Assembly (NCBI RefSeq): GCF_015732285.1
Contig: NZ_WIQU01000022.1
Coordinates: 253,119-317,118 of the forward strand
Source: Pectinatus frisingensis
Lineage (GTDB): Bacteria; Bacillota; Negativicutes; Selenomonadales; Selenomonadaceae
Length of the DNA stretch: 64,000 nucleotides
Reading direction: 5' to 3'
A program made the position numbers and the translations under genes. The first letter of the stretch is position 1. Every line of letters begins with the position of its first letter. Positions 1 through 64,000 of the stretch are shown in pieces. Under the pieces are notes generated by a model, which had not been told where the DNA came from, did not search any database, and saw only the letters and a program-made list of their open reading frames with translations.

Positions 1-1521
1 AAAAGTAGAGTAGCCGCGGCGGTTCAGCATGATAATTATTTGTTGTTTTTTTTGTAAAGTATCATTTATAAGTTTAACCAGCTGACGTGACATAATATGC
101 CTGTTGCCTAAATGTAACTCTTCACGCATATCTACACAATTTATTTGTGGCAAGGGTTTATTGTCGATGCGATGCGGCATAGTCAGTAATTTATATGTAC
201 CGTTGCAGGCTGAAAAATAGCTTTCCATTGATGGAGTGGCACTTCCTAAAATAAGAACGGCATTATATAATTGTGACATTTTACGGGCAATATCGCGCGT
301 GTGATAACGTGGTGATTCATCCTGTTTATATGAAGCGTCATGTTCCTCATCCATGACGATAAGTCCCAGATCGAGAAATGGTGCAAATATAGCTGAACGG
401 GCACCAATTATAATTTTTGCACTATTAGTGCGTATTCGCACAAATGCATCGTTACGTTCATTTACTGTAAGCCGGCTGTGGATTACAACGACAGAGGAAG
501 AAAAATATTTTTTAAGGGAAATAACTAATTGACCTGTTAGTACGATTTCAGGTACAAGAATTAAGGCCTGTCTATTTTGCAGCAAAACTTTTCGGGCAGT
601 TTCAATGTAGATTTGTGTTTTACCGCTGCCGGTAACTCCATGCAGCAAGAAAGTATGCGGTTGATTTTTATCTATATATGGTATTATTTCTGCCATTGCA
701 GCGTTTTGCCCGGCTGTCAGATGTACAAAAGGATTGTTGGCAGGATTGACATGGTCATAGCTGTCACGAAAAGTACGCTGTTTGGTAATGGTAATATAGT
801 TATTGTCGCTCAGAGTCTTTATAATACTGCGTGAGAAACCCTGCTTGTTAAGTTCATTGATACTGTAAAGATGATCATCAGATAAAAATTCTAACAATTT
901 TTTTTGAGATTTTTTTCGTGTCATATTGTCCAATAAAGTTTGGTTGACTATATTTTTATTTATTCGGACATAAGAGGTATAAATTTTATTTGAGCGGTTT
1001 TTGTAAATATAATTTTTGAATATGATTTTATTATCCAATAGTTCTTTTAATAGTGCGATGCTGTCGAATTTACAAAAATCCTGGATCTGTTTTAAGCTGC
1101 AGTTTGGATTTTTCAATATAAAATTATAAATAGATTGCCCACTTGCCGATAAAGAGGCTGTTGTGGGTATTGCCTGATAACTACTGTTGATTTTTATACT
1201 ATTTTTCCCAGGAATAAAAAGACGGAGTGCTTCCCCTAATGAACAAAGATAAAAGTCAGCGATAAAATGGGCCGTTGACATGATTTTATCAGTAAAATAT
1301 GGTTCAATATCAATAGAATCGATTATTTCTTTTAAAGTGTGGTCAGTTTGGTCAACAGTTGTTATACGGACAATGAATCCTTCCATTTTTCTCGCACCAA
1401 ATGGTACTATGACACGGCATCCGGTTTTTAGAAAATTTAAGTTTTCCGGAATGATATAAGTATAACTGGTAGCGATGGTTTTTACTGGTATATTTATAAA
1501 TACATCTGCTAATAATTTCAT
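1..1521 (-). CDS. priA: Primosomal protein N' (PriA helicase), C-terminal part cut by window edge
   Basis: PriA is the superfamily 2 DNA helicase that reloads the replisome at stalled forks. The frame is open from an ATG at 1521 to position 1, giving 507 residues, so the last third (zinc-binding and C-terminal helicase parts) lies outside. Seen in it: an N-terminal 3'-BD-like domain (MKLLADVF..., PFGARKMEGFIV), a Walker A motif GVTGSGKT near residues 300-310, the GARSAIFAPF segment followed by the DEEHD box, and the LNRRGY motif at the edge. A GTGGTGAT site precedes the ATG, and an extended -10 (TGATATAAT, plus-strand 1537-1545) lies just upstream, perhaps its own start of transcription. In Bacillus it directly follows coaBC; here metK lies between. 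Confidence 0.95.
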   Translation of the reverse strand, partial: MKLLADVFINIPVKTIATSYTYIIPENLNFLKTGCRVIVPFGARKMEGFIVRITTVDQTDHTLKEIIDSIDIEPYFTDKIMSTAHFIADFYLCSLGEALRLFIPGKNSIKINSSYQAIPTTASLSASGQSIYNFILKNPNCSLKQIQDFCKFDSIALLKELLDNKIIFKNYIYKNRSNKIYTSYVRINKNIVNQTLLDNMTRKKSQKKLLEFLSDDHLYSINELNKQGFSRSIIKTLSDNNYITITKQRTFRDSYDHVNPANNPFVHLTAGQNAAMAEIIPYIDKNQPHTFLLHGVTGSGKTQIYIETARKVLLQNRQALILVPEIVLTGQLVISLKKYFSSSVVVIHSRLTVNERNDAFVRIRTNSAKIIIGARSAIFAPFLDLGLIVMDEEHDASYKQDESPRYHTRDIARKMSQLYNAVLILGSATPSMESYFSACNGTYKLLTMPHRIDNKPLPQINCVDMREELHLGNRHIMSRQLVKLINDTLQKKQQIIIMLNRRGYSTF

Positions 1522-1760
1522 AAAATCACCACTTTAATTATATCATATAAGCAAAAGAAATTTTACTTCTCAATAAAATATGGAGCTGCCGCGCGAATTA
1601 CATTGACATTACAAAAATATATTCCGCTGCCGCTGCGCAATCAACCATCTTTTTGAGGACGGATAAGACGGCACGTTGTATATTTATGAATGAAAATATT
1701 TACGTGTGACAACCCCATGAATAGAATTTACAATGATTTTAAATAATAAAAAAATCGGAT
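1522..1760. other. Intergenic region between metK and priA, no gene recognised
   Basis: This 239-base gap holds no convincing reading frame and no clear intrinsic terminator for metK. It contains a patch (about 1590-1680) richer in G+C than its surroundings, with the word gctgccgc present twice (near 1585 and 1627) flanking an AT-rich centre. It may be a weak structured element or gene debris. Confidence 0.4.
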
Positions 1761-2951
1761 TTATATACCGGCTTCTTGCTTTAAAAGAGCTGCTTTATCG
1801 ATGTGTTCCCAAGGTAAATCGATATCAGTGCGGCCAAAATGACCATATGCTGCGGTTTGGGCATAGATTGGGCGGCATAGATCAAGCATTTTTATTATGC
1901 CGGCAGGCCGCAAGTCAAAATGTTTTTTGATCAATTGAATGATTTTTTCTTCATCGATCTTACCCGTTCCAAAGGTGTCGACCATTATTGATACCGGGTG
2001 GGCAACACCGATAGCATAAGCTAGTTGTATTTCGCATTTGTCAGCAAGACCGGCAGCCACAATATTCTTGGCTACATAACGGGCTGCATAGGATGCGGAA
2101 CGATCAACTTTTGTTGGATCTTTACCTGAAAATGCACCGCCGCCGTGTCGTGCCATACCACCATAAGTGTCAACAATAATTTTCCGGCCGGTTAGTCCGC
2201 AGTCTCCCTGCGGCCCGCCGATGACAAATTTTCCGGTGGGATTTATATAATATTTGGTGTTTTCATCGACCATATCAGCAGGAATAATGGGAGTAATAAC
2301 TTTTTCCCTGATATCTTTCTCGATAGTTGACAGTGAGACATTGGCATCATGCTGAGTAGATACTACAATAGCTTCTATATGAACTGGTTTACCGTTTTCA
2401 TAGGCCACAGTTACTTGAGTCTTTCCGTCAGGCCGTAAATAAGGTATTTCATTATTTTTGCGTACTTCGGTCAGACGACGAGACAAACGATGCGCCATAG
2501 CAATAGGAAACGGCATATATTCCGGTGTTTCATTACTGGCATAACCAAACATCATACCTTGGTCACCGGCACCGATGGCATCTTCTTCGGACATATCACC
2601 ATTTTTGGCTTCAAGTGCTTTGTCAACACCTAAAGCAATATCGGGAGATTGTTCATCAATGGACACAGAAATACCGCAGGTAGAAGCATCAAAACCGAAC
2701 TTAGCTCTGGTATAACCGATACTTTTGATTTTTTCGCGAACGATTTTAGGAATATCGACATAACAATTAGTGGATATTTCACCGGCTACATGAACCTGAC
2801 CGGTCGTTATTAATGTTTCGCAGGCTACGCGGCCATGTGGATCCTGGGCTAAAATAGCATCCAGAATACTATCGGAAATTTGGTCGGCAATTTTATCCGG
2901 GTGGCCTTCGGTGACCGATTCTGAAGTAAAAAGTACACGTTTTTGAGCCAT
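1761..2951 (-). CDS. metK: S-adenosylmethionine synthetase (MetK)
   Basis: MetK makes S-adenosylmethionine from methionine and ATP in the cytoplasm. The 396-residue product has the family length and signatures: [12 protein letters not shown] near the N terminus, [12 protein letters not shown] in the middle and the [16 protein letters not shown] phosphate-binding loop. The frame is open 10 codons further upstream, but the ATG at 2951 is preceded by GGAGG at the right distance and gives the usual [16 protein letters not shown] start. It stands alone as a transcription unit behind its own promoter and a SAM-I riboswitch, so it should be shut off when SAM is plentiful. It interrupts the coaBC-priA pair that is adjacent in Bacillus. 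Confidence 0.97.
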
Positions 2952-2982
2952 ATTTTTCCTCCACATATTAAAAATTAGCAAA

Positions 2983-3008
2983 TAAAAAAGCTCTCAATCG
3001 TGAGAGCT
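2983..3008 (-). terminator. Riboswitch expression platform terminator upstream of metK
   Basis: On the minus strand the 8-bp stem AGCTCTCA / TGAGAGCT with a 4-base loop is followed by six T. Its 5' arm (CTCTCA) can pair instead with the TGAGAG just after the riboswitch P1 helix, giving the alternative antiterminator expected for a SAM-off switch. Confidence 0.88.
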
Positions 3009-3017
3009 GAAAATACA

Positions 3018-3125
3018 TACTCTCATCTCATAGGTAAAACCTAAAGGAATTAGCACCGTTTGATAAAATCAATGGTTGCCGCAGCTTCACAGGGCCAGTC
3101 CCTCCACTGCTCTCGATGAGTTCGA
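3018..3125 (-). promoter_or_regulatory. SAM-I (S-box) riboswitch aptamer controlling metK
   Basis: Read on the minus strand, the leader has the S-box core in order: CTCATC (P1 5' arm, 3115-3120), GAGAGCAGTGGAGGGACTGG, CCCTGTGAAGCTGCGGCAACC, then GGTGCTAATTCC, closing with GATGAG (P1 3' arm, 3022-3027). This is established knowledge for the SAM-I class, which binds S-adenosylmethionine and stabilises P1, freeing the downstream terminator. It sits between a strong promoter and metK. Confidence 0.95.
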
Positions 3126-3143
3126 TATTTATTTGTTAAACTA

Positions 3144-3172
3144 ATAATACATTACCTGATAATAAATGTCAA
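3144..3172 (-). promoter_or_regulatory. Sigma-A type promoter of the metK riboswitch transcript
   Basis: Minus strand: TTGACA (3167-3172), exactly 17 bases, then TATTAT (3144-3149). Transcription would start near 3137, about 15 bases before the aptamer. The -35 hexamer lies just past the coaBC stop codon. Confidence 0.8.
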
Positions 3173-3178
3173 CTGAAT

Positions 3179-4381
3179 TTATTTCCTTAAATTCCGGATC
3201 TTGTCGATGATTATTGCGGCCAATGCTTTTTTTGACATAAGTGGAATATCTTCGACAGCAGCATTACGAGTTATTATTTTTACCATATTAGTATCATAAT
3301 TAAATCCGACATTTTTTTGACTTACATCATTCGCAATAATCATGTCAAGATTTTTACGCTGTAATTTTTCTTTGGCAAAAGTCAGCAGGTTTTGTGTTTC
3401 GGCAGCAAAACCCACTAAAATCTGTTCGGTGGATTTTCTTTTGCCCAGCGCGGATAAAATATCAGGATTTTTTACCAGATCAAGAGTAAACGCTTCCGTG
3501 GTCTTTTTTATTTTTTGGCCGGCAATTTTTTTTACACGGTAATCAGACACAGCTGCAGCCATGATTACAACGTCACTGGCCGCAAAAATGGTATCGACAT
3601 ATTCTTGCATTTGACATGCTGTTTCTACTTTTATAAACTTGATTCCCGCAGGCGCGTTAAGAGATGTCGGACCACTGACAAGTGTAACTGACGCACCGCG
3701 TCTGGCTGCTTCTTCAGCCAGCGCGTAACCCATTTTTCCGCTGGAACGATTGCCAATATAACGCACGGGATCAATTGCTTCCCTGGTTCCGCCGGCAGTA
3801 ATTAAGATACGTTTTCCTTTTAGATCCTGTACCTGTGCAGTATAATTTGTAATTTCTTCAACGAGTACAGCAGGATCGGGTAATCGCCCAATGCCATTGG
3901 TACCGCAGGCCAGATGACCAGTATCCGGAGTTATTATATGATAACCGCTTAACTGCTGCAGTGTCTGCAGATTACGCTGCAAAATGGGATTAATATACAT
4001 GTTGCTGTTCATTGCCGGAGCTATGAATACCGGTGCCGTTGTTGCCATAATTGTCGTAGAAAGCATATCATCAGCAATGCCGGATGCCAGTTTGCCGATA
4101 ATGTCAGCCGTTGCCGGAGCGAGCAATACGACATCAGCTTTTTTGGCTAAAGCAATATGTTCTACATTCCAATTATGCACTTTTTCCCACATATCACTGC
4201 TGACAGGATTACCGGTTATTTCTTGAAAAGTCAGCGGTGTGATGAATTTTGTTGCTGCCTGTGTCATGATAACATCAACATTTGCATCGAGTTTACGCAG
4301 CCGGCTTGCGATTTCTACTGCCTTATAGGCTGCTATTCCGCCGCAAACACCCAACAAAATATTTTTATTTGCCAACATCAT
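3179..4381 (-). CDS. coaBC: Bifunctional CoaBC (phosphopantothenoylcysteine decarboxylase / synthetase)
   Basis: The enzyme joins phosphopantothenate to cysteine (CoaB) and decarboxylates the product (CoaC) in coenzyme A synthesis. The 400-residue protein has the CoaC part first: the flavin-binding GGIAAYKA, the catalytic histidine in [10 protein letters not shown], the PAMNSNMY motif and the [11 protein letters not shown] substrate-clamp cysteine. The CoaB part follows with [21 protein letters not shown] and the lysine-rich [10 protein letters not shown] segment. Two ATG codons stand in tandem (4381 and 4378); the rpoZ stop overlaps them (ATGA), so translation is probably coupled. Order rpoZ-coaBC matches Bacillus. 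Confidence 0.96.
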
Positions 4382-4590
4382 TTTATTCCGTTTTTCGTTC
4401 GCTGAAAGGTAATCTTGTTTTCAGCGACTTCTTCAAGTGCATTAGTTACATTTTTGGTTGAAACCTTGGCAGCTCTTACTTTGGAACCATCCAATATTTG
4501 ACGGGCCCGTTTTGACGCCAGCACAACAAGCGTATATTTGCTGTCGACTTTAGGCATCAATTCATCAAGTGACGGATTTACTATATCCAT
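4378..4590 (-). CDS. rpoZ: RNA polymerase omega subunit
   Basis: Omega helps assemble and stabilise RNA polymerase by gripping the beta' subunit. The 70-residue product shows the conserved pattern [28 protein letters not shown] and an N-terminal DIVNPS stretch typical of the short Firmicutes form. A GGGAGA ribosome site sits inside the end of gmk, 2 bases before which gmk stops, and the stop codon overlaps the coaBC start. The tight packing shows it is an inner gene of the yicC-coaBC operon. Confidence 0.95.
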
Positions 4591-4592
4591 TA

Positions 4593-5207
4593 TTATATCT
4601 CCCTGTTTTTAATTTTATTAATGATTTCCAGATTACGTCCAGTACGGCATCGTTCGGCAACGACTATGGCGTTGAGTTGATTGACAGCCCGACTGAGGTT
4701 TCTGTTAACAATAACATAATTATAGTGGGTACCCAAAGCTATTTCTTGTGCAGCGGCATCAAGTCGTCTTTTTATTACCGCTTCAGTTTCAGTGCCGCGC
4801 CGACGGATTCGTTTTTCCAATTCATCAAGTGACGGTGGTAATAAAAAGATATATATGCCGTCGGCGACCTGTTTCATGACGTTGAGTGCCCCCTGTGTAT
4901 CTATTTCCAGCAACACATCTTTTCCTTGTAAGCGCAGCTCGTCAATTTTTTCAGACGGAGTTCCATAATAATTACCATATACATTAGCCCATTCCAGAAG
5001 TTCATTTTCTTCTATCATTTTTTCAAAATCAACTTTTGATAAAAACCAGTATTCCCGTCCGTTGATCTCGTGTGGACGTGGCCTGCGGGTCGTTGCCGAT
5101 ACAGAATAAAATATATTTTTGTTCATCGTTAAAAGTTTTTTACAGACAGTGCCCTTTCCCGTACCGGACGGTCCCGATATAACTATTAAATTTCCTCTGT
5201 TGGGCAT
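4593..5207 (-). CDS. gmk: Guanylate kinase
   Basis: Gmk phosphorylates GMP (and dGMP) to GDP with ATP. The 204-residue protein has the P-loop [12 protein letters not shown] at residues 9-20, the GMP-binding [18 protein letters not shown] region, and the lid segment [17 protein letters not shown]. The length is standard for the family. It starts 1 base after the remA stop; the nearest Shine-Dalgarno-like AAAGG lies about 14 bases upstream within remA, so coupling to remA translation is likely. Neighbours remA and rpoZ are the same as in Bacillus. Confidence 0.96.
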
Positions 5208-5208
5208 C

Positions 5209-5481
5209 TTATTTATCTTTATCCTTTGCTATTTCATCATTATCATCAATTATGCGATTGGCGACTGTTTCCGGTTGAATAGCCGATAAAATAACATGGT
5301 CACTATCAACTATTATAACAGCCCGTGTACGCCGTCCATATGTAGCATCAATTAACTGACCATTTTCCCGTGCTTCTTGGATAATGCGCTTGATTGGAGC
5401 TGATTCGGGACTGACAATGGCAATGACTCGATTAGCGGATACAATATTGCCGAACCCGATATTAATTAATTTAATATTCAT
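5209..5481 (-). CDS. remA: RemA/DUF370 family DNA-binding regulator
   Basis: RemA in Bacillus is a ring-forming DNA-binding protein that activates biofilm matrix and osmoprotection genes. The 90-residue product contains the family core [35 protein letters not shown] and [16 protein letters not shown], with the arginines used for DNA contact. The frame is open 13 codons further up, but the ATG at 5481 gives the conserved N terminus and has AGAAAGG upstream. Its place between yicC and gmk is conserved in Firmicutes. The Bacillus function need not hold unchanged here. Confidence 0.92.
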
Positions 5482-5530
5482 ATAAAACGCAGCCTTTCTG
5501 TAAAATAAGCTGTTGTGCAACGATGCCGGC

Positions 5531-6451
5531 TTATTCTATATTCTGTATTTGTTCGCGGATTTTTTCGATTTCACCTTTTACGTCTACGACAAGTTGTCCC
5601 GCTTGAGCGGAATTGGCTTTTGATGCTATTGTATTTATTTCCCGATTCATTTCCTGGACGATGAAGTCCAGTTTTCTGCCGATGCTGCCGCCAGTGCTTA
5701 ATGTTTGCTCAAACTGCTGCAAATGGCTTTGTAATCTGGTTGTCTCTTCGGTGTAATTTGTTTTTTCAGCATAAATAGCGGTTTCCTGAATAATACGTGT
5801 CTGATCGATATCGTTGGCGTTTAAATATTCACCTAAAGTTGTGACCAGATTTTGCCGGTACTTTTCAATTATTGAAGGAGCCAAATCACACAGCAGTGTA
5901 ACTTTATCGCGGATGATGGCAAGTCGGTACAATATATCACTGCAAAGGTTTTTTCCTTCGGTAGTTTTCATTTCGATGAATAAAGTCAATGCTTTGCCAA
6001 GTGTATTGATAAAGTCATCTTTAATTTCAGCAACAGTCGGTAATATATCCTCCTTTGTTAAAATACCGGGATAAACTGACAATGCAATAAGATCATTAGA
6101 AGAAAAATTGTACTGCGTCGGTTGACACAATGTACGGGCAATTTCATCAAGGGCTTTTTTGTAAGCAAGCAGTAAGTTTTTGTCTACTTTTATTATGCTG
6201 TTAGTGCCGCTGGTATCGGTGAAATTAACATATACATCAATTTTACCCCGCAGTGAATATTTATTCAGATAATCGTTGATAATTACTTCTAAAGCCCGCA
6301 GGCCGGGGGGCAAATGAGCGGCAACATCCTTATATCGATTATTAACAGATTTTATTTCTACACTTATCGTGTAATTATTTTTATTGCACACAGCTGTACC
6401 AAAGCCGGTCATACTTCGTACCGCTGAATTTTTGGCTGTTAGTTTATCCAC
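5531..6451 (-). CDS. yicC: YicC family endoribonuclease
   Basis: The YicC/YloC family (N-terminal YicC domain, C-terminal DUF1732) comprises RNA-degrading proteins known from E. coli and Bacillus. The product of about 306 residues has the hallmark RSMTGFG near its start, [13 protein letters not shown], and the C-terminal [24 protein letters not shown] motif. The start is uncertain: a GTG at 6451 has GAAGG at good spacing and is preferred; a TTG at 6469 is also possible but has no site. Either way the gene overlaps the end of dapF (stop at 6444), which points to translational coupling. Confidence 0.92.
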
Positions 6452-7289
6452 TGTAATATATACCTTCAAATACTTTTTTTGTCGGACCGGTCATATAGAT
6501 ATTATTATCATCTTTATTCCACTCGATGGAAAGCAGACCGCCATCGAGTTTAATAGCGGCTTTTCTGTCAGTCAGATCGTTTAATACCGCTGCTGTCAGA
6601 CTGGCACAGGCGCCGGTGCCACACGCTAAAGTGATGGCAGCGCCGCGTTCCCAAACGCGCATGCGCATGTGTGACCGATCAATGACCTGAACAAATTCTA
6701 CATTGGTCTTATTGGGAAAAATTTTATACTTTTCCAGTATCGGTCCCCATTTGCTTATGTTTATCGAACTCATGTCATTGACAAAGATAACACAATGAGG
6801 ATTGCCCATGGATACACAGGTCATTTTGAACTGATGGTCTTGTATCTTTAATGGCTGCGCGATAACGGCAAAGCCGTCGAAACCATGCACAGGAATTTTT
6901 TCACCTTCTAAAACTGGCTGTCCCATATTGACACAGACAGAGTTTTCGTTTTTTTCATCAATGACCAGGCGTGGTTTTATTGTACCGGCTTTAGTTTCTA
7001 CGGTAAATTCCTCTTTATTGGTAAGGCCTGTTTCGTAAACGTAACGGGCAAAACATCTGATACCGTTACCGCACATTTCAGCTTCCGAACCGTCAGAATT
7101 AAAAATACGCATACAAAAATCACATTTATCGGAAGGAAGAATAAAAATGACACCGTCTGCACCAATGCCAAAATTTCTGTCACAGATTGCAATAGCGGCA
7201 GAACGAATAGTCTGCCAGTCTTCTGTAAAACCATTGACAAGAACAAAGTCATTACCGCAGCCGTGCCATTTAGAAAATTTAAATTGCAT
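6444..7289 (-). CDS. dapF: Diaminopimelate epimerase
   Basis: DapF converts LL- to meso-diaminopimelate, the peptidoglycan cross-linker and lysine precursor. Both catalytic cysteines are visible in their motifs: EMCGNGIRCFARY (first half) and LACGTGACAS (second half). Length (281 residues) is normal. The ATG at 7289 is preceded by GGAGG. It sits between hisD (96 bases upstream) and yicC (overlapping). Confidence 0.97.
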   Translation of the reverse strand: MQFKFSKWHGCGNDFVLVNGFTEDWQTIRSAAIAICDRNFGIGADGVIFILPSDKCDFCMRIFNSDGSEAEMCGNGIRCFARYVYETGLTNKEEFTVETKAGTIKPRLVIDEKNENSVCVNMGQPVLEGEKIPVHGFDGFAVIAQPLKIQDHQFKMTCVSMGNPHCVIFVNDMSSINISKWGPILEKYKIFPNKTNVEFVQVIDRSHMRMRVWERGAAITLACGTGACASLTAAVLNDLTDRKAAIKLDGGLLSIEWNKDDNNIYMTGPTKKVFEGIYYSG

Positions 7290-7385
7290 AGTAGATCCTC
7301 CTACACCTATAGCTATATAAATTAATTGTAATATTTATTTTGACTTAATGCAACCTATACGGAATAAAAGAAAATATAATATGAG

Positions 7386-8648
7386 TTATTTTAGTCTTAT
7401 GGCTACGGATTCCTTATGGGCAGCAAGTCCCTCGGTTTCTGCAAGGTTCATGCAAGCTTCTGCAAGATTTTCACAGCCTTGGTGTGTTATATGCTGGTAG
7501 AAGGAAGTTTTTATAAAAGTCCCAACGTAGACGCCATTTGAATAACGGGCTGTCCCCATAGTAGGCAGGGTATGATTAGTTCCGGAACAATAATCACCAA
7601 AGGCTACCGGTGTATATTCACCAATAAACAGTGAGCCGTAGTTTTTAAGTCGTTCACTGATTTTCAGGCTGTCTCTGGTCTGTACTTCAAGATGTTCCGG
7701 GGCAGCCTTATTTGCAGCCGTGACCATTTCCATTTCATCAGTGGCTAATAAAATAGTTCCATTATCCTGCCATGCTTTATAAGCCAGACTGCCTGTAGGT
7801 AATTTTTGTGAAAAATCAAGTATTTTTTGAGATACAATAGCTGCGTAATTACGATCAGTGGTTATTAAAGCAGCCTTGGCCCGTGGGTCATGTTCACACT
7901 GTGCCAGAATATCCATTGCCGTATAATCCGGATTGGTTGTTCCATCGGAAATTATCAGCACTTCACTGGGCCCAGCTAAACTATCGATGCCGACGTCACC
8001 CAAAACCTGCCGTTTAGCCTCGGTGACGTATTGGTTACCAGGACCCACAATCATATCGACGGGGGGAATACTTTGCGTACCATAGGCTAATGCTGCTATG
8101 GCCTGGGCTCCGCCGGCACAATAAATTTCATCGACCCCGGCTATATCCATCGCAACTAATACGGCAGGATGAATTGTTCCGTATTTTTTTGCTGCCGGAC
8201 TGACAGCGGCGATTCTTTTAACTCCTGCTGTTTTAGCGGGAATGGCTAGCATTAGTGCTGTGCTGGGCAGTGGATAACGGCCGCCCGGTACATATGTACC
8301 GCAGGATTCTACGGGTATAAGTCTGTGACCCAGGGTGACGCCTTCAATTTTGCTGGAAACCCTTAATTCCTGCATGCATGACAGTTGCTTTTCAGCATAA
8401 AAACGTATTTGTTCAGCTGCAAATTTCAGATACTTTACTGTAGAAGGTGAAACTTTATCATAGGCAGCTTTTATTTGACCGGGAACAATCTTAATGCTTT
8501 CTGGTTTTATTCCGTCAAATTTATAGCTCAAATCCTTAAGCGCCGCATCACCGGATAGTTTCACTGATTTTATTATGCTGCCGACATTATTGATAAGTTC
8601 TGCTGAGCGTTCATGTGTGTCTTGTTCGGCTGATTTTAATATTTCCAT
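7386..8648 (-). CDS. hisD: Histidinol dehydrogenase
   Basis: HisD performs the last two oxidation steps of histidine synthesis, L-histidinol to L-histidine, with NAD and zinc. The 420-residue protein shows the NAD/substrate motif VGPGNQYVTEAKRQV, the DSLAGPSEVLII stretch, the zinc-binding QCEHDP and the catalytic APEHLEVQT. An upstream in-frame ATG at 8657 lies too close to the GAGGA site; the ATG at 8648 is 9 bases away and gives MEILKSAEQD. No other histidine genes are near, so it is split from the rest of the pathway. A good promoter lies at 8683-8711. Confidence 0.96.
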   Translation of the reverse strand: MEILKSAEQDTHERSAELINNVGSIIKSVKLSGDAALKDLSYKFDGIKPESIKIVPGQIKAAYDKVSPSTVKYLKFAAEQIRFYAEKQLSCMQELRVSSKIEGVTLGHRLIPVESCGTYVPGGRYPLPSTALMLAIPAKTAGVKRIAAVSPAAKKYGTIHPAVLVAMDIAGVDEIYCAGGAQAIAALAYGTQSIPPVDMIVGPGNQYVTEAKRQVLGDVGIDSLAGPSEVLIISDGTTNPDYTAMDILAQCEHDPRAKAALITTDRNYAAIVSQKILDFSQKLPTGSLAYKAWQDNGTILLATDEMEMVTAANKAAPEHLEVQTRDSLKISERLKNYGSLFIGEYTPVAFGDYCSGTNHTLPTMGTARYSNGVYVGTFIKTSFYQHITHQGCENLAEACMNLAETEGLAAHKESVAIRLK

Positions 8649-8682
8649 TTTTATCATTCCTCTTTTATATACTTACCTTAGT

Positions 8683-8711
8683 ATTGTAACGTTGACAAGG
8701 GATTATTGCAA
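8683..8711 (-). promoter_or_regulatory. Sigma-A type promoter for hisD
   Basis: Minus strand: TTGCAA (8706-8711), 17-base spacer, TACAAT (8683-8688). It would start transcription near 8676, giving a leader of about 28 bases before hisD. It is divergent to the rqcH promoter. Confidence 0.6.
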
Positions 8712-8748
8712 TATCACCTGCAGTAATATAATATTCAATTGGATATGT

Positions 8749-8777
8749 TTGACCGTGGGACCGGTAGATGATATACT
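8749..8777 (+). promoter_or_regulatory. Sigma-A type promoter for rqcH
   Basis: TTGACC (8749-8754), 17 bases, TATACT (8772-8777), with TGA just before the -10 (extended -10). The predicted start near 8784 leaves a 40-base leader. Confidence 0.68.
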
Positions 8778-8823
8778 CAGTCTATTATTTTAGCGGTCAT
8801 TGTTAGAAATGGGGTAATATGAC

Positions 8824-10575
8824 ATGGGACTTGATGGTTTTTCCCTTTATGCCGTAATAAATGAATTAAATAATATATTATCAGGAGGGCGTATTGACAA
8901 AATTTGCCAGCCGCGCAGATCCGATGTTTATATGACCGTACGTTTGCCTGGTACAACATATATACTGCATATTTCTATTGATCCGCGCCTGGCTTCAATG
9001 GCAATTTCGGTTAGGCAGCCAGAAAATCCTTTAGAACCGCCAACGTTCTGTATGCTGCTGCGCAAACAACTTGAGGGTGGCCGTATTGCTAAAATATATC
9101 AGCTGGGATTAGATCGCGTGGCAGTGATTGAAGTGGATATTTTAGGCGCAGGTGCACGATTGATAACTAAAAAACTTTATATAGAGCTGATGGGGAAATA
9201 TAGCAATATAGTCTTAGTAGAGAATCAACGAATTATCGATTCATTGAAAAGAGTAGGCAGTAACAGCAGTCGGGTACGCACTGTCCTGCCGCAGCAGGAA
9301 TATATGCCGCCGCCACCACAGGATAGTATTGATATATTGACAGCAGCGGATAATTTTATAAACAAATTAAAGCTGTCAGCGGGGCAAAGTGTGTATAAAG
9401 CGGTATTGAAAACAGGTGCGGGATTTGGTCCGGTGACAGCATCAGAAATATTATTTTTAGCAGGGCTGCCGGATGATATGGCAATAGAAAAACTCGATGT
9501 TGAGGATTTCATCTCTTTGCGGCAGGCCATCGACGAAATTATCACTGTTTATGATACAAAGATGTTTGTGCCGACATTAATAAAAGATGATAATAATAAA
9601 ATAATGGCAATGGCGGCTTTTCCTCTGCATAAATTTACCGCATATAATACGGTGAATTTTACTTCGCTGAGCTGTCTGCTGGAAACGGCTCATCAACTGG
9701 CGGATGATTACGTTTCTCCAGAAAAAAGCCAATTGTTAAAAATAGTAACAAATGAATTAGAAAAACAAAAAAATAAAAATAGGAAACTTGCTGAACAGTT
9801 GCAGCAGGCTGAAAATGCTGAAATAGAAAAAATTAAGGCAGACAATATAATGACGTATCAGTACCAGTTTGCAGATCATAAAGACAGCGCGATAACTGTT
9901 CCCAATATATATGAGGCAGATAATGCCAAGCTTACAATAAGCATGGACAGGCGGCTTACTATAGTTCAGAATATGCAAAAGTATTATAACAAATATGACA
10001 AGCTGCGCCGTGGGCAAAAGATATTAGCAGAGCAGCTGCAAGAATGCAGGGAAAATACTGTCTATCTGGAAACAATTGAAATATCACTGGAATCTTCCGA
10101 TACTTTATCTGAACTGGCTGATATAAAAGCCGAATTGGTAAAAAGCGGTTATCTGCATATTGAAAAACGCAAACGTACTGCAGTTCCCGAGTCAAAACCA
10201 TTTAAATTTATCTCTTCGGATGGGATGCCAATATTAGTTGGTAAAAATAATGTACAAAATGACAAGCTGACATTTAAGATAGCCGATAATGACGATATTT
10301 GGCTTCATGTTAAAAATATACCGGGTTCGCATGTAATAATACGTACAGCGGGAAGTGTCCCGGCTGAAACGACAATAGAGCAGGCAGCGCTGTTGGCTGC
10401 TCATTATTCCAAGGGGAAAGATTCATCTAATGTTCCGGTCGATTATACTTTTTGCCGTTTTGTAAAAAAACCTTCCGGTGCGAAACCGGGTTTTGTTATT
10501 TTCACCAATAACAAAACATTATATGTGACACCTGATGAAACAAAACTGAAAACTTTATTTGCTAATTTTTCATAA
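8824..10575 (+). CDS. rqcH: RqcH, NFACT-family ribosome quality control protein
   Basis: RqcH binds stalled 50S subunits carrying peptidyl-tRNA and recruits tRNA-Ala to add alanine tails that mark the peptide for destruction. The 583-residue protein has an NFACT-N domain (residues 1 to about 250), coiled-coil helices (about 300-420, KQKNKNRKLAEQLQQAENAEIEK) and an NFACT-R domain (about 460-570, DIWLHVKNIPGSHVI). The D97-R98 pair known to be essential in B. subtilis RqcH falls exactly at residues 97-98 here (LGLDRVAV), so it is probably active in tailing. Older annotations call it fibronectin-binding protein. Its last 14 bases overlap the convergent downstream gene. Confidence 0.95.
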   Translation: MGLDGFSLYAVINELNNILSGGRIDKICQPRRSDVYMTVRLPGTTYILHISIDPRLASMAISVRQPENPLEPPTFCMLLRKQLEGGRIAKIYQLGLDRVAVIEVDILGAGARLITKKLYIELMGKYSNIVLVENQRIIDSLKRVGSNSSRVRTVLPQQEYMPPPPQDSIDILTAADNFINKLKLSAGQSVYKAVLKTGAGFGPVTASEILFLAGLPDDMAIEKLDVEDFISLRQAIDEIITVYDTKMFVPTLIKDDNNKIMAMAAFPLHKFTAYNTVNFTSLSCLLETAHQLADDYVSPEKSQLLKIVTNELEKQKNKNRKLAEQLQQAENAEIEKIKADNIMTYQYQFADHKDSAITVPNIYEADNAKLTISMDRRLTIVQNMQKYYNKYDKLRRGQKILAEQLQECRENTVYLETIEISLESSDTLSELADIKAELVKSGYLHIEKRKRTAVPESKPFKFISSDGMPILVGKNNVQNDKLTFKIADNDDIWLHVKNIPGSHVIIRTAGSVPAETTIEQAALLAAHYSKGKDSSNVPVDYTFCRFVKKPSGAKPGFVIFTNNKTLYVTPDETKLKTLFANFS

Positions 10576-11338
10576 AAGCATCATATTTTCTCTTTAATTG
10601 CTGACGACTGGGCACTGTCGGCCATAATTCACCGACAGCACTTTCCCGCATAGCTGCGGCCAGGTGTTCATAAAAAAGAGGATAGTGGGCAGTCAGCTTT
10701 TTAATCAGTTCTTTGGTATCCTGGCGCATTGTAGTTCCATCTATAGGACAAGGAGATGCCACGGGAGCAACACCGTGATATTTAACAGCAGTCCTGGTTT
10801 CAGTCTCGCGAAAATAAATTAACGGGCGGATAACCGTGAGTTTCATTCTATCAAGATAAGTAGACGGAGTGAAAGTCTTAAATTGTCCTGAGTACAGCAG
10901 ATTCATAAAAAGGGTTTCAACGGCATCATCTTGATGATGGGCATAGGCAACTTTGTTGCAGCCTTTTTCCTTGGCAATACGGTTTATTGCTCCGCGGCGA
11001 AAATAAGCACAAGTAAAGCAGGGATTTTTGCCGCTTGATTTTATGGCATTGTTTATATCGACCCGATGGACAAAATAGTCGATCGATAATTCATGACAAA
11101 ATTTTTTTACGGAATCTGTAGAGAAATTTTTAGTGAACAGCGGATCGATGGTAACAGCCTTTAAAGTAAATGATTTTTTCAAACGACTGCGTAAAACAGC
11201 CAGCATATAGGTTAAAAACAGGCTATCCTTTCCTCCTGATAACCCGATTAAAATACTGTCGCTATCTTGAATCAGGTCAAATTCGACAACGGCACGCATG
11301 AGTTTGCTAAAATATAACTGTGGTATATTTATATTCAT
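10562..11338 (-). CDS. TtcA-family PP-loop tRNA thiolation enzyme
   Basis: This family activates a tRNA base with ATP and replaces oxygen by sulfur using a [4Fe-4S] cluster; TtcA itself makes 2-thiocytidine at position 32. In the 258-residue protein one sees the PP-loop SGGKDS (34-39), a CFTC pair near residue 107-110, AHHQDDAVETL in the middle and a further ASPCPIDG cysteine that would be the third cluster ligand. Which tRNA base it modifies cannot be told from sequence. It faces rqcH and overlaps it by 14 bases tail to tail, with no room for a separate terminator. Confidence 0.85.
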   Translation of the reverse strand: MNINIPQLYFSKLMRAVVEFDLIQDSDSILIGLSGGKDSLFLTYMLAVLRSRLKKSFTLKAVTIDPLFTKNFSTDSVKKFCHELSIDYFVHRVDINNAIKSSGKNPCFTCAYFRRGAINRIAKEKGCNKVAYAHHQDDAVETLFMNLLYSGQFKTFTPSTYLDRMKLTVIRPLIYFRETETRTAVKYHGVAPVASPCPIDGTTMRQDTKELIKKLTAHYPLFYEHLAAAMRESAVGELWPTVPSRQQLKRKYDAFMKN

Positions 11339-11626
11339 TTTATTCCCTTCAAGATAAATTTTTGATTATTTGATGATTATAGCACACAAACGGGCTTAAC
11401 GGCTGTTTGTGTAAATTTTATTGTATAAATCTTTTGCGAATGGGTTATTTGTTGTATAATATTACCCAATGGCATATCGTTTTGCGTGTTGCGAATACTG
11501 CATCGCAAATGGTATTATTTTATCATGATAGTATTTTTTGCTGGTATCTGGTATATTTAAAAATTAATTTGCCGCAGGCGGAAAAGTTTTTATCATGATT
11601 TAAAATATTTTGGAGGTTAAGATTTT
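11339..11626. other. Regulatory-looking intergenic region upstream of the pyrophosphatase gene
   Basis: This 288-base gap has no credible gene (a 63-codon frame inside it has no ribosome site or recognisable product). It holds a TATAAT at 11455-11460, four copies of TTGCG (three direct at 11434, 11482, 11489 and one inverted at 11504-11508), the last two forming a TTGCGA/TCGCAA inverted repeat, and two direct copies of TTTTATCATGAT (11518-11529 and 11588-11599). Confidence 0.55.
11432..11460 (+). promoter_or_regulatory. Possible promoter of the pyrophosphatase gene
   Basis: TATAAT at 11455-11460 with a poor -35 (TTTTGC, 11432-11437) at 17-base spacing. The -10 lies between the arms of a TGGGT/ACCCA inverted repeat (11441-11445 and 11464-11468), suggesting control by a DNA-binding protein. 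Confidence 0.4.
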
Positions 11627-13276
11627 ATGCGTGAAAAAAAACCGATATATGTTATAGGTCATAGAAACCCGGACACTGATTCGATTTGTGCGGCTATCAG
11701 TTATGCAAATTTGAAAAAATCTTTAGGGGAAGAAGTAATTGCCGCTCGCGCTGGTAAAGTTAATAAAGAAACGCAGTTTGCTTTGAATTATTTTGGGACG
11801 GACAGTCCGCAGCTGTTGGTTGATGTTTACCCGCGGGTTAGTGATATAATGGAGCAATGTCACACTATGCTCGGTGAGCATGATAATCTGCGTAAATTGG
11901 GCAAAGTAATGCGTGAAACGGGATTGAAATCAATACCGGTAGTGAGGAATGAACGTGACTTAGCCGGTATTGTAACAGTAAGTGATTTGGCTAAACGTTA
12001 TTTTGATGATTTAGGTATGCAGAGTTTTTCCAATACAAAAATAACAGTTCGCGATATTTTGTCTGTCATTGACGGAGATGTTATAGTTGACGGAGATGAG
12101 GACAAATTAGTCAATGGGGATGTTCGGATAGCAGCCGGCAGCCTGCGGATGATCGAATCGATTATTCAGAAAAATGATGTTGTATTAGTCGGCGATCGGG
12201 TTTCACCAACGTTGCGGGCCTGCCTGGAAAGAAAAATTGCCTGTCTTATTGTCACTGGTAATGGACATATACCCACGGAAATAATCGAGGAAGCACAAAA
12301 TCATAAAACGATGATACTGGTAACGCCTTATGATACTTACACAGGAGCCAGGCTTATTAACCAATGTGTACCGGTATCACGTATTATGCAAAAAGATGTC
12401 GCTTCTTTTAAACCGACGGATATGCTGAGTGATATAAAAGGGATAATGGAAAAGAAAAAATTTCGCAGTTATCCGGTAGTAGAAAATAGCAAAGTTGTCG
12501 GCATGATAAGCAGCGATAAGCTGATGGTACCGGAAAGGACACGGCTCATTCTGGTTGATCATAATGAACGGACGCAGGCAGTGGAAGGAATAGAAGAGGC
12601 ACGTATCCTGGAAATAATAGATCATCATCGTCTAGGTGGTCTGCAGACAGGTGAACCGATATTTACCCGTCAGGATCGGGTGGGATGCACTAATACGATT
12701 GTGGCTGATTTATACTTTCAGCATAATGTGGCAATTCCGCCCAAGATAGCGGGACTTATGCTGTCGGCAATAATATCGGATACAGTATTGTTCAAATCGC
12801 CTACCTGCACATCACATGATAGGGAGATTGCTGACAGCCTGGCCCGGATAGCCGGGGTAGAAATAAATACATATGGCATGGAACTGTTGAAAGCCGGATC
12901 TGATGTAGGCAATATGTCAGCCATGGAAATAGTAAAAAATGACATGAAGGAATTCCAAATTGGTGACCGTAAAGTTATTGTGAGTCAGACTTCTGTGATG
13001 GACAGCAGTGATGTATTGAAGAGAAAAGACGAGTTGCTGGAAAATATGAGGGAAGTATGCAGCAGGGAAAAATATGACATGTGTCTGGTAATGATCACAG
13101 ATATTTTAGAAGAGGCAACATCACTTTTATTTGTTGGTGAGCCTAAAACACTTATTGGTGAAGCGTTTAAAAAAACAGCAGCTGATAACATCCTTTATCT
13201 GCCGGGTGTAATGTCACGTAAGAAACAGATAATACCGCAGCTCACGGAGGCGGCTAAAAAATATACGGCCAATTGA
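11627..13276 (+). CDS. ppaC: Manganese-dependent inorganic pyrophosphatase with CBS/DRTGG insert (PpaC type)
   Basis: Family II pyrophosphatases hydrolyse pyrophosphate with Mn or Co. The 549-residue protein begins with the DHH motif HRNPDTDSICAA, then carries a regulatory insert (about residues 65-300) with two CBS half-domains (RVSDIMEQ, SDLAKRYFDD; VSRIMQKDVASFKP, MISSDKLM) and a DRTGG-like middle. The catalytic core resumes with IIDHHRLGG and SAIISDTVLFKSPT, and ends in a DHHA2 domain. The insert in known relatives binds adenine nucleotides (AMP/ADP inhibit, Ap4A activates), so activity probably follows energy state. The ATG has TGGAGG 10 bases upstream; a terminator follows. Confidence 0.93.
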   Translation: MREKKPIYVIGHRNPDTDSICAAISYANLKKSLGEEVIAARAGKVNKETQFALNYFGTDSPQLLVDVYPRVSDIMEQCHTMLGEHDNLRKLGKVMRETGLKSIPVVRNERDLAGIVTVSDLAKRYFDDLGMQSFSNTKITVRDILSVIDGDVIVDGDEDKLVNGDVRIAAGSLRMIESIIQKNDVVLVGDRVSPTLRACLERKIACLIVTGNGHIPTEIIEEAQNHKTMILVTPYDTYTGARLINQCVPVSRIMQKDVASFKPTDMLSDIKGIMEKKKFRSYPVVENSKVVGMISSDKLMVPERTRLILVDHNERTQAVEGIEEARILEIIDHHRLGGLQTGEPIFTRQDRVGCTNTIVADLYFQHNVAIPPKIAGLMLSAIISDTVLFKSPTCTSHDREIADSLARIAGVEINTYGMELLKAGSDVGNMSAMEIVKNDMKEFQIGDRKVIVSQTSVMDSSDVLKRKDELLENMREVCSREKYDMCLVMITDILEEATSLLFVGEPKTLIGEAFKKTAADNILYLPGVMSRKKQIIPQLTEAAKKYTAN

Positions 13277-13290
13277 TCCATTAAAGTAAT

Positions 13291-13325
13291 AAAGCTGCTG
13301 TGTTATCGATAATACAGCAGCTTTT
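13291..13325 (+). terminator. Intrinsic terminator after the pyrophosphatase gene
   Basis: Stem AAAGCTGCTGT / ACAGCAGCTTT, extendable through GTTAT/ATAAT to a small TCGA loop, followed by TTTT. The near-perfect long stem compensates for the short T run. Confidence 0.68.
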
Positions 13326-13360
13326 GCATACTAACTGAGTAAACAAAAACGGAGGACACT

Positions 13361-15583
13361 TTGGATATATTTGACAGACTTAATCCTGCCCAAAAAAAAG
13401 CGGTAGAACACGTTGACGGACCATTGCTCATAATGGCAGGAGCAGGTTCAGGCAAGACGCGGGTATTGACTTGTAAAATAGCGTATTTATTGCAGCAGGG
13501 AATTTCACCTTACAATATCCTGGCAATAACCTTTACTAACAAAGCCGCTACGGAAATGCGTGACCGCGCTGATAACATGATAGGAACAGCTGCTAAAAAT
13601 GTCTGGCTGAGTACATTTCATTCTTTTTGCGCGCGGCTGTTGCGCTATGAAATTGATAACATTAGCAGATACAAAAAAAATTTTACGATATACGACACTG
13701 CTGATTCTCATACGTTAATAAAAAATTGTCTCAAAGACTTGAATCTCGATGAAAAGCAATATCCACCATATAATATTCAGTCGGCGATATCCAATGCCAA
13801 GAATATAATGCTGACACCAGATGCATTTGCCAAACAGGCAGGGGATTTTTTTGAACAAAAAACGGCTGAAATATATACGGCATATCAGAAGCATTTAGTT
13901 GATAATAATGCTTTGGATTTTGATGATTTATTGATGATTTCAGTGGAACTTTTGTCGCAAAGTAAATCTGTCCGGGAAAAGTATCAGGATCGGTTTCATT
14001 ATATACTGGTCGACGAATATCAAGATACGAATGGCGCTCAATACCAACTGACTAAACTGTTGGCCGCAAAGCACCACAATATCTGTGTGGTCGGTGATGC
14101 CGACCAATCCATATATGGCTGGCGTGGTGCCGATATAAGAAATATAATGGATTTTGAAAAAGATTATCCGGAAGCATCAGTGATTAAATTAGAGCAAAAT
14201 TATCGTTCTACCCAAAATATTTTGGCGGCAGCAAATGCCGTAATTGAAAATAATTTGAACCGTAAGCCAAAGAAACTTTGGACAGAAAATCCGCAAGGCG
14301 ATAAAATATCATTATATGAAGCGTTTAATGAACGCGATGAAGCTCGTTATATTGCAGATAATATTGTTAAACAGAATACTTTGTTTAATATTTCCTATAA
14401 TGATATTGCAGTGCTTTACCGTACCAATGCCCAATCGCGTTCATTTGAAGAAGGACTCATGCGTGCAGGAATACCATATACTATGGTGGGTGGGTTGAAA
14501 TTTTACGACAGAAAAGAAATTAAGGACATACTGGCTTATTTAAAGGTGATTTTTAATCCTGCTGATGCGGTAAGTCTGCTGCGCATCATCAATGTACCCA
14601 AAAGAGGTCTGGGAGCAACGACTATAAATAAACTGAGTGAGTTTGCTGCGGCAGGAAATATAAGCATATTTGATGCTGTTTCAAGCACTGATGAAATCCC
14701 AGGATTGACGGCTAAAGCGCGGGGAGCCTTATCAGAATTTGTACAATTTATTTTTAAGATGATGACGGCACAGACAGAGCAGTCTGTTCATGAATTTATT
14801 CAACGGGTTATGGATGAGTCGGGTTATATGATGGAGCTGGAAGCCGATAAAAAGGTAGAAAATGAAACACGGATTGAAAATCTAAAAGAACTACTTACAG
14901 TAGTAAAAAATTTTGAAAAAGAAAATGAAGATAATCCTACCCTGGAAAATTTCTTAAATTCAGTTTCATTGGTAGCTGATATCGACAATGCCGATTTTAC
15001 TGATGATAAAGTTACATTAATGACATTGCATGCGGCAAAAGGATTGGAATTCCCTGTTGTATTTATGGCCGGTATGGAAGAAGGGCTGTTCCCGCATTCC
15101 CGTACATTGATGAATGAAGCTGAAATTGAAGAAGAACGGCGTACTTGTTACGTTGGAATAACCAGGGCACAGCGAAAGTTATATCTGACAAATGCAAAAA
15201 GCCGTACTATATATGGACGTACTGTGATGTATCCACCATCGCGGTTTTTACAGGAAATTCCATCAGAATATGTGGAAACTGAACATTCCAAAATAACTTT
15301 ACATCCGTTCAGTGTACCGAAGATTAATAATGAACGAATAAGAAGCATTAAAGATTATGTAAGACACACAGATGCGCAAAATAAAGGGGCGGTAAAGACA
15401 GGCGTCCGTCCTGATATGGGAATAAAATGGCGGAGCGGAGATAAGGCTAAACATAGTAAGTGGGGAATTGGAACTGTTGTCGCGGTCAAAGGACACGGAG
15501 AAGAAACTGAATTGACAATTGCTTTTCCCAATATGGGAATAAAAAAATTAATGCAAAAATATGCCCCTTTAGAAAAAGTATAG
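13361..15583 (+). CDS. pcrA: UvrD/PcrA-type 3'-5' DNA helicase
   Basis: PcrA is an SF1A helicase for repair and for clearing RecA and transcription obstacles. The 740-residue protein has the motifs in order: Q-motif LNPAQKKAV, Walker A GAGSGKTRVL (about residues 28-37), VDEYQDTN, GDADQSIYGWRGA, QNYRST, LHAAKGLEFPVVF, and CYVGITRA. The C-terminal 60 residues form the PcrA tail (GDKAKHSKWGIGTVV...), which in Bacillus binds RNA polymerase. It starts at a TTG placed 6 bases after GGAGGA. ligA follows 33 bases later, the usual pcrA-ligA pair. Confidence 0.96.
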   Translation: MDIFDRLNPAQKKAVEHVDGPLLIMAGAGSGKTRVLTCKIAYLLQQGISPYNILAITFTNKAATEMRDRADNMIGTAAKNVWLSTFHSFCARLLRYEIDNISRYKKNFTIYDTADSHTLIKNCLKDLNLDEKQYPPYNIQSAISNAKNIMLTPDAFAKQAGDFFEQKTAEIYTAYQKHLVDNNALDFDDLLMISVELLSQSKSVREKYQDRFHYILVDEYQDTNGAQYQLTKLLAAKHHNICVVGDADQSIYGWRGADIRNIMDFEKDYPEASVIKLEQNYRSTQNILAAANAVIENNLNRKPKKLWTENPQGDKISLYEAFNERDEARYIADNIVKQNTLFNISYNDIAVLYRTNAQSRSFEEGLMRAGIPYTMVGGLKFYDRKEIKDILAYLKVIFNPADAVSLLRIINVPKRGLGATTINKLSEFAAAGNISIFDAVSSTDEIPGLTAKARGALSEFVQFIFKMMTAQTEQSVHEFIQRVMDESGYMMELEADKKVENETRIENLKELLTVVKNFEKENEDNPTLENFLNSVSLVADIDNADFTDDKVTLMTLHAAKGLEFPVVFMAGMEEGLFPHSRTLMNEAEIEEERRTCYVGITRAQRKLYLTNAKSRTIYGRTVMYPPSRFLQEIPSEYVETEHSKITLHPFSVPKINNERIRSIKDYVRHTDAQNKGAVKTGVRPDMGIKWRSGDKAKHSKWGIGTVVAVKGHGEETELTIAFPNMGIKKLMQKYAPLEKV

Positions 15584-15601
15584 ATTATATCTATACCGTA
15601 A

Positions 15602-17615
<2,014 letters not shown>

Positions 17616-17617
<2 letters not shown>

Positions 17618-17648
17618 TAATGCGGGATTAGTATCTGCACGCATTATT
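17616..17648 (+). repeat. Inverted repeat between ligA and gatC
   Basis: Perfect 9-bp arms AATAATGCG / CGCATTATT with a 15-base loop. The first arm overlaps the ligA stop codon and the second ends 6 bases before a TATAAT (17655-17660). There is no T run, so it may be a weak terminator or an operator for gatCAB rather than a normal terminator. Confidence 0.45.
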
Positions 17649-17699
17649 CTATGCTATAATTAGCAGTATCTGCAAAATAAGAACAGGATGGTGAAAATA

Positions 17700-17987
17700 A
17701 TGAAAATAACAAAACAGACTGTTGAAAATGTGGCAATGCTGTCTCGTTTAAATATTGCCGATAATAAGATGGATAAATATATTGAAGAATTTAGTAATTT
17801 TTTGGAATATGTAGATGTTTTACAACAGGTGAATACCGAGAATATAAAACCGACAGCACATGTACTGCCATTGCAGAATGTTTTTCGTGAAGATATAGTA
17901 AAATCGTCATTGAGTAGAGAGGCAGCATTAGCTAATGCTCCGGAACAAGAAGATGGCTATTTCAAAGTACCGCGGATCATTGAATGA
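17700..17987 (+). CDS. gatC: Aspartyl/glutamyl-tRNA amidotransferase subunit C
   Basis: GatC is the small scaffold chain of the GatCAB enzyme that turns misacylated Glu-tRNA(Gln) and Asp-tRNA(Asn) into the right amides. The 95-residue product shows KITKQTVENVAMLSRL, a helical middle and LPLQNVFREDIV ... DGYFKVPRIIE at the end, as in the family. The frame is open 4 codons earlier (ATG at 17688), but AGGATGGTGA is correctly spaced only for the ATG at 17700. First gene of gatCAB; a TATAAT lies at 17655-17660 with no good -35. Confidence 0.94.
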   Translation: MKITKQTVENVAMLSRLNIADNKMDKYIEEFSNFLEYVDVLQQVNTENIKPTAHVLPLQNVFREDIVKSSLSREAALANAPEQEDGYFKVPRIIE

Positions 17988-18013
17988 TTTATTACAGCAT
18001 GAGGAGGATTTAA

Positions 18014-19477
18014 GTGGAATTATATAAACAGCCGGCACATACTCTGCATGATATGCTGGTAAAAAGGGAAATAACTTCAACAGAACTTACAAGGGCTTTT
18101 TTAAATCGTATTGAGCAAACTGATGCTGATATACATTCATACATAACTACAACTGCTGAGAAAGCTTTAAATATGGCTAAATCAGCCGACGAAAAAATAT
18201 CATCTGGTGAATCAGTCAGCTTTTTGACAGGTTTACCAGGGGCGATAAAGGATAATATATGCACTTTGGGGGTGAAAACTACCTGTGCTTCGAAGATGCT
18301 GGAAAATTTCATTCCTCCGTATAATGCTGCTGTCATGGAAAAAATTAATCATATGGACGCGGTGATTTTGGGAAAGACCAATATGGATGAATTTGCTATG
18401 GGAGGATCAACAGAAAATTCAGCTTTTTTTCCTACACATAATCCATATGATACGGATTGCGTTCCCGGAGGATCCAGCGGAGGATCAGCTGCCGCAGTAG
18501 CCGGTGGTTTAGCCGCATGGGCAATTGGTTCAGATACGGGTGGTTCAATTCGTCAGCCGGCGTCTTTTTGCGGTATAGTAGGATTGAAGCCGACTTATGG
18601 CAGGGTATCACGTTACGGCCTTGTTGCCTATGCATCATCACTTGACCAAGTCGGTCCACTGACGCGTGATGTAACGGATTGTGCCAATATACTCAATGTT
18701 ATTGCCGGTTATGATTCCATGGATTCGACTTCAATAAATGAACCCGTTCCGGATTATACTAAGGCGTTGATTAAAGATGTAAGAGGCTTAAAGATAGGCT
18801 TGCCCGCTGAATATTTTGTCGATGGGATGGATGAAGAAGTAATAAGAGCGATTCATGCTGCTGTTGCTGATTTTAAAGCAATGGGTGCCCAGGTTGTTGA
18901 GATTTCACTGCCATACACTAAATATGCCATTGCAGCTTATTATCTTGTGGCGTCAGCGGAAGCTGCAACTAATTTGTCTCGTTATGATGGTGTAAGTTAT
19001 GGCAGCCGTGTGTCAGGAGAGGATATTGTGGCAATGATGACCAATACCCGTACGGAGAAATTTGGCAATGAAGTAAAACGCCGTATAATGATTGGTAATT
19101 ATGCGCTGAGTGCCGGATATTACGATGCTTATTATTTAAAAGCATTGAAACTACGCACATTAGTCAAAGAAGATTATGACAAAGCTTTTGAAAAAGTTGA
19201 TGTTATTTTGGCACCTACGGCACCGACACCTGCTTTTAAAATCGGTTCGATAATCAATGATCCGTTACAGATGTATTTGCAGGATGCCTGTACAGTTCCC
19301 CTGAATTTAGCAGGGCTGCCGGGAATATCACTGCCGTGTGGCTTTAGTAAAGCCGGCCTGCCGATCGGGATGCAGATAATTGGCAAACCGTTGGCGGAAG
19401 AAACAATAATAAAAACAGCTTTTACTTACGAGCAAAGCAAGGATTTTCATAAAATGTTTGCGGGAGTGATTGAATAA
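18014..19477 (+). CDS. gatA: Aspartyl/glutamyl-tRNA amidotransferase subunit A
   Basis: GatA is the amidase chain that frees ammonia from glutamine. The 487-residue protein carries the Lys-Ser-Ser triad of amidase-signature enzymes: lysine in GAIKDNICT (about residue 78), serine in [11 protein letters not shown] and serine in [16 protein letters not shown]. It starts at a GTG 6 bases after GAGGAGG. The TAA stop shares its last base with the gatB ATG, so the two are coupled. Confidence 0.97.
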
Positions 19478-20919
19478 TGTCATATGAAGCAGTGATCGGT
19501 CTGGAAATACATAGCGAACTTAAAACAAAAACCAAGATTTTCTGCGGCTGTGCTACTACTTTTGGCGCTGAACAAAATACGCACGTTTGTCCTGTATGTC
19601 TCGGTCTGCCCGGCGTGTTGCCGGTAGTTAACAAGAAAGTAGTTGAATTTGCCTTGAAAGCGGGGCTGGCACTCAATTGCACAATAAATAAATTCAGTAA
19701 ATTCGACAGGAAAAATTATTATTATCCTGATTTGCCCAAAAATTTCCAGACATCACAATTTGATTTACCTATTGCGGAACATGGTTATGTTGATATTGAA
19801 GTGAATGATACTACGAAACGCATCAGAATAACACGTATTCATATGGAAGAGGATGCCGGTAAGCTCGTTCATGCCGGTGATACTATTAAAGATTCTGCCA
19901 GCTCTAATGTTGATTATAACCGTACTGGTGTACCCTTGATTGAAATCGTTTCCGAACCGGATATGCGCACAGCGGAAGAAGCCCGTGCATATATGGAAAA
20001 AGTAAAATCAATATTAGAGTATATTGATGTATCCAATTGCAAAATGGAAGAAGGAAATCTTCGTGCTGATGTAAATGTTTCCTTGCGGCCGACAGGCAGC
20101 GAAATGCTGGGAACAAAAGCTGAAATGAAGAATCTTAATTCTTTTAAAATGGTTGAAAATGCCCTCGAATATGAGATCGAACGCCAGGAAGAAATACTCG
20201 AAGACGGTGGTCATGTCATACAGGAAACACGGACCTGGGATGATAACAAGGGAATCACATTATCCATGCGCACTAAAGAAAAAGCCCAGGATTATCGTTA
20301 TATGCCGGAACCGGATCTGGTACCAATAATTACAACGGATGAACAAATTGCTGCGGTAAAGAAGACATTACCGGAATTGCCGGATGCCCGCCGAGACCGC
20401 TTGATAGATGATTGCGGCCTTTCATCATATGATGCGGGAGTTATTACTAATTCACGGGAAATGGCAGAGTACTTTGATGCAGTTATCAAACAAAATGTGG
20501 ATGCAAAGCTTGCTGCCAATTGGATTATGGGAGATTTGGCTAAAAATCTTAATGCTGCCGGTAAGACTATTGCGGAATCACCTGTGTCAGCTAAAAATCT
20601 GGCAAAAATGATTAAGCTTATTCAAAATAATACTATTTCATCTAAAATAGCAAAAAAAGTTTTTGATGAAATGTGGCAGTCCGATAATGATCCTGAATTA
20701 ATAGTAAAAGAAAAAGGTCTTGTACAGATAACTGACACTGATGCCATTGAAAAAATAGTTGATGAAGTGTTACTGGGCAACCCTAAACCAGTGGCGGATT
20801 ATAAGGGCGGAAATACAAAGTCAATTGGTTTTTTAGTGGGACAGGTAATGAAGGCCAGCCGGGGAAAAGCCAATCCGGCTATGGTGAATAAGCTCTTAAA
20901 AGAAAAATTGTCTCAATAA
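19477..20919 (+). CDS. gatB: Aspartyl/glutamyl-tRNA amidotransferase subunit B
   Basis: GatB binds the misacylated tRNA, activates its side chain with ATP and receives ammonia from GatA. The 480-residue protein has the N-terminal [18 protein letters not shown], the [12 protein letters not shown] segment with zinc-type cysteines, the kinase-like core [17 protein letters not shown], and a YqeY-like C-terminal tail ([27 protein letters not shown]) that contacts the tRNA elbow. Last gene of the operon; a terminator follows. Confidence 0.97.
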
Positions 20920-20942
20920 TTTATTATATATATTAATGAAAG

Positions 20943-20990
20943 AAACCAGTAAAAAAATCAATTTTTAATCAGATTTTTCTGCTGGTTTTT
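20943..20990 (+). terminator. Intrinsic terminator after gatB
   Basis: Outer arms AAACCAG / CTGGTTT with an inner AAAAATC / GATTTTT helix, followed by a T run (TTTTTC). It separates gatCAB from dprA, which has its own promoter. Confidence 0.7.
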
Positions 20991-21034
20991 CTTGTGGATG
21001 TAGGATTTTTAGCTTATTGAAAGCCAAATTGTTA

Positions 21035-21063
21035 TTGACGGCAGGAAAAAACTTAACTATAAT
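21035..21063 (+). promoter_or_regulatory. Sigma-A type promoter for dprA-topA-trmFO-hslVU
   Basis: TTGACG (21035-21040), 17-base spacer, TATAAT (21058-21063), about 47 bases before the dprA start. No further terminator is seen until after hslU, so this is the likely promoter of the whole five-gene unit. Confidence 0.7.
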
Positions 21064-21110
21064 CATAAGAAGTTTATTTAATTTTCAAAGTTTACTATAG
21101 GTGGAACTAT

Positions 21111-22196
21111 ATGGAAAAATATTATTTGGCTGCATTACAAATGGTATCAGGTATGGGAATTACAAATATCAGACGATTGCTTGCCTGCTTCAGCTGTGCA
21201 AAAAATATCTGGGATGCATCTGAAGATGAAATAACAGCAAGTAAATGCTTGTCAGAAAAATTATCTAGGAGATTATTCAGGCACCGACAACAGTTTGATG
21301 TTGATACTGCAGCGTCTGACTGGGATAAAAGAGGAATAAGGTTGATAAGTATTCTGGAAGATGATTATCCAAAACTGCTGACTAATATTTATAATCCGCC
21401 GGCAGTACTGTTTTGCCGTGGAAATTCGATCACTGATAAATGTCTGGCCGTGGTGGGAGCACGAAAATTTTCAGTATATGGCAAAAGTATTGCCTATACC
21501 ATTGCGGCCGATTTAGCAAAGCAAGGATATGCTGTTGTCAGTGGTGCGGCACATGGTATAGATACTTTTGCCCATTGCGGTGCCTTGACTAAAGGACAGA
21601 CAATTGCTGTGCTCGGATGTGGTGTAGATATGGTATATCCGCGTGAGAATAAAAGGCTTTTGGATGAAATTGCTGAAAAAGGTACGATTATTTCTGAGTA
21701 TGCACCGAAAACGCAACCCTTGGCAGCATTTTTTCCGGCACGTAACCGGATAATAAGCGGACTGTCAATTGGGACGGTTGTAATAGAAGCTGCAGAGCGC
21801 AGCGGATCGCTGATCACAGCTGAAATGGCGTTGAGTGAAGGTCGTGATGTTTTTGCCGTACCAGGTAGTATTTATTCTGAGCAAAGCCGTGGCTGCAATC
21901 ATCTGATTCAGCAGGGGGCTAAATTGATTACTTGTGCACAAGATATTTATGAGGAATATGATGCAGTGAGGAATGTTGCTGTATCAAAAGAACAAACGCC
22001 TTCCATGACAGATGGTGAAGCTAAAATTTATAATCTTTTGTCATATGATCAGGCAATCAGCATCGATGAGATAATTTATAAGCTGCGTGCTAACGTTACT
22101 AATATAAGTTTTGTGTTATTGCAAATGAAACTTAAAAAAATTATTGATGAAGCGTCACCGGGAATGTATGTACGTTCAGCTAAGGGGAGAATTTAG
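21111..22196 (+). CDS. dprA: DNA processing protein DprA
   Basis: DprA loads RecA onto incoming single-stranded DNA in natural transformation; it is also widespread in bacteria not known to be competent. The 361-residue protein has an N-terminal SAM-like helical part, the Rossmann core with VVGARKFSVYG, VSGAAHGIDTFAH, AVLGCGVDMVYPREN and FPARNRIISGLS, and a C-terminal winged helix (residues about 300-358, EAKIYNLLSYDQAISIDEI). The ATG follows TAGGTGG. Its stop overlaps the topA GTG by one base. Confidence 0.96.
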   Translation: MEKYYLAALQMVSGMGITNIRRLLACFSCAKNIWDASEDEITASKCLSEKLSRRLFRHRQQFDVDTAASDWDKRGIRLISILEDDYPKLLTNIYNPPAVLFCRGNSITDKCLAVVGARKFSVYGKSIAYTIAADLAKQGYAVVSGAAHGIDTFAHCGALTKGQTIAVLGCGVDMVYPRENKRLLDEIAEKGTIISEYAPKTQPLAAFFPARNRIISGLSIGTVVIEAAERSGSLITAEMALSEGRDVFAVPGSIYSEQSRGCNHLIQQGAKLITCAQDIYEEYDAVRNVAVSKEQTPSMTDGEAKIYNLLSYDQAISIDEIIYKLRANVTNISFVLLQMKLKKIIDEASPGMYVRSAKGRI

Positions 22197-24406
22197 TGGA
22201 AAAAAAGTTAGAAGGATCCAAAAAAACATTAAAAGCAAAACCTAAAAAAAAGAAAACTGCTTCCAAAAAAACGTTGGTGATAGTTGAATCACCTGCTAAG
22301 GCCAAGACTATAGAAAAATATCTGGGACATAGAAAATATGAAGTACTGGCCTCCATGGGGCATTTACGGGATTTGCCAAAAAGTCAGTTTGGAATTGACA
22401 TAGAAAATGATTTTGCCCCCAAATATATAAATATAAGAGGTAAGGGCGATTTAATAAAATCTTTGAAAAAAGAAGCTAAAAACGCTGAAAAAATTTATCT
22501 TGCATCTGACCCGGACCGTGAAGGAGAGGCTATTGCATGGCATTTGGCATATTTATTGGGAATTGATGACAAGAAAAAATGCCGCATTGTATTTAATGAA
22601 ATAACCAAACCGGCAATCAATGAAGCAGTGAAGGCACCGCGGACGATCAATCTTAACCTGGTAGATGCCCAGCAGGCCAGACGTATGCTGGATAGAATTG
22701 TCGGTTACAAACTTAGTCCGCTGCTCTGGCGCAAAATAAAAAAAGGATTGAGTGCCGGGCGTGTGCAATCTGTCACCGTTAAAATAATTTGCGATCGAGA
22801 GCGGGAAATCCGTGCTTTTATCCCTGAAGAATACTGGACTATTGATCTCAATTTTAAGTGTGAGGCAAGAAAGTGCACACTTGCTACGGAACTGGCAATG
22901 GTTGACGGCAAGAAAATTGCTGTGACATCGGAAGAAAGTGCCGCACGGATCAAAAAAGATTTACAGCACCAGCAGTTTGTAGTTGAAGAAGTGAAAAAAA
23001 GTGAACGTCGTCGAAAACCACCGGCTCCGTTTACCACTAGTTCCCTGCAACAGGATGCTGCAAGAAAATTGGGATTTACTTCGCGGCGTACAATGATGAT
23101 TGCTCAGCAGTTATATGAAGGAGTAAATGTCGGGAAAAAAGGTCCGGTCGGTTTAATTACTTATATGCGTACCGACTCTACACGTATAGCTGAATTGGCG
23201 CAAAATGAAGCGAGAAACTATATAACGGAAAAATTTGGTCCTGCTTATATGCCTGGAAAACCACCTGTGTATACTGCCAAAAAAGATGCTCAAGATGCTC
23301 ATGAAGCCGTGCGTCCGACTGATATAACGTTGACACCGCCGCTGATAGAAGGATTTTTATCGAAAGAACAATTTAAATTATATCGGCTTATTTGGCAGCG
23401 CTTTTTGGCCAGCCAAATGACAGCGGCTGTTTATGACACAATGGGAATTATAATCAAAGGTGGTATTTATACAGCTAAAACAGCCGGTTCTGTATTAAGA
23501 TTTGCCGGATTCACTGCTGTATATGACGATGCAGATAAAAAGAAGGAAAAGGATATTATTTTACCGGAAGTATTTGTCGGTGACGTCATGAAACTGCAAA
23601 AAGTATTACCTGAACAACATTTTACTGAACCACCACCGCGTTATAATGATGCCTCAATAGTAAAAACTCTGGAGGAAAAGGGTATCGGACGGCCTAGTAC
23701 CTACGCACCGATAATCGAAACGATTCTGGGGCGAGGTTATGTTGTCAGACGCGATAAAAAATTTGAACCTACTGAACTGGGTTTTATTGTTCTTGACATG
23801 CTCGAGCAGTATTTTAAAAATATTGTTGATGCCAAATTTACCGCTGAGTTAGAAAACAGCCTCGATAAAATTGCTGACGGTATGATGGATAAAAATAATT
23901 TATTAGCAGAATTTTATAGTCCCTTCGCAACCACTCTGGAAAAAGCGGAAGAAGAAATCGGACATGTTGATATACCGGAAGAAGTTTCTGATGTACGTTG
24001 TGAAAAATGCGGAAGACTTATGGTTGTCAAACAAGGTCGTTTCAGTAAATTTCTGGCTTGCCCAGGATTTCCGGAATGTCGTAATACAAAGCCAATTTTA
24101 AAGGATACTGGAGCCAAATGCCCTAAATGCGGTGGACGTGTCGTTGAGCGTCACACTAAGCGCGGCAGAATTTTTTACGGCTGCGAAAACTATCCGAAAT
24201 GTGATTTTGTGAGCTGGGATGCACCGTTAGCTGATAAAGTCTGTGATGAATGTGGAACCAATATGTTTCAGCACCGTTATAAAAATGGCAAAGTAGTGCT
24301 GTACTGCGGCAATGAAAACTGCAAGACACGCAAAGATCATCCAATCAATGAAGAAATAAAAAAAATGAAGGTAAAATCGGCGGATAAGTCTGTAAAAAAG
24401 GCTTGA
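22196..24406 (+). CDS. topA: DNA topoisomerase I
   Basis: TopA relaxes negative supercoils through a 5'-phosphotyrosine link. The 736-residue protein starts at a GTG behind GGGGAGA and has an extra lysine-rich tail of about 25 residues in front of the Toprim domain ([26 protein letters not shown]). The active tyrosine is in [12 protein letters not shown]. The C terminus holds three zinc ribbons (CEKCGRL...CPGFPEC, CPKCGGR...CENYPKC, CDECGTN...CGNENC). Coupled to dprA. Confidence 0.97.
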
Positions 24407-24443
24407 GATATGTATAATAATATATAAACGGAGCGATTCAGCT

Positions 24444-25784
24444 ATGCAGCAAAAAAAGATAATTGTTATTGGAGCAGGATTAGCTGGCAGTGAAGCTGTA
24501 TGGCAGATTGCCAAAAGAGGGTTAAAGGTAACTCTTTATGAGATGCGTCCGCAAAAATTTACACCGGCTCATAAAACTGCCGAATTTGCCGAATTGGTTT
24601 GCAGTAATTCACTGCGTGCTGCAGGACTTGAAAATGCGGTGGGGATATTGAAAGAAGAAATGCGGTGCATGGATTCACTGATAATGGCATCTGCCGACAG
24701 CAATTGTGTGCCGGCAGGGGGGGCACTGGCAGTTGACAGACATGGCTTTTCCCGCTATATAACGGAAAAAATAAAAGGACATCCTAATGTTGATATAATT
24801 AATACAGAAATTTCGACTATTCCCAGGGATGATGATACAATAGTAATTGTGGCTTCCGGTCCGCTGACGGCAGATGGATTGGCACAAGATACAGCCGGGT
24901 TGACAGGTGAAGATTATTTTTACTTTTATGATGCGGCGGCACCGTTGATAACCAGGGAATCAATCGATATGAAAAAAGCTTACCGGGCTTCACGTTATGG
25001 TAAGGGAACAGCTGATTATATTAATTGTCCAATGAACGAACAAGAATACAAAACTTTTTGGCAAGAATTGGTCAGTGCAGAAAAAACACCAATCAAAAAA
25101 TTTGAAAAAGAGATTTTTTTTGAAGGATGTATGCCGGTCGAAGTGATGGCTGAGCGGGGAATCGATACTTTATTATTCGGACCTTTAAAACCGGTTGGAC
25201 TGGAAAATCCTAAAACGGGGCAAAAACCTTATGCCGTTGTGCAGTTGCGGCAGGATAACAGTGCCGACAGTTTGTATAACATGGTGGGGTTTCAAACACA
25301 TCTTAAATGGCCGGAGCAAAAAAAAGTATTTTCACTGATACCCGGCTTGCAAAATGCTGAATTTGCCAGATACGGCGTTATGCACAGAAATACTTTCATA
25401 AACTCACCGGTGGTATTGCAGGAAACTTTGCAGATGAAGAAGTGCGGCAATATTTTGTTTGCCGGACAGATGACCGGAGTTGAAGGTTATGTTGAGTCGG
25501 CTTCATCAGGATTGATCGCCGGAATAAATGCGGTTTTTTTAGCAACGAACCGCTCCCCTGTGATTTTTCCTGAAGAAACAGCTCACGGGGCACTTTGCAA
25601 ATATATAACAACGGCACCGGCGAAACATTTTCAGCCGATGAATATTAATTTTGGCCTTATGCCGCATCTTTCTGAAAAAATTCGCGATAAAAAAGTAAAA
25701 AAACAAATGATAGCTCAGCGGGCATTAAGCAGCATGAATACGTTCAAACAGACTATTTGTGATAGGAGTGAAATAAATGTTTAA
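24444..25784 (+). CDS. trmFO: Folate-dependent tRNA (uracil-54) methyltransferase TrmFO
   Basis: TrmFO makes ribothymidine at tRNA position 54 using methylenetetrahydrofolate and FAD. The 446-residue protein has the FAD-binding [12 protein letters not shown] at the start, the [11 protein letters not shown] segment with one of the catalytic cysteines, [12 protein letters not shown] with the other, and the C-terminal [23 protein letters not shown]. In Bacillus the next gene is codV/xerC; here the last 8 bases overlap hslV instead. Confidence 0.97.
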
Positions 25785-26310
25785 AGCTACAACTATTGTG
25801 GCAGTACGTAAAAATGGAACTGTAGCCATTGCCGGTGACGGACAGGTCACTTTTGGGCAAAATACGATAATGAAAGGAAATGCACGTAAAGTACGACGCA
25901 TTTATCATGATAAAGTATTAGCCGGTTTTGCAGGGTCAGTGGCTGATGCGTTTACTCTATTTGAAAAATTTGAAGCCAAACTGGAAGAATATAATGGCAG
26001 TCTGACACGTGCTGCTGTAGAGTTAGCTAAGGAATGGCGCACCGATCGGGTGCTTAGAAAACTGGAAGCGTTATTATTGGTGGCTGACAAAGATACAATG
26101 CTGCTTTTATCGGGTAATGGTGAGGTTATTGAACCGGATGGCGCTGTTGCTGCTATTGGTTCAGGTGGATTTTATGCTTTGTCAGCAGCCCGGGCGATGC
26201 TGGAACACACGGAAATGCCGGCAGCGCAAATTGTCAGGGAAGCGTTATCTATAGCTGCAGATATTTGTGTATATACAAATCATAATATAATAGTTGAAGA
26301 ATTAAAGTAG
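25777..26310 (+). CDS. hslV: ATP-dependent protease peptidase subunit HslV (ClpQ)
   Basis: HslV is the threonine peptidase of the HslUV proteasome-like protease. The 177-residue protein begins [10 protein letters not shown]; cleavage before the first threonine would expose the catalytic Thr1, and [22 protein letters not shown] and the ending [12 protein letters not shown]-type tail fit the family. Unlike B. subtilis ClpQ, which uses a serine, a threonine is present. It overlaps trmFO and is followed by hslU. Confidence 0.96.
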
Positions 26311-26322
26311 GGGGATTTTATC

Positions 26323-27714
26323 TTGAGTGAGCAAACACCTCGTCAGATAGTAGATGAACTGGATAAATATATAGTCGGACAAAATAATGCCAAACGTGCT
26401 GTAGCCGTTGCCCTGCGCAACAGATGGCGGGCACACCGCCTGCCGGCAGTGATGAAGGATGAAGTTATACCTAAGAATATTTTGATGATTGGGGCTACCG
26501 GTGTCGGTAAAACAGAGATAGCCCGCCGGCTGGCAAAATTGGTTAACGCACCTTTTATTAAAGTGGAAGCTACTAAGTTTACTGAAGTCGGCTATGTTGG
26601 CAGAGACGTTGAATCAATGGTACGTGACTTGGTTGAAGTGGCTGTCAGAATGGTTAAGCAAAGAGAAATGGCAGCAGTCGTTGATAAGGCTAAAAAGATG
26701 GCTGAGGAACGAATTTTGGATTTATTGGTACCCAATCAGCAGAAAGTTAATTCTGTTAACCCTATCGGGGCTATATTTACAGCCGATAATGAAAGTGAAG
26801 CAAGCCAGACAACAAAGGAAGAAAAACCTAAGTATGGAGCAGGCCGCGAATTTTGTCGCAAACGCTTGCTGGCCGGTGAACTGGAAAAAAATTTAGTCGA
26901 AATAGACACGGAAGATACCCGTACGCCGATGATTGGCATGCTGGCTGGTGCAGGGATGGAAGATATAACCAATAATCTGCAGGATATGCTGGGCAGCATG
27001 TTTCCGAAAAAACGCAAAAAAACTAAAGTGACCATTCAAACTGCACGTAAAATATTCGAGCAGGAAGAAGCACAAAAACTTGTTGATATGGAGGAAGTGG
27101 CTAAAGAAGGCGTGAAAAACGCTGAAAATGACGGTATAATATTCCTCGACGAAATAGATAAGATTGCTGTAAAGGGTGCGGCGGCCGGGCCTGATGTTTC
27201 ACGCGAAGGGGTACAAAGAGACATTTTACCAATAGTGGAAGGTTCAACTGTGGTTACTAAATACGGTCCGGTAAAAACAGAACATGTTTTATTTATAGCT
27301 GCCGGCGCTTTTCATATGGCAAAACCGTCTGACCTGATTCCTGAGCTGCAGGGCAGGTTTCCTATAAGAGTAGAACTAACTTCTTTGACACACGAAGACT
27401 TTAAAAGAATATTGACCGAACCGGCCAATGCATTGATAAAACAATATGCAGCTTTGCTGAAAACTGAGGGTATTGATATTCATTTTACTGATGAGGCCAT
27501 TGATCATTTAGCTAAAATTGCCTGTGATGTTAATGCTCAGACAGAAAATATCGGAGCACGCCGGCTGCATACAATTATGGAAAAGCTGTTGGAAGATCTT
27601 TCTTTTGACGCACCCGAAATGGTTGCTGGAACAGTGAATATAGATAAAGCTTATATTGATGACAAACTGGGTAATATAATTGCAAATCGTGATTTGAGCA
27701 GATTTATTTTGTGA
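26323..27714 (+). CDS. hslU: HslU (ClpY) unfoldase ATPase
   Basis: HslU is the AAA+ ring that unfolds proteins and feeds them to HslV. The 463-residue protein starts with [16 protein letters not shown], has Walker [15 protein letters not shown], the pore loop in the [10 protein letters not shown] segment, an intermediate domain (about residues 110-240), Walker [12 protein letters not shown], and the C-terminal DLSRFIL tail that docks into HslV. It starts at a TTG 8 bases after GGGGGA. A strong terminator follows. Confidence 0.97.
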
Positions 27715-27727
27715 TTTACGATGGGAG

Positions 27728-27785
27728 AATTTAAATTTCAGATGAAATTTATATATTTTATCTGAAATTTAAATTATTTTTTCTG
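27728..27785 (+). terminator. Intrinsic terminator after hslU
   Basis: A perfect 16-bp stem (27728-27743 with 27760-27775, arms AATTTAAATTTCAGAT and its complement) followed by ATTTTTT. The first arm and loop also contain a nested palindrome AAATTTCA-GA-TGAAATTT. It separates the dprA-hslU unit from codY. Confidence 0.78.
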
Positions 27786-27959
27786 TATTATATTAAATTC
27801 ACCTAAAGTTCCTAAAACCAGATGGATATTGAATGATGAATTATGTATAATTTAGTTGAAAAATATATTAATTTATAAAATTGAAAAAAAACTGTATTTT
27901 TATAGTCATATATGCTACAATAAAAAAGTAATACAATTACGAAAGAAAGGGATTTAATA

Positions 27960-28736
27960 ATGCCAACACTATTAGAAAAAACAAGAAAAATCAATCGTTT
28001 ATTGCAAAAATCAGATAATGTAGAATATGATGGTATTTCGTGCGTTTTAAGTAATGTCCTTAATGCAAACGTATATATAGTTTCTACAACTGGAAAAATT
28101 TATGGTTATGCTTTTATAGATGACTTTGAATGTGATATTATGCTTGATAAAGTAGTAAGTCAGGGTCAATTTCCTAAACACTATGTAAATTGGCTGTTAA
28201 AAATGGATGAAACATCAGCAAATATTAAGTCCAAAAGCGGCATGTGTGCATTCACGGAAAAAACAAAATGTCTGTTTGATGGGAAAAATACCACTATTGT
28301 TCCGATATACGGTATTGGAGAACGCAAAGGAACATTGATCATTGCAAAGTTTGACGATGAGTTTACTGACGATGACCTGTTATTGGCAGAATATGGTGCT
28401 ACGGTGGTGGGAATGGAGATAATCCATGATCACACGGAAAAGATGGAAGAGGACATGAGAAAGCAGGCCACAGTAAAAATTGCCTTGTCAACATTGTCAT
28501 TTTCCGAACAAGAGGCTGCTGTCAATATTTTAGGTGAGCTGAACGGCATGGAGGGACTGCTGGTAGCTTCGAAAATTGCCGATCGTGTGGGAATAACTCG
28601 CTCAGTGATAGTCAACGCGCTACGCAAATTTGAATCGGCTGGTTTGATCGAGTCGAAGTCACTGGGAATGAAGGGAACATACATACGGGTATTGAACGAA
28701 CATTTGCTCGATGAGGTTCAGAAGCTGAAAAGATGA
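27960..28736 (+). CDS. codY: GTP- and branched-chain amino acid-sensing repressor CodY
   Basis: CodY represses nutrient-stress genes when isoleucine, leucine or valine and GTP are high. The 258-residue protein has the GAF sensor part (residues 1 to about 155) with VSQGQFPKHYVNWLLK, and a C-terminal winged helix-turn-helix with SKIADRVGITRSVIVNALRKFESAGLIESKSLGMKGTYI, the most conserved stretch of the family. GAAAGGG lies 8 bases before the ATG; a possible extended -10 (TGCTACAAT, 27913-27921) lies upstream. Terminators stand on both sides, so it is monocistronic although it keeps the Bacillus position between hslU and the flagellar operon. Confidence 0.97.
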   Translation: MPTLLEKTRKINRLLQKSDNVEYDGISCVLSNVLNANVYIVSTTGKIYGYAFIDDFECDIMLDKVVSQGQFPKHYVNWLLKMDETSANIKSKSGMCAFTEKTKCLFDGKNTTIVPIYGIGERKGTLIIAKFDDEFTDDDLLLAEYGATVVGMEIIHDHTEKMEEDMRKQATVKIALSTLSFSEQEAAVNILGELNGMEGLLVASKIADRVGITRSVIVNALRKFESAGLIESKSLGMKGTYIRVLNEHLLDEVQKLKR

Positions 28737-28762
28737 GCGTTTAGCGCTCTACACTAATTTTT

Positions 28763-28814
28763 ATAAGTCTAAAGTTTCGGTATAATATATATTGAAATTT
28801 TAGACTTATTTTAT
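28763..28814 (+). terminator. Intrinsic terminator after codY
   Basis: A 16-bp stem with one G-T pair (28763-28778 with 28794-28809; arms ATAAGTCTAAAGTTTC and GAAATTTTAGACTTAT), then TTTAT. A short GAGCG/CGCTC hairpin right at the codY stop (28735-28749) precedes it. Confidence 0.72.
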
Positions 28815-29043
28815 ATATAATATAAAGTAAAGTTAATTACATAAGTTTTCCGGATTGTATATACGGTTTACCGTAAAACAAACCAGGTATTATTGATGTA
28901 AAAATGAAATTGATTGTTAAAAAATAAAAGGATAATTTTTATATATAGAGAAATTATAATAATTGTATATAATTATATAAGACTTTGATTGGATTTTGAT
29001 ATTACAATTAAAAGAATTATTTTTATAAAAGAGGGACATTATA
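28815..29043 (+). promoter_or_regulatory. Leader and control region of the flagellar operon
   Basis: Very AT-rich, no gene. At 28862-28875 there is a perfect TACGGT-TT-ACCGTA palindrome, the only GC-containing structure in the stretch. The promoter of the 33-kb operon must lie here but I cannot fix it: no TTGACA/TATAAT pair at 17 bases, no sigma-28 (TAAA/GCCGATAA) and no sigma-54 signature is clear. AGAGGGA precedes flgB. Confidence 0.5.
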
Positions 29044-29463
29044 ATGTTTGATAATGTAGTTAATACACCGGCAATCAATGTTTTAGAGATGGCAATGCAG
29101 GCGGCTGATATGCGGCAGCAGGTCATCAGTAACAATATAGCTAATGTAAACACGCCAAATTTTAAGAGAAAGGAACTTGTTTTTGAAAGTATACTGGCAA
29201 AGGAACTTTACCCGAAGCAGGACAGTGGTAATTTACAATTGGCTGTGACTAATCCCGGACATATATCGAATGATGACAGTACTGCAGGTTTTACCGGACC
29301 GGTCATAAGAAATGATACATCTACTACAATGCGTACTGACGGTAATAATGTTGATCCGGATATTGAAATGGCTGCTTTGGCAAAAAATACGCTGTATTAT
29401 GATGCTTTGGCACGAGAAATGAATATGAATGTGACTAATCTTAATAATGTAATTAAGGGATAA
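29044..29463 (+). CDS. flgB: Flagellar proximal rod protein FlgB
   Basis: FlgB is a proximal rod subunit exported by the flagellar type III system. The 139-residue product has the rod-family N terminus with MRQQVISNNIANVNTPNFKR and a C-terminal helix (DALAREMNMNVTNLNNVIKG), both needed for polymerisation. GAGGGA precedes the ATG. It is the first gene of the flagellar operon, directly after codY as in Bacillus. Confidence 0.96.
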   Translation: MFDNVVNTPAINVLEMAMQAADMRQQVISNNIANVNTPNFKRKELVFESILAKELYPKQDSGNLQLAVTNPGHISNDDSTAGFTGPVIRNDTSTTMRTDGNNVDPDIEMAALAKNTLYYDALAREMNMNVTNLNNVIKG

Positions 29464-29478
29464 TAGGGAGGAATGGGC

Positions 29479-29925
29479 TTGAGTATGTTTGGCTCTATTG
29501 ATACATCGGCGTCGGGAATGACGGCAGAACGTCTGCGTATGGATGTAATCAGCAATAATATTGCAAATGTAAATACGACAAGAACCGCAGAAGGAACGGC
29601 ATATCGCCGTAAATATGTTGTTTTTGAGCCGCGCAGTGATGCCGGTCAAAATTCTTTTGATAATGTTTTTAGCAGTGAACTTGATGGAGACGCAGGAAAT
29701 GGCGTACGCGCAGTGAAAATACAAGAAGACGATACTCCGTTTAAACTGAAGTACGATCCGGGTAATCCTGACGCTAACGCGCAAGGTTATGTACAGATGC
29801 CTAATGTCAATATCGTTGCAGAAATGACAGACATGATAACTGCTTCACGGGCCTATGAAGCCAATGTTACAGCGATTAATTCAGCTAAAAGCATGGCTAT
29901 GAAAACACTGGATATTGGAAAATAA
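29479..29925 (+). CDS. flgC: Flagellar proximal rod protein FlgC
   Basis: FlgC is a second proximal rod subunit. The product of about 148 residues has GSIDTSASGMTAERLRMDVISNNIANVNTT at the N terminus and the conserved C-terminal PNVNIVAEMTDMITASRAYEANVTAIN. The frame opens at an ATG at 29473, but that ATG touches the GGAGG site; the TTG at 29479 is 7 bases away and is the better start. Follows flgB closely and precedes fliE. Confidence 0.94.
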   Translation: MSMFGSIDTSASGMTAERLRMDVISNNIANVNTTRTAEGTAYRRKYVVFEPRSDAGQNSFDNVFSSELDGDAGNGVRAVKIQEDDTPFKLKYDPGNPDANAQGYVQMPNVNIVAEMTDMITASRAYEANVTAINSAKSMAMKTLDIGK

Positions 29926-29940
29926 ATGAGGTGATTCGTA

Positions 29941-30252
29941 ATGGATGTTGGAATGCTGCAGATGACACCGGTGAAAGCTGTTGGTCAGATTGCCAATGTA
30001 CAAGAAAAGACTTCTGATGAATTAAAAGCGCAAAAACCCTTTAGTGAATTTTTAGTTGATTCTTTAAAAGAAACTAATGAATTGCAGAAAAATGCGGAAA
30101 AGATGGATTTGGATTTGGCTGCCGGAAAAGTAAACGATATATCACAGGTAGTTATGGCCTCGGAAAAAGCTCAGATCGCGCTTAATTTAACAATGAGCAT
30201 TCGCAATAAAGCTGTTGAAGCATATCAGGAAATAATGCGGATGCAGGTATGA
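29941..30252 (+). CDS. fliE: Flagellar hook-basal body protein FliE
   Basis: FliE joins the MS ring and export gate to the rod. The 103-residue product has the family pattern FSEFLVDSLKETNELQKNAEKMDLDLAAGKVNDISQVVMASEKAQIALNLTMSIRNKAVEAYQEIMRMQV (given here only as landmarks: PFSEFLVDSL, KVNDISQVV, AYQEIMRMQ). GAGGTG lies 8 bases before the ATG. It sits in the usual flgB-flgC-fliE-fliF order. Confidence 0.95.
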   Translation: MDVGMLQMTPVKAVGQIANVQEKTSDELKAQKPFSEFLVDSLKETNELQKNAEKMDLDLAAGKVNDISQVVMASEKAQIALNLTMSIRNKAVEAYQEIMRMQV

Positions 30253-30306
30253 TGATTTACTACTAAATATCGTTTAAAATGATCAATTGGTGAAGGGATT
30301 GAGATA

Positions 30307-31893
30307 ATGGCAGGCTGGAAGGAACGATATCTGCAATTTTGGCAAAAGATGACTAAACGGCAAAAATACATTCTGGCCGGTATCGGAGCGCTTCTGATTT
30401 TTGCTGTAATAGGCATCAGCGTCCTATATGCCAGTAAACCTGATATGCAGCCTTTGTTTACTAATATGGAGACGAAAGATGCCGGTGAAGTTGCAGCAAA
30501 ACTCAAAGAATCAAAAGTAGACTACAAAGTAGAGGAAAATAAAAAGGGAACTACTATCTTGGTCCCGGCTAAAGACGTTCATAAGCTGCGCTTGGATTTA
30601 GCAGCACAGGGCTTGCCGCGTGGTACTAAAGGTTTTGAAATATTTGATGACAGTAAATTAGGTGTCACGGATTTTCAAAATAAGATTAATTATTTGCAGG
30701 CATTGCAGGGCGAACTGACCAGAACAATTGAGCAGATTGACGCCGTTGAAAGTGCCAGAGTACATATAGTTCTTCCTGAAGACAGCTTATATAAGAAAAA
30801 CGAAAAACCCGCCACAGCTTCAATATTACTGAAACTGAAACCGGATAAAGAACTGAATAAAAAAGAGATAAAGGGAATCGTAAATTTAACAGCACACAGT
30901 GTACAGGGACTTCAGGCAGAAAACGTCACAATTATCGACAGTGACGGGAAAATTTTAAACGATCCCGACAGTCAGGACGATGACAATAAAAATAATCTTG
31001 GCAATGTGACACTCACTCAGATTAAAATGACACAAAAGGTCCGTCAGCAGATGCAGGCAGAAGTGCAAACGCTGCTGGATAATGCCTTAGGAGAAGGAAA
31101 TGCGTTTGCCCGGCTCAATGTGGAATTAGATTTTGACCAAAAACAGACCGATAAACAGACTTTTTCACCGGTCGTCGATGATGCAGGAATATTACGCAGT
31201 TCACAAGAATCACAAGAATCATATAACGGGACCTCAACTACACCGGGTGGACCGGCTGGTATTACTTCAAATACGCCGGGATATGTGGCTGCGAACAACA
31301 CCAATGCCCAGTATTCCAAACAGCAGGCAACTAAAAATTACGAGATCAATGAAGAAAACCAGAAAACTATTGCAGCTCCAGGTACGATAAAACGGCTTAA
31401 TATAGCTGTTTTAGTAAGTGATAAAATGAGCCGTCAGCAACAAGATGCTATAGCGAGAGCTGTTGCATCAGCTGCAGGAGTGGACCCTGATCGGGGAGAC
31501 ACTGTTTCTGTTGAACCGGTTCCGTTCAGTACAGAAATTTCTGACCGGAAAGCCCGTGAGGAACAGGCAGCCCGTGATGCGGCAAACAGAATGCTTTTAT
31601 TAGAGATTGCAGCTGTTGTCATACCGTTGCTTTTGCTGGGGTTGGCTTATTATTTATACAGACGGAAAAAACGTCTCGAAGAACAGGCGGCAGAGGAAGA
31701 AATGCAGCGTCAGGCAGATATGGAAGGGCAGCGTTTGGCGGCACAACAGACAGATGCGGTACCGGCTGAGAAAGAAGAAATTTCAGAAGAAGAACAGACT
31801 CATATGACTGAAAAGCAAACTGTCGAAAAACTGATAGATGATAATCCGGAACAAGTAGCAGAATTGATTAGGACATGGCTTGCTGAAGAGTAA
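30307..31893 (+). CDS. fliF: Flagellar MS-ring protein FliF
   Basis: FliF forms the MS ring in the cytoplasmic membrane, base of the rotor. The 528-residue protein has an N-terminal membrane helix (about residues 21-43), ring-building domains (FTNMETKDAGEVAAKLKES; LPRGTKGFEIFDDSKLGVTDF), a second membrane helix (about 430-452, LLEIAAVVIPLLLLG) and an acidic cytoplasmic C-terminal tail (DNPEQVAELIRTWLAEE) that binds FliG. Length and layout are standard. Confidence 0.97.
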   Translation: MAGWKERYLQFWQKMTKRQKYILAGIGALLIFAVIGISVLYASKPDMQPLFTNMETKDAGEVAAKLKESKVDYKVEENKKGTTILVPAKDVHKLRLDLAAQGLPRGTKGFEIFDDSKLGVTDFQNKINYLQALQGELTRTIEQIDAVESARVHIVLPEDSLYKKNEKPATASILLKLKPDKELNKKEIKGIVNLTAHSVQGLQAENVTIIDSDGKILNDPDSQDDDNKNNLGNVTLTQIKMTQKVRQQMQAEVQTLLDNALGEGNAFARLNVELDFDQKQTDKQTFSPVVDDAGILRSSQESQESYNGTSTTPGGPAGITSNTPGYVAANNTNAQYSKQQATKNYEINEENQKTIAAPGTIKRLNIAVLVSDKMSRQQQDAIARAVASAAGVDPDRGDTVSVEPVPFSTEISDRKAREEQAARDAANRMLLLEIAAVVIPLLLLGLAYYLYRRKKRLEEQAAEEEMQRQADMEGQRLAAQQTDAVPAEKEEISEEEQTHMTEKQTVEKLIDDNPEQVAELIRTWLAEE

Positions 31894-31916
31894 AATACAA
31901 TAGTAGGTGGAAAAAG

Positions 31917-32933
31917 ATGTATGAACCCAGTGTACACGAATTGACAGGACAACAAAAAGCGGCCGTTTTGCTGATCGCATTAGGACCGGAATATTCGGCT
32001 AAGCTATTTAAACATCTCAATGATGATGATATTGAAAAACTGACATTAGAAATAGCCAGTCAGCAGCAAGTGACACAGGAACAAAAACAGGAAGTTATCA
32101 GTGAATTTTACCAGATAGCAATGGCAAAATCATACATTTCGCATGGCGGCCTTGACTATGCGCAGAAAATCCTGGAAAAAGCACTTGGCTCTGATAAGGC
32201 AGCAACTATCATTAATCGTTTAACAGCCAGCCTGCAGGTTCGGCCATTTGATTTTCTGCGCAAAACGGACCCGTCGCAATTGCTTAATTTTATACAAAAT
32301 GAACATCCACAAACCATTGCAATGATTTTGGCTTATCTGAATCCCGATCAGGCAGCCAGTGTACTTTCGGCACTGCCGGCGGAAAGTCAGGCAGATGTTG
32401 CCCAGCGTGTCGCTGTCATGGACAGAACTTCACCTGATGTGCTGCGTGAGGTAGAACGTGTTCTGGAGAAAAAGCTTTCGTCAATGTCTTCCCAAGACTT
32501 TACAGCCGCCGGCGGTATTCATGTTGTCGTGGAAATGCTTAACCGTGTTGATCGTGGAACAGAACGGACGATACTGGATAATCTGGAAGTTGAAAATCCG
32601 GAACTCACTGAAGAAATTAAACGACTTATGTTTGTCTTTGAGGATATTGTCATGCTTGATGACAGATCATTGCAAATGGTGCTGCGTGAAGTCGATTCCA
32701 AGGACTTGTCATTAGCGATGAAGGGAACCTCTGATGAAGTGGCAGCCAAAATATATAAAAACATGTCCAAGCGTGCCGCTACTACCCTTAAGGAAGAACT
32801 TGAGTATATGGGTCCCGTACGTATACGTGATGTTGAAGAATCACAACAGAAAGTTGTTAATATAATCAGGAAGCTTGAAGAAAAGGGTGACATAGTTGTG
32901 TCACGCGGAAAGGGCGATGAAATGATTGTATAA
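31917..32933 (+). CDS. fliG: Flagellar motor switch protein FliG
   Basis: FliG is the torque-bearing switch protein contacting the stator. The 338-residue protein has an N-terminal FliF-binding part (GQQKAAVLLIALGPEYSAKLFKHL), the middle domain with FIQNEHPQTIAMILAYL, and the C-terminal domain with the charged torque helix (DDRSLQMVLREVDSKDLSLAM). GTAGGTGG precedes the ATG. Its last 8 bases overlap the proposed fliH start. Confidence 0.97.
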   Translation: MYEPSVHELTGQQKAAVLLIALGPEYSAKLFKHLNDDDIEKLTLEIASQQQVTQEQKQEVISEFYQIAMAKSYISHGGLDYAQKILEKALGSDKAATIINRLTASLQVRPFDFLRKTDPSQLLNFIQNEHPQTIAMILAYLNPDQAASVLSALPAESQADVAQRVAVMDRTSPDVLREVERVLEKKLSSMSSQDFTAAGGIHVVVEMLNRVDRGTERTILDNLEVENPELTEEIKRLMFVFEDIVMLDDRSLQMVLREVDSKDLSLAMKGTSDEVAAKIYKNMSKRAATTLKEELEYMGPVRIRDVEESQQKVVNIIRKLEEKGDIVVSRGKGDEMIV

Positions 32934-33831
32934 GGTTATTAAATCTGCTGTAATGAAAACTGAACCGTATGTAGTCAAAACATCTGAATTGATTGCGGCG
33001 GCATCACCGGACAATAATGTCGTTGATGTAAATGACAAATCTGCCATCACTGAAAAACCTGATATTACAGATAATGTACAGACAGATATTGACAAATTGC
33101 GACAAAAGAAAATAACGCTGCAGACTGAATTAAAGCGGCTCACTGATGCTATAGCTGATAAGCAGACGAGTTTAGCTGATTTGCAAAAAAAAGCTGATTT
33201 AATAGTAAAAAACGCACAGGAAAAAAGTGATTCTATATTACAAAAAGCAGAAGCTGATTGTACTGAAAAATTGCAGGCTGCCGATAATGAAGTTGAAAAA
33301 ATAAAACAAACGGCCCGACAATCAGGACATGATGAGGGATATCAAAAGGGGCTGGATGATTCTAAAGTGCAGGCGCAGCAGACGGTAAAAACGGCTGATG
33401 ATAAAGCAATAAGGGTTGTAAGCAACGCTGAACAGCAGGTTCAGGAGTACTTTGGAACTGTAGAAAATGATTTGGTTGATTTGGTAATGGAAGTAGCCGG
33501 GAAGATTATTCCGCAGCAATTCACTGATATGCCACAGCTTATTTTGCCGATTGTGCAAAGTGCATTGGCTAAAGTGAAAAATCAAACAACAATAGAGATA
33601 CGTGTATCGGCTAATTCTTATGAATTTGCATCAGCAGCGAAATCAGAGCTGCAAAATGTGCTCAGCGGCAACGTTCGGCTCAGTATCAAAACAGATGAAA
33701 GTTTGTCAGATGGGGACTGCTGGATAGAAACACCCGATGGGAGTATCGATGCCAGGCTTCTGTCACAGCTGAATGAAATCAAGAAATCTTTAAAGGAAGT
33801 TTTAGGCAAACATGAAACTGGCAATAGATGA
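32926..33831 (+). CDS. fliH: Flagellar export apparatus protein FliH
   Basis: FliH is the elongated stator-like regulator of the FliI ATPase. The 301-residue frame starts at a TTG inside the end of fliG; I keep it because it yields YKVIKS, the short motif with which Firmicutes FliH proteins begin, although the ribosome site is poor and an ATG exists at 32953. The middle (about residues 50-150) is a long coiled coil rich in Lys, Gln and Ala; the C-terminal third (about 190-295) is FliH/V-ATPase E-like (GDCWIETPDGSIDARL). It overlaps fliI by 20 bases. Confidence 0.9.
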   Translation: MYKVIKSAVMKTEPYVVKTSELIAAASPDNNVVDVNDKSAITEKPDITDNVQTDIDKLRQKKITLQTELKRLTDAIADKQTSLADLQKKADLIVKNAQEKSDSILQKAEADCTEKLQAADNEVEKIKQTARQSGHDEGYQKGLDDSKVQAQQTVKTADDKAIRVVSNAEQQVQEYFGTVENDLVDLVMEVAGKIIPQQFTDMPQLILPIVQSALAKVKNQTTIEIRVSANSYEFASAAKSELQNVLSGNVRLSIKTDESLSDGDCWIETPDGSIDARLLSQLNEIKKSLKEVLGKHETGNR

Positions 33832-35146
33832 ATTTAGGAAGGCTATACATGATTGTGATCCGATAAAGATGACAGGGAAAGTCACGCAGGTAATAGGTCT
33901 TGTTATTGAATCCATCGGACCTAATGTCAGTATGGGAGAACTATGCTATGTGTGTTCAAGGTTTTCCCGGACAAAGCCAATTCCGGCTGAGGTAGTCGGT
34001 TTTCGCGGCGGACATATATTATTGATGCCTATAGGGGAAATGCAGGGAATTGGTCCTGGCTGCGAAGTGCTGGCCGCACAAAAGACTCTTAAGGCAAAGG
34101 TTGGCAATGAACTGCTGGGGCGCATATTGAACGGACTGGGGGTTCCTATTGATAATAAAGGACCACTGTCGCCGGATATGGAAGAATATCCGCTGCAGGC
34201 AGCCCCCCCGCCGCCTTTATCACGGCCGAGAATACATGATTCCCTATATGTTGGAGTACGGGCTATCGACGGATTGATTACGATTGGTTCCGGACAGCGT
34301 ATCGGTATAATGGCCGGCAGCGGCGTCGGTAAATCAACACTGCTGAGTATGATTGCACGCAATACCGAAGCAGATATAAATGTCATAGCCCTGATCGGTG
34401 AACGAGGCAGAGAGGTTCGCGAATTCATTGAACGGGATCTTGGCGAGGACGGACTGAAAAAATCCATTGTAGTGGTGGCAACATCAGATCAACCGGCACT
34501 TGTGAGAATAAAAGGTGCAATGACTGCAACGGCAATTGCCGAATATTTTCGCAATCAGGGCAACAAAGTCGTTTTGATGATGGATTCTGTTACACGTTTT
34601 GCAATGGCACAGCGTGAAGTAGGGCTGACAGTCGGAGAACCACCGGCAACACGCGGTTATACACCATCGGTATTTGCACTTTTACCGCGGCTTTTAGAAC
34701 GGGCCGGTACAAGCGCCGAAGGCAGCATTACCGGTATATACACCGTTTTAGTGGATGGAGATGATATGAATGAACCGATTGCTGACGCTGTCCGCAGTAT
34801 TTTAGACGGACATATTGTATTATCCCGCAAAATTGCAGCGCAAAATCATTTTCCGGCCATTGATGTATTGGGCAGTGTCAGCCGTGTAATGATCGATGTA
34901 GTATCCAAGGAACATTTTAAAGCAGGCCAGCTGTTGCGTTCTTATCTTGCCACTTATAATGATGCAGCTGATCTTATACATATCGGAGCATATGTCAATG
35001 GCTCTGACCCTAATATAGATATGGCAATAGAAAAAATCGATGCGATAAATAAATTTCTTTGTCAGGATATTTTTGAGGTAACCGGCTATGATGAAACAGT
35101 TGCCCGCCTGATAAAAATAATAACTGCCAATAATCAGAAAAAGTGA
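33812..35146 (+). CDS. fliI: Flagellum-specific export ATPase FliI
   Basis: FliI is the F1-beta-like hexameric ATPase that energises protein export through the flagellum. The 444-residue protein shows Walker A AGSGVGKSTLLS (about residues 167-178), the GERGREVREF segment, Walker B VVLMMDSVTRFAMAQRE, and PATRGYTPSVFALLPRLLER. The ATG lies in the fliH end, so the two are translated together. Confidence 0.97.
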   Translation: MKLAIDEFRKAIHDCDPIKMTGKVTQVIGLVIESIGPNVSMGELCYVCSRFSRTKPIPAEVVGFRGGHILLMPIGEMQGIGPGCEVLAAQKTLKAKVGNELLGRILNGLGVPIDNKGPLSPDMEEYPLQAAPPPPLSRPRIHDSLYVGVRAIDGLITIGSGQRIGIMAGSGVGKSTLLSMIARNTEADINVIALIGERGREVREFIERDLGEDGLKKSIVVVATSDQPALVRIKGAMTATAIAEYFRNQGNKVVLMMDSVTRFAMAQREVGLTVGEPPATRGYTPSVFALLPRLLERAGTSAEGSITGIYTVLVDGDDMNEPIADAVRSILDGHIVLSRKIAAQNHFPAIDVLGSVSRVMIDVVSKEHFKAGQLLRSYLATYNDAADLIHIGAYVNGSDPNIDMAIEKIDAINKFLCQDIFEVTGYDETVARLIKIITANNQKK

Positions 35147-35159
35147 TGAGGAAGCTGCC

Positions 35160-35606
35160 GTGAAAAAATTTGTATTTCAGCTGGAGACTTTTTTAAAAAT
35201 TTCTATTATCGAAAGAGAAAAAACTGAAGTAGCGCTTGCAGCAGCTGTTCAAAACCTGATCAGACAAAAGTCTGTCCAACAGCTTTTGCAGCAGGAACTG
35301 GCTGACAACCTGCAGGAATATAATACATTGTTAAAAGGAAAGACAGTCAATGTTGGTATAATGCAGATATATAACAATTTTTTTACTTGGAAACGCAGCC
35401 AGATAGATCTCCAGATCACGGCTGTCCATCAGGCTGACAAGAAAAAACAAGACTGTTTCCGGGCTTTGCTAAGGCAGCAAAAACGCGTAAAGAGTCTGGA
35501 GCAGCTTCGTCAGAAACGATTTGATGAATATAAATATGAAATGCTTGCCGAAGAGCAAAAACAAATAGATGAAATAGGTCTGCAGGTTCATATGCGCAGG
35601 GCTTGA
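35160..35606 (+). CDS. fliJ: Flagellar export chaperone FliJ
   Basis: FliJ is a coiled-coil stalk-like partner of FliI. The 148-residue product is almost entirely helical and coiled-coil with KFVFQLETFLKISIIERE at the start, typical of the family, and charged Gln/Lys/Arg heptads to the end. It starts at a GTG after GAGGA. Identification rests on shape and position right after fliI. Confidence 0.9.
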   Translation: MKKFVFQLETFLKISIIEREKTEVALAAAVQNLIRQKSVQQLLQQELADNLQEYNTLLKGKTVNVGIMQIYNNFFTWKRSQIDLQITAVHQADKKKQDCFRALLRQQKRVKSLEQLRQKRFDEYKYEMLAEEQKQIDEIGLQVHMRRA

Positions 35607-35622
35607 AGGGGGAAAGATTTTT

Positions 35623-36255
35623 ATGCAGATAGACAATATCTCTGCAGTGGGGAGCAATGATAATTTATTATCAGACATGAATAAAGTACAGCAGCGGATA
35701 ACGCAGATCGAAGACAGATTCAACATCAAACATTTTGCGCCGCAGAATGTCGTCGATTTTCAGCAGACACTTACCAAACAGTTGAAAAATGAAACTGATG
35801 GAAATGAAAATGCCGGTGTAAAAAAAAGCGGCAAGTCGGCAAACACAATAGATGCCGCAAGTACACAGGGAAGCCCGGCACCTCAGCAAATAGCTGATTT
35901 GATACGAAAATCAGCAGCCAAGTATGGTATAGATGCCAAATTATTGTCTGCGGTGGCTGAAGCCGAATCCAATTATCATCCCGATGCCGTTTCTTCTGCA
36001 GGCGCAGTCGGTGTCATGCAGCTTATGCCCGATACGGCAGCAGGGCTAGGCGTTACCGATCCTTATGATGCGCAGCAGAATATCGACGGCGGGGCGAAAT
36101 ATCTTAAGGAACTGCTCAATGATTTTGGCGGCAATGTCCGTGATGCCGTAGCTGCTTATAATGCCGGACCGCAGGCTGTAAAAGAATACAACGGCGTACC
36201 GCCATATAGTGAGACACAAAATTATGTCAACCATGTTTTAGATCTGTACCAATAA
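35623..36255 (+). CDS. Lytic transglycosylase (SLT domain) inside the flagellar operon
   Basis: A peptidoglycan-cutting transglycosylase probably used to open the wall for the rod. Residues 1-85 have no signal peptide and no membrane segment; they start MQIDNISAVGSNDNLL and are partly coiled and then Ser/Lys-rich. Residues about 88-208 are a complete Slt-type lysozyme fold: LSAVAEAESNYHP with the likely catalytic Glu115, GAVGVMQLMPDTA, and AAYNAGPQAVKEYNGVP. GGGGGAAAG precedes the ATG. Between fliJ and the MotE-like gene; in B. subtilis these are adjacent. Export through the flagellar gate itself, as for proteobacterial FlgJ, is an inference. Confidence 0.9.
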   Translation: MQIDNISAVGSNDNLLSDMNKVQQRITQIEDRFNIKHFAPQNVVDFQQTLTKQLKNETDGNENAGVKKSGKSANTIDAASTQGSPAPQQIADLIRKSAAKYGIDAKLLSAVAEAESNYHPDAVSSAGAVGVMQLMPDTAAGLGVTDPYDAQQNIDGGAKYLKELLNDFGGNVRDAVAAYNAGPQAVKEYNGVPPYSETQNYVNHVLDLYQ

Positions 36256-36283
36256 AAAATATCTTGCTAACTTACGAAATAGA

Positions 36284-36312
36284 TTGCAATTATTTTTATT
36301 ATAGTATATTAT
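36284..36312 (+). promoter_or_regulatory. Internal promoter before the MotE-like gene
   Basis: TTGCAA (36284-36289), 17-base spacer, TATTAT (36307-36312). A CTTGCT/AGCAAG inverted repeat flanks it (near 36263 and 36318). It would allow transcription from within the flagellar operon. Confidence 0.58.
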
Positions 36313-36336
36313 TTTTTCAGCAAGGCGGGTGAGTCG

Positions 36337-37035
36337 ATGGCAGGGAATTCAGCAAACTTAACTGCCGGACGATTGGCAAAAGATGCAGCAGCAAAAGATG
36401 CTGTTCAGCAAGAAAATACACCGGAAAGTAAACCCCATAAGACTAAAAAGGCTTTGAAACGGTTTTTGATAGTACTTTTGATCGTTATAATATTATTGGG
36501 GGGATTCTTACTCGGTATATACCTGCGGGTTCTGAATACCGATAAACTGAATGACTCGCTGCATCTTTATGATTGGCCGATAATTGGCAAGAGTTTCGTA
36601 AAACCGACCGGTGAATCGTCCGGACAGACCGGCAAAAAGGAAAAAGTAGATGTTGCCGGCAATGATAATCCATCTGGTGCCGAACCGGCAAATGCTCAAC
36701 TGCAGTCAGGACAGCAGTCAAAGCCGGTGGTCCTGACTAAAAAACAGCTGGAACAGCAAAAAAAAGCGCGTGAAGCGGCAATAAACAGTAAAATAGGTAA
36801 AGTAGCCCATATATATGAGCAGATGGATCCTGTAAAAGCTGCTAATATCCTTAATACTTTGAGCAGCAATGTAACAGCATCTGTTTTACAGAAAATGGAT
36901 CCGGCTCGTTCGGCCAAGATACTGGAAAATATGGATTCCAATCAGGCAGCGCAGATAACCCAGGACATTTATAACGGCGTTGCCCCGCCGACCGGAACTC
37001 AAATTGACAGTGCAGTGAACGCCGCACAGCAGTAA
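36337..37035 (+). CDS. MotE/YlxF-like flagellar protein (MgtE-N-like domain)
   Basis: YlxF-type proteins stand between fliJ and fliK in Bacillus; the related MotE protein of alphaproteobacteria is a periplasmic chaperone for MotC. The 232-residue protein has one membrane helix (about residues 42-66, FLIVLLIVIILLGGFLLGIY) after a basic stretch, a Gly/Gln/Asn-rich linker and a C-terminal helical domain (about 145-215) with KVAHIYEQMDPVKAANIL and two KMDPARSAKILENMDS-type repeats as in FliG/MgtE N domains. So most of it should be outside the membrane. Function here is not known. Confidence 0.82.
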   Translation: MAGNSANLTAGRLAKDAAAKDAVQQENTPESKPHKTKKALKRFLIVLLIVIILLGGFLLGIYLRVLNTDKLNDSLHLYDWPIIGKSFVKPTGESSGQTGKKEKVDVAGNDNPSGAEPANAQLQSGQQSKPVVLTKKQLEQQKKAREAAINSKIGKVAHIYEQMDPVKAANILNTLSSNVTASVLQKMDPARSAKILENMDSNQAAQITQDIYNGVAPPTGTQIDSAVNAAQQ

Positions 37036-37039
37036 ACGA

Positions 37040-37068
37040 TTTTCATTATCATTAATATATGATACAAT
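37040..37068 (+). promoter_or_regulatory. Internal promoter before fliK
   Basis: TTTTCA (37040-37045), 17-base spacer ending TGA, TACAAT (37063-37068): a moderate -35 with an extended -10. It lies only 23 bases before the fliK ATG. Confidence 0.5.
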
Positions 37069-37076
37069 TAATGCGA

Positions 37077-37090
37077 AAGGAGGTGATAAT
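37077..37090 (+). promoter_or_regulatory. Unusually strong fliK ribosome binding site
   Basis: AAAGGAGGTGAT is a full-length complement to the 3' end of 16S rRNA (established Firmicutes anti-Shine-Dalgarno), 3 bases before the ATG at 37091. Most genes of the window have only 4-6 matching bases. Confidence 0.85.
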
Positions 37091-38656
37091 ATGGTAACAA
37101 CGACAGCAGACTTATTTGTTAAATCACCTGCCGTTTCTGAATCAGGCAGCAGTCAAAAAACTGCCGTGTCGACACAAGACAGTAATAAATCAACTGGATT
37201 CAGCAGTGTCTTGGATAGTTCTTCGGCTAAAGCGGATAATAATACTGCATCTGTTGGTAAAAATACAGTTCCGATTGTCAGTAAAGCCACATCGGGCGGC
37301 AGCAAAAAGACGGTTGTGTCTGCCAATACGACCGATAGCAGGAAAACTGCCGGTGACAAGGGGAAAGATGAAAGTACGACAACTACTGATAAGCAGGGAA
37401 AATTAAATATAGCAAATGTACTTGATATAAATGTCCTGGCGACGCTTCTGGCGCAGACCGAAACTAAAAATACTGCCGCGACAGGAAACCTCGATCAGCT
37501 GACTGCAGCGGTACTATGGAAAAAAACCAGCAACACAGCTGCAACAACTGCAGCTGTAATACCGGCTGAAACCGGGCAGACGGCAGCAGTGCCCAATAAG
37601 GGACAGATTACTGATTTTCCGACTAGTGTGCTGGAAAATAAACAAACTGTTGTATCGGCGGCAAATCAAGAGACTGTCATGCAGGCTCCTGTGACTAAAC
37701 AGCAGCAGGCGGCAGCTGGCAATTCGCAGCAAAAAACCGGCAGCATTTTGACACTACAGGATTTAACAGCATTATTAAAAAGCATGCCTGAGGCTGATTC
37801 ATCCAAAACAGCTGGACAGACAGCAACAGCGGCAACAGCAGCAAATGTTTTAACAAAAACTTCGACAGTCAATGCACTGCCCGTTGAGCAGGCAATGCAA
37901 AATCTGCCTGCGGCAGATAAAAATCAGGTAAATGGCAAGGATGAAAAGAACAGCACCCCGGTGACAATCAATGTTATTGATCTGACCAATAATCAGGCAG
38001 TAAGAACGGATGATTCTTCATTGGAAAACCATGCCAACCAGAACAGTCTGACACAGGGAAATTTGACAGGCAGTTCAGATGATAAAACCGGTAAAATGAC
38101 GGATGCCACTACTAATACAGCTGCTTTGAATTTTGCCTTGCCGGTGAAGGACAATATAGCTGATACAGCAGCTGCACAGCCCAAGGCTGCCCAGCAAAAT
38201 CAGCAGGCTTACGATATTGCCGGCCAGATAGTAAAAAATGCCCAGCTGATCAAGGCCAACGACAATTCACAGATGGTTATCAATCTGCAGCCGGAGCATC
38301 TGGGAGAATTATCCCTCAAAATCACCGTGCAGGCGGACGGTGTCGTTAACGCGTCTTTTCACAGTGATAATGCACAGGTACGCAATATCATCCAGGCCTC
38401 TGTGGTACAGCTGCGGCAGGATCTGCAGGAGCAGGGTATTAAAGTTGATAATATCAATGTCTACAGCGGTCTCAGTGACTTGATGTCAAACGGACAGAAT
38501 GGTTCCGGCCAATTCGCCCAAAATAACAAAAAATCGGCTTACCGGATAAACCAGCTGACAGATGCTGCCGGTCAGATGGAAGACTTTGATACAATAACAA
38601 GTGTTATAGGACAGAATTCCTCACAGGAAAGTGAAGGAATCGATTATAAAATTTGA
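37091..38656 (+). CDS. fliK: Flagellar hook-length control protein FliK
   Basis: FliK measures hook length and switches the export gate from hook to filament substrates. The 521-residue protein has a long low-complexity N-terminal two-thirds rich in Thr, Ser, Ala, Asn and Gln (the ruler part), and a folded C-terminal domain (about residues 385-465) with QMVINLQPEHLGELSLKITV and VVQLRQDLQEQGIKVDNINVYS, which is the Flg_hook signature. From here to flgE the codons are richer in G+C than in the neighbours. Confidence 0.94.
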   Translation: MVTTTADLFVKSPAVSESGSSQKTAVSTQDSNKSTGFSSVLDSSSAKADNNTASVGKNTVPIVSKATSGGSKKTVVSANTTDSRKTAGDKGKDESTTTTDKQGKLNIANVLDINVLATLLAQTETKNTAATGNLDQLTAAVLWKKTSNTAATTAAVIPAETGQTAAVPNKGQITDFPTSVLENKQTVVSAANQETVMQAPVTKQQQAAAGNSQQKTGSILTLQDLTALLKSMPEADSSKTAGQTATAATAANVLTKTSTVNALPVEQAMQNLPAADKNQVNGKDEKNSTPVTINVIDLTNNQAVRTDDSSLENHANQNSLTQGNLTGSSDDKTGKMTDATTNTAALNFALPVKDNIADTAAAQPKAAQQNQQAYDIAGQIVKNAQLIKANDNSQMVINLQPEHLGELSLKITVQADGVVNASFHSDNAQVRNIIQASVVQLRQDLQEQGIKVDNINVYSGLSDLMSNGQNGSGQFAQNNKKSAYRINQLTDAAGQMEDFDTITSVIGQNSSQESEGIDYKI

Positions 38657-38672
38657 ACAGGAGTGGATTAAT

Positions 38673-39182
38673 ATGGCGACAAGTGCTATTACACCGACAA
38701 CGGCTTCATCGACAGGTACAACAGCAGCTAAGAGTACAGGAACCGACTCTAATACGCTGGCTAATGAAGATACTTTTATGCAGCTTTTAGTGGCTCAGAT
38801 GAAAAATCAGGATCCGTTGAATCCTATGGATGGGACACAATATGTTTCACAGCTTTCACAGCTCACTTCGACCGAACAGATTTCCAAGATGGCAACGGCA
38901 ATGAATACGATGTCTACCGTAGTTGACAACTTGAATACTTCGGTATTGGTAGGACAGCTAAGTTCGATGATGGGAAAAAATGTTACATGGGTCACCAATA
39001 AGACAATCACTGCTGCCGATGGTACTACATCCACCCAGAAAGTACAGCATTCCGGCGTGGTCCAGGGCGTTACAATAAGTGATGGAACACCTTCACTGGT
39101 TGTCAAAGAAGGCAGCGGAGTTACTACTGTAAGCGTCAGCGATCTGACACTCATTGGCAATACAGGCTTGGAAAATTCTTAA
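38673..39182 (+). CDS. flgD: Flagellar hook scaffolding (cap) protein FlgD
   Basis: FlgD caps the growing hook. The 169-residue product has the hallmark EDTFMQLLVAQMKNQDPLNPMDGTQYVSQLSQLTS-type N-terminal region (landmarks FMQLLVAQMKNQDPLNP) and a short C-terminal part without the large Ig domain, as in the Bacillus form. The open frame reaches back into fliK, but the ATG at 38673 follows CAGGAGTGG and gives the normal start. Confidence 0.95.
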   Translation: MATSAITPTTASSTGTTAAKSTGTDSNTLANEDTFMQLLVAQMKNQDPLNPMDGTQYVSQLSQLTSTEQISKMATAMNTMSTVVDNLNTSVLVGQLSSMMGKNVTWVTNKTITAADGTTSTQKVQHSGVVQGVTISDGTPSLVVKEGSGVTTVSVSDLTLIGNTGLENS

Positions 39183-39208
39183 ACAGCGCGGCGGGGAGGT
39201 AAATATAT

Positions 39209-39592
39209 ATGGCAAATCCACAAATATATTTGCAGCCATTTATGCCGGTAAACAATCAAAACAATGTATCAGTTCATGCTGCTAATAATAACAAAAAGTC
39301 TGTGCAAAGCTTTGCGGACGTATTAAAAGACACTACACAAGAGGTCAGTTTTTCCCAGCATGCACTCAAACGGATGAAAGAAAGAAATATAACATTGACT
39401 GACGCGGCAAGGGAAAAGCTAAATGATACGGTAAGCAAAATGGCACAAAAAGGGGCGCGGGAAGCGCTTATATACTTAAAAAATACAGCTTTTGTTGTAA
39501 GTGTGGCAAATAAAACTGTAATTACCGCCATGGATGGTGAAAATGCAAAGGATAACATATTTACTAATATTGATAGTGCAGCTATTTTATAA
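39209..39592 (+). CDS. TIGR02530-type flagellar operon protein
   Basis: Small conserved protein coded between flgD and flgE in many Firmicutes; its role is not established. The 127-residue product has a free N-terminal tail and a conserved core (about residues 45-120) with VSFSQHALKRMKERNITLTD, MAQKGAREALIYLKNTAFVVSV and KTVITAMDGENAKDNIFTNIDSA. No signal peptide. Possibly a hook-assembly factor or export substrate, inferred only from position. GGGGAGG precedes the ATG. Confidence 0.85.
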   Translation: MANPQIYLQPFMPVNNQNNVSVHAANNNKKSVQSFADVLKDTTQEVSFSQHALKRMKERNITLTDAAREKLNDTVSKMAQKGAREALIYLKNTAFVVSVANKTVITAMDGENAKDNIFTNIDSAAIL

Positions 39593-39668
39593 AACCGGAC
39601 CTTCGGGAAGTTTTGGCTGTTGAATGACAGAGACAGCCTGCTGCACAACAGAAGGAGCTTGATTAATT

Positions 39669-41750
39669 ATGATGAGATCTTTGTTTACGGCCGTTTCCGG
39701 TCTAAAGAACCACCAGACCAGAATGGACGTAATCGGCAATAATATTGCCAATGTAAATACCACCGGCTATAAATCAAGCCGGGTGACTTTCGCTGATACC
39801 CTTAGCCAGACCTTATCCGGGGCGTCTTCATCCAACGGCAATGTCGGCGGGGTAGATGCCAAACAGGTTGGTCTGGGAATGTCGGTATCGTCCATAGATA
39901 CCAACTTCACACACGGCAGTGCCTCATCCACCGGCAACAATACGGATATGGCAATCGACACTGATAATGGGCTTTTTGTGGTAAAAGACGGTGACAACAC
40001 TTACTACACCCGTAATGGTAACTTTACCCTCGACGATGACGGCAGCCTGGTAATGAACGGCAGCGGCCTTCACTTGCAGGGCTGGAACGCGACCGACGGC
40101 AGCGTGAATCCCAGCGGCGACACGCAGAACCTCAAGATCAACATGAATTCGACAATGCAGCCAAAGCCGACTTCAACGGTCGCTTCAAGCGGTAATTTAT
40201 CGGCTGATGATAAATCAGAAACAATAAAAAATATAAAACTGACACTGGCGGATGGCACAACAGTATCAGTACCGTCCACTGACACCAGCACGGCATATCA
40301 TATAGGCGACACTGTAGATAAGAATAAGGTGGTTTTAATAAATGCGACCTTGGCGGATGGTTCTACTGTTCCCTTGACATCAGGAGGTCCCTTTAAGGCA
40401 GGTGGTTATCCGCCTTCAAACCAATTTGGTAATGTTAGTGGAATTGATCTTACCTTTGCGGATGGCAGCACTGCTACTGGAGTATCTGGCTTCACTTATA
40501 AAACAGGATATTCACCTATTATAAATAAAATAACGTTAAAATTTTCGGATAATTCTACTGTCGACGAATCAAGTGGTAGTTATAAAGTGGGAGATACTGT
40601 TGGTGGAAAAACGATATTAAGTATGACTGCTACTGATGGTACAACAACGTTTACTATACCAAGTAGCAGTACATCAACTTATACAGTGGGCATCGCATAT
40701 CCTAGTACTGTGTCAACTATGGCTGTCACGTATTACAATTCTGGTAATTCTGGGGCAACCACAAAGACGTCTGCATTGACAACATCACAGATAGATTCGT
40801 CTGGTTATACTATAGGTAATCCATATCAAAGCAAAATAACGGGAATAATTCCGACCACATTAGGCGGGACTACGGCGCCCACGGCTGATACGGATCCGGC
40901 TCATTTATATACTATCGATAGCAGTGATTATCCATATGGTACTCCGGATAATAGTACTATAAGCGGTATGACCTTGACTTTGTCTGATGGCACTAATAGC
41001 ACAACAAGCTCAGGTGTATATGGCAGCAGCTATACCTTGGGCGGGAGCACTTACCCAAGCTATGCGACCACGGCAACAGTATATGACAGTCTGGGTGCCG
41101 CACATTCTGTTCCGGTTTCATTCCAGCGTACATCAGGCACCGGCGATACCTGGCTGGCCAGTGTGGCTCCGGGTACCTATGGCACTTTGACGATTCCTTC
41201 CGGGGTGACCCAGACGCTGACCTTTGACGGCAGTACAGGAAAGCTGACATCAGGCGGTTCAATGACTGTCGGCATGACTGTGCCATATCCTAACGGTGCT
41301 ACACAGAACCAGCAGATATCAATCGATTTCAGCAATCTGACACAATACTCCGGTGAAAATAATGCCAGTGCCACCGGCGACGGCTATGCTGCCGGTTTTT
41401 ACAAGGACATGTCGATAGGCCAGGACGGTGTCATAACGATAAGCTATACCAATGGACAAAAGCAGACTGGCGGACAGATCGCCATTGCCTCTTTCAATAA
41501 TCCGGCAGGCTTGGAAAAAGAAGGCGGCAGCCTTTATTCACAGTCAAATAACTCCGGTACAGCCCGTGTAGGTACGTTTACGGCCCAGGGCGTGACAGTT
41601 ACACCTGGGGCATTGGAAATGTCCAATGTCGATATTTCCAATGAGTTCAGTGATATGATCGTCACCCAGCGTGGCTTCCAGGCCAATTCCAAAATTATCA
41701 CAGTATCCGATGAGATGCTTCAGACTCTTATCAATATGAAACAGTCTTGA
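39669..41750 (+). CDS. flgE: Flagellar hook protein FlgE with large repeat-containing insertion
   Basis: FlgE builds the hook, the universal joint. The 693-residue protein is long for the family (often 260-450). Residues 1-175 (SLFTAVSGLKNHQTRMDVIGNNIANVNTTGYKS; AIDTDNGLFVV) and about 470-693 (ending SNVDISNEFSDMIVTQRGFQANSKII) are ordinary hook sequence. Between them, about residues 186-467, lies a stretch of some eight degenerate repeats of 30-40 residues around the pattern I.x.ITL.F.DGST...G.Y..G..Y. Its DNA is visibly more AT-rich than both flanks, suggesting a separate evolutionary history for this surface domain. Two ATGs are in tandem at the start. Confidence 0.94.
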   Translation: MMRSLFTAVSGLKNHQTRMDVIGNNIANVNTTGYKSSRVTFADTLSQTLSGASSSNGNVGGVDAKQVGLGMSVSSIDTNFTHGSASSTGNNTDMAIDTDNGLFVVKDGDNTYYTRNGNFTLDDDGSLVMNGSGLHLQGWNATDGSVNPSGDTQNLKINMNSTMQPKPTSTVASSGNLSADDKSETIKNIKLTLADGTTVSVPSTDTSTAYHIGDTVDKNKVVLINATLADGSTVPLTSGGPFKAGGYPPSNQFGNVSGIDLTFADGSTATGVSGFTYKTGYSPIINKITLKFSDNSTVDESSGSYKVGDTVGGKTILSMTATDGTTTFTIPSSSTSTYTVGIAYPSTVSTMAVTYYNSGNSGATTKTSALTTSQIDSSGYTIGNPYQSKITGIIPTTLGGTTAPTADTDPAHLYTIDSSDYPYGTPDNSTISGMTLTLSDGTNSTTSSGVYGSSYTLGGSTYPSYATTATVYDSLGAAHSVPVSFQRTSGTGDTWLASVAPGTYGTLTIPSGVTQTLTFDGSTGKLTSGGSMTVGMTVPYPNGATQNQQISIDFSNLTQYSGENNASATGDGYAAGFYKDMSIGQDGVITISYTNGQKQTGGQIAIASFNNPAGLEKEGGSLYSQSNNSGTARVGTFTAQGVTVTPGALEMSNVDISNEFSDMIVTQRGFQANSKIITVSDEMLQTLINMKQS
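40224..41067 (+). repeat. Degenerate DGST-type repeat array coding the FlgE surface domain
   Basis: Successive units begin IKNIKLTLADGTT, VLINATLADGST, VSGIDLTFADGST, INKITLKFSDNST, ILSMTATDGTT, VSTMAVTYYNSG, ITGIIPTTLGGTT and ISGMTLTLSDGTN; most close with a Y(K/T/H)xG turn. The units are related in protein but not identical in DNA, so they are old duplications. Confidence 0.75.
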
Positions 41751-41764
41751 TTTTTATGAAGGGA

Positions 41765-41800
41765 CAGGGGAGAACGATTCTCCCCTTGCCTTTTATTTTT
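41765..41800 (+). terminator. Intrinsic terminator inside the flagellar operon, after flgE
   Basis: Stem AGGGGAGAA / TTCTCCCCT with a CGA loop, then TTGCCTTTTATTTTT. It is as good as those ending other units of the window, so part of the transcripts should stop after the hook gene. A TATAAT lies just beyond at 41812-41817. Confidence 0.78.
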
Positions 41801-41848
41801 CGATGTTTTAATATAATGCTTATACATCAATTATAATTGGAGAACGTT

Positions 41849-42049
41849 ATGATAAAATTAACAAAATTTAATTCTGAGTCAAATAAAAAAGGAGAATTCG
41901 TTCTCAATGCGGAAATAATTGAAACTATAGAACAAACTCCTGATACGGTCATCACCTTGTTGAACGGCAAAAAAATAATTGTCGATGAAAAAATGGATGA
42001 AGTAGTACGGCGGGTAATGCTTTATCGCCGTGCGTTACATAAGTATTAA
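41849..42049 (+). CDS. flbD: Flagellar protein FlbD
   Basis: FlbD (YlzI in Bacillus) is a small conserved protein of unknown exact role coded after flgE. The 66-residue product has MIKLTKFNS, FVLNAEIIETIEQTPDTVITLLNGKKIIV and the VVRRVMLYRR ending of the family. The open frame starts at a TTG four codons earlier, but TGGAGAA is spaced for the ATG at 41849. It is the first gene after the internal terminator. Confidence 0.93.
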   Translation: MIKLTKFNSESNKKGEFVLNAEIIETIEQTPDTVITLLNGKKIIVDEKMDEVVRRVMLYRRALHKY

Positions 42050-42058
42050 TGGAAAATA

Positions 42059-42092
42059 ATACAGTGTTTTTTACAAAATGATACTGTATAAT
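42059..42092 (+). repeat. Inverted repeat overlapping a -10-like box before fliL
   Basis: ATACAGT (42059-42065) and ACTGTAT (42083-42089), 17-base loop, the second arm running into TATAAT (42087-42092). The -35 is poor. It could be an operator or a weak hairpin. Confidence 0.4.
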
Positions 42093-42127
42093 ATAAAAAG
42101 AACTGCATACAAGGAAGGTGTGGTAAC

Positions 42128-42640
42128 ATGGCGAAAGAGGAAGTCGTTAACGATAATAATGGTGAAGACAGCGGCCAGAAAAAAGGAAAACCGACGGTCA
42201 TGATCATTGTGATAGTTTTGCTGGGATTGGTTCTGGCCGGCGGGATATCATATTTTGTGACGACTAAAGTAGTCAGCAGGACAAACGTTGCATCGCCAAT
42301 TAAAAAGGAACCAGGGGTATTTGTAAAAGTCGGTGATCCGAAAGACGGCACTGTTATAGTTAATGTCGGCGGTGTTAAATCCGGCCGTTACTTGAAAATT
42401 GGCATTGTACTGGAGATGAATCCGGCTGATGAAGTTAATTTCAAGGATAAGAAGTTGACAGATAACGCTCAAGCTAAAGTGCTCGATGCAGTGATGGGAA
42501 CATTGCGCGGTCAAAGCATGGATCAATTTGAAGCTGCCAATGAAGCTAAACTAAAGGATGCAATCAAGGAACAGGTCAATTCTGCCATAGGTGACGGCAG
42601 CGTCTATAATGTTTATATAACCAGCTTTGTCCTGCAGTAA
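42128..42640 (+). CDS. fliL: Flagellar basal body-associated protein FliL
   Basis: FliL surrounds the stator and supports torque. The 170-residue product has a short charged cytoplasmic start, one membrane helix (about residues 24-46, VMIIVIVLLGLVLAGGISYFV) and an extracytoplasmic domain with VGDPKDGTVIVNVGG, RYLKIGIVLEM and KDAIKEQVNSAIGDGSVYNVYITSFVLQ. AAGGAAGG lies upstream of the ATG. Standard place before fliM. Confidence 0.94.
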   Translation: MAKEEVVNDNNGEDSGQKKGKPTVMIIVIVLLGLVLAGGISYFVTTKVVSRTNVASPIKKEPGVFVKVGDPKDGTVIVNVGGVKSGRYLKIGIVLEMNPADEVNFKDKKLTDNAQAKVLDAVMGTLRGQSMDQFEAANEAKLKDAIKEQVNSAIGDGSVYNVYITSFVLQ

Positions 42641-42720
42641 TTGCCCCAAATATGGCTTACAGCTAATGAGGATATCTTTTCTTATTTAGTTAATATCACA
42701 ATAGCAAAGGAGGATGGCGA

Positions 42721-43731
42721 TTGCCTGAAGAAGTCTTATCACAAGCTGAAATTGATAAATTATTGTCGGCTATTTCAACCGGAGTTGTTTCTGCCGATGA
42801 GGTAAAAGCTGAAAAACAGAAAAAAATAAAAGTATATGATTTCAAGCGGCCGGATAAATTTTCCAAGGATCAGATCAGGACATTGTTTATGCTGCATGAA
42901 AATTTTGCCCGCCTTTTAAATACATATCTATCCACTAATTTGCGTGTATTAGCTAATGTTGAAGTTGCCTCTGTCGACCAATTGACTTACGAAGAATTTA
43001 TTCGTTCATTACCTAATCCCAGTGTCATAAGTATATTGTCCCTTTCTTCACTGAAGGGAAATATAATTTTTGAAATGGATACCAATATCGTATTTGCTAT
43101 CATTGACCGTTTGTTTGGCGGTATGGGTGATGAGGGTAAAATGAAATCCAGGACATTGACCGATATAGAAGAAACTGTCATGCGGAAAATGATGGGCAAA
43201 ATGATGGAAAATCTCCAGGAAGCCTGGTCCAATGTAGAAAATTTCAATGTAAATATTGAAAGCATGGAATCAAATCCGCAATTTACCCAAATTGTACCGT
43301 CCGGTGATATGGTGGTTATCATAACACTTCAGATCAAAATAGGTGATGTAGAGGGAATGATAAATATTTGTATCCCCTATATCGTGATTGAACCAATTAT
43401 TCCGAAATTGACCACTACTTTCTGGGTCGCTTCGGCGTCGACGCGTCAGGAACATCCTGAGGAAGTTGATGCACTTAAGCGTAAGCTGCGCAGGGCTGTA
43501 GTGCCTGTCAGTGTCCAGCTGGGGAAGGTAAGTCTTACAGTAAATGAATTTTTAAACCTGGGTATGGGTGATATTTTACGATTGGATACTAAAATTGATG
43601 GTGAATTACTTTGTATAATCGGTGAAAAACCTAAGTTTTACTGTCGGCCTGGTGTTATGGGGAAAAATTCCGCAGTTCAAATTACAAAAATGATAGAACA
43701 AGAAGAGGAGGAGGAGAAAAAGGATGGCTGA
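42721..43731 (+). CDS. fliM: Flagellar motor switch protein FliM
   Basis: FliM binds phospho-CheY and sets rotation sense. The 336-residue protein starts with EEVLSQAEIDKLLSAI, the CheY-binding peptide, has the CheC-like middle (LIDRLFGGMGDEGK-type; here IIDRLFGGMGDEG) and a C-terminal SpoA domain (VSLTVNEFLNLGMGDILRLDTKIDGELLCIIGEKPKFYCRPG). It starts at a TTG after AAAGGAGG. Its last 8 bases overlap fliY. Confidence 0.97.
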   Translation: MPEEVLSQAEIDKLLSAISTGVVSADEVKAEKQKKIKVYDFKRPDKFSKDQIRTLFMLHENFARLLNTYLSTNLRVLANVEVASVDQLTYEEFIRSLPNPSVISILSLSSLKGNIIFEMDTNIVFAIIDRLFGGMGDEGKMKSRTLTDIEETVMRKMMGKMMENLQEAWSNVENFNVNIESMESNPQFTQIVPSGDMVVIITLQIKIGDVEGMINICIPYIVIEPIIPKLTTTFWVASASTRQEHPEEVDALKRKLRRAVVPVSVQLGKVSLTVNEFLNLGMGDILRLDTKIDGELLCIIGEKPKFYCRPGVMGKNSAVQITKMIEQEEEEEKKDG

Positions 43732-44956
43732 TGGTATGCTTTCACAAGAGGAAATAGATGCTTTAACTAAGGGCATCACTCCTGACGCTCCACAAACAAG
43801 TACTCCAAATACGACAAATACAGATACAGCGGTTGACGCTGCGAATAGCGAAACGACTCCAAATGCAGCAGCTCCCCTTACTGAAATTGAAAAAGACACG
43901 CTGGGGGAAATCGGCAACATTTCTATGGGAAGTGCAGCCACAACGTTATCATTGCTGCTGGGACATAAGGTGTCAATTACCACACCGAATGTTACCATGG
44001 ATACGATGGCGGATATCAAGACACATTATCCTATACCGTATCTCATCGTGGGAGTCAGTTATACGACTGGCATTATCGGCAATAATATTTTAGCTATTCA
44101 GGCTCGTGATGCGGCAGTTATTGCTGATTTGATGATGGGTGGCAATGGTACAAATGTAAGTGATGAATTGGATGAAATACGTCAAAGCGCTGTGAGTGAA
44201 GCAATGAACCAGATGATGGGTTCTGTGTCTACGTCATTGTCACAGGTATTTGATAAAAAGATTGATATTTCACCTCCTAAAGTTCATATAGTCGACATGG
44301 CAACAGCCGATGAGGTAACAGATTTTTGGACGCAGACAGAACCCGTTATAAGGATTTCCTTTAAGATGGAAGTAGAGGGAATAATCGATAGTGAAATAAT
44401 GCAGATACTGCCTGTTGATGTTTCCCGTGAATTGGTGAGGGGATTGACTGAATCAGCTAAAAAGAGCGCTGAGCAGTCAACACTTCCACAACCGGAGCCG
44501 GCAGTACAGCCGGAAAGTACTCCGGCACCGGCAGCTGCAGCCGTTTCCCCGTCGCCTTCAAGCACGCCGGCGCAGCAGACTGCACCAACTTATCAGGTAC
44601 ATACGCAGCCAGGTAATTCACAAAATATCGTATCTAATGTTCCGGTTCAACCGGCACAATTTACACCGCTCACTGTTGGTCCACCGGCAGCGGTAAATAA
44701 TGCCAACATTGGTTTGCTTTTGAATGTGCCGTTGGATATTACTGTAGAACTTGGTTCAGCAAAAAAGAGCATTAAGGACATACTGGATTTATCGAGCGGT
44801 TCAATAATTGAGCTGGATAAGTTAGCCGGTGAACCTGTTGACGTATTGGTCAACGGTAAGTTATTGGCTAAGGGTGAAGTAGTTGTTATTGATGAAAATT
44901 TTGGTGTTCGTATAACTGATATAGCAAGTCCTTTGGAAGTAACCAGAAGTTTATAA
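43724..44956 (+). CDS. fliY: Flagellar motor switch phosphatase FliY
   Basis: FliY is the Bacillus-type fusion of a CheC-like CheY-P phosphatase and a FliN switch domain. The 410-residue protein has a CheY-binding N terminus (GMLSQEEIDALTKG), the CheC domain (about residues 50-235) with both E..N active motifs (TLGEIGNISMG; VSEAMNQMMGS), a Pro/Ala/Gln-rich linker (about 245-325) and a C-terminal SpoA/FliN domain (LNVPLDITVELGSAKKSIKDIL). No separate fliN exists in the window. GAGGAGGAGG precedes the ATG. Confidence 0.96.
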   Translation: MADGMLSQEEIDALTKGITPDAPQTSTPNTTNTDTAVDAANSETTPNAAAPLTEIEKDTLGEIGNISMGSAATTLSLLLGHKVSITTPNVTMDTMADIKTHYPIPYLIVGVSYTTGIIGNNILAIQARDAAVIADLMMGGNGTNVSDELDEIRQSAVSEAMNQMMGSVSTSLSQVFDKKIDISPPKVHIVDMATADEVTDFWTQTEPVIRISFKMEVEGIIDSEIMQILPVDVSRELVRGLTESAKKSAEQSTLPQPEPAVQPESTPAPAAAAVSPSPSSTPAQQTAPTYQVHTQPGNSQNIVSNVPVQPAQFTPLTVGPPAAVNNANIGLLLNVPLDITVELGSAKKSIKDILDLSSGSIIELDKLAGEPVDVLVNGKLLAKGEVVVIDENFGVRITDIASPLEVTRSL

Positions 44957-44998
44957 TATTAAAAATTTATATTTAATAACAATGAAGGAGAATACAAG

Positions 44999-45361
44999 AT
45001 GGCAACAAAAGTTTTGATAGTTGATGATGCGGCGTTTATGCGCATGATGGTCAAGGATATTTTGTCAAAAAATGGTTATGAGATAGTGGGTGAAGCAGAA
45101 AATGGTGCCGTCGCTTTGACAAAATATCAGGAATTAAAACCTGATTTGGTGACAATGGACATTACTATGCCTGAGATGGATGGAATTACCGCAGTAAAGG
45201 AAATAAAAAAGAGTGATCCAAATGCCAAAATTATTATGTGCAGTGCTATGGGGCAGCAGGCAATGGTAATTGAAGCTATTCAGGCAGGGGCACGGGATTT
45301 TATTGTAAAACCGTTCCAACCTGAAAGGGTTTTGGAAGCTGTTCGCAAAACTATGGGCTGA
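44999..45361 (+). CDS. cheY: Chemotaxis response regulator CheY
   Basis: CheY carries the signal from CheA to the switch. The 120-residue receiver domain has the acidic pair D9-D10, the phosphorylation site D54 in VTMDITMPEMDG, a serine in MCSAMGQQ and the lysine in FIVKPF. AAGGAG precedes the ATG. Its TGA overlaps the fliO ATG. Confidence 0.96.
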   Translation: MATKVLIVDDAAFMRMMVKDILSKNGYEIVGEAENGAVALTKYQELKPDLVTMDITMPEMDGITAVKEIKKSDPNAKIIMCSAMGQQAMVIEAIQAGARDFIVKPFQPERVLEAVRKTMG

Positions 45362-45912
45362 TGAATAAATACAAATGCATTGCATTTTCTGCGGCCATAT
45401 CTTTTTTCTTTTTATTCGTCCCCATGGTTTCGATATTTGCCGCCGGTGATTCTTCATCAGGCGGCTATTTATCTCAATATCAAAATGTCGATCCGCATCC
45501 GACAAGTGCTTCATGGATATCTACATTTGCCTATTTATTGAGCCTGATCGTTATTTTTGCGTTTGTCATTGGATTGGCTTATTATGTATCGCATTACTTA
45601 GGCGGACATTTTGGTAAAAATCTTAAACAGAGCAGTAAGGGTGTATTATTGGCCCATTTTCCCTTGGGAGCTAATCGCGCTGTATGTGTTTTGGAGATAG
45701 CCGGCCATATTATGATCTTAGGTGTGACTGATCATAATATAACTCTTTTAAAAGAAATAACGGATATAAAGGAAATAGAAAAGTTGCATTTATCTGATTC
45801 TGTTGAGATGAATGAAAAAAACCCATTAGATATTTTTGATAGTCAGATCAGCTCACTGGATGGAATTTCCAAAAAAATAGCCGGCATATTCAAAAATAAA
45901 TATCGTAAGTAG
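45361..45912 (+). CDS. fliO: Flagellar biosynthesis protein FliO
   Basis: FliO (FliZ in Bacillus) helps FliP build the export gate. The 183-residue product has a hydrophobic, signal-like N terminus (about residues 7-27), a short outside loop, one membrane helix (about 55-78, FAYLLSLIVIFAFVIGLAYYV) and a cytoplasmic domain with KGVLLAHFPLGANRAVCVLEIAGHIMILGVTDHNITLLKEI, matching the family. Sequence identity in this family is low, so position between cheY and fliP weighs heavily. Confidence 0.9.
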   Translation: MNKYKCIAFSAAISFFFLFVPMVSIFAAGDSSSGGYLSQYQNVDPHPTSASWISTFAYLLSLIVIFAFVIGLAYYVSHYLGGHFGKNLKQSSKGVLLAHFPLGANRAVCVLEIAGHIMILGVTDHNITLLKEITDIKEIEKLHLSDSVEMNEKNPLDIFDSQISSLDGISKKIAGIFKNKYRK

Positions 45913-45929
45913 AGAAAGGTTATTATGAA

Positions 45930-46685
45930 TTGAGAGGGTATCTTAAAACAGGCATATTATTATTGGGACTTGCAGCTATCCCAGCCTATACGGCAGCAGC
46001 CACACCACTGCCGTCGGCTAATATCAGTCTGGGTGTGGGTGCATCCAATAGTCCTCAGGACGTAGCGGTCACACTGCAGATAATGGCGGCGCTGACTATT
46101 TTATCAATAGCACCGGCAATTTTGATTATGACTACTGCATTTATTCGTATCGTTGTTGTATTATCTTTTTTACGCAATGCTCTTTCCATTCAAAATGCAC
46201 CGCCCAGTCAGGTAATTATCGGGTTGTCGCTGTTTTTGACATTTTACATAATGGCTCCATATTGGGGACAGGCTAATCAAAATGGGCTGCAGCCTTATTT
46301 AAATGGGCAGATTTCACAAAATGAGGCTTTGGAAAATGTAGCGGCACCGATCCGGGAATTCATGTTTAAACAGACGCGTGAGGCAGATATAGCATTATTT
46401 GTAAATTTGTCGCAGGAAAAACGCCCTGATACACAAGATGATGTTTCAACCTTTACATTGATCCCGGCTTTTATTATCAGTGAGCTTAAAACAGCTTTTC
46501 AGATAGGATTTATGATTTACATACCGTTTATTGTAATTGATATGATAGTTGCCAGTACATTGATGTCCATGGGGATGATGATGCTGCCGCCGACAATGAT
46601 TTCACTTCCATTTAAAGTGCTTTTGTTTGTCATGGTAGATGGCTGGCATTTGTTGGTAAATTCTTTAATTGTAAGTTTTAAATAG
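45930..46685 (+). CDS. fliP: Flagellar export gate protein FliP
   Basis: FliP forms, with FliQ and FliR, the core pore of the export gate. The 251-residue protein has a cleavable signal (RGYLKTGILLLGLAAIPAYTAAA), the conserved TAFIRIVVVLSFLRNALSIQNAPPSQVIIGL block and the C-terminal FQIGFMIYIPFIVIDMIVASTLMSMGMMMLPP block. It starts at a TTG with AAAGG about 12 bases upstream. Confidence 0.96.
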   Translation: MRGYLKTGILLLGLAAIPAYTAAATPLPSANISLGVGASNSPQDVAVTLQIMAALTILSIAPAILIMTTAFIRIVVVLSFLRNALSIQNAPPSQVIIGLSLFLTFYIMAPYWGQANQNGLQPYLNGQISQNEALENVAAPIREFMFKQTREADIALFVNLSQEKRPDTQDDVSTFTLIPAFIISELKTAFQIGFMIYIPFIVIDMIVASTLMSMGMMMLPPTMISLPFKVLLFVMVDGWHLLVNSLIVSFK

Positions 46686-46693
46686 GTGATATT

Positions 46694-46963
46694 ATGTCAG
46701 GAGATACAATAATTAATTTGAGTCAGAATGCCTTACTGATGGTTTTGGTGATTTCCGCTCCAATGCTTGGTTTGGGATTGATTGTCGGACTATTGGTAAG
46801 TATTTTCCAGGCTACTACGTCCATTCAGGAACAAACACTGGCTTTTATACCAAAAATAATCGCCGTATTTATTTCTATACTTATTTTTGGACCGTGGATG
46901 CTGACGATGATGGTAGATTATATGGCCCGTATTTTTATTAATTTACCGAATTATATTGGGTAA
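46694..46963 (+). CDS. fliQ: Flagellar export gate protein FliQ
   Basis: The 89-residue product is two membrane helices (about residues 17-38 and 50-72) with VSIFQATTSIQEQTLAFIPKI between them, the FliQ signature. Starts 8 bases after fliP behind TAGGTGA. Confidence 0.95.
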   Translation: MSGDTIINLSQNALLMVLVISAPMLGLGLIVGLLVSIFQATTSIQEQTLAFIPKIIAVFISILIFGPWMLTMMVDYMARIFINLPNYIG

Positions 46964-47017
46964 ACGATCAATACTAGGAAAGGAAAAGCTGCATATACTC
47001 AGGCAGTAGTCCTGCTC

Positions 47018-47800
47018 TTGGATTTATTTGATTTATTGCAAAACAATATTGGGGTTTATTTATTGGTACTGACAAGAATAAGTGGTATTTTTTTGATTTC
47101 GCCCTTTTTTGGCAGTATGAACATACCGGTAAAAATAAGAGCGGGTACAGCTTTTTTTATAAGTCTGGTGGTTTTTCCAATAGTTGATTTGCAGCAGCTG
47201 CCGGCTGTTCCCGGTCAATTGGGACAATATGTCATGTTAGTGATCAGTGAGCTGCTGATTGGCTGGTTAATCGGCTTTGTCGGTTATGTTTTATTTTCGG
47301 CAATTAATGTCAGCGGGCAGTTGATTGATATGCAGATTGGCTTTGCTACAGTGAATTTAATGGATCCTACTTCGGGACAGCAAGTTCCGCTGATAGGAAG
47401 TTTTTTATATAATTTGTGTATTTTAATTTTCCTGGCGACCAATGGACATTACATTGTTCTTTCCGCGTTAACAGAAAGTTTTGCGGTAATTCCGCCGATG
47501 ACAGCTCACTTTAGCGGTAATATTGCGATGTTTATTGTTGATATGGTCGGCAATGTATTCACTACCGGACTGAAGATAGCACTGCCGGTTTTATTTGCTA
47601 TATTATTGACTAATGTCGGGCTGGGAGTCCTTGCCAGGACAATGCCGCAGATGAATATATTTGTTGTCGGCATTCCAGCGCAGATTGTTGTGGGTGTATT
47701 TGTTATCGGCATGATGCTGCCTTTTTATGCTGTATTTTTAGGTGTGATTTTTAATGAGCTTTACAGCAGTATCACGACAATGCTGCACATTATATATTGA
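47018..47800 (+). CDS. fliR: Flagellar export gate protein FliR
   Basis: FliR is the third gate subunit. The 260-residue protein is all membrane helices with FLISPFFGSMNIPVKIRAG, INVSGQLIDMQIGFATVNLMDPTSGQQVPLIG and a conserved C-terminal part. The best start is a TTG at 47018 giving LDLFDLLQNN; no Shine-Dalgarno lies at normal distance, but AGGAAAGGAAAA is about 30 bases up with a small CAGG/CCTG hairpin between that could bring it close. The last 47 bases overlap the proposed flhB start. Confidence 0.93.
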   Translation: MDLFDLLQNNIGVYLLVLTRISGIFLISPFFGSMNIPVKIRAGTAFFISLVVFPIVDLQQLPAVPGQLGQYVMLVISELLIGWLIGFVGYVLFSAINVSGQLIDMQIGFATVNLMDPTSGQQVPLIGSFLYNLCILIFLATNGHYIVLSALTESFAVIPPMTAHFSGNIAMFIVDMVGNVFTTGLKIALPVLFAILLTNVGLGVLARTMPQMNIFVVGIPAQIVVGVFVIGMMLPFYAVFLGVIFNELYSSITTMLHIIY

Positions 47801-48887
47801 TGAAACTCGGTTACCTGATTTTGATCTGCAATTGTTTGCCGAGGAAAAAACTGAAGATCCGACAGCCAAACGCTTATCTGATGCCCATAAAAAAGGCCAG
47901 GTGGCAAAAAGCCAGGATTTGTCGGCGGCTATTGTAATATTGGTGGGTTTTTTTACGTTATGGAACTGTGGCGAATATATTTACAATTCTATTACACAGT
48001 TTATGGCACTGATCTTTACCAATCTGACACTTTCTCTGGACGCTGAAAGTGTAACGCATTTATTTCTTGAAACGATGATTATTCTGGGTAAGACGATTTT
48101 GCCGGTAATGGGGGCAATTTTATTAGCCGGACTGGCGCTTAATTATTATCAGGTCGGGTTCGTTTTCAGCATGGAGCCGCTATCTTTTGATCTTAATCGC
48201 TTGAACCCGGTAACCGGGTTGGGACGGATTTTTTCCAAGCGCGCAATTATGGAATTATTTAAGTCTATTGCCAAAATATTGGTTGTGGGATATTTTGTTT
48301 ATTTATATATAGTTGATCAGGTTATCCAGATGCCAAAGCTTATTTTTATGGATCTGCGGATGGCATTGGTGACGATTACCGATATTATTTTCAAATTGGC
48401 TTTTGAAATATGCGCGGTGCTGCTAATAATCGGCTTAATAGATTTTATGTATCAAAAATGGCAGCATAAGCAGGAATTAAAAATGAGCAAGCAGGATATT
48501 AAGGATGAGTTTAAACAAAGTGAAGGGGATCCTCAGATAAAGGGGAAAATAAAACAAAAGCAAAAGCAAATATCCCTGCAGCGTATGATGCATGAAGTTC
48601 CCAAAGCCGATGTCATTATAACTAATCCTACACATTTTGCAATAGCCTTGAAATACGAAAAAGGCATGACTGCTCCGGTTATAATTGCTAAAGGACAGGA
48701 TCTGGTTGCCCAAAGGATAAAGCAGATTGCTCGTGAGGCAAATGTCGTTATAGTAGAAAATAAACCATTGGCCCGAACGCTGTATCTTTCTGCCGAAATT
48801 GGTGATGTTGTTCCACCGGAATTGTACAAGGCTGTTGCTGAAGTATTGGCATATGTATATAGATTGAAAAAGAAAAAATTAGCATAA
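47754..48887 (+). CDS. flhB: Flagellar export switch protein FlhB
   Basis: FlhB sets which substrates are exported and cuts itself at NPTH. The 377-residue frame has FDLQLFAEEKTEDPTAKRLSDAHKKGQVAKSQD, four membrane helices, and the NPTHFAIAL autocleavage site at about residue 291. The start is unclear: the only ATG in frame is at 47754, inside fliR, giving about 14 more residues than usual before LQLFAEEKTE; the ATG that overlaps the fliR stop (TGATG, 47800) is in another frame. AGGTG is 9 bases before 47754. Confidence 0.92.
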   Translation: MSFTAVSRQCCTLYIDETRLPDFDLQLFAEEKTEDPTAKRLSDAHKKGQVAKSQDLSAAIVILVGFFTLWNCGEYIYNSITQFMALIFTNLTLSLDAESVTHLFLETMIILGKTILPVMGAILLAGLALNYYQVGFVFSMEPLSFDLNRLNPVTGLGRIFSKRAIMELFKSIAKILVVGYFVYLYIVDQVIQMPKLIFMDLRMALVTITDIIFKLAFEICAVLLIIGLIDFMYQKWQHKQELKMSKQDIKDEFKQSEGDPQIKGKIKQKQKQISLQRMMHEVPKADVIITNPTHFAIALKYEKGMTAPVIIAKGQDLVAQRIKQIAREANVVIVENKPLARTLYLSAEIGDVVPPELYKAVAEVLAYVYRLKKKKLA

Positions 48888-48924
48888 TATTTTATTTTAA
48901 AGCATAGTGAGGGGTTATTGCATT

Positions 48925-50991
48925 ATGGCTGCACCATCTACTACAGCAGGAAATTTTATTAATAAGTACAGTGATGTTGTTATCGCTCTAGCTATCGTGA
49001 CGATAGTCATAATGATGATTATTCCGCTGCCGACGTTTCTTCTGGATTTGTTGTTATGCCTCAATATTACTTTGGCTTTAACCGTGGTAATGGTAACAAT
49101 TTATAATGTTGAGCCGTTGGATTTTTCGGTTTTTCCGTCGTTATTGCTGGTTGCAACTTTATTTCGTTTGGCGTTGAATGTATCTTCAACCAGATTGATT
49201 TTGTTGAATGGTTACGCCGGAGAAGTAATAATGGCATTCGGTAATTTTGTTGTCGGCGGCAATCCGGTAGTAGGATTTATTGTCTTTGTAATTTTGATAA
49301 TTATACAGTTTGTTGTAATTACTAAAGGGGCAGAACGTGTGGCGGAAGTTTCTGCTCGTTTTACTTTGGATGCTATGCCCGGTAAACAGATGGCTATTGA
49401 TGCCGATTTGAATCAAGGTATAATAAATGACGCCGAAGCTAAGGCCAGACGTGAAAAAATACAGCATGAAGCTGATTTTTACGGAGCTATGGACGGGGCC
49501 AGCAAATTTGTCAAAGGCGATGCTATCGCTGCTATTATAATAATCATTATCAATATCTTTGGCGGATTTATAATTGGTATGGTTCAGCGTAATTTGACTA
49601 TAGCTCAGTCATTGCAGCAATATACTTTGCTGACTGTCGGTGAAGGTCTGGTAAATCAGATACCGGCACTTTTGATATCAACGGCTACAGGTATCATCGT
49701 TACGCGGGCTGCTTCTAATTCCAATTTGGGACATGATCTGATAAGTCAATTATTTAGGAATCCACGGATATTTTTTATAGTTTCCGGTGTCCTGGTTTTC
49801 CTATCCTTGATACCGGGGCTGCCTACAATTCCATTTTTGGTGCTGGCGGCATTCGCTTTTATAATTGCTTATAATCTGCGCAGGTCAGAACGGACGTCTT
49901 TAGCCAATACTCAGGCTAAACAAAAAGAACAGAGCAAGGAAGCAATAAAAAAACCGGAGAATGTTATATCTTTATTACAGGTGGATCCAATGGAACTGGA
50001 AATAGGTTATAGTTTGATTCCATTGGTTGACACAGCACAAGGTGGAGATCTGCTGGAGCGTATTGTGATGATCAGACGGCAATGTGCCTTGGAATTAGGC
50101 TTGGTTGTCCCCACTATCAGGATACGTGATAATATTCAGATAAAACCTAACGCTTATATCATAAAATTAAGAGGTATTGAAATAGCCAAGGGAGAATTAT
50201 TACTTGACCACTATTTAGCAATGAATTCCGGAACAGTGGTAGAAGAAATTGATGGCATAAAAACTACTGAACCAGCTTTTGGATTACCGGCTATATGGGT
50301 GACTGAAGCACAGCGTGAACAGGCAGAATTGAATGGATATACGGTGGTTGATGCCGTTTCTGTTTTAGCGACACATCTTACAGAGGTTATAAAGGCCCAT
50401 GCTGATGAAATACTGAGTCGTCAGGAAACGCAGAATTTAATTGATAATATTAAGAAAACTAGTCCGTCGGTGGTTGAAGAAGTCGTACCTGATCTGCTCA
50501 GTGTTGGTGAGATACAAAAAGTCCTGGCTAATTTACTGCATGAGCGAGTATCTATTCGCGATATGGCTACGATTTTGGAAGTTTTGTCGGATTATGCGAA
50601 AATGACCAAGGATACTGATGTTTTAACAGAATATGTACGGCATGCCTTAGCAAGGCAGATAACTAGTCAGTATGTGCAAAACAATACCCTGCCATGTGTG
50701 TCACTTGATCCGGGACTGGAAAATAAAATTGCCGGTGCTGTGCAGCGGACGGAGCGGGGATCATATGTAAGTCTTGATCCTAATACGATGAAAAATCTTA
50801 TAACGGCGATGAACAAGGTCCTGCAGGAACTCACGGATCTGGGTTATCAACCGATTGTGCTTACAGGGCCGGCTATCAGGATATATTTTAAAAAATTAAT
50901 TGAAAGATCTATTGCTGGTGTAATTGTATTATCACAGGCTGAAATAGATTCAAATGTGGAAATTCAGATTCTTGGGGTGGTGAAAATATAA
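48925..50991 (+). CDS. flhA: Flagellar export gate protein FlhA
   Basis: FlhA is the nonameric export gate and docking platform. The 688-residue protein has about eight membrane helices in the first half, the FHIPEP-type block (RLALNVSSTRLIL; FVVITKGAERVAEVSARFTLDAMPGKQMAIDADLNQG) and a cytoplasmic half ending in the substrate-binding domain. The frame opens at a GTG at 48907, but GAGGGG is spaced for the ATG at 48925. The TAA abuts the flhF TTG directly. Confidence 0.97.
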   Translation: MAAPSTTAGNFINKYSDVVIALAIVTIVIMMIIPLPTFLLDLLLCLNITLALTVVMVTIYNVEPLDFSVFPSLLLVATLFRLALNVSSTRLILLNGYAGEVIMAFGNFVVGGNPVVGFIVFVILIIIQFVVITKGAERVAEVSARFTLDAMPGKQMAIDADLNQGIINDAEAKARREKIQHEADFYGAMDGASKFVKGDAIAAIIIIIINIFGGFIIGMVQRNLTIAQSLQQYTLLTVGEGLVNQIPALLISTATGIIVTRAASNSNLGHDLISQLFRNPRIFFIVSGVLVFLSLIPGLPTIPFLVLAAFAFIIAYNLRRSERTSLANTQAKQKEQSKEAIKKPENVISLLQVDPMELEIGYSLIPLVDTAQGGDLLERIVMIRRQCALELGLVVPTIRIRDNIQIKPNAYIIKLRGIEIAKGELLLDHYLAMNSGTVVEEIDGIKTTEPAFGLPAIWVTEAQREQAELNGYTVVDAVSVLATHLTEVIKAHADEILSRQETQNLIDNIKKTSPSVVEEVVPDLLSVGEIQKVLANLLHERVSIRDMATILEVLSDYAKMTKDTDVLTEYVRHALARQITSQYVQNNTLPCVSLDPGLENKIAGAVQRTERGSYVSLDPNTMKNLITAMNKVLQELTDLGYQPIVLTGPAIRIYFKKLIERSIAGVIVLSQAEIDSNVEIQILGVVKI

Positions 50992-52302
50992 TTGCAGATT
51001 AAAGTATTTAAGGAGCGTACTGCTAAGGCAGCTATGGATAGAGTCCGTGCGGAATTAGGTGCGGACGCGGTGATTTTGCATACTAAAAAATACACTACAG
51101 GGGGGATTTTTGGTTATGGTGGCAAAAAAATGGTTGAAGTAACGGCAGCTGTTGAGGACAAACCGCGCACAGCAATTTTACCGCCGGTTATAAATAGTAG
51201 CGCACCGGTTCCTGACAGCAGGCCGATATCAAAGCCGGTACGGCAGCAAGCTGTACCGGAGCAAATGAAACCGATTGTACCTAAGAAAGTATTGCAGAAT
51301 TATAAAACTGTCAACTATAATGAGCCGGCAGCAGATACACCCGGAGAAGATACTGTATCGGCCGATTATGTACGACAGCCGAAAATTATAAAGGCGTCTG
51401 ATAATATGCAGGATATGAATGCTGGAGAAAATGGACAGGAAGTAAAAATCCGGCAGCTGGAGACAGAACTTGCCCAAATGAAGCTCATGCTTAATGACGT
51501 ACTAAAAGGACAAGGCAAAAGTGCGGAATCTGATATTGTATCATTACAAGAGGCATTGCAACAGCAGGAAGTTGATGATGCGATAATCGAGGAAATTGTT
51601 AATCAGTCGGCCGATAGTAATGCACTATTGGATAAAAACATGCCGGCAGCCCGAAAAATTTTACTGGATTACCTGGCTCAATATATAAAACCACCAACGG
51701 GAATAGAACTCACTGCCGGACGGCCTAAGATTGTCGCGTTAATTGGTACCACCGGTGTGGGAAAGACTACAACACTAGCTAAGATAGCTGCCCGTTTTGC
51801 TTTAGAACAGGGCGTGCGTGCAGCATTAATAACTGCTGACACATATCGGATATCGGCGGTTGACCAGTTAAAGACATACTCGGATATCATTGGACTGCCA
51901 TTGGAAATTGTTTATTCACCATCTGAGTTAAAAGATACAATCGATAAACATAAAGATAAACAATTGATTTTAATTGACACCGCCGGCCGCAGCCAGCATA
52001 ATGAATATCAGTTAATGGAATTGCATGATTTACTTGCTGCCGGCAACGGTATTGAAAAGCATCTTGTTCTAAGTGCTACCACTAAGCCGCGTGATGTAGT
52101 GGATATAATTAGAAAGTTTTCTTTATGTGCACCTGATCGGGTTATTTTTACCAAAACTGATGAAACATCCAGTATTGGCATGGTTCTCAATTTACTTAAG
52201 CAATATCCGATTACTTTATCATATTTTACCAATGGACAAAGTGTGCCTGATGACATTTTCCCGGCATTGGCAAAAAATTTAGCTGATCTTCTGTTGAGGT
52301 AG
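50992..52302 (+). CDS. flhF: Flagellar placement GTPase FlhF
   Basis: FlhF is an SRP-type GTPase that fixes where and how many flagella form. The 436-residue protein has the N-terminal B domain (IKVFKERTAKAAMDRVRAELG), a variable Pro/Gln-rich linker with a coiled segment, then the NG domains with GTTGVGKTTTLAKIAARF, DTYRISAVDQLKTYSDI, IDTAGRSQHNE and FTKTDETSSIG. TTG start immediately after flhA; GGTGG lies about 12 bases upstream. Confidence 0.96.
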   Translation: MQIKVFKERTAKAAMDRVRAELGADAVILHTKKYTTGGIFGYGGKKMVEVTAAVEDKPRTAILPPVINSSAPVPDSRPISKPVRQQAVPEQMKPIVPKKVLQNYKTVNYNEPAADTPGEDTVSADYVRQPKIIKASDNMQDMNAGENGQEVKIRQLETELAQMKLMLNDVLKGQGKSAESDIVSLQEALQQQEVDDAIIEEIVNQSADSNALLDKNMPAARKILLDYLAQYIKPPTGIELTAGRPKIVALIGTTGVGKTTTLAKIAARFALEQGVRAALITADTYRISAVDQLKTYSDIIGLPLEIVYSPSELKDTIDKHKDKQLILIDTAGRSQHNEYQLMELHDLLAAGNGIEKHLVLSATTKPRDVVDIIRKFSLCAPDRVIFTKTDETSSIGMVLNLLKQYPITLSYFTNGQSVPDDIFPALAKNLADLLLR

Positions 52303-52309
52303 ATATATT

Positions 52310-53209
52310 ATGAAAGACCAAGCTGCCAAATTGCGACAACTAGTCGGGGGAAAAAATTTTGTTGGTGATTTGCAGGAGACAGGTTCTGTAAATGTTGATA
52401 AGAAAGATAATCTGCCGTATATCATTGCAATTACGAGTGGTAAGGGCGGTGTCGGCAAAACAAATTTTACCGTTAACCTGGCCATTGCTTTATCACGAAT
52501 GGGCAAACGTGTTTTGATAATTGATGCGGATTTGGGATTGGCAAATGTTGAGGTGATTTTAGGCTGTTCATCAAGGTATACGATGATGGATTTGTTAAAC
52601 AGTGATATTTCTTTGGCGCAGATCATATTGGAAGGTCCTGCCGGAATCAAATATATCTCGGGGGGATCTGGAATTGAACAAATGTCGGATCTTTCAGTTA
52701 CCACCAGGGAACTGCTGATACAAAAGCTATACGCGTGTGAGACTGTTGCTGATATAATTTTAGTAGATACTGGTGCCGGCGTCGGTAGAAATGTGTTGGA
52801 TTTTTTATTATCATCCGATGAGATTATTTTACTCACTACACCAGAACCAACGGCATTGACGGATGCATATGCCGTTATCAAAGCCTGCAGAGCGAAAACA
52901 GATTTTCTTAATATAAAATTCGTTATCAATAAGATATATGATGAGTCTGAGGGAATCGATGTCGGTATGAAACTGATCGAAACCACCAGAAGATTTTTAC
53001 AAGTTAATGTAAGTTATCTGGGAATGATTTATGATGACCGCAATATGACAAATGCTATAAAAAAGCAGATTCCTCTGTTATTGTCTTATCCTGATACTAT
53101 TGCGGCCAAATGCATAAATTCAATAGCAAAGGCAGTTTTGCAGGGAGACAGTATGCGAGTCAAACGGGGTTGGCGCGGTTTTTTGCAGCGTTTGATTTTT
53201 TCCCGTTAG
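52310..53209 (+). CDS. flhG: Flagellar number regulator FlhG (MinD-like ATPase)
   Basis: FlhG (YlxH) is a MinD-like ATPase that stimulates FlhF and limits flagellar number. The 299-residue protein has the N-terminal FlhF-activating DQAAKLRQL motif (DQAxxLR), the deviant Walker A SGKGGVGKTN, VLIIDADLGLANVEVILG, and VDTGAGVGRNVLDFLLSSDEI. A basic C-terminal helix (RVKRGWRGFLQRLIFSR) fits a membrane-targeting sequence. Starts 7 bases after flhF. Confidence 0.96.
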   Translation: MKDQAAKLRQLVGGKNFVGDLQETGSVNVDKKDNLPYIIAITSGKGGVGKTNFTVNLAIALSRMGKRVLIIDADLGLANVEVILGCSSRYTMMDLLNSDISLAQIILEGPAGIKYISGGSGIEQMSDLSVTTRELLIQKLYACETVADIILVDTGAGVGRNVLDFLLSSDEIILLTTPEPTALTDAYAVIKACRAKTDFLNIKFVINKIYDESEGIDVGMKLIETTRRFLQVNVSYLGMIYDDRNMTNAIKKQIPLLLSYPDTIAAKCINSIAKAVLQGDSMRVKRGWRGFLQRLIFSR

Positions 53210-53228
53210 TTTTACGGAGGAAACGACA

Positions 53229-53909
53229 ATGAAGCATATTAATGTTTTTAAGACAAAAAAAATTTTAAGGATAGGGCAGCGTATAGAGATTACTAAGATA
53301 GGCAACAGTGATGAGGCCGTCGCTTATTCAAGCAGAGTTGAAGATATACAGGAAAATGAAGTTTTTTTGGCCTTGCCGGCAGATTCAAGGCGATGTCCGA
53401 TAATTCCGGAAACAAATCAGCCTATTAGTGGTAAAATAATTGACAGCACCTGTATTTATATCTTTACCGGTCAGTATAGGCATTTGGCAAAAATCAATGT
53501 ACCGGTATGGGTATTAAATATTAATGATACAGTCATAAAAGCACAAAACCGGGAATTTGTAAGAATACCGTTGCGGACGGCATTGCGAATTATAACATTT
53601 GATGAAAACGGCGGAATTAATGCACCGTTCAAAACTGAAAGTTTCGACATGAGCGGTAATGGCATATCTTTTTTCTACAATACCAAATTGCTGCCCAATA
53701 GTAAAATTATAATTGAGACTGAGCTTATTCCTTCCGTAGGCAGAATATATACTTTTGCCAGGATAAAACGTTCTATTTTAAAAGACAGTAATCAATATCT
53801 TGTCGGCGCTAAATTTATTGATTTATCGCGGCAGATTCAAAATAAATTGATAAAATATCTTTTTACTAAACAAAGGGAATTTATTAATAAAGGGATAATA
53901 CAAAAGTAA
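53229..53909 (+). CDS. YcgR-like PilZ domain protein
   Basis: A cyclic di-GMP receptor likely to slow or stop the motor. The 226-residue protein has a YcgR-N-like N-terminal domain (residues about 10-95) and a PilZ domain with both ligand motifs: R108-EFV-R112 (RxxxR) and D140-MSGNG (D/NxSxxG). All key residues are present, so it should bind cyclic di-GMP. It stands between flhG and cheB, where B. subtilis has no gene. GGAGG precedes the ATG. Confidence 0.9.
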   Translation: MKHINVFKTKKILRIGQRIEITKIGNSDEAVAYSSRVEDIQENEVFLALPADSRRCPIIPETNQPISGKIIDSTCIYIFTGQYRHLAKINVPVWVLNINDTVIKAQNREFVRIPLRTALRIITFDENGGINAPFKTESFDMSGNGISFFYNTKLLPNSKIIIETELIPSVGRIYTFARIKRSILKDSNQYLVGAKFIDLSRQIQNKLIKYLFTKQREFINKGIIQK

Positions 53910-53924
53910 GAAAGGAAAATAGCA

Positions 53925-54989
53925 TTGATCCGTATTTTAATAGCAGATGATTCAATCTTCATGAGAAAAATATTGTCAGATATATTTGCTACACAAGCAG
54001 ATTTTACAGTAGTAGGTGTGGCAGTGAATGGAAGGGATGCTATAGAAAAAGTTTTGGAGTTAAAACCTGATATTATGACCCTTGATGTCAATATGCCGAT
54101 CATGAATGGCTTGCATGCCTTAAAAGTGATTATGCGGGAAGCTCCGCTGCCGGTCATAATGGTAAGCAGTCTTACTAAATCAGGTGCTGACGAAACAATA
54201 GCGGCATTGGAGGCAGGCGCGGTAGATTTTATTAATAAGGGTAATACTAATATAATTAATTCCAGAGATATAAGTGACAGCATAATAAATAAATGCCGGG
54301 CAGCAGTTAAAGTGAAGGGTAAGCTATCCGCATGGCATATAAATTCTAAAAGGGTGAGTCCGTTTTATTCCGTAACCGAAGGACGACCTGCATACAATAG
54401 CAGTGCAGCAGGTTGTACCAGATTGGTTGCTATTGGAACATCGACAGGGGGACCTAAGGCACTGCAGGATGTAATCACTAAGCTGCCGGCAGATCTGCCG
54501 TGCGGTGTGGTCGTTGTACAGCACATGCCGCCCGGTTTCACAAAGTCATTGGCAGACAGATTAAATCAATTGTCTGAGGTGACTGTTAAAGAGGCTGAAA
54601 ATGGTGATCGTATTGAACCTGCGCATGTCTATATAGCACCGGGAAATTACCATATGGTGGTGCATAAGGATGCTGCCGGAGGTATAATATCACTTAATCA
54701 GGAGCCGCCGATCGGTAATCACCGCCCGTCAGTCAATGCATTGTTTAATTCCGCAGTCCCTTTCGGAAAGAGCCTTGTATCAGTTATTATGACTGGTATG
54801 GGAAATGACGGGGCAGCAGGCATGCTGCAGATAAAAAAGGCCGGCGGCTATGTAATTGCTGAGAGTGAGCTGACATCAGTAGTTTATGGAATGCCTAAGG
54901 CCGTTGTTGATTTGGGAATAGCTGATGAGGTTTTGCCTGTGGATGAAATAGCTAATGCAATAGTTAGTGCCATAAAAAGAAATCAATAA
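53925..54989 (+). CDS. cheB: Chemotaxis methylesterase/deamidase CheB
   Basis: CheB removes methyl groups from receptors (adaptation). The 354-residue protein has a receiver domain (residues 1-120; D8-D9, D54 in MTLDVNMP, K in FINKG, where the usual following proline is glycine) and the esterase domain (about 165-350) with the Ser in IGTSTGGPKAL, His in VVQHMPPGFTKSLA and Asp in GMGNDGAAGM. TTG start behind AAAGGAAA. cheR, its opposite, is not in the window. Confidence 0.95.
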   Translation: MIRILIADDSIFMRKILSDIFATQADFTVVGVAVNGRDAIEKVLELKPDIMTLDVNMPIMNGLHALKVIMREAPLPVIMVSSLTKSGADETIAALEAGAVDFINKGNTNIINSRDISDSIINKCRAAVKVKGKLSAWHINSKRVSPFYSVTEGRPAYNSSAAGCTRLVAIGTSTGGPKALQDVITKLPADLPCGVVVVQHMPPGFTKSLADRLNQLSEVTVKEAENGDRIEPAHVYIAPGNYHMVVHKDAAGGIISLNQEPPIGNHRPSVNALFNSAVPFGKSLVSVIMTGMGNDGAAGMLQIKKAGGYVIAESELTSVVYGMPKAVVDLGIADEVLPVDEIANAIVSAIKRNQ

Positions 54990-55008
54990 TATTCTGGAGG
55001 AATGAAAA

Positions 55009-57054
55009 ATGGATACTAGTCAATATATGGAGATGTTTCTGGAAGAATCAAAAGATCATTTGCAGTCACTTAATGAACGTCTCCTGGACCTTGAAAAAGA
55101 TCCTGAGGATTCCGATGCGATAAATGAGATTTTCAGAAGCGCACATACATTGAAGGGAATGTCGGCTACAATGGGTTTTACAGCCATTGCCGAACTTACT
55201 CATGATATGGAAAACGTACTGGATTTGATTCGTAATGAAAAACTGCACGCTGATGAAGACATTGTGGATATATTATTTAAAAGTGTCGATGCCTTGCAGC
55301 AGATGGTCGATAATGTAGAAGCCGGTAATCCTGAAGATTCGGTTGATGTAAAAGGTTTGGTAGAAAAGTTGAATGCCATTGCTTCCGGTAATTCAACAGG
55401 TTCAATCGCTAAAAGCAGTACAGATAAATCATCAGCTGCGCCCGCGGATGCAGCTGATGATAAAAAAGCTGATATGAGCATAGAACTTACCGATATTGAC
55501 AAAGATCTCATTAATAAGGCTAAAGAATCGGGCCTGCGGGCAATGCATGTGAGGATTATTTTAGCTGAAACATGTGTGCTGAAAGCGGTTCGTTCGTATA
55601 TGGTAATGTCAGCACTGGATGAATTGGGTGACGTAATAAAATCTGTTCCACCGGCAGAGGATTTAGAACAAGAAAAGTTTGACTTATCATTTGATGTTAT
55701 TTTACTGACAGGTGAAGAAGAACAGCGGGTAGAATCTACATTATTGGGTATTTCTGAAATAAAGCAAGTAATGATAGAAATAATTAAACTTGATGCACCG
55801 GCATTGGTACCGGCTGTCAAGAAAGCAGCTGTTCCGGCAGTTGCCAAACCGAGTGCTCCGGTCAAAAAGAAGCAGGCTATCCAGCATCATGACAACATGA
55901 AAGGTGGCCAATCTGTACGTGTTGGTATTGAAAAGCTTGATTCTTTGATGAATTTGGTCGGTGAATTAGTTATCAACAAGACACGGCTGGAACAAATTGG
56001 CAATACTCACCGTATTACTGAATTAGTGGAAACAGTTGAACAAATGGATCGGGTCACGAGTGACTTACAGTCAATTGTCATGAAGGTGCGGATGGTTCCG
56101 GTAGGGCAGGTATTTAACCGGTTTCCCCGTGTTGTACGGGATTTGGCAAAAGAATTGGGTAAGGAAGTCAATTTGACTATTGAAGGTGAAGAAACTGAGC
56201 TGGACAGAACTGTAATAGATGAAATTGGAGATCCGTTAGTCCATCTTATCCGCAATTCAATGGACCATGGCATAGAACATCCTGATGATCGTGAAGCAAA
56301 GGGTAAGCCGCGTGTCGGTAAGGTAGGCCTCATAGCCAGACATGAAGGTAATAATGTAATAATCATGGTCACTGATGACGGCGCTGGCATGGATGCTGCA
56401 GTCATTCGGGATAAAGCATTGGAAAAAGGTGTTATTACACAGGAAGATGCCGATAATATGACAGAGTCAGAGGCAGTGCGATTGATCTTTTTACCGGGTT
56501 TTTCCACTTCTGATGTAATTACTGATGTATCCGGACGTGGCGTAGGAATGGATGTTGTGCGAACTACGATCGAAGCATTAGGTGGAGTTATTGATGTTGA
56601 AACCAAACGTAATGCCGGCAGTATATTTAAAATAAAGCTGCCTTTGACATTGGCTATTATTCAGGCTTTACTGGTCAATGTACAAAAAGAAATTTACGCT
56701 ATTCCATTGGCTTCTATTGATAGCACTATAAATATAACGCCAGATGATATAAAAACTATCCAAAACAGGGAAACTATCGTTATTCGTGGTGAAATAATAC
56801 CAATAGTCCGTTTGAACCAAGCCCTTAATGTACCGCCTGCGGCTGATTTTGACAGTGATGAAATATACATAGTCGTCGTGCATATTGGTGATAAGAAATG
56901 CGGCATTATGGTTGACAGATTGATTGGTCAGCAGGAAATCGTAATAAAAACGCTGGGCAAATTGTTATCGGGTATCAAGGTTATTTCCGGTGCAACGGTT
57001 TTAGGTAATGGTCAGATTGCCCTGATTTTAGATGTTGCAATTTTAATGCAATAA
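55009..57054 (+). CDS. cheA: Chemotaxis histidine kinase CheA
   Basis: CheA reads receptors and phosphorylates CheY and CheB. The 681-residue protein has, in order: HPt domain with H46 in IFRSAHTLKGMS; a linker; a P2 CheY-binding domain (about residues 165-265); dimer helices (SLMNLVGELVINKTRLEQIG); the ATPase domain (VHLIRNSMDHGIE, VTDDGAGMDA, SGRGVGMDVV); and a C-terminal CheW-like domain. Standard size. CTGGAGGAA precedes the ATG. Confidence 0.97.
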   Translation: MDTSQYMEMFLEESKDHLQSLNERLLDLEKDPEDSDAINEIFRSAHTLKGMSATMGFTAIAELTHDMENVLDLIRNEKLHADEDIVDILFKSVDALQQMVDNVEAGNPEDSVDVKGLVEKLNAIASGNSTGSIAKSSTDKSSAAPADAADDKKADMSIELTDIDKDLINKAKESGLRAMHVRIILAETCVLKAVRSYMVMSALDELGDVIKSVPPAEDLEQEKFDLSFDVILLTGEEEQRVESTLLGISEIKQVMIEIIKLDAPALVPAVKKAAVPAVAKPSAPVKKKQAIQHHDNMKGGQSVRVGIEKLDSLMNLVGELVINKTRLEQIGNTHRITELVETVEQMDRVTSDLQSIVMKVRMVPVGQVFNRFPRVVRDLAKELGKEVNLTIEGEETELDRTVIDEIGDPLVHLIRNSMDHGIEHPDDREAKGKPRVGKVGLIARHEGNNVIIMVTDDGAGMDAAVIRDKALEKGVITQEDADNMTESEAVRLIFLPGFSTSDVITDVSGRGVGMDVVRTTIEALGGVIDVETKRNAGSIFKIKLPLTLAIIQALLVNVQKEIYAIPLASIDSTINITPDDIKTIQNRETIVIRGEIIPIVRLNQALNVPPAADFDSDEIYIVVVHIGDKKCGIMVDRLIGQQEIVIKTLGKLLSGIKVISGATVLGNGQIALILDVAILMQ

Positions 57055-57073
57055 TTTGTAGGAGGAGTATATC

Positions 57074-57550
57074 ATGGAACAGCAAGAAGCTGCATCAAGT
57101 GAAGTACAGATAGTCGCATTTAAGTTAAAGCGTGAAGAATACGGCATAAGTATCTTAAATGTTGAAGAAATAAAAAGACTTACTGACATAACCCGGGTAC
57201 CTTTTACGCCAGAATATATCAAGGGTGTTATAAATCTGCGGGGCAGTGTACTGCCGGTTATTGACCTGAAAAAAAGAATCGGTCTGCCGGATGAAGAGTA
57301 TAGTGAATCTACCAGAATAATTGTCATAAAATTAGAAGATATAACAGTTGGCATGATCGTGGATGCCGTCACCGAGGTTTTGACTGTTGATACTAACTGT
57401 ATAACTAATTACAAGCAGATAATATCAACGGAAAATGATCTGCATGCAGAGTCCAATAAATTTATAAGCGGCATAGGCAATTTAAATGACCGACTCGTTA
57501 TTTTATTAAATTTATATGAAATATTAGGATTAAATAACGAAAATAAATGA
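57074..57550 (+). CDS. cheW: Chemotaxis coupling protein CheW
   Basis: CheW links receptors to CheA. The 158-residue protein is a single CheW domain with VAFKLKREEYGISILNVEEIKRL, FTPEYIKGVINLRGSVLPVIDLKKR and VGMIVDAVTEVL. GGAGGAG precedes the ATG. Followed by cheC 9 bases later. Confidence 0.97.
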   Translation: MEQQEAASSEVQIVAFKLKREEYGISILNVEEIKRLTDITRVPFTPEYIKGVINLRGSVLPVIDLKKRIGLPDEEYSESTRIIVIKLEDITVGMIVDAVTEVLTVDTNCITNYKQIISTENDLHAESNKFISGIGNLNDRLVILLNLYEILGLNNENK

Positions 57551-57559
57551 GGTGTGCAT

Positions 57560-58177
57560 ATGTCAGACAGTATGTTAAATTTATCAGCAATGCAGCTGGA
57601 CGCAATAAAGGAAATAGGTAATGTAGGTGCCGGAAATTCAGCTACGGCACTTTCACAGCTTATAAATAAAAAAATAGATATGGATGTTCCAAGTGTATCT
57701 GTGGTACCATTGGCAGATGTTCCCAATCTTGTGGGTGGTCCGGATACAATGGTTGCTGGTATTTTCTTACGAGTGTATGGAAAAGCACCGGGCAGCGTAC
57801 TATTCCTGATGCCTAAGGAAAGCGCCTTTTATTTAGTTGAGCATTTATTAGGAGAGCAAAAAAGCACAGAAGGAGAGCTGACTGAAATGGATCAGTCAGC
57901 TTTGATGGAAATAGGGAACATATTAGCCGGTTCATATTTGAATGCTTTATCTTACTATACAAAGTTGACATTGCTGCCTTCAATACCAGCTATGGCTGTG
58001 GATATGGCAGGAGCAATATTAAATGTTGTAATTGTTCAATTGGGACAGATGGGAGATCACGCACTCGTTATTGAAACACAATTCTTATCGGAAGATGATG
58101 GTATAAATGGACATTTCTTTTTAATACCCGACTCTGGCTCGCTCCAAATAATTTTAAATGCAGTAGGAGTGAAATAA
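57560..58177 (+). CDS. cheC: CheY-P phosphatase CheC
   Basis: CheC removes phosphate from CheY and interacts with CheD for adaptation. The 205-residue protein has both active-site motifs, LDAIKEIGNVGAGNSATALSQL and ALMEIGNILAGSYLNALSYYT (each D/S xxx E xx N), and no FliN domain. The frame opens at a GTG at 57554, but GAGGTG is spaced for the ATG at 57560. A second CheC-type protein besides FliY, as in Bacillus. Confidence 0.95.
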   Translation: MSDSMLNLSAMQLDAIKEIGNVGAGNSATALSQLINKKIDMDVPSVSVVPLADVPNLVGGPDTMVAGIFLRVYGKAPGSVLFLMPKESAFYLVEHLLGEQKSTEGELTEMDQSALMEIGNILAGSYLNALSYYTKLTLLPSIPAMAVDMAGAILNVVIVQLGQMGDHALVIETQFLSEDDGINGHFFLIPDSGSLQIILNAVGVK

Positions 58178-58178
58178 T

Positions 58179-58664
58179 ATGGCTGAAGCATTAAAAGTCG
58201 GGATAGCCGATTATAAGGTCGGCAAGGCGCCAGATAAAATTATTAGCTATGGATTGGGTTCCTGCGTTGGTATTACTTTATATGATCCTGTTATAAAAAT
58301 AGGCGGATTGGTTCATATTATGCTGCCCGACAGTACTCAGGCACGTGCTAATGAAAATCCGGCTAAATTTGCCGATACCGGTATACCGCTTTTACTTGAT
58401 AAGGTTATTTCGATGGGTGCTGTTAAGACGAGATTGATAGCTAAACTGGCCGGCGGTTCACAAATGTTTCAATTTGCCGGTACATCTGATATAATGGCAA
58501 TAGGTAAAAGGAATGCTGAATTAGCTAGGAAAACTTTGCAAAATTGTGCAATAAAAATTGCCGGCGAAGATTTAGGCGGAACATACGGACGTACGGTGGA
58601 AATTGATTTAGAAACAGGTTTATATAAAATAAGAACAATTAATAAGGGTGAAAAAACAATTTGA
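58179..58664 (+). CDS. cheD: Receptor deamidase CheD
   Basis: CheD deamidates glutamines on chemoreceptors and activates CheC. The 161-residue protein has the catalytic cysteine in GLGSCVGITLYDP (about residue 28), the histidine in GLVHIMLPDS, and the ending LGGTYGRTVEIDLETG. Starts one base after the cheC stop region behind TAGGAGTG. Confidence 0.96.
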   Translation: MAEALKVGIADYKVGKAPDKIISYGLGSCVGITLYDPVIKIGGLVHIMLPDSTQARANENPAKFADTGIPLLLDKVISMGAVKTRLIAKLAGGSQMFQFAGTSDIMAIGKRNAELARKTLQNCAIKIAGEDLGGTYGRTVEIDLETGLYKIRTINKGEKTI

Positions 58665-58676
58665 TATTATTCCGGT

Positions 58677-58720
58677 CGACAGATAAAATATATATGAAAA
58701 ATGATATTTGTCTGTTGTTT
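58677..58720 (+). terminator. Possible terminator between cheD and sigma-28 gene
   Basis: Arms ACAGATAAAATAT and ATATTTGTCTGT (one bulged A, one T-G pair), then TGTTTTGG. The T run is interrupted, so it may only reduce read-through into the sigma factor gene. Confidence 0.42.
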
Positions 58721-58767
58721 TGGTAATGCTGCAAATTTGTTTGAACATAAATTAAGGAGGCACAAAA

Positions 58768-59529
58768 TTGCAGACAATTAAACCTCTTTCTGCCCCCGAT
58801 ATTATTGATTTATGGGAAACATATAAAAAAGATGATGATTTAGCCGCACGAAACAGTTTGATAGAAAATTATTTGCCGTTAGTGAATATTATTGTAAATA
58901 ATATAGCGTGTAATTTACCGTCACATATTGAACGTGATGATTTGATAAGCAGCGGTTTTTTTGGACTTATGGATGCCATTTCACGGTTTGATATCAATCT
59001 GGGGGTAAAGTTTGAGACTTATGCTAAAAATCGCATACGCGGGTCAATATTGGATTATTTGAGGTCAAGGGACTGGCTATCAGTTTCTTTGCGGAAAAAA
59101 ATCAAAAAATATGAAACTGTGTATATTGGTCTGGAAGAGGATCTGCACCGCACTCCGACCAAACAGGAATTGGCCCAGGCAATGACGATGAAATTGGAAG
59201 ATTTATATACTTTAGAAGCTAATATAAATACGACTTCATTGACATCACTGGAAGAATATATAAATGCGGAATACATGGTCAGTGACAGCAATGATGTGGA
59301 AAAAAAAATCAACAGAGATTTCATTAAGCAAAAGCTGGCAGAAGCTATAGACCGGCTGCCGGAAAAAGAAAAGTTGATAATTTCATTGTATTATTCGGAG
59401 GAACTGACTTTGAAGGAAATCGGCATGACACTTAATCTATCGGAAGCACGTATAAGTCAGTTGCACAAAAGGGCAGTTCTCAGACTAAGGGGTTATTTAT
59501 CGCGTTCCAAATCTGATATTTTTAATTAA
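58768..59529 (+). CDS. fliA: RNA polymerase sigma factor for flagellar genes (sigma-28, FliA/SigD/WhiG family)
   Basis: Sigma-28 transcribes late flagellar and chemotaxis genes. The 253-residue protein has region 2 (RNSLIENYLPLVNIIVNNIA; DLISSGFFGLMDAISRFD; FETYAKNRIRGSILDYLRSRDW), region 3 (KYETVYIGLEEDLHRTPTKQELAQAM) and region 4 (LPEKEKLIISLYYSEELTLKEIGMTLNLSEARISQLHKRAVLRLR). The TTG start follows AAGGAGG. It follows cheD as in Bacillus. Confidence 0.96.
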   Translation: MQTIKPLSAPDIIDLWETYKKDDDLAARNSLIENYLPLVNIIVNNIACNLPSHIERDDLISSGFFGLMDAISRFDINLGVKFETYAKNRIRGSILDYLRSRDWLSVSLRKKIKKYETVYIGLEEDLHRTPTKQELAQAMTMKLEDLYTLEANINTTSLTSLEEYINAEYMVSDSNDVEKKINRDFIKQKLAEAIDRLPEKEKLIISLYYSEELTLKEIGMTLNLSEARISQLHKRAVLRLRGYLSRSKSDIFN

Positions 59530-59727
59530 AAATATATAAAATAAGCGGCGTGGGAGATGAGTGGTGATTTATTTCGGAAAATTACAGCTATAATAAAAAT
59601 AGATGTAATTTAAGGGCAGTTATTATAAAAATATGTTTTAGCAACATTGTATCTTGAAAACAGTTTTCGAGGGGAAAGCTGTTAATTGTAAAAAATTTCA
59701 AGTGTTCTAATCTCAGGAGGATTTACT

Positions 59728-61335
59728 ATGCCGGATGTTGCTGTTGGCAGTGAAAAAGAAGGATACTTATTAGAGATTTTAGGAGAAGAAGTTTTTTTAA
59801 CCGTGTATCAACCGGCTGAAGGAATAGCTTCATTCAAAGACCTTACGCTATTATGCGCAATTTTAAAAAAGCATGAAATAAAGGATTATAAGCTGACAGA
59901 TATAGTAAAAATCGTTAATGAACATGATGGGCAGCGCAAGCAGATAGCAGGAGGAGCAGAGCAGACTGTGGCACGGGAAGTTCCTGTGCCGTTGGTAGAG
60001 ATAAGTAAGGATAAGATGCAGGCTGTGATCAGCTTTAACGGAGAAGATAAGGAGTTTAATTATGATAAGAATTATATTATGCAGCTGCTCTCAGACAAGA
60101 AAATAAGTTATGGTATAAATGAGTCAAATATCGACGAATTTATAAAAACACCTTTTCAAACACAAATAATCGCTGAAGGGAAGGCACCAATTAATGGTGA
60201 TAATGCTTATATAAAAAGACATATCGATTTTTCTAAGAAGGGGGCACCGGCAACAAAGGAAAACGGTAGGGTGAATTATAAGGACCTTAATTTGTATTTT
60301 GTCGTGACAAAGGGAACGGTCCTTGCTGAAAGAATTCCTCAAACCAAGGGGGAATCGGGCATGAATGTCTTGGGACAGGAAATAGCCTGCCGGGCGGGTA
60401 AACCAATACCGCTGATAAAAGGGAAAAATACTGAAATTGTAGATGATAATACACTAGTGGCTGCTATTGACGGGCAGGCCATTGAAGAAAATAACCGTAT
60501 TTCTGTTGATCCCAAACTGGACATAAATGGTGATGTTGATTTATCAACCGGCAATATCAATTTCAATGGCAGTGTGTTTATTAAAGGTAGTGTTCAGGAT
60601 GGTTTTACGGTCAAAGCCGAGGGAGATGTCAATATTGGCGGTGTTGTCGGCGGCGGGACGGTGATAGCACGTAATGTTTATATAGATGGTGGCGTGCTGG
60701 GCATGCGGCACGGTAAAATAACTGCCCGGGAAGATGTTCACACTACTTTTGCTGAAAACGCCTATATAACAGCAGAACGTGATATTTATGTGGTTGATGT
60801 GGCGATGCATTCGAAATTAAATGCCGGAAGAAGAATTATTGTAAAGGGGCGCCGTGGGCAAATAGTCGGCGGTCATGCAATTGCGGGTATTTTGATTGAT
60901 GCGGGTGTACTGGGAAATATTGCTAATGTATCGACAAAAATTGAGGTGGGAATAAATCCTATAATCAATGAACGGTATACAAGTCTGCTCAAAGAATACG
61001 AGACTGACAAAAAACAATTGCGCAATATAACTAATGCATTAAATTCATTTAAGAATAAAACTAATTTATCGTTGCTTCAAAAAGAAAAATTAGGTCAACT
61101 AAAGCGTGTAAGATTTCCTTTGGCAGGAAAAATTGAAAGGAACAAGACCATAATAGAAAAATTGGCTGAAGCACTTAAAAATATGTCCAATGCTAAAATA
61201 AGGGTGGATGATGCTGTACATCCGGGTGTAAAGGTGACGATATCACCGTTCCTTTATACTATGCAGACAGATGCGCAGCATTGTTCATTTGTTGCTGATA
61301 AGGAACATGAATGTGTAAAGTTGAGTCCTTATTGA
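59728..61335 (+). CDS. FapA family protein (DUF342)
   Basis: FapA-family proteins carry a cytoplasmic right-handed beta-helix that tends to polymerise; the Vibrio namesake links flagellation to sugar uptake. The 535-residue protein has an N-terminal part (residues 1-160, alpha/beta), the FapA core (about 160-270) and a beta-helix (about 270-400) with repeated turns such as GSVFIKGSVQDGFTVKAEGDVNIGG and GGVLGMRHGKITAREDV, then a coiled coil (about 415-490). No signal peptide. The 198 bases in front hold no terminator I can defend and a GAAAAC-A-GTTTTC palindrome. Often found after sigma-28 in related bacteria. Confidence 0.87.
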   Translation: MPDVAVGSEKEGYLLEILGEEVFLTVYQPAEGIASFKDLTLLCAILKKHEIKDYKLTDIVKIVNEHDGQRKQIAGGAEQTVAREVPVPLVEISKDKMQAVISFNGEDKEFNYDKNYIMQLLSDKKISYGINESNIDEFIKTPFQTQIIAEGKAPINGDNAYIKRHIDFSKKGAPATKENGRVNYKDLNLYFVVTKGTVLAERIPQTKGESGMNVLGQEIACRAGKPIPLIKGKNTEIVDDNTLVAAIDGQAIEENNRISVDPKLDINGDVDLSTGNINFNGSVFIKGSVQDGFTVKAEGDVNIGGVVGGGTVIARNVYIDGGVLGMRHGKITAREDVHTTFAENAYITAERDIYVVDVAMHSKLNAGRRIIVKGRRGQIVGGHAIAGILIDAGVLGNIANVSTKIEVGINPIINERYTSLLKEYETDKKQLRNITNALNSFKNKTNLSLLQKEKLGQLKRVRFPLAGKIERNKTIIEKLAEALKNMSNAKIRVDDAVHPGVKVTISPFLYTMQTDAQHCSFVADKEHECVKLSPY

Positions 61336-61351
61336 TAATGGAGGGATAAAG

Positions 61352-61684
61352 ATGTCTGTAAATCCTATTGGTAATCTGCAGGCAATGCTGCCAAACAGTT
61401 CCGAGGTTGGTAATATTCAAAATAAAATGAACCAACAGGTAAATGCCGCGCAAGACTTTGGCAATACTAAACTGCAGCAGGAATCAGAAGATAAACAATT
61501 TCAGGTTTATGCCAAGGATGCCGTTGAGGGGGAAAAAATTCGCAGCGATGATGAACGCAATAAGCAAAATGGCAATGGCTATTCGCGTCCTAATCATAAA
61601 CATAAAGCTGCAGCACCGCCACAAGAGGATGAGGATAATTTATCTGATGCCATCCGTGGTCATAATATTGATATAAAATTATGA
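61352..61684 (+). CDS. Unrecognised small hydrophilic protein of the flagellar operon
   Basis: I do not recognise a named family. The 110-residue product is soluble, highly charged and rich in Gln, Asn, Lys and Glu, with no signal peptide or membrane helix. It starts MSVNPIGNLQAMLPNSSEVGN, has a helical middle (QNKMNQQVNAAQDFGNTKLQQE), a basic KHKAAAPP stretch and ends in GHNIDIKL. A ribosome site GGAGGG lies 9 bases upstream. It is packed between fapA and the SwrB-like gene (16 and 19 bases), so it is almost surely a real gene of this operon. Confidence 0.8.
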   Translation: MSVNPIGNLQAMLPNSSEVGNIQNKMNQQVNAAQDFGNTKLQQESEDKQFQVYAKDAVEGEKIRSDDERNKQNGNGYSRPNHKHKAAAPPQEDEDNLSDAIRGHNIDIKL

Positions 61685-61703
61685 ATGGATTGCGGAGGGC
61701 AAA

Positions 61704-62285
61704 ATGATCACAGAAGTTTTGGGTATAATAATAATTTTAGGCGTTTTGGTAATATTACTGCTGAAGCGCAATATGAGTTCCGGTATAAAGCGTGACGATA
61801 CCTATGCAAGTGTCGAAAATATCGGAATGTCGGCTGATAATTTAAAAAAAGAGATAATAAATGCCGGAGATAATGTTTTACAACAGATGGACGGACGTAT
61901 AAACCAACTGGAAACCTTGATTAAGACGGCTGATATGCGGGTCGAAGAGTTAAAAAAATATAGTGCTTTATTGGCAGAGAATGAAAACAGCCGTATTTTT
62001 TCACAGACGACAACTACGAGACCATCAACGAATTTTAATACAGCTTTGAAGTCAGCTGATGTTAAGCTCAGGCATATTGATGTTTTATCAGCAGAAGAGT
62101 CGATTGCTGAGCAACAGCAAAGAATAAAGTCTGATACTTATGAGGCATTGCCGGCGGCAACAAAAGTCGTTTTTTCATTATTGGATCAAGGAATGACATC
62201 TTCTGAAATTTGCCGCAGGTTATCAATGAGCGGCGCTGCAGTTGCCATGATTGTTCAAATGTACGAAAAACTTCATAGTAAATAA
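61704..62285 (+). CDS. SwrB-like / DUF6115-type membrane protein with C-terminal helix-turn-helix
   Basis: The 193-residue protein has one N-terminal membrane helix (about residues 4-20), a coiled coil (about 45-90), a loose linker and a C-terminal helical segment (about 150-190) with KVVFSLLDQGMTSSEICRRLSMSGAAVAMIVQMY, which looks like a helix-turn-helix. B. subtilis SwrB, coded at the end of the same operon, has the same layout and activates flagellar export-gate assembly. Assignment as its counterpart rests on layout and position; the overall identity is not high by eye. GCGGAGGG precedes the ATG; a terminator follows at once. Confidence 0.75.
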   Translation: MITEVLGIIIILGVLVILLLKRNMSSGIKRDDTYASVENIGMSADNLKKEIINAGDNVLQQMDGRINQLETLIKTADMRVEELKKYSALLAENENSRIFSQTTTTRPSTNFNTALKSADVKLRHIDVLSAEESIAEQQQRIKSDTYEALPAATKVVFSLLDQGMTSSEICRRLSMSGAAVAMIVQMYEKLHSK

Positions 62286-62325
62286 AATAAATAGGCTGGC
62301 GCTGCGGCATCAGTCTATTTATTTT
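62286..62325 (+). terminator. Intrinsic terminator ending the flagellar operon
   Basis: Perfect arms AATAAATAG / CTATTTATT with an inner GCTG...CAGT, then TTTT. It starts right after the stop codon of the SwrB-like gene and closes the 33-kb unit. Confidence 0.75.
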
Positions 62326-62355
62326 GCGGACTTACGAAGATGGCTTGTCAAACTG

Positions 62356-62384
62356 TTGAAGAATCAGGTAAAATAATATATCAT
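62356..62384 (+). promoter_or_regulatory. Possible promoter for the pseudouridine synthase gene
   Basis: TTGAAG (62356-62361), 17 bases, TATCAT (62379-62384). An overlapping alternative is TTGTCA (62345-62350), 18 bases, TAAAAT (62369-62374). Confidence 0.4.
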
Positions 62385-62403
62385 TACAAGTTGGAGGTTA
62401 ATT

Positions 62404-63132
62404 TTGGAACGGTTGCAAAAATATATTGCTGACTGCGGCATAGCATCGCGGCGAACGGCAGAAAAGTTTATTAGTGATGGGCGTGTAAGTGTCAATGATA
62501 AAATAGTAACTACTTTGGGTACAAGGGTAAATCCTTTGGTTGATAATGTTAAATTTGACGGGAACGTAATTAAACAAATTGAAGAAAAAATATATATAAT
62601 GTTGTATAAGCCTAAAGGTTATATTTCCACGGCGAAGGATGACAGAGGCAGAAAAACAGTATTGGATCTGCTTCCCGAAATACAGCAGCGTATATTTCCG
62701 GTTGGACGATTGGATAATAATACAGAAGGTTTATTATTACTGACTAATGATGGAACACTGACACAAAAGTTATTACATCCTAAATTTAAAATAGAAAAGA
62801 CGTATCTCGTTTCTATAAAGGGCAGACTCGGCAGTGATGAATTGGGGTCACTGCGGCATGGAATAAGTTTGTCGGATGGTAAAACAGCTCCGGCCAAAGC
62901 AGCCATTATCAACTATAATCGGGAAACTGACTGCAGCAAAATAGAAATGACGATACACGAAGGGCGTAATCGTCAGATAAGGCGAATGTTCGAAGCTGTG
63001 CAGCACGATGTTGTTAGTTTGAAACGAGTACAGTTTGCCGGAGTGACTTTAAAAGGGCTGAGGAAGGGTGAATATCGTTCTTTGACAAACGATGAATTGT
63101 TACAACTCAATTATATAATCAATGGAGAATAA
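62404..63132 (+). CDS. rluB: rRNA pseudouridine synthase (RluB/RsuA family)
   Basis: Converts a uridine of ribosomal RNA to pseudouridine. The 242-residue protein has an N-terminal S4 RNA-binding domain (ERLQKYIADCGIASRRTAEKFI...GRVSVN) and the RsuA/RluB catalytic domain with the aspartate in FPVGRLDNNTEGLLLLTNDG and the ending MTIHEGRNRQIRRMFEAVQHDV. TTG start 6 bases after GGAGG. RluB (23S) is favoured over RsuA (16S) by the plain S4 start, as in the Firmicutes form. Confidence 0.93.
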   Translation: MERLQKYIADCGIASRRTAEKFISDGRVSVNDKIVTTLGTRVNPLVDNVKFDGNVIKQIEEKIYIMLYKPKGYISTAKDDRGRKTVLDLLPEIQQRIFPVGRLDNNTEGLLLLTNDGTLTQKLLHPKFKIEKTYLVSIKGRLGSDELGSLRHGISLSDGKTAPAKAAIINYNRETDCSKIEMTIHEGRNRQIRRMFEAVQHDVVSLKRVQFAGVTLKGLRKGEYRSLTNDELLQLNYIINGE

Positions 63133-63137
63133 TAAAT

Positions 63138-64000
63138 ATGAAAAAGATAGTGGTCATCGGTGCCGGCGCAGCCGGTATACTGGCTGCATTACAGGCGGCA
63201 AAAAAAGATGACAATAAAGTTATCCTGATGGAACGTAATGATCGGATAGGTAGAAAATTAATGATAACGGGTAAGGGGCGTTGCAACATTACTAATGTTG
63301 CCGATCTGCCGACGTTTATAAAAAACATTCCGGGAAATGGTAAATTTTTATATAGTGCTTTCAGGAATTTTTTTAATGATGATGTTATTTCTTTTTTTGA
63401 AAAAATTGGGGTGGCTACTAAAGTTGAACGCGGCGGCCGGGTTTTTCCGCAAAGTGATAGGGCTGTAGAAGTAGTAGATACGTTGTGTAAATGTTTATAT
63501 GATGCTAAAGTAGAATTACAGTTGAATACTAAGGCAATGAAAATCATTACAGCCGATCATAAGGTAACTGGTGTTAAAACAGCAGTCGGACAGATTACTT
63601 CTGCTGACGTTGTAATATTGGCTGCAGGGGGAGCTAGTTATCCGGCTACTGGTTCGGATGGGAACGGAGTGTATCTGGCATCGGTTCTGGGGCATACTAT
63701 AGAAGAACTACATCCGGCTTTAGTACCATTGGAAACAGATCTTGACTGGGTGAAGAATTTGCAGGGATTGTCATTACGAAATGTGCGTGTGAGTGTTTTT
63801 ACTGAAGGTAAGAAAAGTGCTGAAATGTTTGGTGAAATGATGTTCACGCATTTTGGCGTTACAGGACCGATAATATTATCTTTAAGCCGTGCTATCGCAA
63901 TATCTTTGTCTAAGCGGCAAAAAGTTTTTTTGACAATAAATTTAAAACCAGCATTGACACCAGAGCAGCTTGATGCCCGACTTCAGCGCGATTTTAAAAA
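63138..64000 (+). CDS. HI0933-family NAD(P)/FAD-dependent oxidoreductase, cut by window edge
   Basis: The first 287 residues of a flavoprotein of the HI0933/YhiN family (usually about 400-420), whose physiological reaction is not known. Seen: the FAD-binding GAGAAGILAALQA and MERNDRIGRKLMITGKGRCNITN motif typical of the family, RGGRVFPQSDRA, LAAGGASYPATGSDGNGV and MMFTHFGVTGPIILSLSR. The frame is open to the last base. It begins 5 bases after the rluB stop with GGAG upstream, so the two are co-transcribed. Confidence 0.93.
   Translation, partial: MKKIVVIGAGAAGILAALQAAKKDDNKVILMERNDRIGRKLMITGKGRCNITNVADLPTFIKNIPGNGKFLYSAFRNFFNDDVISFFEKIGVATKVERGGRVFPQSDRAVEVVDTLCKCLYDAKVELQLNTKAMKIITADHKVTGVKTAVGQITSADVVILAAGGASYPATGSDGNGVYLASVLGHTIEELHPALVPLETDLDWVKNLQGLSLRNVRVSVFTEGKKSAEMFGEMMFTHFGVTGPIILSLSRAIAISLSKRQKVFLTINLKPALTPEQLDARLQRDFK

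Follow-up and report, generated by a model that had tools for sequence, protein, structure and literature searches.

An eight-unit repeat domain in the D2 slot of the flagellar hook protein FlgE of Pectinatus frisingensis

The window analysed in this study, a 64,000-nucleotide stretch of the genome of Pectinatus frisingensis, contains a gene for the flagellar hook protein FlgE (Table 1), located among open reading frames that, read by eye, resemble FliK, FlgD, FliL and FliM. The Pfam models Flg_bb_rod, FlgE/F/G D1, FlgE_D2 and Flg_bbr_C all matched the ends of the protein above their cut-offs and in that order, and no credible Pfam match was found within the long insert that separates these ends. 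The protein exceeded the cut-off of the subfamily model FlgEFG and missed that of the NCBIfam FlgE equivalog (best PRK05682.1-5, 361.8 bits vs. 469 required), a shortfall that we attribute to the long insert and to species distance. It was classed as FlgE by domain content, given that D2 is present, that its best matches among solved structures are FlgE, and that shorter FlgF/FlgG-like genes occur elsewhere. The genome has no second flgE; its remaining matches are shorter rod-type proteins (FlgF/FlgG-like) coded on another contig. Phylogenetically, the core of the protein clustered with those of P. cerevisiiphilus and other Pectinatus members with full support, locating the genome in this genus of Selenomonadaceae.

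Table 1. Features of the flgE gene of P. frisingensis (positions in the window; residues of FlgE).
Feature	Position	Strand	Evidence
flgE, flagellar hook protein, 693 aa	39669..41750	+	ORF and Pfam domain matches
Residues 1-183: D0 N-terminal part, D1 first half, D2 first strand (residues about 165-183)	39669..40217	+	Pfam; model alignment to FlgE D1-D2 of known hooks; GC3 0.607
Repeat unit 1 (residues 184-219), identifiable in P. haikarae	40218..40325	+	Unit alignment; relatives' profile; pLDDT mostly 75-89
Repeat unit 2 (residues 220-253)	40326..40427	+	Unit alignment; relatives' profile; low pLDDT
Repeat unit 3 (residues 254-283)	40428..40517	+	Unit alignment; relatives' profile; low pLDDT
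Repeat unit 4 (residues 284-313)	40518..40607	+	Unit alignment; relatives' profile; genome search with unit profile
Repeat unit 5 (residues 314-346), degenerate	40608..40706	+	Unit alignment; genome search with unit profile
Repeat unit 6 (residues 347-387), the most degenerate unit	40707..40829	+	Unit alignment
Repeat unit 7 (residues 388-428), degenerate	40830..40952	+	Unit alignment; genome search with unit profile
Repeat unit 8 (residues 429-464), widespread in family, adjoins D2	40953..41060	+	Family and genome profile searches; pLDDT 70-88
Residues 467-693: remaining D2, D1 second half, D0 C-terminal helix	41067..41747	+	Pfam; GC3 0.524; structure matches

The insert comprises 283 residues (184-466), of which residues 184-464 (positions 40218-41060) form eight degenerate units of 36, 34, 30, 30, 33, 41, 41 and 36 residues (range 30-41 aa). 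Their core reads ITLTLSDGTTxTxTSGxYTVGDSxP, and the consensus obtained after iteration over relatives is ITLTLSDGTTVTVTSGGTYTVGDSYP. An eight-unit repeat within about 280 residues of FlgE (positions 40224-41067, i.e. residues 186-467) had been proposed in a preliminary description of this DNA, and was borne out by both shuffled sequences and profile searches. The mean pairwise score between units was 36.9, compared with 22.0 +/- 1.0 in 500 shuffles, a margin somewhat inflated because the units were cut by hand. A profile built from relatives outside the genus, containing no Pectinatus sequence, matched units 1, 2, 3, 4 and 8 at 7.2-13.4 bits and units 5-7 weakly; on 500 shuffles, its best score was 6.9 bits, with a mean of 0.01 matches of at least 5 bits. 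Since chance is excluded both by the shuffles and by a profile free of Pectinatus sequence, the repeat is far above random expectation. Units 1-4 aligned with units 5-8 at 36% identity over 125 residues (z 7.6 against shuffles), suggesting an old block duplication, and no tandem repeat was detected in the flgE DNA at score 30, so the duplications must be old. A profile search for the unit in the other proteins of the genome returned none at E <= 0.01.

The insert follows the first D2 strand, stops before the motif TVYDSLG and occupies a D3-type slot, preceding the rest of D2. The modelled D1-D2 region matches known FlgE hooks (Z about 21). Against the Campylobacter jejuni hook protein (5jxl), residues 2-185 match residues 1-186 and residues 464-692 match 608-851, and 269 residues of the C. 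jejuni crystal fragment 5az4 aligned to the model at 2.4 A. Against Salmonella FlgE, the matched pieces stop at 163 and resume at 181, leaving a gap that spans Thr167/Pro168, and against the D2 of T. denticola the model D2 spans residues 165-574. Judging from this slot, the insert would face outwards once the hook is assembled.

Extra hook domains in the D2 slot, and their hypervariability, have already been published. The D3 and D4 domains of C. jejuni and the D3 domain of Caulobacter crescentus occupy nearly the same slot with folds unrelated to each other (PMC5069557). The C. jejuni protein (5az4, 5jxl) shares with that of P. frisingensis the slot and a conserved D0-D1-D2 frame, and the sizes are of comparable magnitude (about 280 residues in the Pectinatus insert, about 386 in the C. 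jejuni piece used for grafting); however, its D3 is an alpha/beta barrel and its D4 consists mostly of antiparallel strands, the present repeat is not described there, and no sequence match was found between the Pectinatus insert and C. jejuni D3/D4. The Caulobacter D3 is likewise a single extra domain, in a hook wider than that of Salmonella, but is a half-barrel with short helices, of 145 residues, with no repeat described (PMC5069557). When C. jejuni D3-D4 was grafted into Salmonella FlgE at the Thr167/Pro168 junction, the resulting hooks were functional and thicker, at 25.1 nm; this graft slowed swimming, and a graft of D3 only failed to assemble hooks (PMC5069557), so that extra mass is not always helpful. 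In C. jejuni itself, D3/D4 make contacts within and between protofilaments and contribute to the robustness of the hook (PMC5097172).

Structure prediction gave good confidence for the base of the insert, formed by units 1 and 8 beside D2, and low confidence for the middle units, which are rich in Thr, Ser and Gly (pLDDT mostly <50 in the full-length AlphaFold model and 38-50 in a four-unit model). In the units predicted well, a long strand leads through a DG turn into a short strand, after which comes a loop or further short strands; for the middle units, the low scores demonstrate neither disorder nor a regular array. A Foldseek search with the four-unit model, itself a low-confidence model, returned no match at E <= 0.001. 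The best matches were tudor domains, which at E 0.025 and TM 0.17 are not a credible fold for the array. Glycosylation of the Maf type was also considered; no match to PF01973 was found in the genome, a result of little weight given that the control matched archaeal sequences only, and glycosylation by other systems is possible.

The repeat domain had also been described as differing in base composition from the rest of the gene. The contrast itself is real: the insert has a GC content of 0.419 and a GC3 of 0.314, compared with 0.504 and 0.561 for the ends, whose GC3 is 0.607 over the first 183 codons and 0.524 over the last 227. The view of the insert as the deviant part did not hold, and it is the ends that deviate instead. 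For the 45 further genes counted in the window, pooled GC3 is 0.356, with a maximum of 0.444, and the values expected from amino acid content under background codon usage are 0.335 +/- 0.027 for the insert and 0.363 +/- 0.022 for the ends, while the codon usage of the ends would predict 0.534 for the insert. Observed and expected values agree for the insert but not for the ends, so that the ends constitute the atypical part of flgE. Their raised GC3 is special to P. frisingensis flgE; a codon preference linked to high expression was rejected as its cause, with GC3 values of 0.273 in EF-Tu and 0.362 in flagellin. The flagellar genes around flgE (35623-42640) show a mildly raised GC3 of 0.41-0.44, with the exception of a small gene at 39209-39592 (0.31) and of the flgE insert.

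Codon choice for the same amino acids was compared in 38 genes of the window and of relatives with inserts of at least 100 aa, one gene being represented by two copies with different cuts. The insert was poorer in G+C than the ends in 32 of these genes, significantly so in 27, and never significantly richer. Neighbouring genes were numerous enough for comparison at 19 loci; here the insert fell short of its flanks in 18 and of its neighbours likewise in 18, and no overall difference was found between flanks and neighbours. As the contrast runs in the same direction in relatives, it represents a general property of the D2 slot, and AT-richness is therefore no evidence of acquisition.

Among relatives, the shortest insert at the D2 site has 7 aa and the longest 648 aa under the corrected border rule, which underlies the counts reported here. 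An insert of about 50-70 aa is common and usually contains the last unit; unit 8 is present as a single copy directly before D2 in many FlgE proteins of Selenomonadaceae (Anaerovibrio, Schwartzia, Selenomonas and Pectinatus). The FlgE proteins of these genera share the slot with P. frisingensis, but usually carry one or two units (inserts of 50-130 aa) or a different domain of 220-285 aa. The only relative with a comparably long array of the unit is L119 (genome G017), and it is at this locus (L119:446-3661) that the longest hook protein of this study, of 1072 aa, is coded, its insert spanning 648 aa and comprising many units that resemble one another. Several Selenomonadaceae possess two or more flgE paralogues with different insert sizes, some of them in tandem or divergent pairs (L115, L116 and L118-L125, in genomes G007, G022, G017, G019, G021 and G031).

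Within the genus, three insert types were distinguished in five Pectinatus species, whose conserved ends are 62-82% identical. The insert of P. haikarae (92 aa) corresponds to units 1 and 8 in an alignment where a gap covers most of the remainder, whereas those of the three other species (260-409 aa) are 44-54% identical among themselves (z 19-37) and 31-37% identical to the P. frisingensis insert (z 5-9), although the conserved ends of these three are 62-81% identical to those of P. frisingensis. Searching the five Pectinatus genomes with the unit profile at E <= 0.01 recovered seven units in P. frisingensis FlgE, one match in each of three of the four congeners, corresponding to the last unit of their FlgE, none in P. 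cerevisiiphilus, and no protein other than FlgE in any of them. Thus, the place of the insert is the same among relatives while the domain differs within the genus, and the characterization of the repeat as an old domain, in a slot on the outside of known hooks and variable between relatives, is supported. Mapped onto a tree built from the conserved ends of 84 genes, the four size classes of insert require at least 27 changes, compared with 31-46 for shuffled labels, and even a close pair of genes may differ strongly, as in A. lipolyticus (L039, 263 aa; L055, 422 aa). In a tree based on older borders, with a misplaced end in several genes, support of 92/50 did not fix which lineage of Pectinatus branches first. 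Internal duplications were found in the FlgE of P. cerevisiiphilus, as a tandem module of ~135 aa (L042:3748-4584; 76 of 133 residues identical, 57%), in A. lipolyticus L055 (57/140) and in L119 (87/203).

With a probability of about 0.6, we interpret the insert as a D3-type outer hook domain that was expanded in place by tandem duplication and has a passive structural role in the hook. The domain, lying in the hypervariable D2 slot, would comprise eight repeats of a strand-turn-strand element about 30 residues long, in which units 1 and 8 would represent the conserved base adjoining D2 and the six middle units would have been added by tandem duplication in this lineage. The duplications in P. 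cerevisiiphilus, A. lipolyticus and L119 support growth by this route, and we infer growth rather than loss as the direction of change, although a loss of six units in P. haikarae could be the alternative to a gain here. About 280 extra residues per subunit outside the hook would make it wider, and added contacts between neighbouring FlgE molecules would yield a sturdier, stiffer universal joint. A thicker, sturdier and stiffer hook is the likely role of the domain, judging from the experiments in C. jejuni, and the change in stiffness anticipated in the preliminary description would be a reasonable function by the same analogy.

The main rival explanation is neutral turnover, in which the slot would tolerate any foldable or disordered sequence that permits export and assembly, and slippage or recombination would rebuild it with no or almost no benefit. 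The high turnover and weak phylogenetic signal of the insert size classes, the unrelated folds that fill this slot in Campylobacter and Caulobacter (PMC5069557), and the low pLDDT and Thr/Ser/Gly-rich composition of the middle units are all consistent with this scenario. Nevertheless, the placement of strands and turn within the unit is still recognisable with no repeat left in the DNA, suggesting some purifying selection, and the last unit has been kept in many Selenomonadaceae, so that we regard a neutral array as possible but rather doubtful. Selection from outside represents a lesser rival: phages, predators or host immunity would maintain diversity by favouring swaps of outer domains that alter exposure. 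Pectinatus is, to our knowledge, not a host-bound pathogen, and no receptor or binding activity is known for the domain, which makes this scenario improbable, even though three insert types occur in five species whose ends are still similar and outside selection has been proposed to be reflected in the variable D3/D4 regions of C. jejuni strains (PMC5097172).

Acquisition of the domain by horizontal transfer might be invoked from the sharp GC3 step at both insert borders and from the lack of close homology to the long inserts of the three congeners. The separate acquisition that had been proposed from composition was not sustained, however: insert GC3 matches the local background and it is the ends that deviate, the contrast is general in relatives (18/19 loci), units 1 and 8 belong to the family's own FlgE, and the unit is absent from the other proteins of the genome. 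A transfer from outside is therefore unlikely, and we give it very little credence.

In the open-access literature, we found no account of repeats of a native unit making up a hook domain. Our results indicate that a D3-type hook domain can arise by repetition of a hairpin present at the border of D2, and not by the capture of a foreign fold, and they correct a common inference, in that an AT-rich stretch within a gene need not be a foreign part. Naturally occurring hooks that differ in unit number (0, 1, 2 and 8) but have otherwise similar frames would offer a test of how outer mass sets hook diameter, which is near 25 nm in C. jejuni and 18 nm in Salmonella, and bending stiffness. More tentatively, the outer hook layer of Selenomonadaceae might constitute a modular surface, rebuilt from a native hairpin by duplication and swapping within genera, which would tune or diversify hook thickness or the exposed surface in each species, in the manner of flagellin outer domains.
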